A DNA stretch of 64,000 nt, from the IMG/VR virus record IMGVR_UViG_3300009375_000002, positions 1 through 64,000 of that record; one strand, written 5' to 3'. The position numbers and the translations under genes were made by a program. The notes beneath the pieces are model-generated. The model worked only from the letters and a program-made list of their open reading frames with translations. It was not told the DNA's origin and searched no databases. This document shows, in pieces, positions 1 through 64,000 of the stretch. Every line of letters begins with the position of its first letter. Within the stretch, counting starts at the first letter, position 1. This DNA is from a virus.

Positions 1-151
1 CCATTAAAAGAAAATCGTGGACTTTATCAAACAGATGAGAGTCCGCGTTGAAATTGCCGGCGATATTGGAATTGAGGATCGCCACAAGATCGGGATTTGT
101 CAGATCTGTAAGTTCGGGATTTGGGGTCAGATTAAAAGTTGGTGTTGCCAT
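1..151 (-). CDS. hypothetical protein, 5' part only
   Basis: An open frame starts at 151 on the minus strand and runs off the left edge, so only the first 50 residues are visible. The start is supported by an AAGGAG ribosome site about 10 bases upstream. The visible part begins MATPTFNLTPNPEL and is rich in Thr, Asn, Asp and Leu, with no recognisable motif. It is the most distal visible gene of the leftward block that begins near 1581. Function unknown. Confidence 0.6.
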   Translation of the reverse strand, partial: MATPTFNLTPNPELTDLTNPDLVAILNSNIAGNFNADSHLFDKVHDFLLM

Positions 152-170
152 GATTTTGTCTCCTTTTTAG

Positions 171-761
171 TTATGCCGGTAAATAGTTGATGACCATATC
201 CAAAAAAGTGTCAGAGGATAGATCCAGATTGTGCCTGTCGATAAAGGACTCAATCCCGTCGATCCAGTCTCCGTGGATAGTTACATATAATTTTGCCAAT
301 TTATCCCGCCATCCGATGTGACCGCCTGGGGGCGGGATCAGATTGTCTTCGACCCATCGGATCAATCGGGTTTCTGCGGCCATAAAATCGTGATCATGAT
401 CCCAGCCCCAGAAATGGGCAATCTCGTGGATCAGGACTCTGATCGTCCGGCCGCTCTTATGATAAAGGATAATTTTTTTGATCCTGTTGAGTCCGCCTGG
501 AAGGGTTCTATAGGACAGGAAAGCCCGCCCATCTACCCGATATCCACGGTTACTAAATTGAAGATCCGGTACGGGTAAATTAAATTGGTCGCAAATAATC
601 TCCAGGATCTTTTTGAAAGGAAAAGTAAACTCGGAGAATCGACCAAAAGACATCCCGTTAAGATAATGCCCTTGAGCAAGGGCGCATCCATTATTGCGAT
701 TCCAGGGACAGTCAGGATCGATATACCTGACATTTAGATGTTTGATCCAGTCAGTATTCAT
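171..761 (-). CDS. putative zinc metallopeptidase-like protein (HExxHxxGxxH)
   Basis: A 196-residue protein with a good ribosome site (GGAGGT) before its ATG. Residues 112-122 read HEIAHFWGWDH, an exact HExxHxxGxxH zincin signature: His112, His116 and His122 could bind zinc and Glu113 could act as the base. A hydrophobic strand (IRVL) precedes the motif, as in many small zincins. No signal peptide or membrane segment is visible, so it is probably cytoplasmic. It sits in a leftward block of small unknown genes. The motif is seen; protease activity is inferred from the family signature, and substrate and role are unknown. It could be a catalytic relic or a domain used for binding. Confidence 0.6.
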   Translation of the reverse strand: MNTDWIKHLNVRYIDPDCPWNRNNGCALAQGHYLNGMSFGRFSEFTFPFKKILEIICDQFNLPVPDLQFSNRGYRVDGRAFLSYRTLPGGLNRIKKIILYHKSGRTIRVLIHEIAHFWGWDHDHDFMAAETRLIRWVEDNLIPPPGGHIGWRDKLAKLYVTIHGDWIDGIESFIDRHNLDLSSDTFLDMVINYLPA

Positions 762-763
762 GA

Positions 764-964
764 TTAGACCTCCCCCATGATTTTGAGGCCTACCCGATCG
801 TTATTCAGGGCATCCATCACTGCCTGAAATGCTTTGGCTTCGGCCTCGCGTTTAATTCTTAGCTCGACAATTTGAGGATTATCATTATCCGATAAGATAC
901 CGGCCGATTTATTGGCTCGATCCAAAGCGGCTTTTACCAATGATTTAAGTTCGGATTGTTTCAT
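764..964 (-). CDS. hypothetical protein, 66 aa
   Basis: A small, mostly helical, charged protein (MKQSELKSLVKAALDRANK...). I place the start at 964 rather than at upstream codons because a strong AAAGGAGGG site lies just before it and the upstream gene stops at 967. The frame ends two bases before the next gene's start at 761, so the three leftward genes form one tight operon. No motif recognised. Confidence 0.55.
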   Translation of the reverse strand: MKQSELKSLVKAALDRANKSAGILSDNDNPQIVELRIKREAEAKAFQAVMDALNNDRVGLKIMGEV

Positions 965-966
965 CG

Positions 967-1581
967 TTATGAGCCCTCCTTTTCCAATTCGGCCTTGACC
1001 TTTGAGCAATCAACTGATGGAGTGGGTTCTCCAAAGGTTTTGATAAGATGATTATAATCTGCGGTGATATCGCCCCGATATTCTGTCAAATAAAAGATGG
1101 ATCGGTTAATTCTTTCAAATGCTGGGAGTGGAGTGGGATCAAGATCGGGATTAATCCCAGTCCAATATTGGGTACCTGGTTTGGATGGTAGATCCTTGAT
1201 ATTGCCATTGCGGGTCATATCGCAAGTCTTGGTATGATGCTTTGGGATCGTACTGCCGCAATCATAGCATGGATTTTTTTCGGAATTTTCGCAATCCCCA
1301 CATCCGTGACATATGGATGCGGAATTGAAAATGCAATGTTGATCTGATTCCTCGGTATCGTCCTTATTAATAGGAGCGGTCTGCGAATCATCGACAGAGT
1401 CTTTATCCCGATGAAACCAATTCATATCATCCTGCCGATGGCCGAAATCGTCATCATAAGGAAACATGATATCCTGAATTCGATCGCAATCATAGCATGG
1501 ATTTTTTTCGGAATTTGGATAAGATTCTGCGAGAGCCATGATCGGAGCATGATTGTGAGTTAATGCTTGAAATCTTTTCAT
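967..1581 (-). CDS. cysteine-rich hypothetical protein with repeated CYDC motif
   Basis: A 204-residue acidic protein starting at 1581, chosen because AAGGAG lies eight bases upstream; a longer frame reaching 1731 lacks such a site. It contains the peptide NSEKNPCYDC twice (near residues 22-31 and 98-107) and between them a CHGCGDC cluster and further Cys/His, which could form one or two zinc sites. The peptide repeat reflects a 32-base exact DNA repeat. It is the first gene of the leftward block facing the divergent control region. Function unknown. Confidence 0.55.
   Translation of the reverse strand: MKRFQALTHNHAPIMALAESYPNSEKNPCYDCDRIQDIMFPYDDDFGHRQDDMNWFHRDKDSVDDSQTAPINKDDTEESDQHCIFNSASICHGCGDCENSEKNPCYDCGSTIPKHHTKTCDMTRNGNIKDLPSKPGTQYWTGINPDLDPTPLPAFERINRSIFYLTEYRGDITADYNHLIKTFGEPTPSVDCSKVKAELEKEGS
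1257..1516. repeat. pair of 32-bp exact direct repeats inside the Cys-rich gene
   Basis: Positions 1257-1288 and 1485-1516 carry the same 32 bases, beginning CGCAATCATAGCATGG and ending TTCGGAATTT. Both copies lie in the same reading frame of the minus-strand gene and encode the same Cys-containing decapeptide. This implies a recent internal duplication. Confidence 0.85.
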
Positions 1582-2037
1582 TTTAGTCTCCTTTTTTGAG
1601 TTGATCAGGATGCCGGAATCGATTGAGTTATTAGCATGATCTTTTGTAGGATCGTTGGAAGGATGGATGGCAGGATTTAAATCTTTTGCGGGATTTTGGA
1701 TCGAATCGATTTTTTTATCCCTGATTATCATTTTTGTCCTTGTGGATGTTGGTGTTGGGGTTGAATTGGATAATACGTCACAAATACTCGATAGTCAACT
1801 CTTTTTTGATAGTTTTGATAAAAAATATCAGTTATTTTTAAAGAAAAATCGCCCGTACAACCTCAATATCAGTAAGTACCCAATATATAGGGGTTTATAG
1901 AGACCATATCCCTATATATAGATTGATAAAAAATAGTTGATTTGACAATAAATGATTTAATATCCTTATCAAATCTTTGACATCCACTTAAATTAAAGAA
2001 AAAAAGTTGATATCCACTAATAAAAAGGACAAATCCA
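1582..2037. promoter_or_regulatory. divergent AT-rich control region between leftward genes and the terminase block
   Basis: About 456 bases separate the leftward gene starting at 1581 from the rightward terminase genes at 2038. The stretch is AT-rich with runs of A and T. Two exact TTGACA hexamers face right (1942-1947 and 1977-1982), but neither has a convincing -10 box at 16-18 bases; TTATCA at 1967 is the nearest candidate. AGTTGAT occurs at about 1935 and 2005. The region is the obvious place for back-to-back promoters and regulator binding, but no single promoter can be fixed. A possible short rightward frame through 1655-1900 lacks a convincing start. Confidence 0.45.
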
Positions 2038-2877
2038 ATGTCTGAATTCACAAGATCCAGATCAAAGATCCCCGAGCAACTCCCAAAGGAAATAAAGGAA
2101 TCCCCATTTATAAGACAAAGATCCCCAAATAAAAATAATAAGTCCAATTCCTATATTGTCCAAACCATTCTAAATGAATCAAAAAATATAAAACCAAAAG
2201 GAAATGGTTCCGGACGACGAAGCAAACTAACTTATGTAGTAGAAAAGGTTATATTACATCATATAGATTTAGGAATGAATATAGAGGATGCATGTAGTGC
2301 GGCTGGAGTGACCTATGTGTCGTGGTGGAACTGGCTCAAGTGGGGAAGAGAAGAAGCAAAGGGGATTAAAGAGGATCTGAATCTTGCCATAAATGAAAGT
2401 ATGGATCAGGGAGTGATAAATGTAAATGATCCTAATCAATTGGAAGAGTATATAGATGAGTTTATGAAGTTGCGTTGTCCGTCAAAATATTTTAAGTTAT
2501 TTGATAAGGTCCGGGGCGCAGAGGCAGTTGCGCAGGCACGAGACCTCGCAAATATTCAACGTTGCGCAGAGGGCGGCAAGTACTTGTCCGAGCGGATCGA
2601 GAACTATGATAAAGAAGGGATATTATTAGGAGAAAAAGAAGTTCATCGATATGTAAAGCCGGATTGGAATGCGTCCGCATGGCGCTTGTCCCGCAAGTAT
2701 CCGGCCCTATATGGGGAGAAGGTTACCCATGCTGGAAAGGTAGAGCATGATCATGGACATTCCGTCGTTCACAAGGTCGAAATCCCCGAGACAGACGACA
2801 GACTCGCAGGAGTCCTTGGCATCCTTATTGGATCAGGAGCTGTCTCAGGAAAGCTTATTGAGCATCGTCCGGAATAA
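2038..2877 (+). CDS. terminase small subunit
   Basis: A 279-residue protein immediately upstream of, and overlapping, the large terminase. Its central part (about residues 85-125) looks like a helix-turn-helix (DACSAAGVTYVSWWNWLKWG), the DNA-recognition element of small terminases. The C-terminal AWRLSRKYPALYGEK segment followed by a short charged tail is typical of the family. The N-terminal 50 residues are basic, Ser/Asn-rich and probably disordered. It would recognise the packaging site and recruit the ATPase subunit. The AAAAAGGAC upstream of ATG is a fair ribosome site. Family inferred from motif and position. Confidence 0.8.
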   Translation: MSEFTRSRSKIPEQLPKEIKESPFIRQRSPNKNNKSNSYIVQTILNESKNIKPKGNGSGRRSKLTYVVEKVILHHIDLGMNIEDACSAAGVTYVSWWNWLKWGREEAKGIKEDLNLAINESMDQGVINVNDPNQLEEYIDEFMKLRCPSKYFKLFDKVRGAEAVAQARDLANIQRCAEGGKYLSERIENYDKEGILLGEKEVHRYVKPDWNASAWRLSRKYPALYGEKVTHAGKVEHDHGHSVVHKVEIPETDDRLAGVLGILIGSGAVSGKLIEHRPE

Positions 2878-4366
2878 TCCTGAACTGAAGGATCTGTTGA
2901 TTCCAAAGATGACGGATTATATCCCGCATACGCCGACGCTTAAACAGCATGCATTTCTCCTTTTGGATATCCTTGATGCGTTTTATGGCGGAGCTGTTGG
3001 CGGCGGTAAATCAGATGCCCTGTTAATGGCCGCATTGCAATATGTCGACATCCCCGGTTACAATGCGATCCTGATCAGGAACACTTATAAGAACTTGACA
3101 AAGCCTGAAGGATTGATTCCAAGGGCGCATGAGTGGCTCCAGAATACAGATGCGAAATGGAGAGATGGAGCATTTTATGAATTCCCGTCTGGGGCAACTC
3201 TGTCATTTGGATATCTGGATGCGCCCCTTGATCATTTTCAATACGACTCTGCCGCCTATCAATTTGTCGGGATCGATGAGATTGTCCAGATCAGGGAGCA
3301 CCAGGCTCTTTATCTGTTTTCGAGGCTTCGAAGGTTAGAGGGTAATAAGACAATCCCGATCAGATTCCGATGCGCATCCAATCCGCCCCAGAGAGAACAG
3401 ATTGCTCGGGGATCATGGGTCAAGTCCAGATATGTGGACAAGGCTACTCGGGGAAGTCGTGCGTTCATCTCAGCGAAGCTCGATGACAACCCTCATCTGG
3501 ATGGACAAGAGTACAAGAAAACATTTGCCATGTCCGGGATTGATCCGATCACTCGGAAGCAATTGGAAGATGGCGATTGGAATATCAGGGCCACTGGACG
3601 GATGTTCAAGCGTCATTGGTTTAATGTCGTCGATACCGCTCCGATCCATCATATTAAATGGGTCAGATACTGGGATATGGCGGCAACTGAAGAGCGAAAG
3701 GATAAATCAGAATCTCAGCAACCGGCTTATACATGCGGAGTAAAGATCGGGAGAACTCCCGATGGATTGGTCTTTATCAGTTCTGTGATCCGGGGGCGCT
3801 ATTCTCCGCGAGACTGTGAGATCCTCGTCAAGCAAACAGCTATTGTGGACGGACGGACGGTATCTATATGGATGGAGCAGGAGCCAGGGTCTTCAGGAAA
3901 GGCGCAGATCGATCATTATCGCCGCAATATCCTGCCAGGATTTAGATTTAGGGGTAATCCCGCGCTCAAAAATAAGCTCGTCCGTTGGGGGCCCTTTGCC
4001 TCCCAGGCAGAAGGGGGAAATGTCTATCTGATCAATGGATCATGGGTGCCAGAGTTCCTGGAAGAGTTGGAACTCGCTCCTGACGCTCCCTTTTTGGATC
4101 AGATCGATGCGGCATCCGGCGGATATGACAAATTGGTTGGAATTGGATCTGGGGCAATGGCGGGGATTCGATCCGTGGGAGCGACCAAGGTGGAGAAGTC
4201 AACAATTGACAAGAAAAAAGAGAATCTCAAGGCTGGCGAATCCATGATCGAGATATGGGAAGGAGATCAAGTCGTCGGATATGAAAAGATCGGCGGGCGT
4301 GGAGGAGTTCCGCGAAGATGGACTCCGGGGTTGGTCGCTGGAATGTCCGGTATGGGGATTTCTTAA
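2747..4366 (+). CDS. terL: terminase large subunit (packaging ATPase/nuclease)
   Basis: A 539-residue DNA-packaging motor. A variant Walker A, GGAVGGGKSD, lies at residues 81-90; Walker B with the catalytic acid, VGIDE, at 174-178; and the first acidic residue of the RNase H-like nuclease, in RYWDMAAT, at Asp310. The first 130 bases overlap the small-subunit gene, implying translational coupling; the start could equally be the second ATG at 2753. The C-terminus is Gly-rich. It converts ATP hydrolysis into DNA translocation through the portal and cuts the concatemer. Confidence 0.92.
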   Translation: MIMDIPSFTRSKSPRQTTDSQESLASLLDQELSQESLLSIVRNNPELKDLLIPKMTDYIPHTPTLKQHAFLLLDILDAFYGGAVGGGKSDALLMAALQYVDIPGYNAILIRNTYKNLTKPEGLIPRAHEWLQNTDAKWRDGAFYEFPSGATLSFGYLDAPLDHFQYDSAAYQFVGIDEIVQIREHQALYLFSRLRRLEGNKTIPIRFRCASNPPQREQIARGSWVKSRYVDKATRGSRAFISAKLDDNPHLDGQEYKKTFAMSGIDPITRKQLEDGDWNIRATGRMFKRHWFNVVDTAPIHHIKWVRYWDMAATEERKDKSESQQPAYTCGVKIGRTPDGLVFISSVIRGRYSPRDCEILVKQTAIVDGRTVSIWMEQEPGSSGKAQIDHYRRNILPGFRFRGNPALKNKLVRWGPFASQAEGGNVYLINGSWVPEFLEELELAPDAPFLDQIDAASGGYDKLVGIGSGAMAGIRSVGATKVEKSTIDKKKENLKAGESMIEIWEGDQVVGYEKIGGRGGVPRRWTPGLVAGMSGMGIS

Positions 4367-5001
4367 ATGATAAATCCTGTCCAGACAGGGATTTAAATTC
4401 AAAACATTCATTGGATAACGCAAAAGTCAAAAGCCCTTTGAAGAAAAGACTTCAAAGGATCGGGATAAAATCAAAAATGTTTAGCCCAAAAAACTTCAAC
4501 GAGTCAGAGAGATTTGTGAAATCCTTAGCCTTTTCTGAAGATATAAAAAGGAGCTTGGTGCCGGATCAATCCTGTGTACACCGGATGATCCGCACAGCTC
4601 CCCATTTTAACCACGTTGCGGATATCCCTGATTTATCTAACGAGGTTTTAACCGCAAGGGATTTATCCCAGCATATCGGATCGAGTTTAACCTCGTTAGA
4701 TAAATCCCCGATTATCCCCGCGTGGTTAAACTGGATGATCGATTATCCCCGATATCGGGGCAGATCCCCAGCCTCGTTAAAGACGAGAGCCTCGTTATTA
4801 ACTAATCTGGCAGGATCTTTGATCAGATCTTTTGCGACCATAGTCGAGTTCAGACCAGTTCTTGAGAGATCTCTTAGAAGATCCTATAAAATCGGGGATG
4901 CGACCATAGCGACTAATAAACGAGTATCAGGATCAACAGGAGAGATCAGATCCTTGATTCGATTGACATCGACAATGGGTACTCGCGTAACTCGTCAATG
5001 A
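4318..5001 (+). CDS. possible protein encoded by the repeat island, first frame
   Basis: An uninterrupted frame of 227 codons overlapping the terminase end by 48 bases. The product is Ser/Arg/Leu/Ile-rich with no recognisable domain. The DNA is packed with inverted repeats (4435-4458, 4606-4730) and GATC sites, which is unusual for a gene. In favour of coding: the length of open frame is unlikely by chance, and it ends in an ATGA overlap with the next frame. Against: composition unlike neighbouring genes, no clear ribosome site, extensive stem-forming sequence. It may be a gene, an RNA, or both. Confidence 0.35.
   Translation: MDSGVGRWNVRYGDFLNDKSCPDRDLNSKHSLDNAKVKSPLKKRLQRIGIKSKMFSPKNFNESERFVKSLAFSEDIKRSLVPDQSCVHRMIRTAPHFNHVADIPDLSNEVLTARDLSQHIGSSLTSLDKSPIIPAWLNWMIDYPRYRGRSPASLKTRASLLTNLAGSLIRSFATIVEFRPVLERSLRRSYKIGDATIATNKRVSGSTGEIRSLIRLTSTMGTRVTRQ
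4435..4458 (+). repeat. perfect 9-bp hairpin after the terminase gene
   Basis: CCTTTGAAG at 4435-4443 and its exact complement at 4450-4458 flank a six-base loop. No U-tract follows, so this is not a standard terminator. It is the first of a dense series of inverted repeats that continues to about 5930. Confidence 0.7.
4606..4730 (+). repeat. nested inverted repeats able to form a large stem
   Basis: An inner perfect 18-bp inverted repeat (4630-4647 with 4689-4706, arms starting GATTTATCTAACGAGG) sits inside an outer perfect 10-bp pair (4606-4615, TTTAACCACG, with 4721-4730). The loop holds a further small hairpin, GGGATTTATCCC. The nesting is what a folded RNA or a cruciform site would show. 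No protein-binding role can be assigned from sequence. Confidence 0.75.
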
Positions 5002-5933
5002 GCAACAGGAGAGATCAGAGATCCCCATATAATCGCGATAAAACAGTCTTTCCAAGGAGACTCGGAAGGTCTCGATCGTCCAGTATAGAGCCATCTGGGA
5101 CGGCTATTTTTGCGATATCAGGGATCAATCGTCTTATATCGGGGATATCCAGATATTCAGAACGAGTTCTGAAGTGGTGTACACTGATTCCCGATTTATC
5201 AGAATTAGAACAGACCATTCGCAGGATATCGCCCGAGTGGTGTACACCAGTTCAGTCCTTATACAGAATGGATCTGGGATATCGGGATAAATCTGTTATT
5301 ACGCAGAACGATTTCAGATCTGATCCATTAATCGATGATTACGCAGAACAATTTCAGAAGTGGTGTACACTAATCATGGATTTATCAGAATTAGAACAGA
5401 CTAAGTCAAGAATATTATCGCATTATTCTGAACGAGTTCTGAGGATTGATCAAAGATCTGATCAATCACCGAAATACACTAAGGGGACTGAGCTCACCGT
5501 CCTCGGTTTGTCAGCGTTATCGCAGATATCGAGCGGATCTGATCCAAATACTGAGACTACGAAGAACACGAATCTCGGTTTGTTCGGAGATTCTGAGGGT
5601 CATATCGATGATCAATCCCAGGCAGACCGCTCCCAGACCCACGATATCAGGGGCATCAAAGGGATCTTGTCCTGGATAATGAGTCAAATCCGTCCAGTGT
5701 ACACTAAGAATACCGAGGATCTCGTTAGAACGTTAGAGGATTGGCTGGGATTGGCTGGGGATCGAATCAATCGGGATAGACCAGGGACGATCAAGGATGA
5801 TCGGGGGAATCCCCGCAGACCCACTGGTGACAAGGGGTGGCGGGGAATGGATGACGCCCGCGGCGGTCTTCTCCGGCGCAAAGGTGCGTGTGACGGGCCA
5901 TGGCACACATCAGACGTATTTTGTAAATCCTGA
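4998..5933 (+). CDS. possible protein encoded by the repeat island, second frame
   Basis: A 311-codon open frame whose ATG overlaps the stop of the preceding frame (ATGA). It carries an in-frame internal duplication: KWCTLIPDLSELEQT and KWCTLIMDLSELEQT, 62 codons apart. Ser, Arg, Ile and Asp are abundant and the C-terminal third is basic. The same DNA holds four of five copies of the palindrome GTGTACAC and the hairpin TTCAGAACGAGTTCTGAA. No family recognised. Duplication in register and the long open frame argue for translation; the stem-loop density argues that the nucleic acid itself matters. Confidence 0.4.
   Translation: MSNRRDQRSPYNRDKTVFPRRLGRSRSSSIEPSGTAIFAISGINRLISGISRYSERVLKWCTLIPDLSELEQTIRRISPEWCTPVQSLYRMDLGYRDKSVITQNDFRSDPLIDDYAEQFQKWCTLIMDLSELEQTKSRILSHYSERVLRIDQRSDQSPKYTKGTELTVLGLSALSQISSGSDPNTETTKNTNLGLFGDSEGHIDDQSQADRSQTHDIRGIKGILSWIMSQIRPVYTKNTEDLVRTLEDWLGLAGDRINRDRPGTIKDDRGNPRRPTGDKGWRGMDDARGGLLRRKGACDGPWHTSDVFCKS
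5156..5401 (+). repeat. degenerate 186-bp tandem unit with GTGTACAC palindromes
   Basis: Blocks recur at a 186-base spacing: GAAGTGGTGTACACT at 5171 and 5357, and the 23-base block starting GATTTATCAGAATTAG at 5193 and 5379. A perfect hairpin (5156-5163 with 5166-5173) opens the unit. GTGTACAC octamers lie at 4574, 5177, 5240, 5363 and 5697. A separate 17-base direct repeat starting CAACAGGAGAGATC lies at 4934 and 5003. Confidence 0.75.
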
Positions 5934-5995
5934 CACGACCCCTAAACATTTGTCCTGTAAGGGCATTAATCAATAAGGGGATAAGGGATCAGACA

Positions 5996-6175
5996 ATGGA
6001 ACGCGAACAATTACAAAATATAGAACAGATCCCTGGATATGACGAAGCATTGCTATGTTGCTATTGTAATAAGCCATTGGCCGATGCGGATTACACTGGT
6101 AAAAATAAATTTGCGTTTAAGGGATGGTCTGAAAAGGACAAGAGGTATAAGGAATATTGCTGGAATTGTCATTGA
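5996..6175 (+). CDS. small Cys-rich putative zinc-binding protein, 59 aa
   Basis: A short frame with a ribosome-like GGGATAAGGGAT before its ATG. The product carries CCYC near residues 26-29 and ends EYCWNCH, so two CxxC-type pairs about 30 residues apart could hold a zinc ion. It opens a run of very small rightward genes between the repeat island and the lysis cassette. Role unknown. Confidence 0.6.
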   Translation: MEREQLQNIEQIPGYDEALLCCYCNKPLADADYTGKNKFAFKGWSEKDKRYKEYCWNCH

Positions 6176-6198
6176 TAAGGGGATAAGGAAAAGAGAAC

Positions 6199-6339
6199 AT
6201 GGACGCAGACATTTTAATTATCGAGGGATTGATTTTGACAATCCCACATATCGTTACTTATGAACAGGCCAGGGCATCAGTCCTTGATTGGCTTGATAAA
6301 CTGCCCCCCGATACACTCGATGTGCAGATGCGTGATTGA
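6199..6339 (+). CDS. small hypothetical protein, 46 aa
   Basis: ATG at 6199 follows GGGATAAGGAAAAGAG, very similar to the leader of the preceding gene, which supports translation. The N-terminus is hydrophobic (DILIIEGLILTIPHIV) and the C-terminus acidic. No recognised motif. Short length limits confidence. Confidence 0.45.
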   Translation: MDADILIIEGLILTIPHIVTYEQARASVLDWLDKLPPDTLDVQMRD

Positions 6340-6372
6340 GCCGGTTGATGATAAGATAGAGGGACAAGACAA

Positions 6373-6513
6373 ATGACGGATAAGCATGAGTGCAAGATTT
6401 GTAAGGAGAATAAGTACGCGGGCATCTGTCCTAATTGTTTGGATCGGGATGATATTGCGCTCGTTGACGGGGGACAAGATCGGGAAGTGCAAATGTTCAC
6501 AGATCCGCATTGA
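6373..6513 (+). CDS. small zinc-ribbon-like protein, 46 aa
   Basis: MTDKHECKICKENKYAGICP followed by NCL gives CxxC and CxxC pairs 13 residues apart, a compact zinc-ribbon pattern, then an acidic tail. A GAGGGACAAG site precedes ATG. It overlaps, in another frame, the upstream part of the longer gene ending at 7069, which helps show that the latter starts further downstream. Confidence 0.55.
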   Translation: MTDKHECKICKENKYAGICPNCLDRDDIALVDGGQDREVQMFTDPH

Positions 6514-7069
6514 CGCAATCCGCAAGTTGGATCTAATTGACGGGGATGTAATCATTGTGGATCTTGAGCCGGAGGTTGCATTAAGCGAGGACGCAGAGAA
6601 ACAGATCAAATCCCATATAAAGGATACGATTGCGCATTTAGGGTTGAAGGATATAAAGGTACTGGTCACCGAGAATGTTGGAATATCGATTATCCGGCCG
6701 AGTCATTTATTTGCTCATAGGAAAGGTCGAGAATTATCTTCCGTTCGGATGCTGGCAGATCTTAAAGAACAGGATCTGGGGGTTCTTCGGTTTATGAAAG
6801 GGACTGAGGACGGATATCTTCATACATATCCCGCAAGGGATGATAATAACGATCGGGTATATGATTCGTGCCTGCGGCTTGAAAAAGCCGGATTGATCAT
6901 TGAATATAATAGGTCTGAATATGAACTACCCGGTCATTATGGGATAATGACATCCATCTGTTTTAAAGTCATTGATGCGGATACCAATATCGAAGATTGG
7001 ATATCTGAACAGATGGCTGATCCTGTAAAAAGGAAAGCCCTGTCGGATCATATCGAAAGGAATCGTTAA
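6386..7069 (+). CDS. hypothetical protein, possible winged-helix C-terminus
   Basis: The frame is open from 6386, but the first 45 codons overlap the zinc-ribbon gene in another frame and lack a good ribosome site. Coding character becomes clear from about 6525 (DLIDGDVIIVDLEPE). The true start is therefore uncertain; 6446 or a non-ATG codon near 6525 are options. The product has an alpha/beta N-terminal part and a C-terminal part (about residues 125-205) whose spacing suggests a helix-turn-helix or winged helix. It is tightly coupled to the gene at 7070. Function unknown. Confidence 0.5.
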   Translation: MSARFVRRISTRASVLIVWIGMILRSLTGDKIGKCKCSQIRIDAIRKLDLIDGDVIIVDLEPEVALSEDAEKQIKSHIKDTIAHLGLKDIKVLVTENVGISIIRPSHLFAHRKGRELSSVRMLADLKEQDLGVLRFMKGTEDGYLHTYPARDDNNDRVYDSCLRLEKAGLIIEYNRSEYELPGHYGIMTSICFKVIDADTNIEDWISEQMADPVKRKALSDHIERNR

Positions 7070-7345
7070 ATGAACGAATATAAATACGCCAGAAATTTAG
7101 CGGTGACTATTTGGCAGAAGCATTATAAAACCTCCGCGCCGGAATGGGAGTCTCTTGATGACTTGATGGGCGTCTTAACGCAGATTGATAATATGGTTGC
7201 TGGTATGGTACCGAAACAATTTGATCGACCTTTGCCTGATCCCGATTTACAAGATCCTCCCATTCCACCGCTTGGCAAGGCATATTTATATTTGGCGCTC
7301 GCGATCTTTTCGCTGGGGATCACTCTGACGTTGATCTGGTATTAG
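7070..7345 (+). CDS. small membrane protein, 91 aa
   Basis: ATG directly follows the TAA of the previous gene, with AAAGGAA upstream. A soluble, proline-rich first part (PLPDPDLQDPPIPP) is followed by one hydrophobic helix at residues 70-91 ending at the C-terminus, as in a tail-anchored inner-membrane protein. Likely part of the membrane or lysis set that begins nearby, but no specific role can be assigned. Confidence 0.6.
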   Translation: MNEYKYARNLAVTIWQKHYKTSAPEWESLDDLMGVLTQIDNMVAGMVPKQFDRPLPDPDLQDPPIPPLGKAYLYLALAIFSLGITLTLIWY

Positions 7346-7349
7346 GATA

Positions 7350-7679
7350 ATGGACGATAATGATATCAAAAGAATGGATCTGACGGAATTCAGGGATGGA
7401 GGCTTCCTGCAGGAGGTTAATCGACAATTCTTCCATCCATTGGGTCTTGCATTAGAAGTTGTGATCGTTGCCGGAGAGGCGCCGCATTCCCGCGTCCTTA
7501 AACTTAATGGGATCTGGGATTATCGCAATGATCCTGACGGGCTCCTGTTTGATGATCTGGCATCCGATGAGGCGCTTGCCAAAGCAAATAATATCAGAAA
7601 GATCCGGGCATTCAAGGCGCTATCCCGTTTGAATTCTCATGGATTTGTCATTCAGCCTGTCGGGAAAGAGATAGATTAA
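7350..7679 (+). CDS. conserved-type hypothetical phage protein, 109 aa
   Basis: A soluble mixed alpha/beta protein beginning MDDNDIKRMDLTEFRDGGFL, with a central IWDYRNDPDGLLFDD segment. The next gene starts immediately after the TAA. The overall look (small globular protein of phage accessory blocks) is familiar, but I cannot tie it to a characterised family. No catalytic motif seen. Confidence 0.6.
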   Translation: MDDNDIKRMDLTEFRDGGFLQEVNRQFFHPLGLALEVVIVAGEAPHSRVLKLNGIWDYRNDPDGLLFDDLASDEALAKANNIRKIRAFKALSRLNSHGFVIQPVGKEID

Positions 7680-7970
7680 ATGGATATACCGGATTTTATG
7701 ATACTCCAATCTTTTCGATATTGCCTTGATCATTTTGGGCACGCTGAAAATAAGGAACATCTCTCGGTAGATCGATGGGTGGAATGGGGAATTGAAAACT
7801 GGGATAAAATTTCAAAGGATATTCGGGAACTTGTTAAAAAGAAAATCAATCAGGCATTTGATCGTTATGATGCCGGACTGATTTCATTTGGTACGGCATC
7901 GGATCGGCGGCAATGGAAAAGATTAATGGCAAGGGACAGATCATTGATGGAATCCGAGGATAAAGAATAA
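7680..7970 (+). CDS. hypothetical protein, 96 aa
   Basis: Start codon abuts the preceding stop (TAAATG). The product is helical, with aromatic residues in the first half (FRYCLDHFGHA) and a charged second half. No motif. Operon position among small accessory genes is the only context. Confidence 0.55.
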   Translation: MDIPDFMILQSFRYCLDHFGHAENKEHLSVDRWVEWGIENWDKISKDIRELVKKKINQAFDRYDAGLISFGTASDRRQWKRLMARDRSLMESEDKE

Positions 7971-7971
7971 A

Positions 7972-8229
7972 ATGGAACCATCTCCCATATTGATAATCGT
8001 CGGATCGGGACAGATCGCAGAGGATGGCCTGATCGATAATCGATTATATACCGCTTTCTGTACTGGATGCGGAGAGACCGACGAAAAGGAATCGGAGGAA
8101 AGACATCAACTCATATGCTCTCATTGCGGGCATAATTTATTTAGACATATCAGGGATCAGAAGATGCAGGAAGCATTGATGGAGCAGCAGGCCGCATTTG
8201 CAAAATCGGGAAGGATGTGTCATGCCTAA
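7972..8229 (+). CDS. zinc-ribbon-like protein, 85 aa
   Basis: CTGC at residues 30-33 and CSHC at residues 50-53 form two CxxC pairs about 17 residues apart, a likely structural zinc site, followed by a helical Gln/Glu-rich tail. It is one of several small CxxC proteins in this stretch. The start follows the previous stop by two bases. Could be a nucleic-acid- or protein-binding accessory factor; function unknown. Confidence 0.6.
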   Translation: MEPSPILIIVGSGQIAEDGLIDNRLYTAFCTGCGETDEKESEERHQLICSHCGHNLFRHIRDQKMQEALMEQQAAFAKSGRMCHA

Positions 8230-8380
8230 AAAAGTCATTAATCTATCTGATCATATAGACGATAGCTTGGATCTTTCCAGATGGATCGAACAAACTGTAT
8301 CGGCGATGAGGGAAATGCAATTCGGGATCAATTTCCCCTGCGTCGGGATCGGCCTTGTCTTCATGACCATTTTGCAATAG
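8222..8380 (+). CDS. small hypothetical protein, possibly 5' half of a frameshifted gene
   Basis: I start at 8222 because GGAAGGA lies just upstream; it overlaps the end of the zinc-ribbon gene by eight bases. The 52-residue product begins MPKKVINLSDHIDDSLDLS and stops soon after entering a second open frame that continues to 8493. Either this is a short gene followed by another, or a single base change has split one longer gene near 8350. Confidence 0.45.
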   Translation: MPKKVINLSDHIDDSLDLSRWIEQTVSAMREMQFGINFPCVGIGLVFMTILQ

Positions 8381-8493
8381 ATGATCGAAAGCGTTGGATG
8401 ACGGCGATCAGGACGGCTGACAGTGAGAAGCATACTGCTATGGAACCGGAGAAGGTAGCCCGATTGGAAGAGGCCTTTGACCTATATCAATAA
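8281..8493 (+). CDS. hypothetical protein overlapping the previous gene
   Basis: A second frame, coding-like mainly after about 8360, where it reads DDRKRWMTAIRTADSEKH and ends in an acidic helix (EPEKVARLEEAFDLYQ). It has no ribosome site at its own ATG, which lies inside the preceding gene. I read it as the 3' half of a gene whose 5' half starts at 8222, or as an independent short gene starting at 8398. Confidence 0.35.
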   Translation: MDRTNCIGDEGNAIRDQFPLRRDRPCLHDHFAIDDRKRWMTAIRTADSEKHTAMEPEKVARLEEAFDLYQ

Positions 8494-8549
8494 AGGAGTC
8501 CAGTTAATATTATCGGGAGACGCCTTGATCAAATTAAAGGAAAAGACAG

Positions 8550-8747
8550 ATGCCTAAAAACAAACCTCCCATATTGACAGCAGATGGATTAAAGGCCATG
8601 ATAAAATATTTCAGGGAACGGCCAAAGCCCCAGACGTTATTCGGTCTGCCGATTATTAAGCGTGATAATATTGATTTCCCTGATATCAGCAAGATCAGGA
8701 TCGGATCGCCTTTGATCAGAGAAGAGGAATGGGAGGAAAGTCCATGA
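8550..8747 (+). CDS. small hypothetical protein, 65 aa
   Basis: ATG is preceded by TTAAAGGAAAAG, a good site. The product is basic in the middle (KYFRERPKPQTLFGLPIIKR) and acidic at the C-terminus. It overlaps the holin-like gene by four bases (ATGA), indicating coupling with the lysis cassette. Confidence 0.55.
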   Translation: MPKNKPPILTADGLKAMIKYFRERPKPQTLFGLPIIKRDNIDFPDISKIRIGSPLIREEEWEESP

Positions 8748-9391
8748 GCTTTGATATCATAAGCGCATTAGGAGTCGCCGGCGAAGTCGCCGCGGGATTT
8801 GTTCCGGGATTATCCCCTGTACTCAAAGGAGTCGGCGCTTTGGCCAAGATGGTCGGTGGGGATGCCGGAGATAAAATCAATGCGGGATTGTCGCAAATCT
8901 CAGACGGGATCGAGACGATTGCAAAGACTCCATTGACGCCTGAGCAAACCATTGAGCAACAAAAGATTACGGCGACGACAAATGTAGCTCTCGCCGAGCT
9001 CGGATTCAAGAAGAAAAAACTTGATTACGATGATGCGGCCGGTGGTAGGGATGTGATCAAGACGGCATTACTTTCCAAAGATCCGATCATCGCACAAGCC
9101 AGACCAAAAATGATGATCTTGTTAGGAAAGGTATCAATGGGATATACGATCTTGACCCCGATCCTGATAGTGATTCTCGCGATGGGTAATATTGACAAGG
9201 CGTTGTTGGGTCTGCTAACTAACATGATTGTATATCAGGGAGCTACCCTGTGGGCCGCATTTATGACATCCTTTACGGGATACACTGTCGCAAGATCCGT
9301 CGATAAGAATACTCAAGCGAAATCGGAGAATGGGATGTCGCAAAGCAATCTGTTAAAGATAGCCGGACAAATCGGAAAGGTGGTATCGTGA
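8744..9391 (+). CDS. putative holin (three-TM GTA-holin-like)
   Basis: A 215-residue protein beginning at 8744 after GGGAGGAAAG. A Gly/Ala-rich N-terminal half is followed by a charged connector (GGRDVIKTALLSKDPIIAQARP) and then hydrophobic segments at about 126-147 and 153-182. The connector ending in RP just before the membrane segments resembles the holin of three TMs known from gene-transfer-agent-like clusters. It lies at the head of the lysis region, 4 kb upstream of the endolysin. It would time host lysis by making inner-membrane holes. Identification rests on topology and position. Confidence 0.5.
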   Translation: MSFDIISALGVAGEVAAGFVPGLSPVLKGVGALAKMVGGDAGDKINAGLSQISDGIETIAKTPLTPEQTIEQQKITATTNVALAELGFKKKKLDYDDAAGGRDVIKTALLSKDPIIAQARPKMMILLGKVSMGYTILTPILIVILAMGNIDKALLGLLTNMIVYQGATLWAAFMTSFTGYTVARSVDKNTQAKSENGMSQSNLLKIAGQIGKVVS

Positions 9392-9765
9392 ATAAGCCCA
9401 GCGAGCGACAGCCATGGAAGGGCGCGATGGAAAATATCGAAGCCGCGTCCTTACCAAAGAAGACTATCGCCCAGATAGGTCTCTCAATAGCCGCATCTAC
9501 CATCGGGACAAATGCGATGATCAGACGATTGCGGGACGTCTTTGTTGAATTCTCCGAAATCGAATCCATGATCCTTGTTGCCGGGGGCGATCCTGGAGAG
9601 ATCCAGGATGAGGCAAAGGAGCTGGCTCGTACGACCGTGATGAATTATAAACAAGCCGTCGTGTTAATCCTTGCAGAAAGAGAAAGATCAAGGATCGAAC
9701 CAATCGGCCTACTGGATAATGACGCGCTAAATAAGGCGCTAAAAACCCATGACTCCGATGATTGA
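9388..9765 (+). CDS. hypothetical protein, 125 aa
   Basis: Begins with GTG overlapping the holin stop (GTGA), so translation is coupled. Soluble, mostly helical, with an Ile/Ala-rich stretch (IGLSIAASTIGTNAMIRRL) and acidic C-terminal residues. No motif identified. Position suggests a role with the membrane or lysis proteins, but nothing in the sequence proves it. Confidence 0.55.
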   Translation: MNKPSERQPWKGAMENIEAASLPKKTIAQIGLSIAASTIGTNAMIRRLRDVFVEFSEIESMILVAGGDPGEIQDEAKELARTTVMNYKQAVVLILAERERSRIEPIGLLDNDALNKALKTHDSDD

Positions 9766-9871
9766 GGCGTCCGCAATCATCGATATCCGAGGGATCTGGA
9801 ACGCCAGTTTTAAGGATATGAGCGAACATATTATCAAATCAGCCAGGAGGATGAATAATGTCATTTTTTAA
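9749..9871 (+). CDS. possible very small protein, 40 aa
   Basis: A short frame filling the gap between two genes and overlapping both (starts inside the end of the previous gene, ends just inside the next). Product MTPMIEASAIIDIRGI then a basic helix (HIIKSARRMNN). Without it the 92-base gap would be empty. Codons look acceptable, but there is no independent support. Confidence 0.3.
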   Translation: MTPMIEASAIIDIRGIWNASFKDMSEHIIKSARRMNNVIF

Positions 9872-10316
9872 AGCAGTCAAAGATCCGGGCATTGCCACAT
9901 CAGAAGGTGGCAAGGCTGTTCAAAGGGCTTTGGATTCGGATAATGTTTTTACCAGCATCCTGACAGTATTACCATTTCAACGAGTCAATGTCGGGATATT
10001 GGTCGGCAGTATTATATCGGATATCATATCTGCCGGCGCAGGGCTTAGTGCCTCGGTGGTTTTGGGAGCGGCGATCTCAGCGGTTTTCTCTACGGCATCT
10101 ATGTCGATCACTTTGCAAAGGCAGATGCGGGAAGAGATGGGAACGGATTTCTGGCGGGATGTGGATGCATGGTCGATCACCTTTGCGGAGGGAGAGGCCG
10201 CATCATCGGAGAATATCAGTGATAAGTCCGAGCCGGAGATTGCGAATTATCGACTCGGTACCAAGGAGGGCGGATATGAAACCGGCCTTGCTCTTATTCG
10301 TTTGGGGACATCTTAA
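9858..10316 (+). CDS. hypothetical protein with hydrophobic centre, 152 aa
   Basis: Strong GGAGG site before ATG. Residues 42-84 are hydrophobic and Gly/Ala/Ser-rich (VNVGILVGSIISDIISAGAG...), able to form one or two membrane helices or an amphipathic core; the rest is soluble and acidic. It precedes two likely virion-associated genes. It may be a membrane accessory protein or a minor virion protein. Confidence 0.5.
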   Translation: MSFFKAVKDPGIATSEGGKAVQRALDSDNVFTSILTVLPFQRVNVGILVGSIISDIISAGAGLSASVVLGAAISAVFSTASMSITLQRQMREEMGTDFWRDVDAWSITFAEGEAASSENISDKSEPEIANYRLGTKEGGYETGLALIRLGTS

Positions 10317-10330
10317 AGGGAGAAATCATC

Positions 10331-10837
10331 ATGGCGGATAATGATGGAAATATAATGAGTAAGTTTGGAACCGATAATCTGGCAACCGTTGAGGACACAT
10401 CACCCGGAATGGTAAAGGGAAACGCCCAATTATTGACAGGCGGTACGATTGCGGATATCATCACGATTGTTGGTGGCCCGATTGAAGTGGTGGCGCTCAT
10501 CGGAGAGATCACGACTGCCGTATCGAATAATGCCTGTAATCTGAGCCTGACCATGGACCCGGCAGCAGGAGCCGATACTGCTATGTGTGCTGTCGTCAAT
10601 ATCCAAGCGGCGGTGATTAATACATGGGCGTATATAACCGGTACGATTGCAGATGCGATGGTCCTGGCCGTTCCCGGAGTAGCGTTACCTTTAGCCATTG
10701 GGAAAGATATCCCCTTGATATTACCACCAGGAACGGTTGATATGACTCTATCGAATAACGCTCCAACGACCGGAGCGGTTACATGGTATATGCGATTTAA
10801 GCCGATGGCATCCGGCATTCTTGTTAGCATGTCATAA
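10331..10837 (+). CDS. putative virion-associated protein, 168 aa
   Basis: A beta-rich, Gly/Thr/Ala-rich protein with few charges, e.g. LTGGTIADIITIVGGP and the C-terminal VDMTLSNNAPTTGAVTWYMR. The composition and closing beta-strands resemble small capsid or fibre-associated proteins. It pairs with the larger beta-rich gene at 10846. No catalytic motif. Assignment is by composition and position only. Confidence 0.45.
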   Translation: MADNDGNIMSKFGTDNLATVEDTSPGMVKGNAQLLTGGTIADIITIVGGPIEVVALIGEITTAVSNNACNLSLTMDPAAGADTAMCAVVNIQAAVINTWAYITGTIADAMVLAVPGVALPLAIGKDIPLILPPGTVDMTLSNNAPTTGAVTWYMRFKPMASGILVSMS

Positions 10838-10845
10838 GGTGAAAT

Positions 10846-12141
10846 GTGACCAACCGCGGAAATATAATAAAGCCAGATAGTGCAGTGTCTATAGTTGATG
10901 CTTTGTATGGCTATTCAACGAAGATTAATGAGGATGGACAACTTCATGTCGTTTTGGCAGGGACCGTAGATACGAATAATTCAACATCAACTCCACTGCC
11001 TGCTGACACTGGCGGAATCGATCATATATTCACAGGCTCGGCTACAAATATTCTTGATCATGGATTCATTTTTGTGACTACATATAGCGATGTTGGTAGC
11101 GCCACTGATGGACTTAGCGTTCATCAAAGCACTGATGGAACCAACTGGGATAACACCGATGAATATACCGTTCCGGCGGCAAAGGGTAAAACTTATTCAT
11201 TTCAGCCAGGAACTAAATACTTTAGAGTTATATATACAAATGGGGTAATAGCTCAAACGGTCTTCAGATTACAAACAGTTTTAAAAAAGACAAGCTCGTT
11301 AGCGTCAAGCCATAGGATACAGGATTCTATTGTCGATGAGGATGATGCGGAGCTTGTGAAAGCTGTTATAACTGGACAAAGTGATATCAATGATATTTTT
11401 GAAAATGCGAAGACTTATCGTGGGGCTTTGCAAGTTGATGCCGCCTTGGTTCATAAGATAGGAGTAAGTGAGCATGCCAGGACGGATTTGGATGGTTCTA
11501 CCACTTTGGATATAGCCGCCTCTATTGGCGATGTATTGATAAATGTGGCATCTACTACTAATTTTGCGGTAGGAAGTATTATCACAGTGGAAGGCGAAAG
11601 AAGTCATTTTCATGTGATCGTTGTAAATGCAGGGGTATCATTGACATTAAATAGACCGATAGATAATGATCACAATCCAGGAGTGGTGGTGCAAGAAGTT
11701 TCTATAGCGATGAATGTTGTGGGTTCATTGGGCAGTCCGATATCATATAAGATTCAACCTCCCTCTACAGAAAGATGGCAATTGACGCGGATAATGACAA
11801 CAATATTAGATCAATCAGCTATGGACGATGCCACATTTGGCGGCATCGGAGCATTGACAAATGGAGTAGTTATTCGGTTTTATGTTGGGGGAATATATCA
11901 AACAATAACCCATTGGCAATCAAACGGCGATTTGAAAGATGATATGTATGATGTGGAATATTCTGATAAAGCCCCTGCTGGATATTTTGGATTGAATGGA
12001 AGATGGACATTTACCAAAGCGGAGTTTATCGCCGATCTGGATGGCACTATAAATGATTATTTAGAAGTGCTGATTCAGGATGATCTATCCAACTTGGATG
12101 ACTTTGAGTTAAAAGCGCAGGGCAGACTTTTTGGAGGTTAA
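10846..12141 (+). CDS. putative virion structural protein, 431 aa
   Basis: Begins with GTG eight bases after the previous stop. A long beta-rich protein: an N-terminal jelly-roll-like stretch (to about residue 140), an acidic linker, then another beta-rich half containing GDVLINVASTTNFAVGSIIT, a pattern seen in phage surface and fibre proteins that handle an abrupt transition value. Low Cys, high Asn/Thr/Ser. Base composition is somewhat more AT-rich than flanking genes. Likely an exposed virion component or receptor-interacting protein; unproven. Confidence 0.5.
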   Translation: MTNRGNIIKPDSAVSIVDALYGYSTKINEDGQLHVVLAGTVDTNNSTSTPLPADTGGIDHIFTGSATNILDHGFIFVTTYSDVGSATDGLSVHQSTDGTNWDNTDEYTVPAAKGKTYSFQPGTKYFRVIYTNGVIAQTVFRLQTVLKKTSSLASSHRIQDSIVDEDDAELVKAVITGQSDINDIFENAKTYRGALQVDAALVHKIGVSEHARTDLDGSTTLDIAASIGDVLINVASTTNFAVGSIITVEGERSHFHVIVVNAGVSLTLNRPIDNDHNPGVVVQEVSIAMNVVGSLGSPISYKIQPPSTERWQLTRIMTTILDQSAMDDATFGGIGALTNGVVIRFYVGGIYQTITHWQSNGDLKDDMYDVEYSDKAPAGYFGLNGRWTFTKAEFIADLDGTINDYLEVLIQDDLSNLDDFELKAQGRLFGG

Positions 12142-12152
12142 AGAGAAATAAA

Positions 12153-12305
12153 ATGGATATGTTTTTTTATATAGTTCACAGAATATATAATGCTTTGAGA
12201 GAGTTTGCATATCCTTCCCTCGCGCAATATCGCAGATATAAGCAGAAGCGAAAGCGTGTAAATAAAAGACTGTGGAAAGAAAAGGCCTATAAATTTGTGG
12301 ATTGA
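12153..12305 (+). CDS. small basic protein, 50 aa
   Basis: Short frame after TTAAAGAGAAATAAA. The product starts with an aromatic hydrophobic stretch (MDMFFYIVHRIYNALREF) and ends very basic (KQKRKRVNKRLWKEK). It could associate with membrane or nucleic acid. It lies just before the membrane/coiled-coil pair of the lysis region. Confidence 0.45.
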   Translation: MDMFFYIVHRIYNALREFAYPSLAQYRRYKQKRKRVNKRLWKEKAYKFVD

Positions 12306-12326
12306 TGCAAACAGGGATGTGGCATC

Positions 12327-12866
12327 ATGAGCGATTTTAAAAAGAGCAAGGATGCTCCAACTTACAAAGTGATTAGGAGCCCTAATCATAAGGTCTTAAA
12401 AGTCACGCGGAGGAAAGATGTTATGGCGGAAGAATTGCAATGCAAAGAGGTGATCTGCCCAGCATCGCATGTTGAGTTTGAGAAGGTCAGTTCCGAGATC
12501 AAGGATGTAGTAAAGGGATTAGCCGCCAAGCCGTCAACAATAGCCCTAATTTTGATCATGGTCCCGGTTTTGGTGGCGATCCTTGGTTGGGTTGGATATC
12601 TGGGGAATAAACAAATAAGCCAGCTCCAGGACATGCATATTTCTCAACAAGAGATGACGATCAAGATGGGAGATGTTGATTCGTCTTTGTCAGTCATGCA
12701 AGTTAAGTATTCATCCTTGATCACTCTGATTGAAACAAAGATTAGGTCTGGAGATAAGGATCATAAAGCCCATGAAGATAGGATTCATCGGTTAGAAGAA
12801 TGGATGGATCGAACCAGAAATGGACGCGCTGATCAAAAAGAACCCGAAAGCATGGTGGGTGGCTAA
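12327..12866 (+). CDS. membrane protein with C-terminal coiled coil; two possible starts
   Basis: A 179-residue frame with one membrane helix (residues 71-93, TIALILIMVPVLVAILGWVG) followed by a charged helical region likely to form a coiled coil. An internal ATG at 12423 has the stronger ribosome site (GGAGG), giving a 147-residue form lacking a basic N-terminus; the 12327 ATG has a weaker AGGGAT. Dual starts of this kind are known in phage lysis regulators. It overlaps the next gene by one base. Likely part of lysis or envelope disruption. Confidence 0.55.
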   Translation: MSDFKKSKDAPTYKVIRSPNHKVLKVTRRKDVMAEELQCKEVICPASHVEFEKVSSEIKDVVKGLAAKPSTIALILIMVPVLVAILGWVGYLGNKQISQLQDMHISQQEMTIKMGDVDSSLSVMQVKYSSLITLIETKIRSGDKDHKAHEDRIHRLEEWMDRTRNGRADQKEPESMVGG

Positions 12867-13306
12867 TGGCTAATGGCGCTGAAACGGCGGCAGGATATTC
12901 CCGATATCTGGCAGACTGGGGTTGGATGGGATTATTCATTCTGGCCTGTGGCGTCATTGTTATTATAGTAGTGTGGTTGATCAGATATGAGCGCCCCAAA
13001 CTGGCTAAGCAATTTGAAGATCGGGATGCCGCTGAAAAGGAACGTCTTGAATCGGAGAAAAAAGAATTAAAGGATCTTGCGACTGATTATACGGAGCTTG
13101 TCAGGAGCTATGAAATCAAGACTGGAATTGTTGCTGCAAGGCTTGTGGATGTCTATCAACAATTTGAAGGTCATACGATTGCGGCCCAAAGGGTCATTGA
13201 TCAGATTGCGCAGGGGCAATACAAAATCGTGATCGAGGATGAAATCCTTAAAGCCAGAGATAAGAAGGATAAGACGGTTACAAAAATATTTGATGATCCA
13301 AAATGA
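12866..13306 (+). CDS. putative inner-membrane spanin-like protein
   Basis: 146 residues: a short cytoplasmic N-terminus, one membrane helix (19-40) and then a long Lys/Glu-rich coiled coil (about 45-100) and helical C-terminus. That is the topology of an i-spanin, which links inner to outer membrane in the last step of lysis. It lies just before the endolysin. No partner lipoprotein is visible next to it, so spanin function is only a proposal. Its TGA overlaps the next ATG (ATGA). Confidence 0.5.
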   Translation: MANGAETAAGYSRYLADWGWMGLFILACGVIVIIVVWLIRYERPKLAKQFEDRDAAEKERLESEKKELKDLATDYTELVRSYEIKTGIVAARLVDVYQQFEGHTIAAQRVIDQIAQGQYKIVIEDEILKARDKKDKTVTKIFDDPK

Positions 13307-13476
13307 AATGCGATGTTTGTAAAAAAGATACTCATATTGTTCATATTGATGATTCTCATCGGAAGTGTTGTCCCGGATGCTATCTCAAAAGGGACGATGA
13401 ATCATCCAAAAATAATAACAAAGGAATTGATCATGGCCGATTACGAAAAAGCAATAAGGATCGTACTAAAACATGA
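13303..13476 (+). CDS. small zinc-finger-like protein overlapping the endolysin leader
   Basis: A 57-residue frame whose ATG overlaps the previous stop (ATGA). It begins MKCDVCKKDTHIVHIDDSHR and continues KCCPGC, giving CxxC and CxxC pairs with intervening His, a clear zinc-finger pattern of the kind seen in Mu Com-like small proteins. Its 3' part overlaps the first 44 bases of the endolysin frame. The competing frame from 13313 would instead encode a hydrophobic leader for the endolysin. Confidence 0.5.
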   Translation: MKCDVCKKDTHIVHIDDSHRKCCPGCYLKRDDESSKNNNKGIDHGRLRKSNKDRTKT

Positions 13477-13951
13477 GGGCGGATATACCGAGGATCATGC
13501 CGGGGCTACAAATTTTGGAGTGACTTTGAGATCCCTGGATATCGATATCGATCTCGATGGCGATATCGATGCTGACGACATCCGAGCAATGGACATCGAT
13601 GATGCGATTGCCTTTTATAAACGTCGGTGGTGGGATCAATACGGATATCAGCGGATCAGCGATGACGATGTCGCGACTAAAGTCTTTGATCTGGCAATCA
13701 ATATGGGAGCCAGGCAAGCCGCTAAGCTTGTGCAAAGAGCATTACGTGCTTGTGGTAAGAAGGATATCAAAGACGATGGAGTCCTCGGACCGATATCTTA
13801 TCAGGCAATTGAGTCGATTCCATCCGATAGGCTTGTTGCCTGTATTCGATCTGAGGCGGCAGGATTTTATCGGAGATTGGTAGTCAATAAACCAAAATAT
13901 AAGAAGTTTTTGGAAGGCTGGTTGAATAGGGCTTACAACGGAGAAGCTTAA
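13433..13951 (+). CDS. endolysin, GH108-type muramidase with peptidoglycan-binding C-terminus
   Basis: I choose ATG at 13433 (172 aa) because AAGGAATTGATC precedes it. The N-terminus carries the GH108 signature KHEGGYTEDHAGATNFG, with catalytic Glu15. The C-terminal half (KVFDLAINMGARQAAKLVQR, then a DGVLGPISYQAI loop) matches the PG_binding_3 domain fused to such enzymes. It cleaves the glycan backbone. The same frame is open back to 13313; that form would add a 40-residue hydrophobic N-terminus usable as a signal or SAR anchor. An unusual Asp-rich insertion (IDIDLDGDIDADDIRAMDID) follows the active site and looks EF-hand-like. Confidence 0.8.
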   Translation: MADYEKAIRIVLKHEGGYTEDHAGATNFGVTLRSLDIDIDLDGDIDADDIRAMDIDDAIAFYKRRWWDQYGYQRISDDDVATKVFDLAINMGARQAAKLVQRALRACGKKDIKDDGVLGPISYQAIESIPSDRLVACIRSEAAGFYRRLVVNKPKYKKFLEGWLNRAYNGEA

Positions 13952-13952
13952 T

Positions 13953-15563
13953 ATGGGGCTGATTCAATGGATCAAGGATTCTTGGAGTGGCGGTAAAAAG
14001 GATAGTCGAACGGCATCCATAATTACAACGCCTGGATCTGGCGGGGTGATCTGGACTCCCCGAGGATATGATAATTTTGCGAGGGAGACATATCTTAAAA
14101 ATGTAACCGCGTTTAGATCGATCAGTGAGATCGCCATGGCTACGGCATCTGTCCCGTGGAGTGTCTTTGAGCATTTACCGAGCGGCGGGCGGGCAATTGT
14201 CCCAGATGATCCGATGAATGATGTCTTAAAGCGGCCGAATCCGAATGAGTCGCTGACAGCGATCATTCTCAAAGCGACGGCATATCTTGTTATGTCGGGA
14301 AATAGTTTTTTAGAAAGGATCAAACCGGATACAGGTCCGAATAAGGATGTGATCAAAGAACTCTATGCCCTGCGTCCTGATCGATTTAAACAAAAAGTCA
14401 ATCCGACATCGGGGCAATTGGAAAAATATGTTTATACTGTTCAGGGAAGATCTACTGAATGGGATGTCGATCCCATAACTCAGCAGGCAGATGTTCTTCA
14501 TCTGAAATCCTTTCATCCTCTCGATGATTGGTGGGGAGCGGCTCCGACCGAGTCCACTGCAAGGGAAATCGATACGAGTAATTCGGCGACCCAGTGGAAT
14601 AAGGCGCTCCTTGATAATCAGGGGAGACCAGGGATGATATTCACTTTGATCGGGGCTGTCGGAGAAGAGGCCTTTGATCAATTGGAAGAGCGGATGCAAC
14701 AGCGGACAGGGGCGGAGCATGTAGGAAAAGATCTGATTATAACCGGCGAGCGTGGCACTAAGGCGGAGCCGTATGGATGGTCGCCCACCGACATGGATTT
14801 CTCCGAGGGCGATTTAAGATTGATGCGTAAGATCGCCATGGGTTATGGAGTTCCCCCGATGCTTTTGGGAATTCCTGGGGAGGCGACCTTTGCTAATTAT
14901 AAAGAGGCGCGGGAAGCCTTTTATGAAACGATCATCTTTTTTTATTTGAATTATATTCGAGGAGAATTAAACAATTGGGTATATGACAAGGATAGTAAGT
15001 TATTTCTTGATTACATTCTGGATGACATCCCAGCGCTTGCTGCCAAAAGAAATCTGCTTTGGAAACGATCGCAGGAAAGCGAGTTTCTGACAATCAATGA
15101 GAAGCGGGAGATAGTCGGCTTTGATCAGGTAGATGGCGGGGATGTCATCCTTGTACAATCAAGCATGATTCCGTTAGGAGCCGGATCTGATATCGATGAT
15201 CAGATTGACGAGGAAGAAGAGGAGGACGAGGAAAAGCTGATACAGGATCTGATCGATCAGGGATATGAGGAGGACGAGATCGATCAGATACTTGGTTATT
15301 TTGATCCGGAAGAAAAGGGAGTTGATCCGACCGATTTGAAACCATTTCCAAATGAGTTTTCTTGTCGATTAAATTCGCCGGAGAAATACGATAAGTTTGC
15401 GCGCGTTAATTGTTTTCAGCGGTCTGGTAAAAAATGCATTGATTATATCTTTGGAATCAAAGGGACTAAGTCTGAAGTTCAGGCATTGCGATATAAGAAA
15501 AAGATTTGGAGCAAATCAGCGGCAAAAACTCATTGCAAAGATCATGGAGGATCTTTTGAATAG
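13953..15563 (+). CDS. portal protein (HK97-type) with Cys-containing C-terminal extension
   Basis: A 536-residue portal. NVTAFRSISEIAMATASVPW near the N-terminus and the later MGYGVPPMLLGIPGEATFANYKEA segment are hallmarks of Phage_portal family proteins: the latter is the clip/stem region with the YGVPP-type turn. The ring of twelve forms the DNA channel and head-tail vertex. After an acidic linker (about residues 415-445) a separate C-terminal module (about 470-536) contains FSCRL, CFQRSGKKCIDYIFG and HCKDHGG; such a module occurs on various phage head proteins. GGAGAAG precedes ATG. Confidence 0.9.
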   Translation: MGLIQWIKDSWSGGKKDSRTASIITTPGSGGVIWTPRGYDNFARETYLKNVTAFRSISEIAMATASVPWSVFEHLPSGGRAIVPDDPMNDVLKRPNPNESLTAIILKATAYLVMSGNSFLERIKPDTGPNKDVIKELYALRPDRFKQKVNPTSGQLEKYVYTVQGRSTEWDVDPITQQADVLHLKSFHPLDDWWGAAPTESTAREIDTSNSATQWNKALLDNQGRPGMIFTLIGAVGEEAFDQLEERMQQRTGAEHVGKDLIITGERGTKAEPYGWSPTDMDFSEGDLRLMRKIAMGYGVPPMLLGIPGEATFANYKEAREAFYETIIFFYLNYIRGELNNWVYDKDSKLFLDYILDDIPALAAKRNLLWKRSQESEFLTINEKREIVGFDQVDGGDVILVQSSMIPLGAGSDIDDQIDEEEEEDEEKLIQDLIDQGYEEDEIDQILGYFDPEEKGVDPTDLKPFPNEFSCRLNSPEKYDKFARVNCFQRSGKKCIDYIFGIKGTKSEVQALRYKKKIWSKSAAKTHCKDHGGSFE

Positions 15564-15594
15564 AAGTCGAAAATGCGTTTGAGGCGGCGAGTGG

Positions 15595-17121
15595 ATGATC
15601 AACATTACCAACACAAGGGCAAAGCGATTATGGCAACAGGAGTTTGAAAGACAAATGGTTGTTTTGGAAAATATCTTTGCCAGAGAACTGAGACCGGTCC
15701 TTGGTCGACAATATATGAATGCGGCAACTCTTGTTCAGCAAGGGGTGCTCGATGCGGTGGATCATTCTGTCGATCTGGAGAGGGCTCGCTTAGCGAAGAT
15801 ATTTGGGCGACATTATAAACGGGTAGCCACTACGTTTGGAAATAAGACTTATTCGATTATGGAGGATGTCAAGAGCCTTGTCGCCTATGAATCCAAGGGT
15901 CCGAAAGATGAGTTTTGGAAGTCCATAAATGCATGGACTTCATCCCAGACTGCGCAAAAGGTCAGGCGCGTCCAAAAGACGACTAAAGAGAATATCGCCA
16001 GGGTGATTCAAAAAGGGATGGGCGAAGGGGAGGATCATCGGGGCATCGCCAAAAGAGTCAGGAAACAGAGCAAGGCGGTCAATCCCCATAGGGCCAGGAC
16101 GATTGCCTTGACGGAAACTCATTCTGTCGCGGTTAAAAGCATGGATACTGCGATTGCCAGCACTCGGATTGAAATGGAAAGGGAATGGGTATCCGCAAAA
16201 GATGATCGGACAAGATCCAGAGCGAGAAAGGATAAATTTGAACATTATCTAAAGTTTCCTGCGGGACCCGATGGAGAGAAGACATCTCAAGATGGTCAAT
16301 TCATCAAGACAGGACAGGCACTTTCATTCCCTGGCGATCCTAAAGGATCTGCGGGAAATGTTGTGCGCTGCCGTTGCGTGTTGCTCTACCATACGGTCAA
16401 GCGAACAGATAAATTAAAGCCACATGTTCCGACAATCGATTTAACAGATCCATCCGAATGGATTCAGGTTAAGAATCTCAAAGATGGACAAAAGCAAATG
16501 AAACAGCGATTTAAAATACATAAAACAACTTTTAAGGGATATAGAAAAGAAAAAAGTTCGATTGATGGAATGAACAAGATCGGCCGGCATATTGCGGATA
16601 CTGTCAAGCGTAATCCTGGATTTGGAGAGATAATAAGAAAATCTCGAAAACTGGATTCTCTTACGATTTTTAATGAGAAAAATTTGGAAAGACTGGCGGG
16701 CAAACCGATGGGCGCATGGGGAAGATATTGGGGAGGGGTTGCTCAGCCTGGGCGAATTGAGTTGGCGGGCCACCATCATAGCGTTAGTTTGCTTTCATCT
16801 CGGGCGACAGGCAATAGTCTTTTGGGGGGTCACTCAACTTCATCTGCGTTTAATGATCCGTTAGTATCATTAATGCATGAGTTAGCTCATCATTATAGAA
16901 CGTCCGGGAAGCCAATATCAAGAAAAGCCTGGGATGTTTTTTTTAATAAGAAAGGGGCTTCCTGGTTTCGAAAAAATGTGACTAAATATTCTGGGACAAG
17001 TTCTTCGGAGGCCTTTTCTGAGGTTATGGCTTCTTTATTATCTCCGAATTATGGACAACCTGGAAATCGACTTCCAAAGGAACTCGAAAGATTATTAGTT
17101 GATAAACTAAAAGGAAAATAA
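15595..17121 (+). CDS. Mu F-like minor head protein fused to a HExxH metallopeptidase-like domain
   Basis: The first ~280 residues match the Mu gpF/SPP1 gp7 head morphogenesis family: a long helical region, ARTIALTETHSVAVKS, then ending in GNVVRCRCVLLY. Such proteins sit near the portal and may enter the cell. The C-terminal ~220 residues differ: HELAHHY at 428-434 gives HExxH, and SSEAFSEVMASLL (Glu472/Glu476) supplies a downstream acid as in gluzincins. So the protein looks like a head protein carrying a zinc-protease-like cargo. Catalysis is inferred from the motif. Confidence 0.8.
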   Translation: MINITNTRAKRLWQQEFERQMVVLENIFARELRPVLGRQYMNAATLVQQGVLDAVDHSVDLERARLAKIFGRHYKRVATTFGNKTYSIMEDVKSLVAYESKGPKDEFWKSINAWTSSQTAQKVRRVQKTTKENIARVIQKGMGEGEDHRGIAKRVRKQSKAVNPHRARTIALTETHSVAVKSMDTAIASTRIEMEREWVSAKDDRTRSRARKDKFEHYLKFPAGPDGEKTSQDGQFIKTGQALSFPGDPKGSAGNVVRCRCVLLYHTVKRTDKLKPHVPTIDLTDPSEWIQVKNLKDGQKQMKQRFKIHKTTFKGYRKEKSSIDGMNKIGRHIADTVKRNPGFGEIIRKSRKLDSLTIFNEKNLERLAGKPMGAWGRYWGGVAQPGRIELAGHHHSVSLLSSRATGNSLLGGHSTSSAFNDPLVSLMHELAHHYRTSGKPISRKAWDVFFNKKGASWFRKNVTKYSGTSSSEAFSEVMASLLSPNYGQPGNRLPKELERLLVDKLKGK

Positions 17122-17122
17122 A

Positions 17123-17323
17123 ATGCTCGCAGAACCCGGATGTTTTCAGAGAAAATGCAAGCACTATATCGGGATATCCCAACCCGATGGAACCGAATTA
17201 TCAGAGCGAAATGTTTGCAAGGCGTTTCCCGAAATGATCCCTGACGAAATTGCTTATGGGGACAATCTCCATTTAAAGCCTTTGTCGGATCAGGGTAATG
17301 ATATCGTTTTTGAAAAAGAATAA
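17123..17323 (+). CDS. small Cys-containing protein of the head cluster, 66 aa
   Basis: Starts two bases after the head protein. Cys residues in GCFQRKCKHY and in NVCKAFP, and the DEIAYGDN end, match the pattern of small proteins often seen between the Mu F-like gene and the prohead protease; the three or four Cys could bind metal. Role unknown. Confidence 0.55.
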   Translation: MLAEPGCFQRKCKHYIGISQPDGTELSERNVCKAFPEMIPDEIAYGDNLHLKPLSDQGNDIVFEKE

Positions 17324-17343
17324 ATAGGAAGGAGGATAGGATC

Positions 17344-18093
17344 ATGGCAATAAAAGAACCGTATTTGGATATTCCATTTGAGGTCAAGGCCGAGGATATC
17401 AAAAAGGATGGAACATTCAAGGGCTGGGGATCGCTATTTAATCGCCCCCCGGATGCTCATCGAGACCTTGTCAGCCGAGGGGCTTTTACCGAGACCTTGG
17501 CAAAGGGCGGTCGCAATCGTACGGGGGTTGCCATGCTCTGGCAACATCGATCTGATAAGATCCCAGGCGTCTGGAAATCGCTGATGGAGAATAAAAAGGG
17601 ATTGGCGGCTGAGGGGAAATTGGCTCTTGCGACTCAATTGGGAAATGATGTTTATGAGATCATGAAACTGGGCGCAGAGCTGGGGACTTTTAAACTGGGA
17701 TTATCAATCGGATATGACGCCCTTGAATTTGAGGTGGATAAAAAGAAAAAGATTCGTGATCTGAAAAAGGTCGATCTGTGGGAGCTGAGCATTGTCACTT
17801 TTCCGGCAAAACTTGGAGCCACAGTCACGACCGTGAAACAGATAAAGGGAGCAAAGACCGAGCGAGAACTGGAGAGGATTCTACGGGAGGTGGAAGGTCT
17901 ATCAGAATGCTCGGCAAAGCTCCTTGTCAAGATGTGCAAGCCATCCCTGCGGGAGGCTGGGAGGGACGATGCGCTGTTACATGATGATGTGTTATCCGGC
18001 ATATTGGATGGGCTCAAGGAGACCAATCAGGATCTTGAGGCCTTTCAAAAGAATAATCAGATAGCATCATCGATCAAAGGTATTTTAACTTAA
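17344..18093 (+). CDS. prohead protease (HK97 family, peptidase S78)
   Basis: 249 residues. DGTFKGWGSLFNRPPDAHRD opens the fold; MLWQH (His68) and the LGLSIGY loop (Ser121) give the His/Ser catalytic pair of the herpesvirus-assemblin-like S78 family. It removes the capsid delta region and itself during maturation. A C-terminal helical tail (from about 170) is longer than the core protease. GGAAGGAGG precedes ATG, and the capsid gene follows directly. Confidence 0.9.
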   Translation: MAIKEPYLDIPFEVKAEDIKKDGTFKGWGSLFNRPPDAHRDLVSRGAFTETLAKGGRNRTGVAMLWQHRSDKIPGVWKSLMENKKGLAAEGKLALATQLGNDVYEIMKLGAELGTFKLGLSIGYDALEFEVDKKKKIRDLKKVDLWELSIVTFPAKLGATVTTVKQIKGAKTERELERILREVEGLSECSAKLLVKMCKPSLREAGRDDALLHDDVLSGILDGLKETNQDLEAFQKNNQIASSIKGILT

Positions 18094-18122
18094 CTTGGAT
18101 TATTAAAAAGGAGGTTGTAATC

Positions 18123-19550
18123 ATGGCAGATGAAAATACCCAGACTCCCGAGCCTAAAGTTGTAAAGCAGGTTAAGGAAGAGATCGCCGCATTTGGCGAA
18201 AATATCAAAGGCAATTACGATGAGCTTCGCAAAGCCCATGAGGCATTGAAGCTGGTGGTCGATCAGACCGAAGGGAAATTTGATACCCTGGTCGAAGGTA
18301 AGATCGTCAAGCTGGGCGAAGACATCACAACGCGGCAGGCTGATCTGGATGCCAAAATGGCGATCAGGGCTGAAGAGGAAAAGAAGCTCACCGAGCGGAT
18401 GGACTCGATCGAGGTCGCCCTGAAAAGGACCCCGAATGCTGTCAGCGTAAAGCAGATCGAGGAAGCGGCAAAGATGGAGTCCGAGGCGGCGATGTTTGCG
18501 ATCAATGCCGCAGTCGTATCCGGTCAAAAGCAGGTCACTTGGGAACATGCCAAAAAGCTGACCGAGTCTTTTAATATCGATGAGTATAAAGCCTATACAT
18601 CGGCGTTCACTGATTTTCTGCGGACAAATTCCAATACGTGGAATTCCAGGGCCGATCAGATCAAGGCCCTTTCGATCGGGATCGATCCCGATGGCGGATA
18701 TACCGTTACCCCCGTTATGAGCAATCGGATTGTTACCCGATTATTTGAAGCCGATCCGATCCGTCAGCTGGCATCTGTTGAAACCATTTCCACGGATGCT
18801 ATCGAATGGCTGGTTGATTATGGCGAAGCTGGCTGGGGCTGGGAGGCCGAGACCGTTGCCGGGGATGAGACCGATACTCCTCAGCTCTTCAAAAAGAGAA
18901 TCCCCGTCCATATCATGTATGCCAAGCCACGCGCGAGTCAGAGTCTTTTGGAAGACTCGGCGATCAATATCGAAAATTGGCTGGCCGATAAAGTCTCCAA
19001 TCGTTTTATGAGAGGAGAGGGCGCCGCATTTGTTGGGGGTGACGGAGTTGGAAAACCCAGGGGTTTCTTGACCTATGATGGTTACGATACTGCTGGAACA
19101 GATCAGTGGGGCCGGATTGAGCAACAGAATATGGGAGCTGCTGCCGCAGTGACAGCGGATGGATTCATCGATGTCATGTATCGATTGATCGAGCAGTATC
19201 TGCAACGAGCGTCCTGGCTGATGAATCGATTGACTGTTGCGGCAACAATGCAACTCAAAGATGGCCAGGGAAATTATATCTGGAAGCCCGGCCTGACGGA
19301 AGAGCGCAACAGCACGATCCTTGGCTTGGATGTCAGGATGTCTACCACGATGCCGGTAGTTGCGGCAGGGGCTCTGTCTGTGGCAATCGCAGATTGGACA
19401 GAGGCCTATATGGTAGTTGATCGTTTGGGGATCACGATTCAGAGAGATCCTTTCACCCAAAAACCCATGATCGAGTTTTATACTCGTAAACGGGTCGGCG
19501 GGGATGTCATTAATTTCCAGGCGATCAAAATTGGCGTGATTGCGGCATAA
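18123..19550 (+). CDS. major capsid protein (HK97 fold)
   Basis: 475 residues. Residues ~1-120 are helical and charged (coiled-coil-like), as expected for the scaffold-like delta region removed by the protease. The remainder follows the HK97 gp5 plan: SIGIDPDGGYTVTPVMSNRI at the N-arm, then the E-loop and P-domain with IEWLVDYGEAGW, and a terminal stretch ending in QKPMIEFYTRKRVGGDVINF. Strong AAGGAGG site. It will be the most abundant virion protein, and the expected cleavage site is near residue 150-180. Confidence 0.9.
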   Translation: MADENTQTPEPKVVKQVKEEIAAFGENIKGNYDELRKAHEALKLVVDQTEGKFDTLVEGKIVKLGEDITTRQADLDAKMAIRAEEEKKLTERMDSIEVALKRTPNAVSVKQIEEAAKMESEAAMFAINAAVVSGQKQVTWEHAKKLTESFNIDEYKAYTSAFTDFLRTNSNTWNSRADQIKALSIGIDPDGGYTVTPVMSNRIVTRLFEADPIRQLASVETISTDAIEWLVDYGEAGWGWEAETVAGDETDTPQLFKKRIPVHIMYAKPRASQSLLEDSAINIENWLADKVSNRFMRGEGAAFVGGDGVGKPRGFLTYDGYDTAGTDQWGRIEQQNMGAAAAVTADGFIDVMYRLIEQYLQRASWLMNRLTVAATMQLKDGQGNYIWKPGLTEERNSTILGLDVRMSTTMPVVAAGALSVAIADWTEAYMVVDRLGITIQRDPFTQKPMIEFYTRKRVGGDVINFQAIKIGVIAA

Positions 19551-19618
19551 GAGATCCGATTGGATCGAAAATGATCGCTTAATAAAAACCAAATATCCTA
19601 TTAAAAGGAGGAATAGTT

Positions 19619-20227
19619 ATGGCAAGTGTAAGAGATGGATATTCAAACAAACGATTTTTCGAGGTGCTTGCGCCGCAGTCTTATAGCACAGGCTCGGTGA
19701 CTGGAGCGACAGTCGACAGGCAGGGGTATGAAACCCTGACCTTTGTTGTCAATATGGGAGAGATTTCGGGGGTTGCATCTGCATTGGTTTCCGTTGATTC
19801 TTGCGGCTGGGTCAGGATGCAACATGGCACCAGTAATGCGGCAGGGACTGTGGTTTGGTCGAATTGTTCTGCCGAGCAGATCCTTGTTGATCTCAGACTG
19901 GGAGATAGCGATACTGTCCTCGGGTCTGCCGACGGATCTGATACCGATGGCTGGGGAAGCGCTTCCATGGGGGTTTTGGCAGTCAGCAATGCCGGCTCCG
20001 GTATTAACAATGGCACTTTTCTCTGCCTTGGTGGAGTCAGCGCGGATCACCAGAGTTATTGGGAATCGAAATGTCATCCTGCCGGATATGTCGGAGATCA
20101 TCGCTGGGTCCGCTTGGTATTATCTGTAAGCGATAATGGGGATGCCAGTGCCCTTGGTATTTGCGCAATCGCGATCCTTGAGAAAGCGGCAGATTGGCCG
20201 GTTAATACTGTCCGGCTCACTGGATAA
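19619..20227 (+). CDS. putative capsid-associated (decoration-type) protein
   Basis: A 202-residue beta-rich protein, Gly/Ser/Val-rich with few Lys, directly after the capsid gene and preceded by AAAAGGAGG. Central GSADGSDTDGWGSASMGVL and C-terminal VRLVLSVSDNGDASALG suggest a compact beta-sandwich. Position and abundance-type ribosome site fit a decoration or head-surface protein. No family name can be given with certainty. Confidence 0.5.
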   Translation: MASVRDGYSNKRFFEVLAPQSYSTGSVTGATVDRQGYETLTFVVNMGEISGVASALVSVDSCGWVRMQHGTSNAAGTVVWSNCSAEQILVDLRLGDSDTVLGSADGSDTDGWGSASMGVLAVSNAGSGINNGTFLCLGGVSADHQSYWESKCHPAGYVGDHRWVRLVLSVSDNGDASALGICAIAILEKAADWPVNTVRLTG

Positions 20228-20258
20228 TTGATCCGCAGTTTGATCAGGATATAAATGC

Positions 20259-20295
20259 TTAAGCCGTCAGGGGAAATCAACCCCTGACGGCTTAA
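20259..20295 (+). promoter_or_regulatory. perfect 15-bp hairpin just upstream of the next ribosome site
   Basis: TTAAGCCGTCAGGGG (20259-20273) and its exact complement (20281-20295) enclose a seven-base loop. AGGAGG follows at once, then ATG at 20311. There is no U-tract, so a classical terminator is unlikely; it may block 5' decay, mark an RNA processing point, or set the ratio of capsid to downstream products. Confidence 0.75.
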
Positions 20296-20310
20296 AGGAG
20301 GAAATGCATT

Positions 20311-20913
20311 ATGGCACAGGACGAAACTTATAACACAACTACATATCATGAGCGGGGCGGGGATCGATATGTTGCCGGAAGCGGTGGAGCATTTGCCGTG
20401 GAATCCATTGGCTCATTGGCCGTTTACTCCGGTGCGCAGATGACCGTCGAGAGCGGAACAAATCTGGAATTGGCCGGGGCCGATCTGGCCGGTCTTGATA
20501 TGCGAAAGTTACTTATCAGCGAATGGGGTGGCCCGGAGCTTATTGAAACGGGTGGAGTACTGGCGACTGAATCCGTTCTCCCTGTTTCAAATCTACCAGC
20601 GAATGTCAGGATCGTAACGATCCTCGCCGCTGTATCGGCTTCAAAGGCATCTTTCTGGCTGACATCTGTTTCCGCCGGTCGAGAGGTCTTGCTCCGATTG
20701 GTCGGGGATGTATCGGGAACCTTTACCGCTGACAATACATCATGCGCTATCATCACATCGGGATGTATCATTCTGGGCTCTCTGGGCGGTGCTATTGCCA
20801 GTTTTACGATGCACACATCTGCGGCCAGTGATTGCGGAGTCTTGTTGAGAGCCGTCCTTGATAATACCTGGGCAATTGTTGCTGAGTATGGCAACAATTT
20901 GGTCGAGTCATAA
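20311..20913 (+). CDS. putative virion protein, first of two tandem paralogues
   Basis: 200 residues, AAAGGAGG site. The N-terminal third repeats short strand-turn units (AFAVESIGSLAVYSGAQMTV), like a small beta-solenoid, followed by a beta-rich C-terminal domain (SFWLTSVSAGREVLLRLVGD). The gene at 20931 encodes a clearly related protein with the same plan. Likely a head-surface or short fibre-like component; unassigned family. Confidence 0.5.
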   Translation: MAQDETYNTTTYHERGGDRYVAGSGGAFAVESIGSLAVYSGAQMTVESGTNLELAGADLAGLDMRKLLISEWGGPELIETGGVLATESVLPVSNLPANVRIVTILAAVSASKASFWLTSVSAGREVLLRLVGDVSGTFTADNTSCAIITSGCIILGSLGGAIASFTMHTSAASDCGVLLRAVLDNTWAIVAEYGNNLVES

Positions 20914-20930
20914 AAAGGAGGTGTTGTATC

Positions 20931-21527
20931 ATGGTAGCCGATGACACTTATTTTACAAAAACATATAAGGAGCGTGAAGGGAATCGATATGTCGCTAATA
21001 GCGGTGGAACTTTTGCCGTTGAATCTGGCGGATCGACAGCCGTTTATTCTGGCGCTCAAGTGACCGTCGAGAGCGGCGCTAACTTTGAGGTAGCTGGCGG
21101 GGATATCGCCGGAGCGGATCTGCGCAGAGTACTGATCTACGATCAATTGCAGGACAGTCAAGTTCCTGCCGCTTTGGGGACGGCTCTTGCGGTGAGCAAT
21201 TTACCAGCGGATGCGGGCACTTTTGTTATCTATGGTTCGGCCACTCTTGTTAGCTCATCCTTTTGGATGACCTCGGTATCTGCCGGACGCGTGGTGACTT
21301 TATGTCTGTTTGGCGATTCGACTGGTACCTTGACAAACAATAAAACCCAAGTGGATGTTTCCACCTCGGGATGCATTATGCTGGGATCGATTGGCGGATT
21401 TATCAGTCGATTTGAAATGAATACCTCTGCGGCCAGTGATTGCATGATCACTTTGATGGCGGTCCTTGATAACACATGGGCGATCATCGATGAGCGTGGT
21501 GATATCGACGAAAGAGTAAATGCGTAA
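20931..21527 (+). CDS. putative virion protein, second tandem paralogue
   Basis: 198 residues, aligned end to end with the preceding product: both start with a DETY/DDTY-TKTY-type segment, share FAVESGGSTAVYSGAQVTV-like repeats, FWxTSVSAGR, TSGCIxLGSxGG and TSAASDC...AVLDNTWAI. Sequence divergence is moderate, so the duplication is not recent. AAAAGGAGG precedes ATG. The two may form a mixed oligomer on the capsid. Confidence 0.5.
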   Translation: MVADDTYFTKTYKEREGNRYVANSGGTFAVESGGSTAVYSGAQVTVESGANFEVAGGDIAGADLRRVLIYDQLQDSQVPAALGTALAVSNLPADAGTFVIYGSATLVSSSFWMTSVSAGRVVTLCLFGDSTGTLTNNKTQVDVSTSGCIMLGSIGGFISRFEMNTSAASDCMITLMAVLDNTWAIIDERGDIDERVNA

Positions 21528-21566
21528 ATGATCGGATAAATTAAACTGCCAAAAAGGAGGGTCAAA

Positions 21567-22019
21567 ATGGCGGCTATTAAAATGCGGGTGACAGTTCCCG
21601 GTTCCATGGACGGATTGACATCCAAGAAATTTGTTGCTGACAAAATATATGAGATCAATGATATCGATATGAATCAGCGCTTGGCAAAGATGTTTCTCAA
21701 GTCCAATCTGGCAGTTCGGGTTGTTCCTGATCCATCTGAATCGCTCACTCCACCGGAACCGCTTGGTGGAGTATTAGAGGCGCCTGAGAAAAAGGATGAT
21801 GAAGATCTTGATATCGATTTGGATGATGAATCCGATGAGACTGAGGATGCGGACTCGGGGGAAACTGTTTTAAGAGTCTATCAGTTGGCCGATGAATTGG
21901 GAAAGGGATCGAAAGATATTATTGAGATAGCAAAGACGCTCGATATCCAAGTGACTGCTCCGTCCTCGGGACTAACGGCGACTCAAGTGGATAAAATCAG
22001 GAAATCGCTTAGCGAATAA
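21567..22019 (+). CDS. head-cluster protein with C-terminal IF-2 N-domain-like module
   Basis: 150 residues in three parts: an N-terminal beta-rich domain (1-55), a highly acidic linker (about 75-100, DDEDLDIDLDDESDETED), and a C-terminal module (102-150) reading RVYQLADELGKGSKDIIEIA then TLDIQVTAPSSGLTATQVDKI. The last part closely follows the pattern of the translation initiation factor IF-2 N-terminal domain, a small helical fold. It sits between capsid-associated genes and head-completion genes. The module could bind a phage or host partner; its function here is unknown. Confidence 0.6.
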   Translation: MAAIKMRVTVPGSMDGLTSKKFVADKIYEINDIDMNQRLAKMFLKSNLAVRVVPDPSESLTPPEPLGGVLEAPEKKDDEDLDIDLDDESDETEDADSGETVLRVYQLADELGKGSKDIIEIAKTLDIQVTAPSSGLTATQVDKIRKSLSE

Positions 22020-22036
22020 TCTTTGGAGATCTTGAC

Positions 22037-22705
22037 ATGGAATATTATCCATATACAGATCAGGGGCTTAGCTCCAGGCTTGCCCAAAAGACCGGGAGCC
22101 TTATTGCAAAGACGCTCCCGAGTTCTGGCGGCCGATCCTGGCAGGTGACTACCGAGCCATCGATTGAGCCCGTGACAGTAGCGGAGTTAAAAACTTTTGC
22201 CAGGATCATTACGGATGCGGAGGATACCTTGCTTGAAGGATTTATCAAAGCGGCGAGAAAATCCACCGAGGAGTATTTAGGTCGAGCCCTAATTCAGCAG
22301 ACAATAAGAATGCTCATGGATTATTGGCCAAGTATAAGGATCAAGCTCCCTCATCCTCCGTTGATTTCTGTCGATAAGGTTTTTACTTTGGATGAGGATG
22401 ATATCGAAACCATATACAGTTCTGATAATTATTATATCATGACAGAGGCAACTCCAGGGAAGTTGATTTTGAAAAGATCCGTTACTCCTCCCATTAACAC
22501 GGATCGGGATTTTGGCGGCTTTGGAATCGAGTTTAAAGCTGGGTATGGGACGGCATCGACGGACGTTCCGACCCCGATAATCGAGGGGGTCAAGTTATGG
22601 GCGGCGTCATTGTCGGCAGGGAGAACTTTGGGAAAGGAACCTCCCCCGGACGCGAAAAAGATGCTTGATCTTGTTGGTCGAACATCAAGGGTGATGATTC
22701 GATGA
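22037..22705 (+). CDS. head-tail connector protein (HK97 gp6-like)
   Basis: 222 residues. EPVTVAELKTFARI and LLEGFIKAARKSTEEYLGRA are the characteristic helices of the gp6-type connector family, followed by WPSIRIKLPHPPLISVDKVF and a beta-rich C-terminal part. It forms the ring below the portal. Order (connector, then stopper, then gp10-like, then tail terminator) supports the assignment. The ribosome site is weak (TTGGAGAT). Confidence 0.8.
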   Translation: MEYYPYTDQGLSSRLAQKTGSLIAKTLPSSGGRSWQVTTEPSIEPVTVAELKTFARIITDAEDTLLEGFIKAARKSTEEYLGRALIQQTIRMLMDYWPSIRIKLPHPPLISVDKVFTLDEDDIETIYSSDNYYIMTEATPGKLILKRSVTPPINTDRDFGGFGIEFKAGYGTASTDVPTPIIEGVKLWAASLSAGRTLGKEPPPDAKKMLDLVGRTSRVMIR

Positions 22706-22715
22706 GGCGGTTTAT

Positions 22716-23210
22716 ATGACTTGGCTTACGCCCAGACTCAATGAGAGAGTCCAGATTCTTATACCAAATCAAAGACCCAATGAGGATGGCGGGTTCGATT
22801 TTGGATTTGGAAGACCCTTTGCGGAGGCTTTCGCATCTGGGGAGTTTGATCAATTGGCTCCGGTCATGACTGTTTGGATGTCACTCAAGCCGGTCGGATC
22901 AAAAGGATCGGGATCGAAATATGTCCGAGGAGAACAGGTCAATGAGAATGTGACTCATGTCCTTGAAGTGATGGCTATTGAGGTTGCGTCTTTGGGACGG
23001 GAATTTAGTCTTGCGTTTTCAAGCGCCTTTAAATTTATGCCGAATCTGGTCGGATTGAAATCGACATATTATCTTTTTGTCGAGGAGGAATCATCTGTTA
23101 AAGGACGGCTCTTTCGTATCCATGAAGTAACGGATCATAAAGAGGAGCGGGAGTTTTTAATCATACTCGCCGAAGAGATTGAGGAGCGAGGCGTGGGACA
23201 TCCGGTATAA
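22716..23210 (+). CDS. head closure / head-tail joining protein
   Basis: 164 residues, opening with LTPRLNERVQILIPNQRPNE and containing WMSLKPVGSKGSG and RLFRIHEVTDHKEEREFLII, the pattern of the H_T_join (gp16/stopper) family that seals DNA in the head. Two extra aromatic-Gly insertions, GGFDFGFGRPFAEAFASG and FSLAFSSAFKF, are unusual and recur in other tail proteins of this phage. Confidence 0.7.
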   Translation: MTWLTPRLNERVQILIPNQRPNEDGGFDFGFGRPFAEAFASGEFDQLAPVMTVWMSLKPVGSKGSGSKYVRGEQVNENVTHVLEVMAIEVASLGREFSLAFSSAFKFMPNLVGLKSTYYLFVEEESSVKGRLFRIHEVTDHKEEREFLIILAEEIEERGVGHPV

Positions 23211-23211
23211 T

Positions 23212-23688
23212 ATGGAACTTAAATCAGAAGAGCTTAAAAAGTTTAATCGCAGTCTTAGTCAGATCAATCGACGATTGAGAGAGGCGATGTTGCGAGTGCC
23301 GGCCGGAATTACCCAACGCCTTGTTATCGGGGCAAATGATATTCGCAACACGATTATCGAATCGATGATGCGCGAAAAGAAATCCGGAAAACTTTATCGG
23401 CGGGGATCAAGATTGCATCAAGCATCGGCTCCAGGAGAACCGCCCGCAACTGATTCTGGGGATATGGTAAAATCAGTTATTTTTGATGTCCGATCAATGG
23501 AGGTTGAGGTTGGTTCGATAATAACCAATCCTCCATATCCGCGGATGCTTGAGGAAGGTACGTCAGAGATGGGGCCAAGACCTTGGCTCTGGCCAGCAAT
23601 TGAAGAGCATGGTGATGATATTATAAAAGATGTTGGAATAGAGGCCTCTGATATTATCGCAGATGCAGTAAAGGGATCATTGAAATGA
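23212..23688 (+). CDS. HK97 gp10-like neck/tail-completion protein
   Basis: I start at 23212 (TAATATGG after the previous stop). The segment GKLYRRGSRLHQASAPGEPP followed by TDSG is a recognisable signature of gp10-like proteins (R-x-G-x-x-H-x-A-S-A-P-G-E-x-P), and the end TSEMGPRPWLWPAIE also fits. It acts at the neck between head and tail. It overlaps the next gene by four bases. Confidence 0.75.
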   Translation: MELKSEELKKFNRSLSQINRRLREAMLRVPAGITQRLVIGANDIRNTIIESMMREKKSGKLYRRGSRLHQASAPGEPPATDSGDMVKSVIFDVRSMEVEVGSIITNPPYPRMLEEGTSEMGPRPWLWPAIEEHGDDIIKDVGIEASDIIADAVKGSLK

Positions 23689-24329
23689 AGATAGGTCCAA
23701 TAGCATTAAAGTTAAGGTTAGCCGAGACTCGCTTTGGGAATCTTGTCGGCGGGGCGGCCGAATTGGCATTTGCATTAAGAGGGACTTTGCAAAAGGAGAT
23801 GGCCTTTGTCGTCCAATTGGCGGAGACTGTAAATCCAAATCAGTATGATAGTGGGATTAATCAAAAGATCAGCGAGCGATTTGGAGTTATTGTCGCTCTG
23901 GATAATGGGACGTCTGATCGGGACAAGACAGGATTGACCGCCTATGATTCTTTATTTGAGATTCGGGCGGAGTTGTTTAAAGCGTTACTCGGATGGCAGA
24001 TCCCCGAAACAGAGGATCTTGTTTCTTATGGTGGGGGTCGTATCCTTGGAATTGATCGGGCGCGTTTTTGGTATCAATTTGAATTTGTGACCGGTACCAG
24101 GATCAACGATGAGGATGGTGTTGATTCTGGAGTGGAGGATCTTGTAGATTTTGATACCATATATGCTCAATGGGTTTTATCACCAAGCGCAAATTTGCCG
24201 GTGACCGGAGTGCCAGTCGAGGCATTTGAATTGGACATGGAATCGATTGTTGACTTCACATCCAATCCCGATGTTGATGGCTCCTTTGGGTTCGGCTTTG
24301 GATTAGGATTCGATACATATAAACCTTGA
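23685..24329 (+). CDS. tail terminator-like protein (Gp37-type)
   Basis: 214 residues. The N-terminal part matches the tail terminator pattern of Mu-like myophages: an ETRFGNLVGGAAELAFAL helix, then ERFGVIVALDN and AYDSLFEIRAELFKALLGW. It would cap the tube and stop its growth. The C-terminus carries the short tail DGSFGFGFGLGFDTYKP, shared in style with two other tail proteins here. It lies between the neck gene and the DUF2635/sheath pair. Confidence 0.65.
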   Translation: MKIGPIALKLRLAETRFGNLVGGAAELAFALRGTLQKEMAFVVQLAETVNPNQYDSGINQKISERFGVIVALDNGTSDRDKTGLTAYDSLFEIRAELFKALLGWQIPETEDLVSYGGGRILGIDRARFWYQFEFVTGTRINDEDGVDSGVEDLVDFDTIYAQWVLSPSANLPVTGVPVEAFELDMESIVDFTSNPDVDGSFGFGFGLGFDTYKP

Positions 24330-24347
24330 TAAAAAAGGAGAAAGGAT

Positions 24348-24557
24348 ATGAAGGGAGACACCGCATTTTTGGTACCGCTGAAAGGCCTTCTTATTCGTGA
24401 TCCGATGTCGTATGAGCCTTTGCCCGCAAAGGGGATGCTAAAGCCGATGAGGGGAAAGGAAGGTCGATATTGGAGAAGGCGTATCAGAGATGGATCTGTC
24501 AGCGTCGGCAAACCCGCTAAATCCGCTAAGCGCGTGAGTGCGGAAAGAGCAAAATAA
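24348..24557 (+). CDS. DUF2635-type small tail protein
   Basis: 69 residues, preceded by AAAAAAGGAG. The pattern FLVPLKGLLIRDPMSYEPLP followed by GRYWRRRIRDGSV matches the small DUF2635 proteins regularly found just before the sheath gene in Mu-like tails. The C-terminus is basic. Exact role in tail assembly is unknown. Confidence 0.7.
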   Translation: MKGDTAFLVPLKGLLIRDPMSYEPLPAKGMLKPMRGKEGRYWRRRIRDGSVSVGKPAKSAKRVSAERAK

Positions 24558-24578
24558 ACAGCAAAGGAGGAATGAGTT

Positions 24579-26096
24579 ATGGCAATTACATTTAACAATA
24601 TTCCCACAACAGTGCGGACTCCTGGGGGGTATGTCGAGATCGATAATTCCAGGGCTCTTCAGGGATTACTTCAAAATCCGCACAAGGTTCTGATTATTGG
24701 TCAGAAGCTGGTGACTGGCACTGCTCCGTATGATACCCTCATGACGATTTCAAGGGATAATCTCGCAGACGGATTTTTTGGCACCGGTTCGCCATTGGCT
24801 CGGATGTGCAATGCTTTTAAGGAGAATAATGCCAACACCGAGATGCACGCCATGTGCATCGGATCGGGGGTTGCTGGCAACGCGGCATCGGGCGAGCTTG
24901 ATATTTCGGGGATGCTGGTCGCTGATGCGGTGTCTAATGATCACACTTGGTATTTGATGATCAATGGATATGAATTGCAGGTTCCTATTTATAGCAATGA
25001 CTCCGGTCAGAAGATCGCAAGCAAATTGGTTTCCATGATTGAGAGCACATCCGCATTGCCTGTTGGTGCTACTCAAACAGCCGCCACCAGTTTGGGATTG
25101 GTCGGCGTCAGTGCTGTGATGTCTGGGACTCTGGGTAATTATATCAACATCCGCGAAAATTATTATGATTATCAGACAATTCCGAGTTGCTTTTCTGGAT
25201 TGCCCTTGACATCTCATGGGGTCAGTCTATTGACGGGTGGGACGACAGATCCGAGCCTCGATGATGTATGGGCGGTGATTGATAATGAGCAGTATCATTA
25301 TATCATCCAGCCTTTCATTGATGCGGCTAATCTGACATCACTCGAGGATGAACTGGATGATCGATTTTTACCTCTTGAGGATCTTCAGGGGCATGGATTT
25401 ACATCCGTGCGGGGAACCCAAGCCAGTTGTACGACCCTTGGTAATAGTCGGAATAATCAGCATAATACGATTCTCGGGGTTAATGATTCTCCAATCTGCC
25501 CTGAAGAGTGGGGGGCGGCTCTGGGCGCTGTTGCTTCATGGAATCTGAATATTGATCCGGCGAGACCCCTTCATTTTTTGGAGCTACAAGGGATATTGCC
25601 TCCGCCTGTCGATGGTAGATTCACCAGGGCCGAAAGGGACACCCTTTTGTATGATGGGATTGCGACATACATCGTGGACTCGGGGGGTAACACTCTGATT
25701 GAGCGATGCGTCACGACCTATCAAGAAAATGCGCTTGGTATCCCTGATCCCAGTTATCTGGATGTCCAGACGCTTGCGACATTGAGCGAGATCCGGTTTC
25801 AATACAAGGCTCGGATGATAAGCCGATTTATTATTCCCAGATTCAAATTGGCAGATGATACATTTCCGGTACAGCCCGGATCGAAAGTGGCGAGACCAAA
25901 AGATGTCAGGCAGGAAACCATTGCCCTTTTCTCCCTATTGAGAGACAAGGGATTGATCGAGAATCTTGAAGAGTTTATTGACAATCTGGTGGTTGAGAGA
26001 AATATCGCAGATCCAAATCGGGTGGACGTTCTGTTGCCGCCTGATCTGATTAATCAGTTCAGGATTCTGGCGGCACAGATCCAGTTCATTTTGTAA
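24579..26096 (+). CDS. contractile tail sheath protein (Mu gpL-like)
   Basis: 505 residues with AAAGGAGG site. VRTPGGYVEIDNSRALQGLL and HKVLIIGQK open the protein, as in Mu-type sheaths; SGTLGNYINIREN, GHGFTSVRGTQASCTTLG and the C-terminal IRFQYKARMISRFIIPRFKL and RNIADPNRVDVLLPPDLINQ complete it. The conserved C-terminal part forms the sheath core around the tube. Presence of this gene defines a contractile tail. Confidence 0.9.
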   Translation: MAITFNNIPTTVRTPGGYVEIDNSRALQGLLQNPHKVLIIGQKLVTGTAPYDTLMTISRDNLADGFFGTGSPLARMCNAFKENNANTEMHAMCIGSGVAGNAASGELDISGMLVADAVSNDHTWYLMINGYELQVPIYSNDSGQKIASKLVSMIESTSALPVGATQTAATSLGLVGVSAVMSGTLGNYINIRENYYDYQTIPSCFSGLPLTSHGVSLLTGGTTDPSLDDVWAVIDNEQYHYIIQPFIDAANLTSLEDELDDRFLPLEDLQGHGFTSVRGTQASCTTLGNSRNNQHNTILGVNDSPICPEEWGAALGAVASWNLNIDPARPLHFLELQGILPPPVDGRFTRAERDTLLYDGIATYIVDSGGNTLIERCVTTYQENALGIPDPSYLDVQTLATLSEIRFQYKARMISRFIIPRFKLADDTFPVQPGSKVARPKDVRQETIALFSLLRDKGLIENLEEFIDNLVVERNIADPNRVDVLLPPDLINQFRILAAQIQFIL

Positions 26097-26151
26097 TCGG
26101 AATCTGAATTTAAATAATTTATCAAAGACAGAATTCGGCAACTTATTAGGA

Positions 26152-26194
26152 GGCCCACTGTCCGCGAGGATCTTTCGCAGGCACTGGGTCTTTT
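26152..26194 (+). terminator. possible terminator or attenuator between sheath and tube genes
   Basis: A stem of 16 positions with two mismatches (GGCCCACTGTCCGCGA with a complementary arm ending CACTGGGTC) encloses a short loop and is followed by TTTT at 26191. The next ribosome site and ATG follow within 25 bases. It could partly stop transcription to balance tube and sheath, or merely stabilise the tube mRNA. Confidence 0.4.
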
Positions 26195-26218
26195 AATTGA
26201 TAAAAGGAGGAATGCGTT

Positions 26219-26611
26219 ATGGCAAGGATTACAGGAAGAGTTGAGGTTCTGGTAAATGGGGAGACCCTTTTAAACAAAGCCGGTGCTGTTGCCAGCGGCA
26301 TCGGGATTTCAGGGGCTCCGAATTTTGAATTGGAATCCGTAATGGGTGATACCGGTATTCATGGATACAAGGAGAATCCGATTGTCGCCAAATTGGAGGT
26401 CACCGTCACAGATCGGGATGATGTTTCCTTGAGCGATATCGCATCGATCAGGGAGAATGGAACTGTGATTTTTCGCTCGGCCGGAGGCGGTAAGGTTTAC
26501 ACCATGGAAGGCGCAACCTGCCTGCGGAATTTTTCTGTGACGGGTGGAGAGGGGGAAACCCCCTTGGTCTTTGAAGGTCCTTATTGGACTGAGACCACCA
26601 GTGCATCTTAA
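26219..26611 (+). CDS. tail tube protein (Mu gpM-like)
   Basis: 130 residues with AAAAGGAGG site. ITGRVEVLVNGETLLNKAGA, then LEVTVTDRDDVSLSDIASI and FRSAGGGKVYTMEGATC follow the Mu-type tube family, an all-beta protein stacking as hexamers inside the sheath. Its place between sheath and tail chaperone is standard. Confidence 0.88.
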   Translation: MARITGRVEVLVNGETLLNKAGAVASGIGISGAPNFELESVMGDTGIHGYKENPIVAKLEVTVTDRDDVSLSDIASIRENGTVIFRSAGGGKVYTMEGATCLRNFSVTGGEGETPLVFEGPYWTETTSAS

Positions 26612-26635
26612 AATTAAGAAAGGGTATAATTTCAA

Positions 26636-26950
26636 ATGAGAGATGAAAAAACGATGGATCAAATTGTAAAATTGGAACATTCAATCCCGATCCCCAAAGA
26701 AGGAGGCGGGACCGTCAATGTATCCGAATTGAGATTTGGTCGATTAAAAGCGAAGCATTTAAGATCGCTTCCCGAGAACTTTATGGAAAGGGGTGGCAAT
26801 CTTGAGCCGCAGGATGTGATCCCATTGATTGCCAGTCTTGCTGACATTCCGGTGGATTCTGCCGATGAGATTGATATCGATGATCTGTTAAAAGTTGCCG
26901 CGAAGCTTGAATCTTTTTTCGGGGCATCCCTCAAGACTGGAAAGAAGTAG
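26636..26950 (+). CDS. tail assembly chaperone, short form (gp41-like)
   Basis: 104 residues: a short N-terminal lead, then VKLEHSIPIPKEGGGTVNVS and ELRFGRLKAKHLRSLPENF, typical of the Mu gp41 / P2 gpE chaperone family that coats the tape measure during tail building. A slippery site near its 3' end allows a longer form. Confidence 0.8.
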   Translation: MRDEKTMDQIVKLEHSIPIPKEGGGTVNVSELRFGRLKAKHLRSLPENFMERGGNLEPQDVIPLIASLADIPVDSADEIDIDDLLKVAAKLESFFGASLKTGKK

Positions 26951-27069
26951 TCTGGGGGGTAGCGTATATTTTTAAGATCCCTCCATCAGAGATCTGGGAA
27001 ATGGAAGTGGGAGATCTATTATTTTGGTTTGCGGGGATCGAAAAAGTTAAATCATGGATGGAGCGTTAA
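26636..27069 (+). CDS. tail assembly chaperone, -1 frameshifted long form (gp41/42-like)
   Basis: At 26914-26920 the reading frame meets T TTT TTC, a canonical -1 slippery heptamer in the right register (codons TCT TTT TTC). Slipping back one base opens a frame that runs from RGIPQDWKEVVWGVAYIFKI through PPSEIWEMEVGDLLFWFAG to the TAA at 27067-27069, one base before the tape measure ATG. The PPSEIWEMxVxxLLxW segment resembles the second chaperone protein (gp42/T-like). Programmed frameshifting here is a known conserved feature of tailed phages; the site itself is seen directly. Confidence 0.8.
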
Positions 27070-28815
27070 ATGGCGCAGACATTTGATCTTTCTGTTATAT
27101 TCAGGGTTCTTGATAAGGCCTCCGGACCGGTCAAAAAGATTGGCAATTCTTTAAAGGGATTGGTCAAGCCGCTCAATGATGTCAATCAGTCTTTCAAAAA
27201 ATTGGGAAAGACCGTCCAGGGCGCCGGCAAGAAGATGAAGGACGCCGGCAAAAATATGTCATTAAAAATGACATTACCCCTTGCGGGATTTGGCGCATTG
27301 GCGATCAGGACGGCGACGACCTTTCAAGCATCTATGAATATGGTCGGAGCGGTTACAAAGGCAACGGGATCGGAATTTAAAACTCTTGAGAAGCTGGCTA
27401 AGGATCTGGGAGCGACTACTCAATTCAGTGCATCACAAGCCGCAGAGGCGATGGTCTTTTTAGGATTGGCGGGCCAAAAGACAGGGGAGATTATTGGATC
27501 AATGCCCAAAGTTCTTGAGCTTGCCGCATCCGCTCAATTGGACTTGGCATCGGCCGCAAATATTGTAACAGGAGTTATGGCCGGATTTCAATTGCAGACC
27601 GAGGATCTTACAAGAGTAAATGATGTTTTGGTAAATGCTTTTACTGGAGCCAAAGTCGATCTCCTTCAAATGGGAGAAGCATTTAGAAAGGTCGGTCCGA
27701 TGGCCAAGAAGTCTGGATTGGATCTTGAAACTACCGCCGCAATTTTTGGTAAATTGGGAGAGGTCAATATTGCAGGGACTGAAGCTGGTACCGGATTAAA
27801 AAGAGTTCTCGTGAGCCTGCAAAATCCATCCAGGCAAGCCGCAAAAGCGATGGCAGAGTTAGGGGTCAAGGTCTTTAAGATGAAAGATGGAAAACCCGTC
27901 TTGCGGGATATCCTCGATATTGTGGATGAGTTTGAGAAATCCGGCGCTGGCGTTGAAGAGCTGTCTACGATTCTGGGACAGTTTGGCGGGCCGATCATGA
28001 TCGGATTACTTTCAAAGGGAAAAGTCAATTTAAGAAAATTCCGAGAGGAGCTAAAAGAGACGGGATCAGCAGTGCGAATTTCCGAAGCCCAGATGAAGGG
28101 GTTACCCGGAGCGATGAAGCTCCTTGCATCGGCATTTGAGGCCTTTCAATTGGCTCTTATCGGGACTGCGGTTACCCTTGATAAGATTATCAGGGGCATT
28201 GCCGGACTTTTTCAATGGCTATCGGAAGTCAATCCGACCATTTTAAAAATAGGAGTAGGCATCGCTATTTTGGTGGCAGCCATCGGACCTTTGGTTATAG
28301 GGCTTGGATTTGTGGCATCTGGGATCGGGGCGATAATGGCTCTTGGCGCTCCGGTGGTTGCGACCATTGCCGCTATATCCGCCGCTATGGTTGGACTGGG
28401 ATCATTGGCCGCATCGGTATGGGCAAACTGGGAACCATTTAGACAATTGGCTCTTGATATCGGGGAGGCATGGATGACGGCTTTTGGCATGATGATTGAT
28501 ATGGCCAAAGGACCATTGAGGGTTTTGGGAAAGGTCTTTTCATTTCTTGATCGATCCAAAGCAGAAAAGGATCTGGCCACGGTAGCAGATCCCCTTGCGG
28601 ATCGGGCAAAGGATTTTATCCTTGATAAAGAAAGGGCGCTTGGTTTGGGAGATTCCGTCAGGGGAGCCGCAGGAGCCGACGGACTTTCCAAATCCGAAAC
28701 AAATGTAAAAATCGAATTATCTTCGGCCGAGGGGACATCCGCAAAAGTCACGGATGTGAAGCAAGCTGGGGATAAACCAAATATGCCGACAATTGCATAT
28801 CAAGGAGCGATCTAA
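27070..28815 (+). CDS. tail tape measure protein
   Basis: 581 residues. Helical N-terminus with Lys/Gly repeats, then the TP901-type core: FQASMNMVGAVTKATGSEFK, LGATTQFSASQAAEAMVFLG, DLGLETTAAIFGKLGEV-like segments and GTGLKRVL. Several hydrophobic stretches at about 390-460 (ILKIGVGIAILVAAIGPLVI) could enter the host membrane. It sets tail length and is released on infection. At 581 residues it is short, implying a short tail. Confidence 0.9.
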   Translation: MAQTFDLSVIFRVLDKASGPVKKIGNSLKGLVKPLNDVNQSFKKLGKTVQGAGKKMKDAGKNMSLKMTLPLAGFGALAIRTATTFQASMNMVGAVTKATGSEFKTLEKLAKDLGATTQFSASQAAEAMVFLGLAGQKTGEIIGSMPKVLELAASAQLDLASAANIVTGVMAGFQLQTEDLTRVNDVLVNAFTGAKVDLLQMGEAFRKVGPMAKKSGLDLETTAAIFGKLGEVNIAGTEAGTGLKRVLVSLQNPSRQAAKAMAELGVKVFKMKDGKPVLRDILDIVDEFEKSGAGVEELSTILGQFGGPIMIGLLSKGKVNLRKFREELKETGSAVRISEAQMKGLPGAMKLLASAFEAFQLALIGTAVTLDKIIRGIAGLFQWLSEVNPTILKIGVGIAILVAAIGPLVIGLGFVASGIGAIMALGAPVVATIAAISAAMVGLGSLAASVWANWEPFRQLALDIGEAWMTAFGMMIDMAKGPLRVLGKVFSFLDRSKAEKDLATVADPLADRAKDFILDKERALGLGDSVRGAAGADGLSKSETNVKIELSSAEGTSAKVTDVKQAGDKPNMPTIAYQGAI

Positions 28816-28817
28816 TA

Positions 28818-30395
28818 ATGGCACTGGGTGATTTTACAGATATAGACATTCCTGAAAATGCGGCATCCCCGCCTCCGCCTGTCCCTCCCCCGAACTGGAA
28901 GGATCGATTGACTTGGGCGGACGCATCCAATAAATTGAGAAAGAAGGCATCGTTTAGGGGAGCGACTTTCTTTGTCAGGGGAACTGGATATAGCGTCGGG
29001 CGACGAAATGTTGTTCATCAATATCCTGATAGAGATGAGCCATTCGTCGAGGACATGGGACTTGATGCCGAGGATTTTAGGATCGAGGGATATGTGATCC
29101 AAAATCTTGATAACAATTATGATTATTTTACCGAGCGGGACGCCCTGATTAAAGCATTAAAAGAATTTGGTCCTGGGACTTTGATTCATCCTTTTTATGG
29201 GACATTGATCGTCAGCCTTATCGGAAAAGCCAGCATTGATGAATCATTTCATGGCGGCGGGATGGCTCGATTTCGCATGTCCTTTGTCCGAGCGGAGAAG
29301 ACAAAGGCCCCTTATCCAAAGCCAATTCTTGATCATGTAAAAGCGGTTGATGATGCGGTTGAGGATTCTCTGGATTCTGGAGTCGATGGATTTGGTGCAA
29401 TATATGATGGAGAGGATGTTGCGGGATTTTCGGCTGAATCCGCATTGGCTGCGGTTGGCGAGCTTAATACTATGATGAGATCCGCCATCTCTGCTATTCA
29501 GGGAGCAGGCCCCGCCCAGATATCCAAAGCGCTGACTGCATTATCCGAGCAATATTCCGCTATAAATTTGACGACTATTGCAGATACCTGTGGATTGGCA
29601 AATGATCTCATCGGTATGTCGAATGGTCTTTTAAGTCTTTTTGGTCAATATGGAGAGATAGTCGTTAGCCAATTATTTGGTGCTTGTAGTAGCGCTGTGC
29701 GAGGGATCTCATCCGGCCCGATGTCTGGGGCTCAAGTTGATTGGCCGTCTACGGATGGATTTGAGGGGAGCACGATGTCTGATCCTGCGGTCGTTGCGGA
29801 GGATTATGGAAAGACGGTGACGAGATCCTCGTTGGCTATGGCTCGATATGGGGAAGATTTGGGAAATGATGATCCGAGCCCTTATGGCGGGGAATTGGAA
29901 TCCATCACTATAAGTACCTCATCCAGAGCGAGGGAGGCGGCAAATCAGGTTGCAATGGTCAATATGGCTCGATTGACTGCGATAACGACCGCTTGCAAAT
30001 CCGCTATTCGGATCGAATTTACAAGCCATGATTCCGTGATTGAAATAATGGAAGAATTGATCGAAGCCATTGACGCCCAATTACTTAAATTAGGAAATGA
30101 TGCGGCAAATGAAGATTTTGCGACTTATAATATCACGGTGGCTGATCCAAATAATTACCAAGCGCTCCAATCCCTGCGGCCGGTAATTGTTGAATCCATG
30201 TTGGGGATCGGGGCGCCTCTTGCGGATATCGTAGAGTATAAGGTTCCGCCTGCGACGATGCCGGCATTGATCTTGGCTTATGATCGATATGAGGATCTCG
30301 ATCGGGAAAAAGAAATCATAACAAGAAACAGACCGCTGATCAAGCATCCTGGATTTATGCCGGGCGGACAGACGGTTGAGATATTAAGCGAATGA
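28818..30395 (+). CDS. DNA circularisation/gpN-like baseplate protein
   Basis: 525 residues. After a Pro-rich lead, NWKDRLTWADASNKLRKKAS then FRGATFFVRGT and PFVEDMGLDAEDFRIEGYVI match the Mu gpN (DNA circulation) N-terminal family, a hub/tail component. The long middle is Ala/Ser/Gly-rich and helical. It overlaps the next gene by four bases, keeping the Mu order tape measure, gpN, gpP. Confidence 0.85.
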   Translation: MALGDFTDIDIPENAASPPPPVPPPNWKDRLTWADASNKLRKKASFRGATFFVRGTGYSVGRRNVVHQYPDRDEPFVEDMGLDAEDFRIEGYVIQNLDNNYDYFTERDALIKALKEFGPGTLIHPFYGTLIVSLIGKASIDESFHGGGMARFRMSFVRAEKTKAPYPKPILDHVKAVDDAVEDSLDSGVDGFGAIYDGEDVAGFSAESALAAVGELNTMMRSAISAIQGAGPAQISKALTALSEQYSAINLTTIADTCGLANDLIGMSNGLLSLFGQYGEIVVSQLFGACSSAVRGISSGPMSGAQVDWPSTDGFEGSTMSDPAVVAEDYGKTVTRSSLAMARYGEDLGNDDPSPYGGELESITISTSSRAREAANQVAMVNMARLTAITTACKSAIRIEFTSHDSVIEIMEELIEAIDAQLLKLGNDAANEDFATYNITVADPNNYQALQSLRPVIVESMLGIGAPLADIVEYKVPPATMPALILAYDRYEDLDREKEIITRNRPLIKHPGFMPGGQTVEILSE

Positions 30396-31474
30396 GCAAG
30401 ATAGTTTTAAAAGTTAATGGTCTTGAATTTGGTGGCTGGACAAATATCTCGATTGAGAAGTCCTTGTCCAGTATGGCCGGATCTTTTGGATTGGCAGCGA
30501 CAGATATTTTTCCGGGCAATGCGCAAAAATGGGGCTTGGCGATAGGGGATGAATGTTCTGTCGAGATTGCAGACCAAAAGATCATCACCGGATATATCGA
30601 GGATATCCCGATCAGCTATGATGCGAGCGGTCACAATATCCAGATTGGCGGACGGGATAAAACCGGTGATTTGGTTGATTGCCCTTTTGTCGAGACCCCA
30701 AATGAATGGAAGGAAAAAGCGGTCGAAGAAATAATCAAGGCGCTTTGTGATCCCTTTGATATTTCGGTCAACACTGATGATTCTGTTACTGATCAAGCGA
30801 CTTTCAAAATGCCGGAGTTTAAAGCCAATGAAGGGGATGCGGTTTTCGATCTGATCTTAAAATTATGTCAGATGAAAGCTATTCTCCCTGTTAGCTATGG
30901 TGATGGAGCATTGACATTGACGAGGGCTGGGGGTCGCTTTACCAATGATCCCCTTGAAAAAGGAGTCAATATATTATCAGGGAGTATTGATCAATCCAAT
31001 AAGGAGCGTTTTCAGACTTATATTGTAAAGGGTCAAGGTTCGATGACGGATCAAAAGGAAGTGGCGGATGCGGCGCATCCAGTGGGCGAGCAGACAGATG
31101 ATGTGATTTTAAGATATCGACCGATCGTCATTTTTACAGAGACCCCTTGCGATGCGGCAAGATGCCTTGATCGGGCAAGATGGGAAGCGACCAAGCGAGC
31201 AGGCGCATCCAGAAAATTGCAATATAAAGTGCAGGGCTGGACTCAATCGAATGGGATCATATGGCCTTTAAATTCTCTTGTCAAAGTCAAGGACGATTTT
31301 TTACAGATTGATGGAACCCTGCTGATATCATCAATCAATTATACAAAGGACAATGAGTCTGGGACAACGACCACGATGACGCTGGTCGATCCTGATACCT
31401 ATGCGCTTTTAGAGGAACCGATTAAAAAGATCAAGTCCGGGGTTGATTGGAAAACCAAATTAACGGTGCAATAA
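30392..31474 (+). CDS. baseplate hub protein (Mu gpP / gp44-like)
   Basis: 360 residues. VLKVNGLEFGGWTNISIEKS at the start, IADQKIITGYIEDIPISYDA and IQIGGRDKTGDLVDC are typical of Mu gp44, the trimeric hub resembling T4 gp27. It carries the central spike protein encoded next. The start overlaps the preceding stop (ATGA). Confidence 0.88.
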   Translation: MSKIVLKVNGLEFGGWTNISIEKSLSSMAGSFGLAATDIFPGNAQKWGLAIGDECSVEIADQKIITGYIEDIPISYDASGHNIQIGGRDKTGDLVDCPFVETPNEWKEKAVEEIIKALCDPFDISVNTDDSVTDQATFKMPEFKANEGDAVFDLILKLCQMKAILPVSYGDGALTLTRAGGRFTNDPLEKGVNILSGSIDQSNKERFQTYIVKGQGSMTDQKEVADAAHPVGEQTDDVILRYRPIVIFTETPCDAARCLDRARWEATKRAGASRKLQYKVQGWTQSNGIIWPLNSLVKVKDDFLQIDGTLLISSINYTKDNESGTTTTMTLVDPDTYALLEEPIKKIKSGVDWKTKLTVQ

Positions 31475-32127
31475 TGGATTTCAAAAGCTTTAAAAGATTG
31501 ATCGCTCCAATACAAAAAAAGATATTTTTGCTGCTTGGTCGGGCAATCCTCACATATGTTAATAATGCCGAGAAGACCCAAAAGATCCAGATCATCGCTT
31601 TGCAGGGAGAGACCATATCAGATATGGAGCGCTTTCAAGAATATGGATTTGAGACATACCCATTGGAGGACGCCGAGGTTGCGGCTGTATTTATAAATGG
31701 CAATCGAGATCAGGGAATCGCGATCTGTGTTCATGATCGGGAATATCGGCCGACTGATTTAGTTGCTGGCGAGGTCGCAATCTATACGGATGAGGATTTA
31801 TCCCCAGGTGATTTTCGCATCCATTTAAAGAGAGGCCGGATCTTTGATATCAAAGGGGATCAGATTATAGAGGTGCTGGATACAAGCAAGACCGTCACCA
31901 CTCCATCTGAAACCCATGTTAATGTGACTGGGCATATTATTAACTCCCCGCAAGTAGCGTTGGGAGGTCCAAATTTTGCGGCATTGAGAGCAATGGTCGA
32001 TGAACGATTCATCGCCTTATTTAATGCGCATGTTCATGCAAATGGTGGTGGGATTGGTAATTCCGGAGCGCCAACCGTCGCAATGACCCCTGCCGGCCAT
32101 GCAACATCCAAAGTAAAGGGAGAATGA
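31474..32127 (+). CDS. baseplate spike protein (Mu gp45-like)
   Basis: I start at 31474, directly after the hub stop, rather than at the upstream ATG inside the hub gene. 217 residues: an OB-like N-terminal part (IQIIALQGETISDMERFQEY), GIAICVHDREYRP, then a beta-helical stem ending HVHANGGGIGNSGAPT. HxH pairs near the tip of such spikes bind an iron ion in Mu/P2 spikes. It punctures the outer membrane. Confidence 0.85.
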   Translation: MDFKSFKRLIAPIQKKIFLLLGRAILTYVNNAEKTQKIQIIALQGETISDMERFQEYGFETYPLEDAEVAAVFINGNRDQGIAICVHDREYRPTDLVAGEVAIYTDEDLSPGDFRIHLKRGRIFDIKGDQIIEVLDTSKTVTTPSETHVNVTGHIINSPQVALGGPNFAALRAMVDERFIALFNAHVHANGGGIGNSGAPTVAMTPAGHATSKVKGE

Positions 32128-32615
32128 TGTCTAATGATATTCGAATAGCATGGGATACGACATTGATGGAAGGCGATTTTAACTTTCTCGTAGATTCGCA
32201 GGATCTGGAATCGGATGAAGGACTTGAGACGGCTGTGATCATTAGTTTGTTTTCAGATCGAAGAGCAAGGGCGGATGATATTTTGCCAGATCCGAATAGT
32301 CAAAATCGACGGGGTTGGTGGGGTGATCTGATATCCCCAGATGTTGAAGGGGATCAGATCGGTTCCCGATTATGGTTATTAAATCGGGAGAAAACTCTTG
32401 AAAGCGTTTTGGTAAAGGCAAAGGAGTATGCGGAGGAGGCATTGCAATGGCTAATAGACGACGGGGTCGCTGCGGAGGTTGTCGTGGTGGCCGAGCGAGA
32501 AAAAATAGTGGGAAGCGATCGTCTGGGGATCTCCATAAAAATTCGCCGCGTAGACGGAAACGCAGAAGCATTTAATTTTGGGGCGCAATGGACGGCTCAA
32601 GCGCTAAGGGGATAA
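32124..32615 (+). CDS. baseplate protein gp46-like
   Basis: 163 residues. DIRIAWDTTLMEGDFNFLVD, LETAVIISLFSDRRA and RRGWWGDLISPDVEGDQIGS are hallmarks of Mu gp46, a wedge or inner baseplate component (gp25-like role). It overlaps the spike gene by four bases. Confidence 0.88.
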   Translation: MMSNDIRIAWDTTLMEGDFNFLVDSQDLESDEGLETAVIISLFSDRRARADDILPDPNSQNRRGWWGDLISPDVEGDQIGSRLWLLNREKTLESVLVKAKEYAEEALQWLIDDGVAAEVVVVAEREKIVGSDRLGISIKIRRVDGNAEAFNFGAQWTAQALRG

Positions 32616-32618
32616 CAA

Positions 32619-33713
32619 ATGCCATTTACTCGAAATACATTACAGGAAATCGTTGATCGGATCATATCCGATTTTCAGACTCGGATAACCGGAGCGACAT
32701 CTTTATTAAGGAGGTCAACGCTTAGCGTTATCGCAAGGATCATTGGTGGCGCAGTTCATCTATTATATGAATATTTGGATTATCAGGCAAGGCAGTTATT
32801 TGTTTCGATAGCAGATGAGGCAGGGCTCGAATCCCATTCATCTGAATATGGGATTGCCCGAAAAGCGGCCGTTGTGGCGATTGGATCAGGGCAAGCCACT
32901 GGGGCAAATGGCACTCCAATTCCTGCGGGTAGTGAATTGGTCTCATCCGATGATCAGATATATACGACTGATGAAGAGGTTATAGTTGCTGGGGGCATCG
33001 CCACTTTGGATTTTACGGCATCTGTTGCCGGTGCGGATGGGAACGACGATGCGGGGATTTCTTTAACCTTTTCCAGTCCGATTGCGGGGATTGATACTAC
33101 TATCACTGTGGATGCCGATGGTATTTCCGGAGGATCGGATGAAGAGGCGGATTCCGCATTGAGGGAAAGGGTCTTAGCCCGAAAAAGACAGCCCCCGCAT
33201 GGCGGTGCGGATTTTGATTATGAGGCATGGGCGCTGGAGGTTTCAGGAGTTACCCGATCTTGGTCTCAGCCGCTATATCAAGGACTTGGGACAATCGGAA
33301 TCGCATTTGTCAGGGATGGCGATGATAGTATTATACCAAATTCTACACAGCGGGATCTTGTCCGAGCCTATATTGTTGAGCATGAAGATCCGGCCACCGG
33401 CAAGACCGTTGGATGTCCAGTTACAGCGGAACCTGGATTATTTATGATCGAACTAAATCTTTTATCGATTAATTTTACCATTGCCATTTCCCCAAATACA
33501 ACGGCTGTGCAGGACGCGGTTGAAAATAATCTGGCAGATTTGATTTTAAGAGATGGCGGACCCGAGGAAACGATATATCTTTCAAAGATCAGCGAAGCCA
33601 TTAGCCTTGCGACAGCGGAAGTAACTCATCGATTGGATACCCCTGTGGCGGATGTAACCGCCGCGGTTGATGAGGTTCATGTATTGGGAACCATAACATT
33701 TAGTGATTATTAA
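32619..33713 (+). CDS. baseplate J-like wedge protein (Mu gp47-like)
   Basis: 364 residues. LQEIVDRIISDFQTRITGAT, YLDYQARQLFVSIADEAGLE and RKRQPPHGGADFDYEAWALE with VSGVTRSW follow the Baseplate_J family (gpJ/gp47), the wedge protein linking hub to fibres. Gene order supports it. Confidence 0.9.
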   Translation: MPFTRNTLQEIVDRIISDFQTRITGATSLLRRSTLSVIARIIGGAVHLLYEYLDYQARQLFVSIADEAGLESHSSEYGIARKAAVVAIGSGQATGANGTPIPAGSELVSSDDQIYTTDEEVIVAGGIATLDFTASVAGADGNDDAGISLTFSSPIAGIDTTITVDADGISGGSDEEADSALRERVLARKRQPPHGGADFDYEAWALEVSGVTRSWSQPLYQGLGTIGIAFVRDGDDSIIPNSTQRDLVRAYIVEHEDPATGKTVGCPVTAEPGLFMIELNLLSINFTIAISPNTTAVQDAVENNLADLILRDGGPEETIYLSKISEAISLATAEVTHRLDTPVADVTAAVDEVHVLGTITFSDY

Positions 33714-33722
33714 AGGGGAATC

Positions 33723-34487
33723 ATGAGGTGGACAGCGACGAATTATTTACGATTATTGCAATCCCTTTTACCAGGGGGGGCGGCATGGAATCGGGATGAA
33801 GATTCGACCTTGACAGAATTTTTATTAGGGGTGGCTGAGGAGCTTGCTCGGGTGGATGGGAGATCTGCGGATCTGGCGCAGGAAAGGGATACCCGCTATA
33901 CATCCGAGTTGCTGGAAGATCATGAAAGCGATCTGGGATTGCCGGATGAATGCTCCGAGGAAGGACAAACGATTCCTGAAAGGAGATCCTCGGTCCATAC
34001 CCGATTGATTAGTTTAGGCGGACAAAATCCGGCATATTTTATTGAACTCGCGGCCACTTTGGGATGGACAATCACCATCACAGAATATACCCCATTTTGG
34101 TGCGGTGTCCATGGTGCAGGTGATCCTTGTGGTGATCAAAAAAATATATTCTATTGGAAAGTCACTATCACATATGGTAGTGGGGATGTCATTTATTTCA
34201 TGGCTGGTAGTGGAGCCGCTGGTGATCCCCTTTCATATATCCCTGGTACTGATCCGTTGATATGTATTTTAAGAAAATATAAGCCGGGGCATACTATATT
34301 GACATTTGATTTTGATGGTCCCGCATTTGCTCAGGCGTTTAGTTCCGCTTTTGATTCATTATTGTCGGATCAAACAAGCCATTTGCAGGGGGCTTTTAAT
34401 AAGTCATTTGGTCTTGGATTTGATGTCAATTATGGCGGGGATTTCGATCCCGACGCTTTCGATGTTAATTTTCATAAACCTGGATAA
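33723..34487 (+). CDS. gp48-like baseplate protein with aromatic-Gly tail
   Basis: 254 residues. NYLRLLQSLLPGGAAWNRDE, LARVDGRSADLAQERDTRYT and ELLEDHESDLGLPDE fit the DUF2313/Mu gp48 family (gp53/gpI-type wedge role). The C-terminal ~60 residues are unusual: AFAQAFSSAFDSLLSDQTSH, FNKSFGLGFDVNYG, DPDAFDVNFHKPG, aromatic-Gly repeats shared in style with other tail proteins of this phage. Confidence 0.8.
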   Translation: MRWTATNYLRLLQSLLPGGAAWNRDEDSTLTEFLLGVAEELARVDGRSADLAQERDTRYTSELLEDHESDLGLPDECSEEGQTIPERRSSVHTRLISLGGQNPAYFIELAATLGWTITITEYTPFWCGVHGAGDPCGDQKNIFYWKVTITYGSGDVIYFMAGSGAAGDPLSYIPGTDPLICILRKYKPGHTILTFDFDGPAFAQAFSSAFDSLLSDQTSHLQGAFNKSFGLGFDVNYGGDFDPDAFDVNFHKPG

Positions 34488-34518
34488 TGAGTAAATCAAA
34501 CAAAGGAGGATTTGAGAA

Positions 34519-35130
34519 ATGGCTGACACACAAAGAACAAGAGCCCAGATACTTGCCTTGTTGGCAGATAATGTGACGGGGAATATTTCGGCTCAGGACG
34601 CAAGAGATGTTATCGTGACGATCATGGAAGATCCCGAATTTTCTTATGCTGGGGACTTTTTCAATGGCCCGGTTGTTTTGGGGATCACGACCGACAAGAC
34701 GACAAGGGGATTTCATCTTTACTCTCAGACGATGCATAGTGATCATAGCGCATCTTTTGGGATGCCCCTCGCTTACAATCAGGTTTCGGGGAACTGGTGG
34801 CCTGCAGATCTTTCCAGATCAGAGGCAAATCCGGCAAGGGGAATCCCTGCGGATAGCTATGCGTCAGGTGCGGTTGATGTCAAGATTCTGATTCAGGGCC
34901 TGATTTATGATAGTGGATTGTCCCGATTGAGCGGATTTATCGGCAAGCCGGTTTATCTGCAATCCGGTGCGCTTTCCACATCCGCCAGCATTGACGCCGA
35001 GGTCGGGACGAGCGATAGTCGCACCGGTGGGATCATAGGATATGTTGTCGGATCGGGTACGGTGACATATCCGTCGATTTATAAATGGCGCTTTGATGGA
35101 ACTGCCGCTTGGGCAATCACCGGCGTATAA
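34519..35130 (+). CDS. putative tail fibre-associated protein
   Basis: 203 residues with AAAGGAGG site. The N-terminal RAQILALLADNVTGNISAQD and ARDVIVTIMED resemble the attachment segment of many fibre proteins; the rest is beta-rich and Ser/Gly-rich with a final strand region IYKWRFDGTAAWAITGV. Position after the baseplate set fits a fibre or fibre adaptor. Confidence 0.6.
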   Translation: MADTQRTRAQILALLADNVTGNISAQDARDVIVTIMEDPEFSYAGDFFNGPVVLGITTDKTTRGFHLYSQTMHSDHSASFGMPLAYNQVSGNWWPADLSRSEANPARGIPADSYASGAVDVKILIQGLIYDSGLSRLSGFIGKPVYLQSGALSTSASIDAEVGTSDSRTGGIIGYVVGSGTVTYPSIYKWRFDGTAAWAITGV

Positions 35131-35142
35131 AGGAGGAATATC

Positions 35143-35844
35143 ATGCATAAAACAGAAGGAGCAAACAATGCCAGCAATCTGTTTCAGGATGGCCCTCCAG
35201 GGACGACCCTCACCGCCAATTGGCTAAATGCCGTCCAAAACGAGTTGAGAAATGCCATTGAGGGCGCTGGATTGACATTGAAGACCGCCTCTACTGAGAC
35301 CGGCGATCAGTTGGCGTCAGCCCTTGATCTGCTTATCGCTCAAGGCGCTGTTCCAGCTGGAACAGTTATATCATACCCTGCCGCCACCCCTCCATCGGGT
35401 TATCTTGAATGCGATGGGTCTTCTTTGTTGAGGGCAACTTATGCCGATCTGTTTGCTGTCATTGGCGTTACCTATGGCAATGTTGACGGCACCCATTTCA
35501 ATTTGCCTGATTATCGTGGGCGATTTATGCGAGGCCAGGATAACGGCGCAGGCCGAGATCCAGATGCTGGGGCCAGAGCAAACAGAGGCGACGGCACGGC
35601 AGGCGATAATGTGGGTACGACACAAGATCATGAGTTTGAGAGTCATAATCATTATCCGAGAGGTCAAACTGGAGCCGCCAATAGCACGACTCCGAATATA
35701 ACCAGAGTGTGGGCGGTGGGCGCTGCGAACTATTTATTGAATGTTGCGGCCAATGTTGATATGGGTCCATCCGGCTCAACAACGGTTGGTGGAAGTGAGG
35801 ATAGGCCAATCAACATCAATGTGGTGTATTGCATAAAATATTAA
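35143..35844 (+). CDS. tail fibre protein with tail-collar domain
   Basis: 233 residues. N-terminal FQDGPPGTTLTANWLNAVQN motif is common in fibre proteins; the middle PAGTVISYPAATPPSGYLEC then THFNLPDYRGRFMRGQDNG is a textbook phage tail-collar domain, followed by a His-containing tip (EFESHNHYPRG) and INVVYCIKY end. Probably the receptor-binding fibre tip. A shuffled His/Gly/Ser tip region is where host range would change. Confidence 0.85.
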   Translation: MHKTEGANNASNLFQDGPPGTTLTANWLNAVQNELRNAIEGAGLTLKTASTETGDQLASALDLLIAQGAVPAGTVISYPAATPPSGYLECDGSSLLRATYADLFAVIGVTYGNVDGTHFNLPDYRGRFMRGQDNGAGRDPDAGARANRGDGTAGDNVGTTQDHEFESHNHYPRGQTGAANSTTPNITRVWAVGAANYLLNVAANVDMGPSGSTTVGGSEDRPININVVYCIKY

Positions 35845-35856
35845 AGGAGAGGGCTT

Positions 35857-36399
35857 ATGAATATTTATGATTATGATCCAGATACAGGGGAATACCTTGG
35901 GTCACGGGTTGCACAATTAGACCCTTTGGTGACCAAGGAAAAAGGAGAAGCTGTTTTTCTTGTTCCGGCAAACGCTACCATCATAGCGCCTCCCTCTTTT
36001 AAAAAAAATCAGATGGCGGTGTTTGATGGAGAGTCCTGGGAGATAGTTCCTGACTTCAGAAAGTTTGAATGCTACGACCCTATTACTCAGGAAACAATTG
36101 AACTTGCATTAGGTGAGTCCCCTCCCGTTGGTTTTCCAACCACTCGCCCCGAGCCATATACTTTCAAGGTCGATGAGTGGGACAACAAAAATCAAAAATG
36201 GGTGGAAGGTCTGACTGATATTGAGTTGTGCCAGCTTAGTAGGCGAGAGATATATGATCCAAAAGGTGATCAATTGGACAACATCACCAAGGCTTTTAAA
36301 TATATGAAGGCCAATGGTGTGGATATCGGGCCAGACGGTGATGCTCAGGTGGCTATGTCTGATAAGGTTAAATCTGATTTCCCATTGCCATCGAGTTAG
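35857..36399 (+). CDS. tail fibre assembly-type protein
   Basis: 180 residues. NIYDYDPDTGEYLGSRVAQL then DPLVTKEKGEAVFLVPANAT and MAVFDGESWEIVPDFR match the fibre chaperone/DUF4376-like pattern placed after fibre genes. It would help fold or trimerise the fibre. Its TAG overlaps, tail to tail, the stop codon of the leftward Maf-type gene; no intergenic terminator exists here. Confidence 0.65.
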   Translation: MNIYDYDPDTGEYLGSRVAQLDPLVTKEKGEAVFLVPANATIIAPPSFKKNQMAVFDGESWEIVPDFRKFECYDPITQETIELALGESPPVGFPTTRPEPYTFKVDEWDNKNQKWVEGLTDIELCQLSRREIYDPKGDQLDNITKAFKYMKANGVDIGPDGDAQVAMSDKVKSDFPLPSS

Positions 36400-39317
36400 C
36401 AATCTGAATGGGTAATATTTTTTAATGCGACTTGAGAAGGCTCGTGATCAGGTTTGATCTCCCTCGCTTTTTTACGAGCTAAGTCAGCTTGACGGGGCTT
36501 TCCCGCCGCTTTTAGAGCAAGGCCATATCTAAGCCATGCGTCAAAGTCTGCGGGATACTTGTCGAGATATCCCTGATATGTGATACATGCCTCATCGGGC
36601 AAATTGCTTTGCATATAGATATCCCCGATCTTTGATAAGAAATGGTCGAACTCGTCGGTGATTGCCATGACCTCCCCGACAATTTTGAGTCCATCCTGGA
36701 CATCCATGGTTTTGTTGATCAGCATCACTTGAGCCATTTCAAATTTGAATCTTAAGTTATCGGGATAATCGGCAACCAATTTTTTATAGACGGACACGGA
36801 TTCATCCAGATATCTCGAATGATGCAAAGCCGATGCGAGCCCCCAGCATGCCTCCATATTGTCGGGGATCAATTTAACCGCTTTTCTCAATAGCGCCAGG
36901 GCCCCCTTAAAATCCTTTTCTTTTAATCCCAGTTCCCGACTCCGTTCAATCAGATCATTGCATTTGATCAATTTGACCATTTCATCATGATGTTTATCCT
37001 CGGACTCTTTGGCCTTTTCGATGTCCGTATTTCTCATTTCAAGGGCTTTGATATGAATATCCCTGATCACCATACGTACGTCTTGATCAAGTGCATCGTA
37101 ATTCGAATGGTGCATTTTCTTCTGCGCATCCAATAAAGGATGCGCCCAATTGCCCTTTTCAAAATAGTCCTCGGCATCGTCCAGATCCACCTTGTAATCA
37201 TCGCCGATCACCAGTAGATCGTTATTTTTGGTCTCGTCATACTCTTTGAGTAAATCAAGGGTTTTATTATAGGATTTGTGCAATGATTCGGAGGCTTCCT
37301 GCGCGGCGTTGAGGATTAGGTTATTTCGATTCATTCTGATCATCGCTGTTTCAAAATCCTTTAAAAATGCTTTAATCGTCTGATCGGCTTTAAGATCCCG
37401 ATCATATATCGCCCGACTCGCCCCATATATAGCAACATTGACAAGGGGGTTTTGAATCGATTGCTGATGCGCTATTTCAGAGTGATGAAAGTTTTTGACG
37501 GATAAGACGATGATGTGTCGGACAGGGGATTTTTTGGGGAGCGCCTTTAAAAGCTTGTCGTAAAATGAATAATTGAGAGCCGTTGTATTAGCGCTACTAT
37601 CCTCTCTGGCCTCGGCAAGACATCGATCAAAAAGCCTTTCTCTTTTCTTGGGAAGGAGCTTTTTATATTTGGATCGGGACATCAAGGTCTTCATTCCATG
37701 ATTGACCGCTTTTGCGATCCGGCAATTTTTGATTATCACATCGAGTCGATCAATATCATCCTGTAAAAGCGGGATCACCTTTGAGATCAACTCATCGCCA
37801 TCTTCGGCCATGGTCAATAACGATTTAAGATGGTTCTTATCAATCGGATCTTGACAATATTTTTTGATCACCTGCTTGAGCGACATCAATTTGGTTCCCT
37901 TGATCCGAGCCCCGCCTTCTGTCGCATTTATAATGAGATTACCCTTGATCGATTGATGCCGTTCCACCATGCTTTCAAAGACGGTTAAAAAGGACGCCAG
38001 TCCCATATTGGTTGTCACTTCCCCGCCATAATATCCGGGGATATTATGAGCGTAACCCATGGTGACCATTTCATCGCTATGCAATCGGCATCTTTGATCA
38101 TTGACCTTCCACAGGATTTGCCCATTTTCTCCGACAAGGATTTCTCCCATTGCATCTGCCTGCGCTATATGGGAGGTCGCGCCGAGAGATAGATCTTGAC
38201 CGACAAATGTGATCGGATTGCATCCGAGTAATTGAGCAACTCCTAAACATAAATGAGCGACAGACCCTCCCGCTTCGATATGCCCCTTGTCGGTCAAGAT
38301 CCCCGTTGCCATGTGCTCAAATCCTGGCACCGGAGTTGCTGCAATAAATTTTGGTCCCTGCCAAGCCTTGAGCAAGGGGGCATATGCCCGATTGATTGTG
38401 ATCAATGGAACATCGCTATCCATGAGCCCTTCAAAATGCCCCATATTGATGTCTCCGAAGTCCACGGTACATATGAAGTCAGGGCGGATGTCATATGCCA
38501 GTAAAACGCGCAATGCTTGGCCGACAGCGACGATTATGACCCGATCTTTGAGGTCGATAAGATGGTGAATGTTTTTTGCGAGCGATGGGCCGGTGCTGAC
38601 AAGGATCGCCGGTTTGCCCTTAAAGATATTTGTCAGCTCAGCGACTCCCCGATGCCGGATGACATAGGGTAGGCAAGCGATATCATTGTCTGCGATTATG
38701 GCTCCGGCATCCCCAGCCACTGTTCCCGTATTACATAGGATCTGATTCAGGACTTCGGATGTCAATGTTATTATATTGGCATACTCCTCCCGCCGAAATT
38801 GTGTATATTTATTGATGGTCAAATGCCAATCGGATATAACTCGAGCCCCGCTTAATGTTTGTAGTGCTCCGATGATCGTATCATTATCCGCCGGGACCAT
38901 CATCAATCGACCATCTGCTATATATTTTGAGAAATCAAATTGATGAAAGGCGAGCCTGATCATATGGGCGACCGGTTCGATGACTAATAATCGATGCCCC
39001 TTTTCCATGCTCTTGAGCAGAGATTCCGTCAGATATCCCAACCCCATGCCGACAAGGATGCTGATACTTTCCTTATACAATTTTTTCATCTTCTTTAGAT
39101 CCTTGACATAAGCATTTGCCAGCTTACCAGGATCATCCATATCGTAGACCGGATTGATCTCCCCTCCGGATTTGACCAAAAGATTGTTTCCTTTGCGGCT
39201 TTTGATCGGCTGTATCCATTTTACATCTGGCGCTTTCTCAATCCATTTAACATGCGGCTTATTTATGGATCGAAGGGCTTTCATATTTTTGTTAAAGATC
39301 TTACTTGATTTTGACAT
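36396..39317 (-). CDS. Maf-type (DUF115) glycosyltransferase with C-terminal TPRs
   Basis: 973 residues. The core shows the Maf/MptE-like signature: AILVSTGPSLAKNI at 237-250 and AGGSVAHLCLG...GCNPITFVGQDLSLG at 349-379, in a Rossmann-like domain. Maf proteins in flagellated bacteria transfer nonulosonic acids (pseudaminic or legionaminic) to flagellin. Residues ~790-965 hold several TPR-like units (ALLRKAVKLIPDNMEACWGL and similar) for protein binding. It is the last gene of a leftward cluster of nonulosonate-synthesis enzymes and ends against the tail-fibre genes. Substrate protein (fibre, flagellin, other) is not visible. AGAAACATA upstream is a weak ribosome site. Confidence 0.85.
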   Translation of the reverse strand: MSKSSKIFNKNMKALRSINKPHVKWIEKAPDVKWIQPIKSRKGNNLLVKSGGEINPVYDMDDPGKLANAYVKDLKKMKKLYKESISILVGMGLGYLTESLLKSMEKGHRLLVIEPVAHMIRLAFHQFDFSKYIADGRLMMVPADNDTIIGALQTLSGARVISDWHLTINKYTQFRREEYANIITLTSEVLNQILCNTGTVAGDAGAIIADNDIACLPYVIRHRGVAELTNIFKGKPAILVSTGPSLAKNIHHLIDLKDRVIIVAVGQALRVLLAYDIRPDFICTVDFGDINMGHFEGLMDSDVPLITINRAYAPLLKAWQGPKFIAATPVPGFEHMATGILTDKGHIEAGGSVAHLCLGVAQLLGCNPITFVGQDLSLGATSHIAQADAMGEILVGENGQILWKVNDQRCRLHSDEMVTMGYAHNIPGYYGGEVTTNMGLASFLTVFESMVERHQSIKGNLIINATEGGARIKGTKLMSLKQVIKKYCQDPIDKNHLKSLLTMAEDGDELISKVIPLLQDDIDRLDVIIKNCRIAKAVNHGMKTLMSRSKYKKLLPKKRERLFDRCLAEAREDSSANTTALNYSFYDKLLKALPKKSPVRHIIVLSVKNFHHSEIAHQQSIQNPLVNVAIYGASRAIYDRDLKADQTIKAFLKDFETAMIRMNRNNLILNAAQEASESLHKSYNKTLDLLKEYDETKNNDLLVIGDDYKVDLDDAEDYFEKGNWAHPLLDAQKKMHHSNYDALDQDVRMVIRDIHIKALEMRNTDIEKAKESEDKHHDEMVKLIKCNDLIERSRELGLKEKDFKGALALLRKAVKLIPDNMEACWGLASALHHSRYLDESVSVYKKLVADYPDNLRFKFEMAQVMLINKTMDVQDGLKIVGEVMAITDEFDHFLSKIGDIYMQSNLPDEACITYQGYLDKYPADFDAWLRYGLALKAAGKPRQADLARKKAREIKPDHEPSQVALKNITHSDC

Positions 39318-39471
39318 TATGTTTCTCCCGATGCCTTTTGATTTGAGATCCCTTATATAGCACGATCACGGTTTCTTTATTCTGCTTGATATCTTTATTC
39401 TGCTTGATAATCGGGAGCCCTGATATTTTCTTTCCTCCGATCTCGCAGGAGCAAGTTTTATCCTTTGTCAT
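39301..39471 (-). CDS. small basic protein, 56 aa, with tandem IKQNK repeat
   Basis: Start at 39471 with TAAGGAGATGATCG upstream. It overlaps the end of the preceding gene and the start of the Maf gene, so translation is probably coupled. The product has CSC near the N-terminus and IKQNKDIKQNKE from an exact 18-base tandem repeat (unit TCTTTATTCTGCTTGATA on the plus strand, about 39374-39409). Function unknown. Confidence 0.5.
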   Translation of the reverse strand: MTKDKTCSCEIGGKKISGLPIIKQNKDIKQNKETVIVLYKGSQIKRHREKHNVKIK

Positions 39472-39646
39472 CGATCATCTCCTTACATAATTTAGTTATT
39501 GCCTGATCGCATTCTACAATATCCGCCATGATCCCCTTTGCTCTGTCTGGGGCAATCTCAAAAGCCAGCTCAAGGAGCCGCATCCAGTTTTTATTATTGC
39601 GGGATCTGATATCGGATATCTCTTTTAAGATCTTACCGTGGTTCAC
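39458..39646 (-). CDS. small hypothetical protein, 62 aa
   Basis: Helical, charged protein (MNHGKILKEISDIRSRNNKN...) coupled by overlap to the acetyltransferase upstream and to the 56-residue gene downstream. No motif. Conservation within the sugar cassette would be needed to suggest a role. Confidence 0.55.
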   Translation of the reverse strand: MNHGKILKEISDIRSRNNKNWMRLLELAFEIAPDRAKGIMADIVECDQAITKLCKEMIDDKG

Positions 39647-40256
39647 GCATTATCCTTTTTAAAACTCCCTCCCATTCAAAATCGAGGATTCCATATGCGA
39701 CGACATCTTCATATTTACCATTGAGAAAAGTACCATTTCTAAATCGGCCCTCCTCGATCATCCCGAGCTTTCTGGCGATGCCTTTCATCCCCTCATTGGT
39801 ATCGGCTGTCCCCGTCCAGATCCGATGCAGATTTAATTTTTTGAATCCATGATCGTAGATCAATGCCGCCGCCTCGGTTCCATATCCCTTACCCCAGTAT
39901 TCTTTTTCTCCGAATACGCAGGCAAACTCGGCGCTCCTATTGATCCAATTGATTGACTGCAGGGTTACATTGCCGATATGGATATCTCCCATTCCATCGC
40001 GGCAATAGCCGGTCTGGCAATCATCTTTCTTGAGGAGAGAATCCCTCGGGATCATCACCGCCCACACAATATTTGGTCCCGATTCCAATTGCTCAAAGAA
40101 TTGCTTCATGGCTGTTTTTGTATAGGGAAAGAGCCCATGCGAGTTGTGCTTGGTCACTTCCTGATCATGAAACCATGATCGATAATTGCCGGCAAGATCT
40201 TGCTCATTTAAAGGACGGACATAAAATCGGTCTGTTTGGTACATTCGATCAACCAT
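39633..40256 (-). CDS. GNAT N-acetyltransferase, PseH/SpsD-like role proposed
   Basis: 207 residues of the RimJ/RimL-type GNAT fold: DRFYVRPLNEQDLAGNYRSW, GNVTLQSINWINRSAEFACV, then the acetyl-CoA loop YWGKGYGTEAAALIYDHGF and LNLHRIWTGTADTNEGMKG. In nonulosonate pathways a GNAT acetylates the 4-amino sugar made by dehydratase and aminotransferase. Here both of those neighbours are present, which supports the role. It overlaps the dehydratase gene by eight bases. Confidence 0.8.
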   Translation of the reverse strand: MVDRMYQTDRFYVRPLNEQDLAGNYRSWFHDQEVTKHNSHGLFPYTKTAMKQFFEQLESGPNIVWAVMIPRDSLLKKDDCQTGYCRDGMGDIHIGNVTLQSINWINRSAEFACVFGEKEYWGKGYGTEAAALIYDHGFKKLNLHRIWTGTADTNEGMKGIARKLGMIEEGRFRNGTFLNGKYEDVVAYGILDFEWEGVLKRIMREPR

Positions 40257-41199
40257 CGATCATCTCCTTTATCTTTTGGGGTGATATTTGCCAAGCGGTG
40301 GTATCGCTCCGATACTCATGAAATTTATATGGGGTATCTGGATGGATGATATATCCGCTTATTTCGGGATTAAAGGCGCAGGTCTCCGCCTCCTCTTTTG
40401 TGATCAAGATCTCATGGATCTTTTCTCCAGGACGGATTCCGATATCGACGACTTCCGCATCTGGGGTTACCGCATTGATAATATCGATGATGCCGGCGCT
40501 TGGCATTTTTGGGATAAAGAGTTCCCCGCCAATCATTCGATCGATTGCCCCGATGATAAAATTTGCGACGGTCGGGAGAGTGATCCAGAATCTTGTCATC
40601 CGCTTATCCGTGACGGTAACCTTTCCCGTCTTTTGATATTGCTCCTTGAATAAGGGGACGACCGATCCTCGGCTCCCCAAAACATTTCCATATCTACAGC
40701 AGGAGAAGAGCGGGGATCTTCCGCCCGAGTAGACATTGCCCTGGATGAATAATTTCTCGGCGCATAATTTGGTCGCCCCGTAGAGATTGATCGGATAAAC
40801 CGCTTTGTCTGTGGATATGGCCATGACCTTTTTGATATCATTTTCAAGGGCGGCATATAAGACATTTTGCGCCCCGATCACATTGGTCTGGATTGCTTCA
40901 AGGGGATTATCCTCGCAGGCTGGCACCTGTTTTAATGCCGCCGCATGGATGATTATATCGACCCCTTTGGTCGCCAACTCGACTCTTTTGCGATCCCTGA
41001 TATCCCCGACAAGAAATGATACGGGTGCCCGATCATCGATTTCCTTTTTCATTTCCCATTGCTTCAGCTCGTCCCTTGAGAATATCCTGATCCCTTTGGG
41101 AACCCAATTATGAGAAGCGGCGAGAAATGTATTGGTCAGCGTCCTTCCCAAAGATCCGGTGCCGCCCGTGATCAAGATCTCTTTATTCGCCCAGTTCAT
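40249..41199 (-). CDS. UDP-GlcNAc 4,6-dehydratase-like SDR (PseB/LegB type)
   Basis: 316 residues. NAD-binding GGTGSLG at 12-18, HAAALKQVPACEDNP, the STDKA segment at 129-133 and Tyr140-x3-Lys144 form the SDR catalytic set of the PseB/CapD branch. RYGNVLGSRGSVVPLF and MTRFWITL are also typical. It would convert UDP-GlcNAc to a 4-keto-6-deoxy sugar, step 1 of pseudaminic or legionaminic acid synthesis. Stop and start overlap neighbours on both sides. Confidence 0.88.
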   Translation of the reverse strand: MNWANKEILITGGTGSLGRTLTNTFLAASHNWVPKGIRIFSRDELKQWEMKKEIDDRAPVSFLVGDIRDRKRVELATKGVDIIIHAAALKQVPACEDNPLEAIQTNVIGAQNVLYAALENDIKKVMAISTDKAVYPINLYGATKLCAEKLFIQGNVYSGGRSPLFSCCRYGNVLGSRGSVVPLFKEQYQKTGKVTVTDKRMTRFWITLPTVANFIIGAIDRMIGGELFIPKMPSAGIIDIINAVTPDAEVVDIGIRPGEKIHEILITKEEAETCAFNPEISGYIIHPDTPYKFHEYRSDTTAWQISPQKIKEMIDG

Positions 41200-41371
41200 T
41201 TACCCTCCTTTTTAGATATACCGTGGTCGATTGATATCCGCCCTCGGGGCAATGGATATGATGTTCTTTCATACTTATGACTTCCCATCCATCCGCCCCC
41301 AGCTCATTCAATTTTTCGATGAGCCCATGCGATATGCTTTCTCGTTTATATTGCCATTCTACCGAGCACAT
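41183..41371 (-). CDS. DUF4177-like small protein
   Basis: I start at 41371, where ATG overlaps the previous TGA (TGATG). 62 residues: CSVEWQYKRESISHGLIEKL then LNELGADGWEVISM and VYLKRR, the simple pattern of DUF4177-type proteins (WEY...LNxLGxxGWE...LKR). These are of unknown function and common in phages. It sits inside the sugar cassette between the sialidase-like and dehydratase genes. Confidence 0.6.
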   Translation of the reverse strand: MCSVEWQYKRESISHGLIEKLNELGADGWEVISMKEHHIHCPEGGYQSTTVYLKRRVNELGE

Positions 41372-42474
41372 CAGGCGCTCCATTTAGTGATTGCGATTTG
41401 GGTAACCCTATCCTTCGGGGTGACATAATAAGCCGTCAGGATCGAATCATCTTTCAATTGGATTGAAACCGGATATCCGATATCATTGCCAGGGCAGATA
41501 TTAATCTTGCGATGCCAAGGACGCGCCTTTTTATGGAGCGAACTGAGATAGCCGCCGTCATCCCTTAGTATCCGAGGGATTCCCCATGTCCGGCCCCCGT
41601 CCTTTGATGTCATCGCCCGAATTCCCATCTTCTTGAATCGATATCCGAATGAGCATAATAATCGCCCATCCGTCAGCTCTAATAAGTGGGAAGGGCCCCC
41701 GATCACATTTCGGATTTCATTTATATAGACCTGATTCTTTTTTTCTATATCCGCATCAATATAGCTTATCTGGGCTTCCGTTGGATAAGACCAAGTCAAT
41801 CCCTGATCATCCGACCATGACTCCATCAATGCCGGATGATTATCGGAGCGGATATGCGCAAGGATGGCATCGTCATGACCCCTTGCAAATGCCATCTCAT
41901 TTCCATCGATGCTATCCGGAAACATATTCCATAATTTAAAGTTATCCCCGCCGTCAGCAGATCGCCAGACAAAGCACCGGCTAAAATCATATTCCTTCAG
42001 GATCGCATATGCTGGGATCAAGATCAAAGATCCCGATTGAAAGATCCTGGGAAAGGTCACAATGATATCGACATCGGGGAGGGTATATATCCGATGATAA
42101 AACGATTTCCAATCGTTTTTTGAGAGCCTTTGAAATAGTGACCGGCTCTTTCTCATCTTCATCTTTTTGCTTTTATGGGGAGCGGCCATGAATCCAAAAG
42201 ATCCGGTCATCAAATCGACATCATTTATAGAGGCCGTAAATCTGTCGGATACTTCTCTTGAGGATAGGCAGGGCCAATCGGAGTGATCATAGTCCTGATA
42301 GTTTTCCCATGACTCCCCGTCATCGCGGGATATCATTTCCGCCCAAGAATATAAACCGCAATGATCAGGGACGGGAGCGACAAAAAATCCGATTATGATA
42401 TCATCGCCCTTTTGTCGCAATAATGGAAAACTGGCATATGTATCGGGTCGATGAAATATGGTTTTATGCTTCAT
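41371..42474 (-). CDS. sialidase-like beta-propeller protein (four Asp boxes)
   Basis: 367 residues with four Asp-box turns: SRDDGESW (49-56), SADGGDNF (172-179), SDDQGLTW (221-228) and SKDGGRTW (290-297), the spacing of a six-bladed sialidase-like propeller. Arg residues able to bind a carboxylate are present (FARGHDDAI, GGPSHLLEL nearby), but a complete arginine triad cannot be fixed by eye. No signal peptide, so it is likely cytoplasmic or carried in the virion. In a nonulosonate cassette it may trim, sense or bind the sugar. Confidence 0.7.
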   Translation of the reverse strand: MKHKTIFHRPDTYASFPLLRQKGDDIIIGFFVAPVPDHCGLYSWAEMISRDDGESWENYQDYDHSDWPCLSSREVSDRFTASINDVDLMTGSFGFMAAPHKSKKMKMRKSRSLFQRLSKNDWKSFYHRIYTLPDVDIIVTFPRIFQSGSLILIPAYAILKEYDFSRCFVWRSADGGDNFKLWNMFPDSIDGNEMAFARGHDDAILAHIRSDNHPALMESWSDDQGLTWSYPTEAQISYIDADIEKKNQVYINEIRNVIGGPSHLLELTDGRLLCSFGYRFKKMGIRAMTSKDGGRTWGIPRILRDDGGYLSSLHKKARPWHRKINICPGNDIGYPVSIQLKDDSILTAYYVTPKDRVTQIAITKWSA

Positions 42475-43324
42475 TTAATAATTCCCTTCTAAACTCCTGC
42501 ATCGGACGCAATCCATCGCAGGGGGAGGTTCTCCATTTTTTGGCTTCGATTTCATTGGTCTCATCGGATGATATTGCCGCCATACCGATCCCGACATCAT
42601 GGATCACCGGAGCGATCTGACTGGGTTTCCAGCAATGCCCGATTTTGGATTCAAATCCCTCGCCGTCCTCAAGATCAAAATGGAATTCAATATATCGGGC
42701 GCCAATCTCAATCGCCTTGTGGATCACCCCAGGCTCAACGGTATGATCGCTCCATCCAGTGCCGGGCCATCCTTCGATTGAGTTTGAAAATATCATCGCC
42801 AGATCTTTCATGGCTTTTAAATTGCAGTCCTCGACGCGCGCCGGATAATTTGAATTGCAATGGAAGACGCATTTGGGCAAGTTCTCTGATCTGACATAAA
42901 TCTCATTCATCATAGTATGGAGCGCATCATGATCAAGCATCCCCGCAGATAGCATCCATGGTAAGCCGGTATCAATCATCTTGTGGATAAGTGGCGTCCA
43001 CAAGGTCTCATATGATCCGATCTTTAAATAGTCCACATATGGAGTCAGAATATCGACGGCTTTTAGATCAAAGGGGGTGCACCCGAATTTGAGTGATAGA
43101 CCATGGGTGGTGTCCCTGATATTAGACAAAAAATGCTCGGGCAATTCGCATTTTTTAAATGCTTCGATGTTAGCCTTAAACTCCGGCGCATATAATTGAT
43201 TAGCCCTAAACAATTGAAATTTGACTCCCCAGCATCCGACCCTTTTAGCGGCTTCGATGAGTCGCATCGTACGGGTATGGGATTGATTGTGATTCGATCC
43301 TATCTCGGCAATGAATCTGATCAT
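42464..43324 (-). CDS. NeuB-family nonulosonic acid synthase-like protein
   Basis: 286 residues: RFIAEIGSNHNQSHTRTMRL, VKFQLFRANQLYAPEFK, then LKIGSYE, PWMLSAGM, HCNSNYPA and GWSDHTVEPGVIHKAIEIGA follow the NeuB/PseI/SpsE TIM-barrel that condenses phosphoenolpyruvate with a six-carbon amino sugar. The C-terminal antifreeze-like (SAF) domain of typical NeuB (about 60 residues) is missing, which is noteworthy because that domain helps close the partner active site. Overlaps both neighbours. Confidence 0.85.
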   Translation of the reverse strand: MIRFIAEIGSNHNQSHTRTMRLIEAAKRVGCWGVKFQLFRANQLYAPEFKANIEAFKKCELPEHFLSNIRDTTHGLSLKFGCTPFDLKAVDILTPYVDYLKIGSYETLWTPLIHKMIDTGLPWMLSAGMLDHDALHTMMNEIYVRSENLPKCVFHCNSNYPARVEDCNLKAMKDLAMIFSNSIEGWPGTGWSDHTVEPGVIHKAIEIGARYIEFHFDLEDGEGFESKIGHCWKPSQIAPVIHDVGIGMAAISSDETNEIEAKKWRTSPCDGLRPMQEFRRELLNEA

Positions 43325-43530
43325 GATATTACCCTCCCTTTAATATGAGGTCTGATATTAAATTTAAAGCGCCTGATTATCTTTTTAGCAATATGATCGG
43401 GGACAAGATATCCTCCGTCTTGCCATCCATCCCACATTAGTCGTCTTGGCTTTTTGATGATCAGGATCTTTGGAATCATAAAAGCCAACGGCGCCCAAGT
43501 GATAAATTTTATAAAGCCCCGTCGATTCAT
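43321..43530 (-). CDS. small protein with Tat-like signal, 69 aa
   Basis: NRRGFIKF at residues 2-9 matches the twin-arginine motif, followed by a hydrophobic stretch (ITWAPLAFMIPKILI) and then a basic C-terminal part with WDGWQDGGYL. Stop and start overlap neighbours by four bases on each side, so it is cotranslated with the aminotransferase and synthase. It may be exported or be a membrane-tethered scaffold. No enzyme motif. Confidence 0.55.
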   Translation of the reverse strand: MNRRGFIKFITWAPLAFMIPKILIIKKPRRLMWDGWQDGGYLVPDHIAKKIIRRFKFNIRPHIKGRVIS

Positions 43531-44900
43531 ATCAGCTCTTTTCGATTCTCCCAGACTTTTTCAAATGCCTTGGCTACATCCATGCAATCTTCAGGGGTGG
43601 AGTTTGGCGCATGATATAAGGTCAAAAATAATTTGTTTTCCCAGAGATCTTCGCACACCGGACATGATCCCTTTTGATAATTATTGTATTCGCCCTTGAT
43701 CTTTTTCGGGGACATATTAAAAGGGTACTCTCCGCATCCCTCATATAATTTCCGATTCTGAAAGATCGGAAATAAATAGACCGGCTTGATATATCCGCAT
43801 CCGATCTGGACATCCTCAGACTCCCGATGGATGCGGGGCGGCAATTCCGCCTTGACCGCATTGATAAAATCATTGCGATGAAGACCATCTGCCTGATCCT
43901 GATCCCATTGAAAAGAGCAGACATAATATGAATGAGTGCAATTTGGCCTTGTCGGAGAAAAGGTGATCGGTGGGATCTCACCCAGATAATGACTCAATGG
44001 CTGGACATTGTTTTTTCGATCATGGAGCAGATCATCAAATTTCTTTAGTTGCTCGCTGACGATGACGGCTTGCAACTCTGTCATCCGCATATTGAATCCG
44101 AGCATATTATATCGGGGAGGGATAATCAATCCGCCATCGGCATGTTTATTATATATCATATCATTGATGACGGCCTCGGCATGATTCATGATCAATCGGC
44201 ATCGCAGGGCGAGATCATCATTATCTGTGACGATCATTCCTCCCTCTCCGCAGGTGATGTGCTTCCCATAATTAAATGAGTAGACTCCGATGTCCCCGAG
44301 TGTCCCTGCGGCAAGGGTCTCATTTCTGTCGGGGGTATCCTTGCCGTATAAATGAGAGCCGATAGCTTGAGCGGCATCCTCGATCACCATGAGCCCATGC
44401 TTTTTAGCGATCTTATTGATCTCCCATGAATAGGGCTGACCAAAGATGCTGACGGCGATAATCGCTTTTGTTTCAGGGGTGATCTTTTCCTCAATCGATT
44501 TTGGATCAAGGCAATAATAGTCCGGCTCGATATCCGCAAAGATCGGAATCGCATCCCAGACTAAAGGCGCTGTGGCCGAGCAGGTCATGGAGTAGGGAGT
44601 CACAATCACTTCATCATATGGGCCAAGGCCGATTGCTCCGCAGGCGATCTGCAATCCGCTCGTTGCAGAGTTGCAGGGGATCGCATGCTTGACATTAAAT
44701 TTTTCCTGCCATTGTTTCTCAAGCGCTTGGATAGCCGGACCTCCCCAGAATTCTTTTCCCCAGTTGGCTCGATATCCTGACAGGCGTCCGCCATTCATGA
44801 TATCCATCACCGCCTTGATCTCTTTTTCATCAATTGTATTCTGTGATGGGAAGAATTCTGTCCTTATTGGATCTCCCCCGTGGATCGCTAATTTACTCAT
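43527..44900 (-). CDS. DegT/DnrJ/EryC1-type sugar aminotransferase (PseC/SpsC role proposed)
   Basis: 457 residues. SGYRANWGKEFWGGPAIQAL, HAIPCNSATSGLQIACGAIG and GLMVIEDAAQAIGS, then the PLP lysine in FNYGKHITCGEGGM, define the family. It would aminate the 4-keto sugar. About 60 residues longer than usual; the extra C-terminal region holds Cys in GCGEYPFN and SCPVCEDLWENKLF. Upstream lies a 190-base gap with a hairpin. Confidence 0.85.
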   Translation of the reverse strand: MSKLAIHGGDPIRTEFFPSQNTIDEKEIKAVMDIMNGGRLSGYRANWGKEFWGGPAIQALEKQWQEKFNVKHAIPCNSATSGLQIACGAIGLGPYDEVIVTPYSMTCSATAPLVWDAIPIFADIEPDYYCLDPKSIEEKITPETKAIIAVSIFGQPYSWEINKIAKKHGLMVIEDAAQAIGSHLYGKDTPDRNETLAAGTLGDIGVYSFNYGKHITCGEGGMIVTDNDDLALRCRLIMNHAEAVINDMIYNKHADGGLIIPPRYNMLGFNMRMTELQAVIVSEQLKKFDDLLHDRKNNVQPLSHYLGEIPPITFSPTRPNCTHSYYVCSFQWDQDQADGLHRNDFINAVKAELPPRIHRESEDVQIGCGYIKPVYLFPIFQNRKLYEGCGEYPFNMSPKKIKGEYNNYQKGSCPVCEDLWENKLFLTLYHAPNSTPEDCMDVAKAFEKVWENRKELI

Positions 44901-44925
44901 TTATTTTTCCTTTTATTTAAAAAAT

Positions 44926-44973
44926 GGATGGGCGGTTTTTAGCTCCGATAATTGTATTCCAAACCGCCCATCC
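44926..44973 (-). terminator. candidate terminator hairpin upstream of the aminotransferase gene
   Basis: GGATGGGCGGTTT (44926-44938) pairs exactly with AAACCGCCCATCC (44961-44973). Read leftward it is followed by ATTTTTT, so it could end transcripts from the oxidoreductase gene, leaving the aminotransferase operon to its own promoter, or act as an attenuator. The remaining bases to 45091 hold only a stop-interrupted frame (GMYLHERDGRFGIQLSEL). Confidence 0.5.
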
Positions 44974-45091
44974 CTTTCATGGAGGTACATCCCCGGATCT
45001 TCAATCCATTTTACGTCCCGAAAAGATCAGGGACCGACTCGGAACACATCGGCGATGAGTAAAATCGGGACAACCCGTACGGGAAATCTGA

Positions 45092-46075
45092 TTAACTCTC
45101 GTCCAATATTTTATGAATCTTAATCGCATCTTCCGCCGTGCAGATCAAGGATTCTTGATCATCGAGAAAATTGACCGCATTGGATATCAGATTATACATT
45201 GCCAGATTTAATTGAGTCTCTGTTCGGATCACACTGGTCAATTTATAATCCAGGGATTTATGTCCCCACTCATTTGCTTCGTTGATCGGATACCGCTCCA
45301 GAAAAAGACCATTATCGATAAATCGAAATCGGCCCTCCTCGGCAGTGATATCAATTTCAAAGATCCCATATGCCCGACCGTCGCAGGGCTGGAAGATAAC
45401 TGACGAACATTTTTCAAATGAAGAGACGACTTCAAGGGTCATATCCTCTTCGTTCCGATCTGCAAATCCCAAGCCACACCCGACATTCCAATCAAGACAC
45501 TTTCCAAAAAACCAATTCATCAAATCGATGGCATGGCATCCCTCATGCTTTAGCCCCCGAGTATAGAGCACCCTGGCATTAAAGATCTTGCCGAGCGCAT
45601 CCTTGTCCAGTAAAACTTTAAACTCATTATATCCTCGGGTATATCGCCTGGGATAATTGACCATGATCGGAATTTTATATCTGCCGGCTAATTCAACCAT
45701 GGTATTCGCCTGTATGAGATTTCCCCCGAATGGTTTTTCGACAATTATTAATCTGGGATGAATGTTACCTGAAAAAATGTTTCCGATAATATTAATATGC
45801 TGATTCGTAGGGACGGCAATGATGATAATTTCCGGTCGCTCGGGATCTATCTCGTGCATTTGACCAAGGGATGTGAAAGCCCTTTTGGCCTGCCACTTGG
45901 TTTTTGCTTTGACCAATTGATCCTTGTCGGGATCGATGACAGCAAATAATTCTGTCTTGATATGCCTATCTACGGCATTGGCATGGGTCAGGATGTTTTC
46001 AGATCCGGGGCCGTCAATCTCATCCGGTTTTAATGCCCCGATTGATCCGCATCCTACGATTGCTACTTTGTACAT
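45092..46075 (-). CDS. Gfo/Idh/MocA-family oxidoreductase
   Basis: 327 residues. VAIVGCGSIGALKPDEIDGP is the NAD-binding lead, IIIAVPTNQHINI and VEKPFGGN (with the EKP motif) follow, and LKHEGCHAIDLMNWFFG holds the catalytic-type His/Asp. Family members modify nucleotide sugars or nonulosonates, including in flagellin-glycan clusters. It likely adds a side-step (for example making a derivative) to the sugar pathway. RBS CTCCTTT complement AAAGGAG is good. Confidence 0.85.
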   Translation of the reverse strand: MYKVAIVGCGSIGALKPDEIDGPGSENILTHANAVDRHIKTELFAVIDPDKDQLVKAKTKWQAKRAFTSLGQMHEIDPERPEIIIIAVPTNQHINIIGNIFSGNIHPRLIIVEKPFGGNLIQANTMVELAGRYKIPIMVNYPRRYTRGYNEFKVLLDKDALGKIFNARVLYTRGLKHEGCHAIDLMNWFFGKCLDWNVGCGLGFADRNEEDMTLEVVSSFEKCSSVIFQPCDGRAYGIFEIDITAEEGRFRFIDNGLFLERYPINEANEWGHKSLDYKLTSVIRTETQLNLAMYNLISNAVNFLDDQESLICTAEDAIKIHKILDES

Positions 46076-46218
46076 TTTTTATCCTCCTTTATTTAAATTT
46101 GGTATTGCGGACGGGTGATATGATCGCCCTCTGGTGGGGTGACCCAGTGGCTTATCTATCATCCCTGATCCAAATGAAGGGATTTATCGATCATTTGGAA
46201 TTTCCCCGCCCGCAAACT

Positions 46219-46995
46219 TTATCCTTCCTCCGGCGTCTTGCGCCTTACATCTTTATTGGTTATTAACTCTGGATTCTCTTTTAATAATTTGACTACATCC
46301 TCGACCCGAAATAATGGATCATCGCCGAACTCCATGAATAAGGCCTTTAGCATATAATAGTCTTCCTGCGTATCAAGCGTCAACCCCAGCTCCGGCCAAT
46401 GCATCTCTGATGGAGCTGACCAATTCCCTGCAATAAAAACATCTGGATATTGAGCGATATTCCAACCACAATGTTGCTTTGGATTATATAATTTTTTGCA
46501 TTTTTTCAATATTTCAGTTGGATAGACTTGAATATCTAATCCGTCGGGCCAGGATCTTTTTATAATATCATTTGAAACATAATCCCATTTTTGAGAATCT
46601 AAATAATTTATTAAATAATCAATATGTCTCGGATCTACCATCGGGCAATCGGCAGTAATATCGACAATGATATCTGCCCCGATCCCTTCGGCCGCGGCGA
46701 GTACTCTGCCGATCACATCGTCTTCATCCCCATGATATTGAAAGCATGATGGCTGATTGATATATAGCCCGATCCTATCCACGACATGGCAAAATTGGAA
46801 TATCGGAGCATTTGCCGGATGAGATGTTGTAGCAATCACGACCTGATCCACTAATTCTGCTGAGATGACTCTTTTAACCATCCACCACAAGACAGGCATC
46901 TCGGCGAGGGGTAATAATACTTTTGCCGGCAATCTTCCTGATCTCATTCTTGCCTGAATCACCGCTACGACTTTAGATTTTGATTTCATTTTCAA
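46219..46995 (-). CDS. cytidylyltransferase (SpsF/NeuA-type), CMP-sugar activation proposed
   Basis: 258 residues. AVIQARMRSGRLPAKVLLPL at 11-30 is the nucleotide-binding motif of CTP_transf_3 proteins (SpsF, PseF, NeuA relatives); DIIVDITADCPMVDPRHIDY supplies metal-binding acids. It would form the CMP-sugar donor used by the Maf enzyme. Mn/Mg dependent by family. It follows an HNH-endonuclease remnant whose stop overlaps its start. Confidence 0.82.
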   Translation of the reverse strand: MKMKSKSKVVAVIQARMRSGRLPAKVLLPLAEMPVLWWMVKRVISAELVDQVVIATTSHPANAPIFQFCHVVDRIGLYINQPSCFQYHGDEDDVIGRVLAAAEGIGADIIVDITADCPMVDPRHIDYLINYLDSQKWDYVSNDIIKRSWPDGLDIQVYPTEILKKCKKLYNPKQHCGWNIAQYPDVFIAGNWSAPSEMHWPELGLTLDTQEDYYMLKALFMEFGDDPLFRVEDVVKLLKENPELITNKDVRRKTPEEG

Positions 46996-47326
46996 TCCAG
47001 TGTTTATTATTGACGATATTAAATATTTGAGGTTGGCTTATATTAAATTTGTAGCCCAGCGCCTTTTGTGAGATTAGCCCCGTTTTATACTCTTTTCTTA
47101 TTTGCCGAATCTGATCCCTTGTTAATTTGGCCCCTCCGTTCCGTGCTCCTCGATTTATAGTTCCATGAGCTACTTTTCTTTTTTCATTATCAATATGAGA
47201 TTCCCATATTAAATTTGATAGTCGATCATTTCGATTGTCACCATCCAAATGAGAAGCTTCCATGCCTTCTGGACATGATCCGATAAAAGCTTCTAAAACT
47301 AATCGGGATGGATTTTTATTATATCT
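46973..47326 (-). pseudogene. 5'-truncated HNH homing-endonuclease gene
   Basis: The frame reads NPSRLVLEAFIGSCPEGMEA, then SHLDGDNRNDRLSNLIW (the HNH core) and a C-terminal helix-turn-helix (KALGYKFNISQPQIFNI). The conserved core begins before the first ATG at 47263 and no start codon exists upstream, because the frame runs into the end of the Rad50-C gene at 47319-47326. So the N-terminal part is missing. A shortened product from 47263 is possible. It lies between two unrelated modules, as expected for a mobile gene. Confidence 0.7.
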
Positions 47327-47957
47327 TTATCTCATTGGTCATTGACTCCTCCAATGTTCCGACAGATGACACTCCATTTTTGATTGATGTCTCAAATACC
47401 CGATCCGCTCCTTCGATAAGATCAGGACTATGGCTGACCATAAGGATCTGGATCTTGAGCCGCTCCGATATCTCCTTGAGCATCATACTCGCTTTGTAAT
47501 GGAGGTCTCTGCTGAGAAAACGGAATGGCTCATCAAAAAATAGAAAGGGCCGTGTCCGCGGCTGTCTGATTGACCACATCGCAAATCTTAATGAGATGGA
47601 TGCGACATCCACTGCCCCGCCCCCGACCGATCTCATGGGATGAAAAAATTGATCCCCTTTTTTAAATAAGACATCGCACTCCGGCTTTTTTCTGCGCTCC
47701 ACAAACTCGACATGCAACTCATATGGATCAGGAAAAATACCGGCAAGGGATAGGGTGACTAATTCAGAAATATGATATTCCAATTGTCGTTGAGTCTGGA
47801 GTGCGACCTCCCGAATTATCTTTTCTGCCATCTCAGAAAATCGCAGATTTTTTCTTGCCTCGACGGCTCGGGATTTTGCATTTTTTAGATCCTCTTTTTT
47901 GGATTTTCTGACTCCTTTTTTCTCATCCAAAAGGCTCTTTAATTTGTGAATATTCAT
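47319..47957 (-). CDS. Rad50/SbcC C-terminal half (signature and Walker B)
   Basis: 212 residues: coiled-coil lead (to about 65), then the ABC signature region SVGGGAVDVASISLRFA (110-126), Walker B FLFFDEP (139-145) and the His switch MVSHSPDL (173-180). It lacks Walker A, which is encoded separately at 49988-51202. With Mre11 between them, the three would form a two-chain Rad50-Mre11 complex acting on DNA ends during replication or recombination. Confidence 0.85.
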   Translation of the reverse strand: MNIHKLKSLLDEKKGVRKSKKEDLKNAKSRAVEARKNLRFSEMAEKIIREVALQTQRQLEYHISELVTLSLAGIFPDPYELHVEFVERRKKPECDVLFKKGDQFFHPMRSVGGGAVDVASISLRFAMWSIRQPRTRPFLFFDEPFRFLSRDLHYKASMMLKEISERLKIQILMVSHSPDLIEGADRVFETSIKNGVSSVGTLEESMTNEIKI

Positions 47958-47999
47958 GATCCCTTTTTATCGACTATTAAATCAATTAGTTATAAGACC

Positions 48000-48074
48000 G
48001 CGGTTTTAAAAATGTCCGATTAGCGGTGATTAGACCGAGTTATGAGCGATTAGCGGACATTTTAAAATCCCCGC
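48000..48074. repeat. inverted repeat in a 258-bp gap of the recombination cluster
   Basis: AAAATGTCCG (48009-48018) pairs with CGGACATTTT (48054-48063); with small bulges pairing extends outwards through TTTTAAAA and GCGG/C-CGC. Inside, CGATTAGCGG occurs twice (48017 and 48047). The gap 47958-48215 contains no gene; this is its main feature and could be an RNA structure, regulator site or origin element. Confidence 0.55.
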
Positions 48075-48215
48075 AAACCCACGATATCAGTGCGTTTACT
48101 CAACCGCGGGTCCAGCGCCTCTATATCTTGCGATCGCGGCACCCGTCCATAATGAATGTCGGACGAAAAGATCGGGCTGTTAATGAGACGCATAGATATC
48201 GTAAATAAGCCGTTT

Positions 48216-48479
48216 TTATTGCTCCCAGTCATATGACCCTTGTAAATCCGAAAATGCGCTGTTAAATGATTTTTCTCTGACACCAAGATCTTGATCCATT
48301 TTTTTTAATTTTTCGTCGGCTTTTTGGATGGAGTCAACCTTAAATTGATCTGTCATCTGACCCGTGACAGTATCGATTTTTCCTTCCAATTTTGACTCCT
48401 CGATTTTGGCATTTTCGATCTGATTTTTCATCGAGAGCAATTGCTCTCGGGCATCGGTCTGGATATTGGACTCACTCAT
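48216..48479 (-). CDS. small coiled-coil protein, 87 aa
   Basis: I start at 48479 (GGAGAAG upstream), overlapping the Mre11 stop. The protein is almost wholly helical with heptad-like Leu/Ile/Lys/Glu spacing (SMKNQIENAKIEESKLEGKI). Between Mre11 and Rad50-C, it may supply part of the coiled coil missing from the two Rad50 chains, or bind one of them. Confidence 0.55.
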   Translation of the reverse strand: MSESNIQTDAREQLLSMKNQIENAKIEESKLEGKIDTVTGQMTDQFKVDSIQKADEKLKKMDQDLGVREKSFNSAFSDLQGSYDWEQ

Positions 48480-49428
48480 TTTTTTCTTCTCCTTCGACAG
48501 ATTCCCAGACCCTTTCGGATACTTCTCGACGAGTCCGATTTGCCGCAAAATGATTTTTTAAATTATCCTTGTAAAGATGTCCGATTTCATAATCCCGATC
48601 AAGCGATGTGACAAAAGCGCTCATTCTGGAGTCCTGGTTTTCCTTTTTTTCAATATGATCCCTGCTGACGACTCCGCTCTCAATCGGGAGAAAAACCGGC
48701 TCGACTTTATTCTGTTTAGCATCCCAAAGATAGACGCGAGGACGGTGATCTATTTGATCTGCCCTGATCCGCATCATCGATCCAGGATTGACAAGGAGCC
48801 GATTTTCATGCTCGACCACAAAGGGCTGATGATTATCGCCGGATAATATCAAATCGTACTCGGGATATTTTTTCAGGAGCTGATGTCCCTTTGGAGCATC
48901 CTGCCCCGGCCATAATTTTTTATCTTCGATGACCATCTGATGGGTCATGGCGATTTTTCTCGGCATCAATTTTTTATTAGGCAAAGCAACTTTATGGATC
49001 TTTTCTCCATATGGAAATGCATCTATCTGAAAACTATCCATGATTATGTCGGATGCCAAATCATGCGGGCCGAGCAATGTAATTACTTCCGCCGCCGCTA
49101 AAACTCCGATCCCAGACTTTTCCCATAAACTAAGGCGATGGTTTGGTAGATCATGTTGACCGGGGATTGCGATAATGTTGTGACCATAAAATTTTCCGAT
49201 GATCCATTCCAGGAGCCAGTTTTTCCATTGTGGCTTATCTCCAATATCCCCAGCAATTAAAATTGGACATTCATATCTTTTGGATAGATCAAGAATTTTA
49301 TCCAGTTTTTTTTCTTTCGCATCAAAAAAACTATCCATTCGACATTCTGGGATGGTTGATCCGATATGAGGATCTGCCATTAATATCGCATCAACTTTTT
49401 TAATTCTCGTTCTTTTAAATTTAGTCAT
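48472..49428 (-). CDS. Mre11/SbcD-like nuclease
   Basis: 318 residues of the metallophosphoesterase fold: DPH (19-21), GD (60-61), GQHD at 90-93 (usual GNHD; Gln replaces Asn), TH (162-163) and SGDNHQPF (196-203). These bind two Mn ions. It is the nuclease partner of Rad50; the C-terminal ~60 residues are helical and may bind Rad50. The Asn-to-Gln change in motif III is unusual and could alter activity. Confidence 0.85.
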   Translation of the reverse strand: MTKFKRTRIKKVDAILMADPHIGSTIPECRMDSFFDAKEKKLDKILDLSKRYECPILIAGDIGDKPQWKNWLLEWIIGKFYGHNIIAIPGQHDLPNHRLSLWEKSGIGVLAAAEVITLLGPHDLASDIIMDSFQIDAFPYGEKIHKVALPNKKLMPRKIAMTHQMVIEDKKLWPGQDAPKGHQLLKKYPEYDLILSGDNHQPFVVEHENRLLVNPGSMMRIRADQIDHRPRVYLWDAKQNKVEPVFLPIESGVVSRDHIEKKENQDSRMSAFVTSLDRDYEIGHLYKDNLKNHFAANRTRREVSERVWESVEGEEKNE

Positions 49429-49749
49429 ATTTATAGCTATGTTTTTCGGTCATTAATTTTTGATAAAGATCAACCCAATATTCTTTTGGTATATTCACAT
49501 TGCCCCTTGCTCTATTATTACAGCTTTTGCAGGGCGCTTACGGCCGGTCATGATAATCGCATGCCCTGGTCGCTTCTGACCATAATAGGGATGGTTTTTG
49601 CCTACCTTGGCTTCGGATTGAATTTTACGGGCCTCTGGGGTTTTCATATTATGCCCATTAATAAATTTATTCCATTTTTTATTTTGCTTGTTCTTTTCAA
49701 CCCGCTCCATGCATCCGCATTTACAAAATGGAAAAGTAGTCCTTTTCAT
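49421..49749 (-). pseudogene. frameshifted HNH/NUMOD-type homing-endonuclease remnant
   Basis: The first frame (from 49749) reads CKCGCMERV, KFINGHN and NHPYYGQKRP, hallmarks of phage homing-endonuclease-type zinc and NUMOD regions, then stops at 49495. A second frame, open 49421-49537 without a start, continues with APCKSCNNRARGNVNIPKEY then WVDLYQKLMTEKHS, the usual end of such proteins. A one-base shift near 49540 has therefore broken the gene. Confidence 0.6.
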
Positions 49750-49998
49750 TTATCCAAACTCCAAACCCTTAAAATAAAAACAGGATGAGCAGACCGATCC
49801 TTCAGAAACATTGACATCTTCATCCCCTCGGGTCACAGGGCATCCGTCAAAATCGAGTTTGTGCGATTCATAGTAATGGCATTGTTCTGGGGTCTCGATG
49901 GATATTTGATATCCATGAGTGGATGATCGACAGGGCTCGCACATCCCATCTAATCCGTCCCGATCCCTTTTAATGCATACGACGCAGTTAGTGCTCAC
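49750..49998 (-). CDS. Cys-rich protein, 82 aa
   Basis: Start GTG at 49998 is preceded by AAAGGAGC, overlapping the Rad50-N stop. Product MSTNCVVCIKRDRDGLDGMC followed by EPCRSS, then GCPVTRG and SVCSSCFYF: at least three CxxC-like pairs, probably two zinc sites. Adjacent to the zinc-hook end of Rad50-N. Function unknown. Confidence 0.55.
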   Translation of the reverse strand: MSTNCVVCIKRDRDGLDGMCEPCRSSTHGYQISIETPEQCHYYESHKLDFDGCPVTRGDEDVNVSEGSVCSSCFYFKGLEFG

Positions 49999-51202
49999 AG
50001 TCACAGCTCCTTTCGCATAATGGGCAAGTATCTGGCATTCGCGCATCGAAACTATTCTCCAATTCTTTTCGCTCCATCCGAATTGAGTCCAGATCAAATT
50101 GCATCTGGCTGATCTCGGATCGAAAACTTTTTAGTTTATTGATATTAATTTTGAGGGCGTTGATCTCCCCCGATTGAGTAAAAAGATCATTGATCATGTC
50201 TTCATGCTGGATCAGTTCCCGAGTTTGATCAAGGATTATCTCATCTCTCCTGACCTCATTGGTCAGCGCCCATAATTTGTTAAAGTCTTTTCTGATTTCA
50301 TCGATGTCAATCAATTGAGAGAAAAGATCATCGACCTGATTTTCATGTTGAGATATTTTTCCGATCTTATCCAGTTCCGATTGCATCCTTTCAAGACCAC
50401 TGATCATCCCTGCCAATTGATTCCATATTGATTGCGCCTTCTCAATTTCTGATAGCTCAAATAAAAGATCCTCGCAGGGCATATGATATTTAGTGATCTT
50501 TTGATATTGCGCCCTAAATTTCTCAAGGTCGACCAAATCTTTAATCAAGACCGACAATGAGATCCACTCCCTTTTGAGCCTTTCGATCTGATTCTTCTCC
50601 GTCAGTAATTTGGATAACTCGGCATCCGCCTCATCGATCCATTTAAGAGAATCCAGATCGATTGTCAATTGATCGATATCATTATTTGCCACATCCTGCT
50701 CTGTTGATTCTATTCTGATCCTTTTGCGGATATTGGTCGTCGCCGATTCGATCACGTTTAGATTGACCGTATTGTTTAGATATCGGGCGACCTCTGGGGG
50801 AGATTGCCCGATCAGAAAAGGTCCGTCCATCTGAAATTGAAAATTGACTCCTGATATATTCAGGATCTCTTTGATCTGATCAGGGACGCTTTGTTTAAAT
50901 GCCTTAAACTCGACTTCCTTTCCATCGGCATCTGTTAAGGTATAAAGGTTTTGGTCCCCTTCGCGATATCGCCCGATCAGGTATCCCTCGGTCAGATCGA
51001 CAAGGCCGGATGTCCTGCCGCCCCAGTGGGAGCACATTCCTGCCCCCGATGGTTTATTATTAAAGACCCAGTCAAGCAATCTGGATGTGATCCCTGTCTT
51101 TCCCGAATCCGATGGGCCGATAACGACATTGACCCCTGGATGCAGATCAAGGATTGTTTCCTTATGGGATTGAAAATTGAATCCCTGAATCGAATCGATC
51201 AT
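49988..51202 (-). CDS. Rad50/SbcC N-terminal half (Walker A, coiled coil, zinc hook)
   Basis: 404 residues. FNFQSHKETILDLHPGVNVV then GPSDSGKT (29-36) give the ATP-binding N-lobe; from ~150 to 385 it is a long coiled coil; it ends at CPLCERSCDCEH, a CxxC zinc hook. A normal Rad50 would continue back along the coil to the C-lobe; here the chain ends at the hook and the C-lobe is a separate gene. So the gene appears split exactly at the hook. Confidence 0.85.
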   Translation of the reverse strand: MIDSIQGFNFQSHKETILDLHPGVNVVIGPSDSGKTGITSRLLDWVFNNKPSGAGMCSHWGGRTSGLVDLTEGYLIGRYREGDQNLYTLTDADGKEVEFKAFKQSVPDQIKEILNISGVNFQFQMDGPFLIGQSPPEVARYLNNTVNLNVIESATTNIRKRIRIESTEQDVANNDIDQLTIDLDSLKWIDEADAELSKLLTEKNQIERLKREWISLSVLIKDLVDLEKFRAQYQKITKYHMPCEDLLFELSEIEKAQSIWNQLAGMISGLERMQSELDKIGKISQHENQVDDLFSQLIDIDEIRKDFNKLWALTNEVRRDEIILDQTRELIQHEDMINDLFTQSGEINALKININKLKSFRSEISQMQFDLDSIRMERKELENSFDARMPDTCPLCERSCDCEH

Positions 51203-51513
51203 TTAGATTTGTCCTTTTTGCTATCATGACAAAATAGAATCGGTACGCCATTGGTTGCCAGATTGGAGAAAAGAGTCAATATGGTCATATCTTTTAACTC
51301 GATCCAGGGCCAGCCACTGCCCCCGCACTCATCAATCGAAAGGATCAGGGAGTCGTGCATTTCAATCGTGCTCTGGATTACCCTTTTGACATTACCGGTA
51401 TTCTCTTTATTATACAAAGCCAATATTGACGATTCCACTTGACTCGGGTCAAATCCTTCGCGATGAAGAGTGATCGCCTTATCCATTATATTCGTCCTCA
51501 TTTCATCATTCAT
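51199..51513 (-). CDS. hypothetical protein, 104 aa
   Basis: Overlaps the Rad50-N start by four bases. Helical N-terminal half (MDKAITLHREGFDPSQVESS) and a C-terminal alpha/beta part with SIDECGGSGWPWIELKDMTI. No motif. Cotranslated with the Rad50-N gene. Confidence 0.5.
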   Translation of the reverse strand: MNDEMRTNIMDKAITLHREGFDPSQVESSILALYNKENTGNVKRVIQSTIEMHDSLILSIDECGGSGWPWIELKDMTILTLFSNLATNGVPILFCHDSKKDKSK

Positions 51514-51613
51514 ATCAAATATCCTCTATATCTTGCGCACCCGAGACTTTAACTTAGTATCGTCACCATGTCACGATCGTCCAATATGGTGGCATCTGGG
51601 ACGCCTGTGAAAA

Positions 51614-52174
51614 TCATATGAATTGCCGTCTACACCAGTCAGCGATGAGCAAAGCATCCGCCCGCCCATCCTTTTTGCCGCCCCTCGGGCCATATATCTC
51701 GGCTTTTGGAAACATTCTGGATGCCGCTGCCATTGCCGGCTTTTTATCCTGCGCTTTGGCCAAGACTCCCTTTTGCCATGTTTTAGGATGAGGTAAACCA
51801 AAAGGGATTTGGAATGCCGCCAAGACCCCTCTCCAGATCCCGAAATTTGTCCCGAATTTAAATTGACTGCGGGGGCTCGGTCCTCCGCCGAATTTACCTT
51901 TTGTTATGGTTGCTTGACCTGGGACGGCCTGCGCTTTTTCGAGCGCCGCTTTGATATCCGCATCGTAATCTCGAACTAATTTTCTTATGATGTCTGCGGC
52001 GCCAATCTCATCACCAGGCCAATCCTTGAGCAAGAGGACATTTTGCTTTTGATCGATTGCGGCTATTGCTCCGCTGACCCCTGGGTCAATCCCGATATAT
52101 AAATGTATATCGGGATGATCGACCTTTATAATATCCTCGGGTTTTGCTTTTGTTGTCCGCTCAAATAATCTCAT
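51614..52174 (-). CDS. RuvC-like Holliday junction resolvase
   Basis: 186 residues of the RNase H-like fold: YIGIDPGVSGAIAA with Asp30, ALEKAQAV with Glu79, and GRADALLIADW with Asp173/Asp179 near the C-terminus. It would cut branched DNA before packaging or in recombination. Its place beside RecA-like and Rad50 genes supports this. Confidence 0.8.
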   Translation of the reverse strand: MRLFERTTKAKPEDIIKVDHPDIHLYIGIDPGVSGAIAAIDQKQNVLLLKDWPGDEIGAADIIRKLVRDYDADIKAALEKAQAVPGQATITKGKFGGGPSPRSQFKFGTNFGIWRGVLAAFQIPFGLPHPKTWQKGVLAKAQDKKPAMAAASRMFPKAEIYGPRGGKKDGRADALLIADWCRRQFI

Positions 52175-52187
52175 TTTTTACTCAGCT

Positions 52188-52541
52188 TTATCTTGTTGGA
52201 TCTGGATATACGCATCGCCCTTGTTCCATATAACGGTCAGGGCCTTCCCAGTATTTTGGATATCTATCGATCTGCCCTTTTAAATCGACCGGCTTTTTAT
52301 TTAAGATCCGATGCAAGGTGTCAAGAATGATCCCCGACATATCATCGACGTGATGGATGCCGATAGAATTAAAGAATTGATGCAGGGCGGATGTCTGATC
52401 CCAGAGTTGCCAATCATTTCTTATTTGTCGTCCGAGGGCATGATGATAATTTATCGGATCACCATTAGCGAATTCATCGACCCCTTCATAAATTAATAAT
52501 ATTTGCACCGCTTCCACAAGATCTTTTGGTTTTGATTTCAT
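52188..52541 (-). CDS. hypothetical protein, 117 aa
   Basis: Started at 52541 (GAGGCGACAAT upstream). MKSKPKDLVEAVQILLIYEG then a central LHQFFNSIGIHHVDDMSGII and a basic, aromatic C-terminus. Soluble alpha/beta. No family assigned. Overlaps the upstream gene by four bases. Confidence 0.55.
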   Translation of the reverse strand: MKSKPKDLVEAVQILLIYEGVDEFANGDPINYHHALGRQIRNDWQLWDQTSALHQFFNSIGIHHVDDMSGIILDTLHRILNKKPVDLKGQIDRYPKYWEGPDRYMEQGRCVYPDPTR

Positions 52542-52825
52542 ATTGTCGCCTCGAATATATGCCATACTTCACTGAGTTTATCATCAAAGCATGTCCCGAT
52601 ATATTTCAATCCAAAATCATCAAAGGGATCTCCAGTACCATAAATTATAAAAGATCTTTTGGTCTGGGATTTTGTCAAGATGGATGCGATTGGAACCATC
52701 GCCCATAAAACGGGTCTCTCGCCCTGCCATCTTATCGTCAAAATTTCGGCATGCTCATGAATTGCAATCTGCTGATTTGTAAATATCATTTGGAGTGGGT
52801 ATTTAAATATTTTTACGTTCATCAA
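52538..52825 (-). CDS. hypothetical phage protein (DUF7352-like)
   Basis: 95 residues. KIFKYPLQMIFTNQQIAIHE, VLWAMVPI, IIYGTGDPFDDFGLKYIGTC and VWHIFEATI follow a small beta-rich phage protein pattern common in DNA-metabolism regions (x-x-KYPL...LWA...GTGDP...YIGT...VWHxFE). Function unknown. Coupled on both sides by overlap. Confidence 0.6.
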   Translation of the reverse strand: MMNVKIFKYPLQMIFTNQQIAIHEHAEILTIRWQGERPVLWAMVPIASILTKSQTKRSFIIYGTGDPFDDFGLKYIGTCFDDKLSEVWHIFEATI

Positions 52826-53604
52826 TCAATCCTCATCAATCTTTCCATTTCATCGATCTGTTCTCGGGTCAATCCCTCACCCTTATCCGCCTCGGTCAAG
52901 AAATGAAGGATCTTTTCCCGATATTCCTCTGTCCGATCCTGCCAGTCCAAAAAGAGCCGACAGCATTGCATCGGCGGGAGCCAATATCCCTTGCGGGAGT
53001 ACTTCATGCATCGCAGGGTGGATGATATCGGGCAATGGATGTTTTTGATCCGCAGGATCTTCTTCTCTTCGTCATGGAGAAAATCGGCATCGACCATGGC
53101 AAGATCTGGGGCAACCAATCCTGCACGGACGATTGTGAAATCAAAATTCTCAAGGATCTCTTTCATCGTGCCGGTAGCAACGATCGCCCCATCGATCACC
53201 GGCTTGATCAATTGGACTTGAGGAGTTCCAAAGAATTGATTTTTCCGATCATCGATCTTTTTAAATGATATGCAGATCTCGTTTTCAAATTTGATCTCAA
53301 GTTTCTCGTTTTCAAACATTCCCTTTGCCAGATCAAAAAAGTCCTGATCCCTGAAATATAAATCGATGTCACCGGCAGGGGCGGGGTTCATATGAGGAGG
53401 GGCCATCCACCGGACATAGCCGCCACAGATGATACAGTCATCGCGAACAATATAAGGTTCAAGCATAAACCATAAATGTTGGATTTCGGTAAATCCCCTG
53501 CGGATCGGAACCTCCTCAAATCCGATCCTTGAGATATATTTCGGCTTGATCTTTTCCTTTGGATCTGTCGGTTCTTCTTCTGGATTATTAAATATTTCGG
53601 TCAT
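52822..53604 (-). CDS. nucleotidyltransferase-fold protein
   Basis: 260 residues. CIICGGYVRWM (Gly61-Gly62) followed by AGDIDLYF (Asp79, Asp81) is the GG...DxD motif of the Pol-beta/poly(A)-polymerase-like nucleotidyltransferase fold. RIKNIHCPISSTLRCMKYSR fits a later helix. It could add nucleotides to RNA or a protein, or be an antitoxin-type enzyme. Placed between recombinase and small phage genes. Confidence 0.65.
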   Translation of the reverse strand: MTEIFNNPEEEPTDPKEKIKPKYISRIGFEEVPIRRGFTEIQHLWFMLEPYIVRDDCIICGGYVRWMAPPHMNPAPAGDIDLYFRDQDFFDLAKGMFENEKLEIKFENEICISFKKIDDRKNQFFGTPQVQLIKPVIDGAIVATGTMKEILENFDFTIVRAGLVAPDLAMVDADFLHDEEKKILRIKNIHCPISSTLRCMKYSRKGYWLPPMQCCRLFLDWQDRTEEYREKILHFLTEADKGEGLTREQIDEMERLMRID

Positions 53605-53615
53605 TTTTACCCCCC

Positions 53616-54773
53616 TTATTCATATTTGCTCCGCCAATCCAATCGGGCCGCATCTTCCCTTATATTCCAGCACTCATGAACCATGTCATATAAGGGCTTG
53701 ACTAAATCATGATCGGATCGAATCGTATCTTTTATATGGGATTTCATTCCTGTGATTCCCAGTTCCTCAATCACAAAAGTATTTGGTTTTTTCTTTCCCT
53801 TACCATCGACATCGTTCGGCCAATGCTTTCGTGTGATTAAAAAGTCGACGCAGGAGCCGATATCATCCACCCCGTAGTCATTATAGACATCAAAATTGAC
53901 ATCTCTGATCTTGCCGGTCAATTTGTTTTTTCTGACCTCGGCATTGACCTTTGATCCGATCTTTAATCCCTCCTCGGTAATGTTGCCGGTCTTATTTAAC
54001 CATATCCGATGAGTAGAATAGAACTCCGGGGCATATCCTCCCGAGGTACCCGTTTTCGGGCCAAATGTCGCCCCGATCTTTGCGCGAATCTGCTGGACGA
54101 TGATCAGGGTCGAATTGAGAACTTTCAGTTCCTTTTTGATCATCCGCAAGACCTTACCGCCGATCTTTGCCTTCTCGGTATGATATGATCCAGCAATCTC
54201 TGCCGCCGCTTTATCCGATTTCGCCTTTGCGAGTAATCTGCGATACTCCTTTTCCAATTCCTCATCGGTCGTCAATGCATCAAAGGAATCCAGGACATAG
54301 ATGAATGGTTTTTTTCTTTTGACGATGCGGAGGATATTATTTTGTAGATCCTGAATCGTATCCGATGGATTTGGCCCTTCCCATGTACCATCCGGTGGCA
54401 AGATCCTTTGGGCGGTCGATGGACCAAAAAGATATTCCATATCAAATTCAAGAGCCTCCTCGACATCATCATAATAGAAATCGTATTCATCAAATCGCTT
54501 TTGTCGATTTGCTTCAGCAAAAGTGGTCAGTTTAAGGATAGTCTTGCCGGATGCCGATGCTCCTGGCAAAGTCACGATTTTACCAAGACCATAAGCGCCA
54601 TGAGCATTATCCGAACAGGCGCAATTAAGCATGGCGGAACCGGATGGAATAAGCATCGATATATCGATCTTTCTCGGCTCGATCTTTCGACCCGCGGATT
54701 TTTCAACTTGCTCAGATAATGGGCTTCTGGTAGGACGTTCTCTTCTGGCTGGACGCTCCCTTGTCCTTTTCAT
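53616..54773 (-). CDS. RecA-like recombinase/ATPase
   Basis: 385 residues. Walker A GASASGKT (71-78), Walker B FIYVLDSFDAL (157-167) and LIIVQQIRAKIGATFGPKTG with TSGGYAPEF give the RecA/UvsX core. The N-terminus is a basic Arg/Thr/Pro tail (KRTRERPARRERPTRS) like those on two neighbouring proteins. It would form filaments on ssDNA for recombination-dependent replication. AGGAG is not obvious; translation is coupled to the HTH gene upstream (ATGA). Confidence 0.85.
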   Translation of the reverse strand: MKRTRERPARRERPTRSPLSEQVEKSAGRKIEPRKIDISMLIPSGSAMLNCACSDNAHGAYGLGKIVTLPGASASGKTILKLTTFAEANRQKRFDEYDFYYDDVEEALEFDMEYLFGPSTAQRILPPDGTWEGPNPSDTIQDLQNNILRIVKRKKPFIYVLDSFDALTTDEELEKEYRRLLAKAKSDKAAAEIAGSYHTEKAKIGGKVLRMIKKELKVLNSTLIIVQQIRAKIGATFGPKTGTSGGYAPEFYSTHRIWLNKTGNITEEGLKIGSKVNAEVRKNKLTGKIRDVNFDVYNDYGVDDIGSCVDFLITRKHWPNDVDGKGKKKPNTFVIEELGITGMKSHIKDTIRSDHDLVKPLYDMVHECWNIREDAARLDWRSKYE

Positions 54774-54985
54774 GAGCCCTCCCCTTTCTTTTCAAGTTCT
54801 CCACGTAAAAAAGCAAGGAGCCGAGCCTCATTGATAAACCATCGCCCACCGATTTTTCTCCCCAGACTATATTGATCAATCCACCGGATCAAAGCCCAGT
54901 GGCTAATTTTCCCGAATCCCTCATCGCTAATCATCTTTTTCGCCTCGGGAGTACGGAGCCATTTAACTTTCGGAGTCGTTGTCAT
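54770..54985 (-). CDS. small helix-turn-helix protein (excisionase/MerR type)
   Basis: 71 residues: WLRTPEAKKMISDEGFGKIS then HWALIRWIDQYSLGRKIGGR WFIN-type wing, an HTH_17-like arrangement (helix, turn, recognition helix, R-x-G-G-R-W-x-I). It probably binds DNA or a helicase partner. It lies between the ssDNA-binding protein and the recombinase and may regulate this operon. Confidence 0.65.
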   Translation of the reverse strand: MTTTPKVKWLRTPEAKKMISDEGFGKISHWALIRWIDQYSLGRKIGGRWFINEARLLAFLRGELEKKGEGS

Positions 54986-54997
54986 TTTTATCCTTTT

Positions 54998-56149
54998 TTA
55001 TCGGGAGCGAGTTCTTTCCCTTGCCGGACGATCGGCAGAGGCCGTAGTCGTGCGAGTCCGAGTCCTTTCAGGGGCGGGCTCATCGGCAGGAGTCTCTGGC
55101 CCTTTCTCCAATTCATCAGCCTCTTTAAGACATGCTGCATATGCATCTTCAGGGCAAGTCTGGCATTCGGCCTCTTTGGTACAGGCTACTCCAAATTCAT
55201 GACCTTCGGGACACTTTTTATCCTCCCATGGCTTTTTATCTGTCTCATCTGGAGAGGGTCTGGATCGATCAGGACGATCTCCCCTGTCACGACTCGGACG
55301 CTCCCTTTCCCTTGATCCGGTATCTGATCCGGCATCAGCCGCACCACGGGTCTCATCTGGAGTGTCATATCCTTCGAGTTCATGATGCGCGGCGGCGACA
55401 TCTTCATATGTTGGGATAATGACCAACATATCAAAACTGAGTGTGTCATTTACGATATTTTCATCATAGGGCTTTCGGTCCAAAAAGTTAAATGCCTGCG
55501 CTTCGATAAAAGTGTTTTTGCCAAGAGCTTTTTCCTTGCCCCGAAACTCGATGGATTTACCATCTTCGATATCGGAGAAGGCGACATATCCCTCGTCACT
55601 CAACTCAGCATCCTCCAGCATATGCTTTTCAAATAGATGATAACTGACATCCTCCCATTGCTGGATATCTTTTTCCGGCTCGTCGTAATCATATATGTTG
55701 TAATAACAACGCCAGGACGGATTGAGCGCCTTGATAATTTTATCATCCGGCTCTTTTTTATCGTATTCGGCGGATAGATCCTCGCAGACCGGACACTTCC
55801 GGCCAAAAGCCAATCGGAGGCATAAGAAGACATCGTTGTTCTCGCCGATATTGCGATGCACCGGCAATTCTAATTTGTAATCCCACATATCGACATCAAG
55901 ATTTGTAGGTAATCCCGAAAATGTTCGTAGATCCTTATACCATGACTGGGTGATCACAAAGGGGAGAAGATCAATTAGATTTGTCGGCTTGCCTGATTTG
56001 ACCTCCCAGCTATTCATCATTTTACCTTCCGGAAGCCGGTCAAGGCTCAAAACTGATTTTTTACCAAGGCCCTTTTTATCCCTTGTCTGAACTGCCTGTC
56101 CCGTCCTTTTCCGGAGCGCCGCTTTTCTTTCTGCCGCTGTTTTTGCCAT
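54998..56149 (-). CDS. single-stranded DNA-binding protein (gp32-like) with Arg-rich tail
   Basis: 383 residues. N-terminal basic arm, WDYKLELPVHRNIGENNDVF, then CPVCEDLS (119-126), a zinc-binding part, and aromatic DNA-contact segments (NPSWRCYYNIYDYDEP). The C-terminal ~110 residues are Arg/Glu/Pro/Thr-rich and hold another Cys group (KCPEGHEF...ACTKEAECQTC). Unlike T4 gp32, whose tail is acidic, this tail ends basic (TRTRTTTASADRPARERTRS). It coats ssDNA in replication and recombination. Confidence 0.8.
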   Translation of the reverse strand: MAKTAAERKAALRKRTGQAVQTRDKKGLGKKSVLSLDRLPEGKMMNSWEVKSGKPTNLIDLLPFVITQSWYKDLRTFSGLPTNLDVDMWDYKLELPVHRNIGENNDVFLCLRLAFGRKCPVCEDLSAEYDKKEPDDKIIKALNPSWRCYYNIYDYDEPEKDIQQWEDVSYHLFEKHMLEDAELSDEGYVAFSDIEDGKSIEFRGKEKALGKNTFIEAQAFNFLDRKPYDENIVNDTLSFDMLVIIPTYEDVAAAHHELEGYDTPDETRGAADAGSDTGSRERERPSRDRGDRPDRSRPSPDETDKKPWEDKKCPEGHEFGVACTKEAECQTCPEDAYAACLKEADELEKGPETPADEPAPERTRTRTTTASADRPARERTRSR

Positions 56150-56276
56150 CGAATTTCTCCTTTATTTCAAAGTAAGTTTTAAAAATGATTTTGAAAATCC
56201 ATCGGATCAAAAGAGATCCGAGGATCAGTATTGCAAGTACGCCACATATAGCATTTAGAATCTCTAAAGGATTCAT
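56076..56276 (-). CDS. small membrane protein, 66 aa
   Basis: Start overlaps the previous stop (ATGA), so translation is coupled. One membrane helix (about 8-32, AICGVLAILILGSLLIRWIF) then a basic, Gly/Ser/Lys tail. Its 3' part overlaps the ssDNA-binding gene by 74 bases in another frame, an uncommon extent. Role unknown; could tether replication proteins to the membrane. Confidence 0.5.
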   Translation of the reverse strand: MNPLEILNAICGVLAILILGSLLIRWIFKIIFKTYFEIKEKFDGKNSGRKKSGAPEKDGTGSSDKG

Positions 56277-56794
56277 TTTGATCGCGTTCGAGTCCTTGAT
56301 CTGGGTTGAGTAGCGGCCCTTACCTTTTCACTCGTCTCGCTCCTTTTCATATCCACCAGGCGCTTACCTCCCTTTATGACTTTGGGATCTCTGGGGGCGG
56401 AGAACCAATCCTGTAGAATCAATTTGACAAGATTCTCCAGGGCTTGCCGCCTATGGGTAAATGCAAAGACGGCATTGCGAGCCATTGAATGATCGTACTC
56501 GGCATCGATCATTATCTCCTTTGCGCTGAGATGATCGGGATGTTCCCGATAATGCCCTTCGACTTGTTGCTGGGTCGCTTTTGGCTCTTTTTTCTTATAA
56601 TTCCTGATCAATCGGGAACGAGTCACCTTGACATGCTCGTGGGCCTTTTTGGCAATCCGTTCCAGATCGCTGGCCATGTTGGAGTACTTGGCAAATAGCA
56701 TCGGATGCTTTAACCACTCCTCATCCAGCTCATCGGGATCGATTGCGAGATCGTTTTCAAAGTCTATATGATCCCATTTAAATTCATCCAACAT
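56273..56794 (-). CDS. hypothetical DNA-metabolism protein, 173 aa
   Basis: Helical and charged; central SNMASDLERIAKKAHEHVKV and NAVFAFTHRRQALENLVKLI, with a C-terminal Arg/Thr tail (QPRSRTRTRSK) like those of the ssDNA-binding and RecA-like proteins. Position directly before the ssDNA-binding gene would suit a recombination mediator (UvsY-like role), but no sequence proof. RBS AAGGAGG complement is good. Confidence 0.55.
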   Translation of the reverse strand: MLDEFKWDHIDFENDLAIDPDELDEEWLKHPMLFAKYSNMASDLERIAKKAHEHVKVTRSRLIRNYKKKEPKATQQQVEGHYREHPDHLSAKEIMIDAEYDHSMARNAVFAFTHRRQALENLVKLILQDWFSAPRDPKVIKGGKRLVDMKRSETSEKVRAATQPRSRTRTRSK

Positions 56795-56852
56795 AATGAT
56801 TTTTCCTCCTTTTAATTTATTATAAACCGGACACCCGTATTATTAACTTATA

Positions 56853-57044
56853 TGGTGGGGCTGGTGGGATTCGAACCCACAACTATTGAATCATACACCC
56901 TCGGATGCTCCTTTATTTAAGGTAGCTTAAGCCGGATCAGAGATGGAAAAATAACCATTTGAGCGGCTTGAGGTAGCATCATCAATAGGCGCTATTAACG
57001 CTGACACAGATTATCTGTCGACTTTACCCTTTGTCCACAACCCC
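56853..57044 (-). ncRNA. tRNA-like RNA with 3' CCA and long insertion (tmRNA-like or intron-containing tRNA)
   Basis: Read leftward from 57044: GGGGTTG acceptor strand, TG, then a D-arm-like GAC-loop-GTC with GGG in the loop, followed by ~130 bases; then a perfect T-arm (GTGGG TTCGAAT CCCAC), CAGCCCC pairing with GGGGTTG (one G-U), a discriminator A and encoded CCA at 56853-56855. Between lie hairpins ACAGAtaaTCTGT, ATGG...CCAT inside AAGCCG...CGGCTT, and CCTTaaataAAGG. The total of 192 bases is too long for a tRNA. GTCGACAG near the D-arm recalls the tmRNA TCGACAG box, but there is no G3-U70 alanine pair and no clear tag. The 5' end abuts the clamp-loader stop. Confidence 0.55.
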
Positions 57045-57045
57045 T

Positions 57046-57999
57046 TTATATCGGATCAACCACCTCCAGACAGGCAAATGCAATCGCGCCTTTTCCTTGA
57101 TAGAAAAAGGGCTCTTTAAAGCATTCAAATATTAATCTTGCATTGTCCCGATCCCCTTTTCGATTCTTTGGATTTAACACGATTGATGCAACATAGTTGA
57201 TTACCGCATACCTGATCTTCTCGGGCTCTGCATCAATTCCCTTGATTATCTCTTGAATCACGTCCCAGGACTTTCCATAAACAAGCGCGCGGCAAAGATC
57301 GATCACCTGGGCTTCTTGAGTTTTAAATTCCTGAATGGCTCTGGATATCTGATCGGGATTGAGATCAATAATCTGATCCAATAGGACAAGAGCCTCTCGG
57401 GGACATCCCTCGACGGCTTTGGCCATGGAGGATAGATCATCATTTGAAATATCCTCAATTCCTTCGGCCTTTGCTGTGTGCCATATCAGATCAACAATCT
57501 GATTATCTGATAAAGATTTAACTTCGAACTTTGAGCATCGATTGCGGATGGTCTTGATAATCTTTTCAGGCTCGGTCGTGCAAAGGATAAAGTAAACATG
57601 GGATGGCGTATCCTCCAATGCTTTGAGCATGGCGTTTTGGAAATCCTTTGTTGTTTGATGGGCTTCATCAATGATCCAGACCCGGGATTCCGCCATCCAT
57701 GGTTTGAAATTCATATTTTCAAGGATTTCCCGCGCGGTATCAATTCCCCGATTGTTTCCCGCGTTGATTTCCACAAAATCAGAGTTGATCGCTCCATCGA
57801 TCTTTTCAGGGCATCCCAAATGTCCGGCAATGATCCTTGCAAGAGTCGTCTTTCCACATCCGCTTGGGCCATGGAATAAAATCGCATGGGGATAGTCTGC
57901 TTCCCTTTTGACAAATATGGAGGTCAGGGAATCGATCAGGGATTCATTCCCGATAAATGAACCGAAGTCCGGGGGCCTATAATCTAAATGGAGGGGCAT
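57046..57999 (-). CDS. clamp loader ATPase (DnaX/RFC-like)
   Basis: 317 residues, AAA+: GPSGCGKTT (44-52), WIIDEAH (108-114), sensor LCTTEPEKI and the arginine-finger-type RNRCSKFE (152-159). It would load a sliding clamp for the phage polymerase. The C-terminal third is helical (collar-like). A clamp gene itself is not recognised within the window. The start is preceded by AAAAGGAGAAA. Confidence 0.85.
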   Translation of the reverse strand: MPLHLDYRPPDFGSFIGNESLIDSLTSIFVKREADYPHAILFHGPSGCGKTTLARIIAGHLGCPEKIDGAINSDFVEINAGNNRGIDTAREILENMNFKPWMAESRVWIIDEAHQTTKDFQNAMLKALEDTPSHVYFILCTTEPEKIIKTIRNRCSKFEVKSLSDNQIVDLIWHTAKAEGIEDISNDDLSSMAKAVEGCPREALVLLDQIIDLNPDQISRAIQEFKTQEAQVIDLCRALVYGKSWDVIQEIIKGIDAEPEKIRYAVINYVASIVLNPKNRKGDRDNARLIFECFKEPFFYQGKGAIAFACLEVVDPI

Positions 58000-58256
58000 G
58001 TTGTTTTCTCCTTTTCTTTTTCTTTACGTTTTATATCTAAAACCCGTTGCTGGGTTTTTTTGCTTAGCATTTCAAACGCCTTTGTTCCTTTGGGATTATC
58101 ATACATCAGCGCATATCCCATTATCCGTATCTTCTCTTCGTGCGCCATGGCTTTGCTAAATATATAAACCAGACTACCGCCGATACCATTGATTATAATA
58201 TCATCCACGATGAATATGCAAACATCCCGTAATAAGTTGATCATTTTTGATTTCAT
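57984..58256 (-). CDS. hypothetical protein, 90 aa
   Basis: Hydrophobic N-terminal half (VCIFIVDDIIINGIGGSLVY) possibly one membrane helix, then a basic C-terminal half ending KRKEKEKEKTTC. Overlaps the clamp-loader start by 16 bases and the DUF488-like gene by four. No family recognised. Confidence 0.5.
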   Translation of the reverse strand: MKSKMINLLRDVCIFIVDDIIINGIGGSLVYIFSKAMAHEEKIRIMGYALMYDNPKGTKAFEMLSKKTQQRVLDIKRKEKEKEKTTCPSI

Positions 58257-58591
58257 GATAACTCCTTTGTTCTAAATCCGGCTCTATTGAGCCACTCGGC
58301 GGCAAGATGCCGATGGCAAAATGCATTGGACCTCTCCCAGCATAATAGCACTTTACCATCCAGATCTGCTGCCACTTTAACGGGATCTAATCCCCGATCA
58401 AAAAGCAACTTGAAATACGCGGCTCGATATTCCTTTTTAGTGATCTTACCGCTTTTATATCCAATCATCAATCGACCGGTCGGCGCTAAGTCATGATATG
58501 ATTCTCCCTTGAAAAATTTGGGTGTTGTAATGGTAATACAGATCGCATTATCCAGATGAGCCGATTTCGCAAAATAAGATGTGTAAATCAT
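58253..58591 (-). CDS. DUF488-like protein
   Basis: I start at 58591 (AAGGAGAAGTTAAC upstream). 112 residues: MIYTSYFAKSAHLDNAICIT, LMIGYKSGKITKKEYRAAYF, FDRGLDPVKVAADLDGKVLL then CWERSNAFCHRHLAAEWL. The CWE...CHR pattern and LDP-VA-x-x-L-DGKVLLC are DUF488-type; function is unknown, possibly nucleic-acid related. Confidence 0.65.
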   Translation of the reverse strand: MIYTSYFAKSAHLDNAICITITTPKFFKGESYHDLAPTGRLMIGYKSGKITKKEYRAAYFKLLFDRGLDPVKVAADLDGKVLLCWERSNAFCHRHLAAEWLNRAGFRTKELS

Positions 58592-58592
58592 G

Positions 58593-58835
58593 TTAACTTC
58601 TCCTTGGAGAAAAGACAAAAGCGACCTCGGATAAAACGCTTTTGGCGGTATCCATTTCAATTCGTCGATGGCAATCCATTTCCGGCGGCATTTGATCCTC
58701 ATCCATTGGAATGCCTTCTCCACATTTATATTCCAGATTCGCGGTCAGCTCTAAATTGACGCATCTCAAATGATCCCCATACCATTCAAATCCATCGCAA
58801 CAATATTGTGGGTTTCTCGCAATTGGAGTGATCAT
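58593..58835 (-). CDS. Cys-rich protein, 80 aa
   Basis: Start at 58835 (GAAGGGG upstream). ITPIARNPQYCCDGFEWYGD, then HLRCVNLEL, YKCGEG and MDCHRR give several Cys/His that may bind zinc. Overlaps the upstream gene by four bases. Function unknown. Confidence 0.5.
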   Translation of the reverse strand: MITPIARNPQYCCDGFEWYGDHLRCVNLELTANLEYKCGEGIPMDEDQMPPEMDCHRRIEMDTAKSVLSEVAFVFSPRRS

Positions 58836-59038
58836 ACTAACCCCTTCTCGACTGCAAACCACATTTTGACCATTGCTTCTCCATTATCCCCGATGTCCGG
58901 CCAATCCTCCATGACCGATTTTGGTATCCAAGTATCTTTTCCATCATAGTCAAATAAGACCGCATCATCTGTTTGATGCTTAGTCGTCACATCAAGGATC
59001 GCATATTCGATTCCATCGGTATCTTTAATCGTTTTCAA
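58832..59038 (-). CDS. hypothetical protein, 68 aa
   Basis: Small acidic protein (MKTIKDTDGIEYAILDVTTK...) with a central VLFDYDGKDTWIPKSVMEDW, a pattern that recurs in uncharacterised phage proteins. Coupled to both neighbours by four-base overlaps. Confidence 0.55.
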   Translation of the reverse strand: MKTIKDTDGIEYAILDVTTKHQTDDAVLFDYDGKDTWIPKSVMEDWPDIGDNGEAMVKMWFAVEKGLV

Positions 59039-59949
59039 AATGGCGCCTCCCCAGTTGTCCAGATATCAGGGACAACATTTCTGATTATCAGCAATGGAAA
59101 TTGCGGGACCGGCGCATTCTCTATCATCAATTCTTTAGGCGATAGCCACCTTTCAATTATGTATTCCCGATGATCAAGATTGATATCAGTCAATGCGGTA
59201 ACTGGATCGATGATCAAGTGATTTATGAATTTGCTCCGCAAGGCCGTCAAACTACCCAGATGATCCGGCCGATGATATTTCTTAAATTGCTCATGCTCCC
59301 AAAGATCCGTCACGAGCTTTAAGGGTAGGATCAATCCAGCATAAGTACAATTGGCGATCCCATTATACAGATCGATCAAAGAGCCCTTGTATTTATGGAT
59401 GCCCTGAAATCCATGCCTCCAAATAGCAAAGCGTGCTTTATACCCTTTGATTTTGGATGCGGTCATATATCCCTTTACTTGATTGTCATAGAGATTTAAA
59501 TGCGATCTTTGTCGGCACGCCTTGGATTCGATCAGATGCTTTCTTTCATCGCATATGATATCCGGCACGACCTCTCGGGGATTGCCATTGGCCCTGGTGC
59601 CTATCTCTGCTGGGGACTTTACAATTCGCCCGCCGAATAGGCATGCGGTCATGGTTTCATAAAAATTTCCCATCTTGATTCCTGATCGGCTTGTGATCTC
59701 GACATCGCCTTTGAATAATTTGCCTTGTTGGGATTGCCAATCCCTCCGGATATTATTTTCAATCGGGATTAACTCCTTTTCATGAAGATGCCTTATGTGA
59801 CCATATAAAAAAGATTTCCCGGGCTGATTTCGGGGAACATCCTTTTTCTTGCACCACCAACAATTTTTGACCGTATGCTCAAATTGATGGCGATGTCCCT
59901 GATCGCATTTAAATTTGAATGGTGGAGTCTCGCCTTTTACAAATCCCAT
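59035..59949 (-). CDS. PD-(D/E)XK nuclease-like protein with N-terminal zinc motif
   Basis: 304 residues. N-terminal CDQGHRHQFEHTVKNCWWC resembles a CCHC-type zinc motif. A helix with Glu98 (NFYETMTACLF) precedes VVPDIICDERKHLIESKACR, where Asp130...Glu141-Ser-Lys143 form a PD-(D/E)XK set. It may be a recombination or host-DNA nuclease. Catalytic residues are inferred from spacing. Confidence 0.7.
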   Translation of the reverse strand: MGFVKGETPPFKFKCDQGHRHQFEHTVKNCWWCKKKDVPRNQPGKSFLYGHIRHLHEKELIPIENNIRRDWQSQQGKLFKGDVEITSRSGIKMGNFYETMTACLFGGRIVKSPAEIGTRANGNPREVVPDIICDERKHLIESKACRQRSHLNLYDNQVKGYMTASKIKGYKARFAIWRHGFQGIHKYKGSLIDLYNGIANCTYAGLILPLKLVTDLWEHEQFKKYHRPDHLGSLTALRSKFINHLIIDPVTALTDINLDHREYIIERWLSPKELMIENAPVPQFPLLIIRNVVPDIWTTGEAPF

Positions 59950-59956
59950 TTATTTC

Positions 59957-60319
59957 CTATCCCCACGATTTAGGCCTGCGAGTCCATCCAGATCTTGAAA
60001 ACATCAATCTGCGATTCATGATATGCGGGAGCCATTTGCCGGATAATTGAGCCGAGCAATGCGCATATTGATATCGGGGATTCCAGAAGAATGATCCCTG
60101 ATCGATCAATATATCCTTGAGCGCCTCGATCATTTCGGCGGCAAATCGTTCTGTTTCCCTTACCGCTTTTGCCATCATGCTAAGCGCCTCTGCGAATTGA
60201 TCTACGACAACGATCGCTTCTCTATAATATACATCGCCGTCAGCCCTTGTGACATTATTGGATGTCACGATATAATGTATCTTTCCATCGGTTCCGGTGC
60301 CATCGTTTCTTGCAATCAT
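59957..60319 (-). CDS. hypothetical protein, 120 aa
   Basis: Start at 60319 after GGAGGGTAAA. MIARNDGTGTDGKIHYIVTS, then a helical middle (FAEALSMMAKAVRETERFAA) and a Trp/Arg-rich C-terminus (FSRSGWTRRPKSW). No motif found. Directly downstream of the 51-residue gene. Confidence 0.5.
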   Translation of the reverse strand: MIARNDGTGTDGKIHYIVTSNNVTRADGDVYYREAIVVVDQFAEALSMMAKAVRETERFAAEMIEALKDILIDQGSFFWNPRYQYAHCSAQLSGKWLPHIMNRRLMFSRSGWTRRPKSWG

Positions 60320-60320
60320 T

Positions 60321-60476
60321 TTACCCTCCGATAAACAATTTACCCTTGATCTGACCAATGATATTGAACTGCCTTTGGGACAATCTCATTTGATCTCCCC
60401 AGCGCCTATACCTGCGCACGGTATCATCGATCATTTCCAATTCATATGCCGAAAGAAATTGTCGGCATTGGGTCAC
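60321..60476 (-). CDS. small hypothetical protein, 51 aa
   Basis: Likely GTG start at 60476; the frame is open further back to about 60560 but has no ATG. Reads MTQCRQFLSAYELEMIDDTV then RRYRRWGDQMRLSQRQFNI, a helical basic protein whose LSxRQ...I pattern resembles many small phage proteins. Its stop abuts the next start. Confidence 0.45.
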   Translation of the reverse strand: MTQCRQFLSAYELEMIDDTVRRYRRWGDQMRLSQRQFNIIGQIKGKLFIGG

Positions 60477-60508
60477 CTCTTTGCAGACTATAATTATCTG
60501 CTGTAATG

Positions 60509-60718
60509 CTATCGGGGAAATGTCCTGATCCCCGCCGAGATCACCTTGTCTTTTGGATCATATTCCGAGAAGCTTGATCTTTTGACGGCGGCTTGGACGA
60601 TCTCTCCGCACCTGGGGCAATCTATCTGACGATTACATGCTTGGCATGACCATGCGGATAATCCTTGATAAAAGCCCTCACGTCGCCTGCTTCTATCTGA
60701 CGGTCGCACATTTTGCAT
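60509..60718 (-). CDS. zinc-ribbon-like protein, possibly 3' half of a frameshifted gene
   Basis: This frame holds CQACNRQIDCPRCGEIVQAA and a soluble C-terminal part, but its own ATG at 60718 lacks a ribosome site. The good site (AAGGGGAT) precedes ATG at 60723 in another frame, which reads MKCKMCDRQIEAGDVRAFIK and stops at 60622. Joining the two across a one-base shift near 60630 gives one CxxC...CxxC zinc ribbon. Confidence 0.45.
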   Translation of the reverse strand: MQNVRPSDRSRRREGFYQGLSAWSCQACNRQIDCPRCGEIVQAAVKRSSFSEYDPKDKVISAGIRTFPR

Positions 60719-60723
60719 TTCAT
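60622..60723 (-). CDS. short zinc-motif frame (33 aa), probable 5' half of the preceding entry
   Basis: Starts at 60723 with AAGGGGATTCTAAA upstream and overlapping the previous TGA (ATGA). Product MKCKMCDRQIEAGDVRAFIK plus DYPHGHAKHV. Could stand alone as a small zinc-binding peptide. Confidence 0.4.
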   Translation of the reverse strand: MKCKMCDRQIEAGDVRAFIKDYPHGHAKHVIVR

Positions 60724-60827
60724 TTTAGAATCCCCTTGAGAAATCCCCAGACCCTTTTGAATATGAATCTGATAATATTGGCCAGATCAACTTTCAGGTT
60801 GATCAGCTCCTGTTTGATTATGTCCAT
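60720..60827 (-). CDS. possible very small protein, 35 aa
   Basis: Frame from ATG at 60827, ending in TGA that overlaps the next ATG. MDIIKQELINLKVDLANIIR then a basic amphipathic stretch (FKRVWGFLKGILK). It fills the space between two genes and overlaps the end of the previous one. Confidence 0.4.
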   Translation of the reverse strand: MDIIKQELINLKVDLANIIRFIFKRVWGFLKGILK

Positions 60828-61071
60828 GATCACGATTCTTACTCCTTTTCCTTTCATTGGTGATCTTGCGACGCGCCCGATAGGTTTTGATCGATTCTCC
60901 CGCCTTTCGCTTTTTCGATCCGATCCTTTGATTCTTGGGGATCATGGACTTGATCTTGCGGGTGGCTCTGGCCTTTTTAACCCGCTCGTGGACGATCAAT
61001 TTCCCTTCAGGGGTCAAATCTGGATTGGACGCAATTGTCTGTCTAATCAGTTTGGCTCTTTTTTGGCTCAT
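60787..61071 (-). CDS. highly basic protein, 94 aa
   Basis: MSQKRAKLIRQTIASNPDLT followed by a Lys/Arg-rich C-terminal half (KKRKAGESIKTYRARRKITN). Likely binds nucleic acid. No domain recognised. GGAGAAA upstream supports the start. Confidence 0.5.
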   Translation of the reverse strand: MSQKRAKLIRQTIASNPDLTPEGKLIVHERVKKARATRKIKSMIPKNQRIGSKKRKAGESIKTYRARRKITNERKRSKNRDHGHNQTGADQPES

Positions 61072-61327
61072 CGAATTTTCTCCGGTTCTTTCTACTGCTT
61101 AGGATGGTTAACCCATTAATATGATCGATCTCATGCTGAACGATCACCGCATCCATATTTTTTAAATCGCATGCCATCGGAGTACCATTTTCATTTATAT
61201 ATTCAATCGAGATAATTCGTTGACGAGTAATAGACTTGCGGATATTTGGTACACTGAGACATCCCTCCTCATTAATTCGATCCGCCCGCTTGCATTGTCC
61301 CAGCGCACGGGAAGACCAAAGATCCAT
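61043..61327 (-). CDS. peptide deformylase-like protein lacking the N-terminal motif
   Basis: EEGCLSVPNIRKSITRQRII carries PDF motif 2 (EGCLSVP), and VIVQHEIDHINGLTI carries motif 3 (QHEIDH), the Cys/His/His iron-binding set with the catalytic Glu. Motif 1 (G-x-G-L-A-A-P-Q) is absent: the frame is closed by a stop just before the ATG at 61327, and no such motif is visible upstream. So it is a truncated or very short deformylase. The C-terminus is basic. Confidence 0.65.
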   Translation of the reverse strand: MDLWSSRALGQCKRADRINEEGCLSVPNIRKSITRQRIISIEYINENGTPMACDLKNMDAVIVQHEIDHINGLTILSSRKNRRKFDEPKKSQTD

Positions 61328-61599
61328 TCAAGGGTGATCACCTCATATACATTTTGTTTGCAATCCTGGCAGACTCTTTTAAACTCCGGCTTGATATCCA
61401 TGGTATAAATCGGAGTCCCCATACCATCTTTTATTTTTGCAAGAGTGGATCTTATGTCCGGGGCCGCTGACCAATATGCATTTTGACGATCGATCTCCGA
61501 CCTCTTGTGTTTAAGATTGAGCAACTTATCGCAAAGCAACTCGGGCTTTATCGCAAATGCGGATTCGATTAGTAACCGTCCTGGCGCGGGCATGTTCAT
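61195..61599 (-). CDS. hypothetical protein, 134 aa
   Basis: AAAGGAGATGGA precedes ATG. MNMPAPGRLLIESAFAIKPE, CQDCKQNVYEVITLEWIFG, then a segment overlapping the deformylase-like gene in another frame. One CxxC. The C-terminal ~40 residues may not be meaningful because the overlapped DNA clearly encodes the deformylase motifs. Confidence 0.5.
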   Translation of the reverse strand: MNMPAPGRLLIESAFAIKPELLCDKLLNLKHKRSEIDRQNAYWSAAPDIRSTLAKIKDGMGTPIYTMDIKPEFKRVCQDCKQNVYEVITLEWIFGLPVRWDNASGRIELMRRDVSVYQISASLLLVNELSRLNI

Positions 61600-61907
61600 T
61601 CCATCTCCTTTAATTTACCATGATCTTGAATTCGTTTGATCATCCATAGGATTTGGTTTTCTGGTGTTCTTAAACACTTCTTTGCGATCTCTTTTATCTC
61701 ATCCCAAAGATCGAGATGATTGGAAAAATTGACCGTGATCTTGAGGGATGTCGGATCTAAGTTTCTGCAATCGATACAAGTCCGGTTATTCTTGTGACGC
61801 AGGCTTTTATTAGTATCTATATATTGATGTTCTTTAGGACAGAGTTTACCCAGATAGTAAAGGGCAGTATCATAGCCCGGCGAAGGTTTTTGGATTTGGG
61901 CTTGCGC
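61596..61907 (-). pseudogene. start-less zinc-finger frame, probable 3' part of the Myb-like gene
   Basis: A 103-codon open frame with no ATG, GTG or TTG in its first 90 codons. It reads YYLGKLCPKEHQYIDTNKSL then RHKNNRTCIDC (a CxxxxH/CxxC-type zinc region) and a helical end (DEIKEIAKKCLRTPENQILW). It lies one base out of frame with the 3' end of the Myb-like gene and overlaps it. Its TGA overlaps the start of the next gene (ATGA). Confidence 0.5.
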
Positions 61908-62224
61908 TTAATCTTTTGTTTTACTAATCGAAAGGCGACTGCCGCTTGAGTCCTTCCCAGTTCATTCGCCATTTCTTGATTGCTCATTTTATCGATATTA
62001 TCCCGCAAGAATTGATCATCTTCGCCACTCCATCTTTTTTGTTTGCCCTTGGAATTCTCCTTATTCTTTTTTTGGATCTGATCACATACTGATTCGCTTT
62101 GATCCTGATCGGCATTGATCTCATCAAAAAGATCTTTCACATCTTCTTTGCTGATATCATCATTATTTTTATCCCTACAAAGAGCGCAAGTCCTTTTCAT
62201 TATTCGATGGACGCATTGTTCCAT
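61817..62224 (-). CDS. Myb/SANT-like DNA-binding protein
   Basis: I start at 62224, 17 bases after the polymerase stop; 62200 is an alternative. CALC near the N-terminus, an acidic helical linker, then KRWSGEDDQFLRDNIDKMSN and QEMANELGRTQAAVAFRLVK, a Myb-like three-helix domain as in small phage regulators. The last ~25 residues are probably a frame artefact: DNA there encodes the zinc region of the frame 61596-61907. Confidence 0.6.
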   Translation of the reverse strand: MEQCVHRIMKRTCALCRDKNNDDISKEDVKDLFDEINADQDQSESVCDQIQKKNKENSKGKQKRWSGEDDQFLRDNIDKMSNQEMANELGRTQAAVAFRLVKQKIKRKPKSKNLRRAMILPFTIWVNSVLKNINI

Positions 62225-62240
62225 TTGGATTATCGACCTT

Positions 62241-64000
62241 TTAACATAACAACTCAAATTTTTTTGAGAAATTCTCAATCCCTTTTTCAAAATATTTACG
62301 ATTTGATCCTTTGCGAGCAACAGCCGCAGGATGCAAGCACCAGCAGACCCATGCTTCCAGTTTCTCAATCCACTCGGTCGTGCCGGATAGATCGGTGATC
62401 CCGCCCTTGCGTCCAGTGAATGCGAGCAAGGATGTATTTCCGATCCCCAAAATAAGACGGCAATCTAATTGGATCAGCTCTTCTATGAACCATGGCCAGC
62501 ATGCGTCGATATGTTCCTGCTTTGGGGGCCTGGTCTTTTTGGGATAGCATTTGCATATGTTTGTGACATGAAATAGTTGTCTGCTCAACCCATGAAAGGC
62601 CAGCTCATCCCAGAGCAGTTTACCGGCAACCGCATCTTCATAAAATCCCCGACCATATTTATCTTCATCCGGTCCGGGCGCCTCTCCCGATATGATAACA
62701 TTATACATTCCTGGCGATGGCCGGACAGGACGATTGCCTTCGCTGATCAATCCGCATTTGCAACAGTTAATCAAATTGCCATGCCCTGCTCTCGCCCGCC
62801 TGATCAATCCCTTTGGAGCGGTTGTTTGAGAAATATCCAGCGACTTCCACTTATCCGCATCCGATTCTGATATCGAATGACCAAGGATCTTGACAAGATT
62901 ATAGTATTGAATCTGGGGATTGTTTTCCACATTAAAGTCAAAATGCTCTTTAATGATTTCTTGTTCGGGGATTTTATCCTTGTCAAAGGCATAGATCGCG
63001 GATAATACCGCAGTATTCCTATCAGCAGGACGTGTAAGGGCAGGGTCATCAAAAAAGCCCTTATTCCGCGCTGTCTGTGATTTGGCCAATTCATCTGCCT
63101 GCTTTGGACCGATCCCACTGATTTCTGCAAAGGGCGCATATAATCGATCATCCTTTGTGAGCCATCGGGTACCATCTGAAATGTCGACTTTTGGAGTGAA
63201 GATCTGAAATCCCTTTTCCAATGCGAGATTGATGATCGACTGTCGCCATTTTGCTTTGTCTTTGGACTTTTCATCGAACTCTCCATAGGATAATGTGGCG
63301 CATATAAATTCCGCCGGATAATAATGTTTGATGAATGCGGTCTGATAAGCGATCGTCGCATATTGTATTGAATGGGATTTGTTAAAACTGTATTTTGCGT
63401 GTTCTTGTAATGTATCCCAGAATTCCTCGACTTCTTTGACCGAAAGGGTATCTTGTTCTTTGCATCCCTGAATGATCTTTTCCTTAAAAGGCAAAAACTC
63501 TTTGGCATCTCTTTTCTTTCCGATGATCTTGCGGATCTTGTCGGCATCCGATTCAGAGAGTCCAGCGACTTGACTGATCACCTGCATGATCTGTTCTTGA
63601 TAGATGATCATGCCAAAGGTCTCTTTCGTGATCCGCTCATATATCGGATGCTTTTTTGTCCAGCGCTTTCCCTTTCTCCTGGCGAGATACTCCTCGGTCA
63701 TTCCCGAGTCGGCAGGCCCCGGTCTGACGATGGCAAGGATCACTGCGATATCATCAAAGGATTGAATTCCCATTTCTTTGCATAGCTCGGTCGACACCCA
63801 TGCGGACAATTGAAAGATCCCCGCCGTGTTCCCATCGGATAGCATCCGGAAGACATTTCGATCATCCATCGGGATATCGTCATAGTGAAATCGCTCGAGC
63901 GGGATATTATGGATCAATCGCATTGCCTCATTTAAAACAGATAGAGTTGCCAATCCCAAAAAATCAAATTTGATCAGACCGACATATTCCGCATCTGACA
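62241..64000 (-). CDS. DNA polymerase III alpha chain fused to family-4-like uracil-DNA glycosylase (5' part outside window)
   Basis: The frame enters from the right edge. FDFLGLATLSVLNEA, GIFQLSAW, ILAIVRPGPADSGMTEEYLA, MIIYQEQIMQVISQVAGLSE and DADKIRKIIGKKR are C-family (DnaE/PolC) finger motifs; ISGIGPKQADELA is the helix-hairpin-helix. The C-terminal ~200 residues form a second enzyme: CCKCG, then SGEAPGPDEDKYGRGFYEDA (motif 1), NICKCYPKKTRPPKQEHIDA with Cys (the 4Fe-4S set) and CLHPAAVAR (motif 2), a family 4-like UDG. Catalytic Asp residues of the polymerase lie outside the window. Confidence 0.88.
   Translation of the reverse strand, partial: SDAEYVGLIKFDFLGLATLSVLNEAMRLIHNIPLERFHYDDIPMDDRNVFRMLSDGNTAGIFQLSAWVSTELCKEMGIQSFDDIAVILAIVRPGPADSGMTEEYLARRKGKRWTKKHPIYERITKETFGMIIYQEQIMQVISQVAGLSESDADKIRKIIGKKRDAKEFLPFKEKIIQGCKEQDTLSVKEVEEFWDTLQEHAKYSFNKSHSIQYATIAYQTAFIKHYYPAEFICATLSYGEFDEKSKDKAKWRQSIINLALEKGFQIFTPKVDISDGTRWLTKDDRLYAPFAEISGIGPKQADELAKSQTARNKGFFDDPALTRPADRNTAVLSAIYAFDKDKIPEQEIIKEHFDFNVENNPQIQYYNLVKILGHSISESDADKWKSLDISQTTAPKGLIRRARAGHGNLINCCKCGLISEGNRPVRPSPGMYNVIISGEAPGPDEDKYGRGFYEDAVAGKLLWDELAFHGLSRQLFHVTNICKCYPKKTRPPKQEHIDACWPWFIEELIQLDCRLILGIGNTSLLAFTGRKGGITDLSGTTEWIEKLEAWVCWCLHPAAVARKGSNRKYFEKGIENFSKKFELLC

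Follow-up and report, generated by a model that had tools for sequence, protein, structure and literature searches.

Among the closest described counterparts of the locus analysed here (referred to as the island) are the PARCELs, in which palindromic repeats lie in coding DNA (PMC2996958). Imperfect palindromes in repeat-coding DNA were also found in the island. It further resembles PARCELs (PMC2996958) in combining tandem with imperfectly palindromic repeats, in being accessory, in holding genes without an assigned function and in having like palindromes in tandem that form extended ones. PARCELs encode a 25-residue repeat (DUF285/TIGR02167), whereas searches of Pfam and NCBIfam gave no such repeat for the island, in which a 75-nt period was not seen either. 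The palindromic elements of Rickettsia and Wolbachia show the same tolerance of palindromic DNA inside open frames, but they form dispersed families in many housekeeping genes, and the island occupies one locus with no dispersed copies. Template switching makes inverted copies and homogenises their arms, also in coding DNA (PMC8794818, PMC8604942). The resulting quasipalindromes share with the island imperfect inverted arms and perfect homogenised tracts, although for the island there is no ancestral sequence showing single switches. The ornate GOLLD and ROOL phage RNAs, which often adjoin tRNA islands, are likewise encoded by long phage DNA stretches with a very stable predicted structure (PMC12286853); the island is unlike them in that its stems are strand-symmetric and Watson-Crick, open frames run throughout, and neither an Rfam match nor a tRNA island was found.

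The GTT/AAC-rich arms of the island resemble integron attC boxes only superficially. In the lambda O gene, iterons are embedded in the coding sequence. The likeness to this iteron-type origin lies in repeated dyad-symmetric boxes within a putatively translated frame; the boxes of the island, however, are 8 bases long and unevenly spaced, an initiator domain is absent and the locus is not at a GC-skew turn. With a probability of about one half, we consider the island to be two coupled, translated, young or fast-changing orphan cistrons in which the frame rather than the protein sequence is conserved.

Genomic setting and relatives

The window (the whole stretch of DNA that was analysed) comprised positions 1-64000 of the 64,367-base virus record IMGVR_UViG_3300009375_000002, from an uncultured phage. 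Genes run rightward to ~36 kb and leftward over the remainder, and GC skew turns accordingly, its turning points being close to the ends of the record and at ~36-38 kb, away from the island. Replication-type genes were detected on the leftward arm. The island starts directly after the large terminase gene (terL), within the rightward late operon. The genes and signals concerned were as follows:

2038-2877: small terminase (PHROG E 2.7e-16)
2747-4366: large terminase, terL (PHROG E 9.6e-91)
4301-4307, + strand: putative Shine-Dalgarno-like GGAGGAG within the 3' end of terL and 10 nt ahead of the ATG at 4318
4318-5001, + strand: ORF A, 227 aa, overlapping the end of terL by 49 nt; no homologue
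4998-5933, + strand: ORF B, 311 aa, starting in the ATGA that ends ORF A
13953-19550: portal, head morphogenesis, protease and major capsid genes, downstream of the island

The limits of the island had been set at 4367-5995. The start was retained and the actual end was placed near 5800, for a length of ~1.4 kb; there a small ORF in another frame takes over. This ORF (5797-5976, 59 aa, or from 5851, 41 aa) overlaps the last part of ORF B and outscores it in codon usage; beyond ~5800, ORF B is probably not coding.

Only one relative, IMGVR_UViG_3300009008_000242, carries the island, in near-identical form (two contigs in all). In the part compared base by base, it differed from the window by one substitution, at 7560, besides a 69-bp difference. 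The relative has one extra full 69-bp copy, spanning the junction of the A stop and the B start; the added length is a multiple of three, both frames are kept, A is intact and B could begin 23 codons earlier. Alternatively, the difference in copies may be a collapsed repeat in one assembly. Two further relatives (L009 and L029) have, a short distance after terL, a homologue of the window's gene at 9858, and 4367-9857 is without a match in their DNA, which makes 4367-9857 look like an accessory block with the island as its first part. No comparable structured stretch was found after terL in the relatives. Between terL and the 9858 gene the block holds mostly orphan small genes. One encodes an 85-aa protein (7972-8229) with a zinc-ribbon-like CxxC pattern and weak PADLOC matches to the zinc-ribbon part of Cas12; the match probably concerns the ribbon only.

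No match for the island was obtained by blastn and tblastn in phages or by blastn in plasmids, and when viral contigs were searched with ORF A, ORF B, the gene at 6386 or a spaced pair of octamers, only the contig of the relative that carries the island was returned. No credible homologue or domain was found for A or B in Pfam, PHROGs, NCBIfam, PADLOC or the PDB.

Open frames A and B

The two long frames of the original prediction were recovered at 227 and 311 aa, and their overlap was found to be only four bases (ATGA). The stop-free runs span 238 codons (4285-4998, A) and 337 codons (4920-5930, B), whereas a run of 311 codons was reached in 0/2000 shuffles of each of the orders 1, 2 and 3. 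Stop triplets are present in both regions and none is in the frame used (0/35 in A, 0/34 in B; about 1e-6 each). The stop-free frames are thus longer than expected by chance, as in protein-coding genes, and have been kept open. The other plus-strand runs of 204-360 codons, among those listed, are all in the rightward half, where they coincide with ORF calls; none of those listed comes from the leftward half.

Codon usage and codon-position composition were unlike those of the phage's genes. Codon log-odds against a stop-free random null gave z 1.4 (A) and 1.1 (B), with the 5th percentile of the phage genes at 2.3 (the reference was the long ORFs of the phage, 95% of which exceed the null by at least 2.3 sd). 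GC by codon position was flat (A 0.40/0.46/0.44, B 0.47/0.48/0.46), unlike the three genes compared, in which GC at position 2 is below that at position 1. Direct 8-mer repeats were in codon phase in 10/15 cases in A and 15/33 in B (59% in ordinary genes). For seven in-phase pairs of internal copies, with ~42 synonymous sites, pS was 0.29, pN 0.25 and pN/pS 0.85. From the avoidance of stops, the weak codon scores, the flat GC and the pN/pS of the internal copies, we infer that constraint acts on the frame and scarcely on the amino acids. AlphaFold2 models computed without an alignment had a pLDDT of 36 (A) and 34 (B) and were uninformative. An odd repeat protein was the best supported of the three options raised at the outset, though solely in the sense that the DNA is kept translatable; it has no codon bias, no evident constraint on its amino acids, no homologues and no fold predicted with confidence.

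In the arrangement that we propose, A (4318-5001) and B (4998 to ~5800 or 5933) would be translationally coupled and would have been inserted in the rightward late operon after terL. Translation of A would begin at the start embedded in terL, and B, which is without a Shine-Dalgarno of its own, would be coupled to A via the ATGA. The frame may be kept because the young products are sequence-tolerant proteins, or because ribosomes moving through an insert that precedes the capsid genes would avoid Rho-dependent polarity downstream. A frameshift-linked fusion of A and B was considered and rejected, no slippery heptamer being seen by eye in 4920-4999.

Repeats, palindromes and the octamer array

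Self-comparison showed that imperfect palindromes tile the island, beyond the repeats that had been named before. Palindromes, repeats and octamers were located as follows:

4371-4395: imperfect palindrome or small hairpin, just past the terL stop
4435-4458: 9-bp hairpin CCTTTGAAG/CTTCAAAGG, found by folding and by self-comparison
4550-4601: imperfect palindrome of 52 nt and 21 pairs, none of them G-U, with GTGTACAC close to the apex
4574-4581: GTGTACAC, octamer 1
4602-4734: 133-nt imperfect palindrome with the 18-bp perfect repeat, the strongest palindrome of the phage
4747-4760: perfect palindrome CCCCGATATCGGGG
4812-4885: 74-nt imperfect palindrome
4934-5019, + strand: 69-bp unit and partial second copy, spanning the A stop and B start
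5144-5467: overlapping imperfect palindromes (5144-5283, 5165-5321, 5314-5400, 5385-5442 and 5444-5467)
5158-5215, + strand: 58-nt repeat, copy 1, encoding KWCTLI-DLSELEQT
5177-5184: GTGTACAC, octamer 2
5240-5247: GTGTACAC, octamer 3, at the centre of the 12-bp palindrome TGGTGTACACCA
5344-5401, + strand: second copy of the 58-nt repeat, at a spacing of 186 from the first, with 86% identity and in the same codon phase
5363-5370: GTGTACAC, octamer 4
5697-5704: GTGTACAC, octamer 5

The 18-bp perfect inverted repeat (4630-4647/4689-4706) is nested, as had been described, in a second inverted repeat (TTTAACCACG.../CGTGGTTAAA); together they give a 46-nt arm pair at 78%, or the 133-nt imperfect palindrome. 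The 18-bp perfect tract sits within a palindrome of 71%, and perfect tracts are patchy. The 9-bp hairpin (4435-4443/4450-4458) and the direct repeats of 23 nt (5193/5379) and 17 nt (4934/5003) were also present. The supposed 186-bp tandem unit was reduced to 58 nt that recur at that spacing, the remainder being not clearly alike. Since related phage DNA has a single palindrome as strong as 4602-4734 roughly every 240-360 kb, the unusual feature is the tiling by imperfect palindromes and not any single palindrome. The island has the highest counts of both direct and inverted 8-mer repeats among all 1.6-kb tiles of the 64-kb window (187 direct and 166 inverted, against tile medians of 58 and 45). 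Compared with 300 codon-preserving shuffles, inverted 8-mer matches were above all shuffles for A and equal to the shuffle maximum for B.

If A and B are indeed young coupled cistrons, their DNA would have grown by head-to-tail copies (the 58 nt, and the 69-bp unit whose copy number differs between the two contigs), and replication template switching would have supplied the inverted copies that now appear as tiled imperfect palindromes. Copying at the DNA level is favoured because the palindromes are Watson-Crick and strand-symmetric. During this growth the reading frames would be held open while the amino-acid sequence drifts almost freely. An amplification-chimera artefact was judged unlikely, as the arms diverge by 15-30% and agreement was seen between two contigs with separate names.

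Similar features were seen elsewhere in the window. Island positions 5069-5105 match 51570-51606, in an intergenic gap beside a RuvC-like gene, over 37 nt at 84% (E 4.8e-5), and a CGTCC...GGGACG hairpin could form at each. Ahead of the small terminase gene, the divergent intergenic region (1732-2037) folds into a single long, imperfect palindrome (z -3.7). Further imperfect palindromes of notable strength are located at 48000-48074 and 44923-44978.

The five GTGTACAC that had been reported are all those of the 64-kb window (0.06 expected; five in 0/100 shuffles). The octamer is dyad-symmetric and is exactly the core common to the five sites; its copies fall in three codon phases, so the array is unexplained by coding. 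Several dyad-symmetric boxes confined to one locus are a feature of iteron and protein-binding arrays, and the set may be a candidate array of the latter kind. The island could then be a DNA-level site, in which a dimeric phage or host protein binds the palindromic octamers within translated DNA and acts in regulation, partition, replication or packaging. The symmetry of the palindromes and the nearby terminase are in keeping with such a site, which we regard as unlikely, though less so than the other alternatives. Three of the five octamers, however, belong to repeat copies that are related, which lowers the number of independent ones; their spacing is irregular (603, 63, 123 and 334); and the positions of the GC-skew turns and of the replication-type genes, together with the relatives that have no comparable region after terL, speak against it. 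Of the DNA sites proposed originally, what stands is a palindromic octamer confined to the island; packaging, an origin and partition were not indicated. A decoy for restriction at GATC fails because GATC is dense phage-wide (13.6 per kb, 8-9 in other 200-bp bins, 1.06x the Markov expectation), and the eight GATC in 4801-5000, correctly counted, are ordinary for this phage and no special cluster. Within 1-64000, GGATCC (46 expected) and CTAG (36 expected) are absent and CGCG is at half its expectation, a pattern suggesting that restriction sites, including BamHI-like ones, are avoided.

Selection may also act on array and frame together. The DNA would then be selected for the GTGTACAC array, the tiled palindromes and an uninterrupted ribosome path, with a peptide nearly free to vary and with diversification via repeat duplication between sister phages; we hold this to be rather improbable.

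Filler, folded RNA and implications

Neutral filler would be an insertion of repeat-rich DNA that is decaying and serves no selected function, with frames that are coincidence or remnant. Codon usage and codon-position composition close to random, conservation limited to one phage and a pN/pS near 1 (at few sites) would all agree with this. The internal copies have nevertheless diverged by 14-22%, enough for several stops or frameshifts, and none occurs in ~540 codons; as both frame tests also gave values near 1e-6, filler appears very unlikely.

Folding of 4367-4910 (544 nt) gave an MFE of -186.6 kcal/mol and the lowest folding z, -9.7, against dinucleotide shuffles, and in a genome-wide fold scan the island held the most structured tile of the phage. 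Over 4369-4896 (ORF A), z was still -6.5 against shuffles that keep the protein and codon counts, and since the structure exceeds this codon-preserving null, something beyond coding shapes the DNA of the island. The 3' half was weaker (z ~-3 for 5001-5399, none for 5400-5798), and 5416-5800 was unstructured. These values, and hairpins that adjoin without spacers, would suit the large structured phage RNA put forward in the original prediction, here a non-coding RNA of the ornate type that would represent a new family and be transcribed either together with the late operon or separately from it. Under selection at the RNA level, one would anticipate a surplus of G-U pairs on the sense strand. 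No sense-strand bias in stability or in G-U pairs was found: the MFE of 4367-4910 was -186.6 on the plus and -192.2 on the minus strand, with 11 G-U pairs on each, and the main hairpins have G-U in 0/21 and 1/52 pairs. This strand symmetry points to the DNA level and argues against a GOLLD/ROOL-type RNA. Rfam gave no match for the island at gathering scores and only chance-level matches at a relaxed threshold, and no tRNA was found in the window, so the association with tRNA islands is not shared. A covariance model of the two main hairpins, searched against 375 kb, matched itself alone, including its own opposite strand because it is palindromic. With long perfect helices and open frames through every hairpin added, a structured RNA is disfavoured and is the least probable of the alternatives.

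Two translated cistrons whose frame is conserved remain the preferred reading of the island. If the frame is selected and the peptide is not, the locus would allow two questions to be asked in a compact natural setting: how novel genes originate in phages, and whether insertions in polycistronic operons need translation to avoid polarity. The GTGTACAC octamers, in turn, provide a clear motif array that can be tested for a binding protein.
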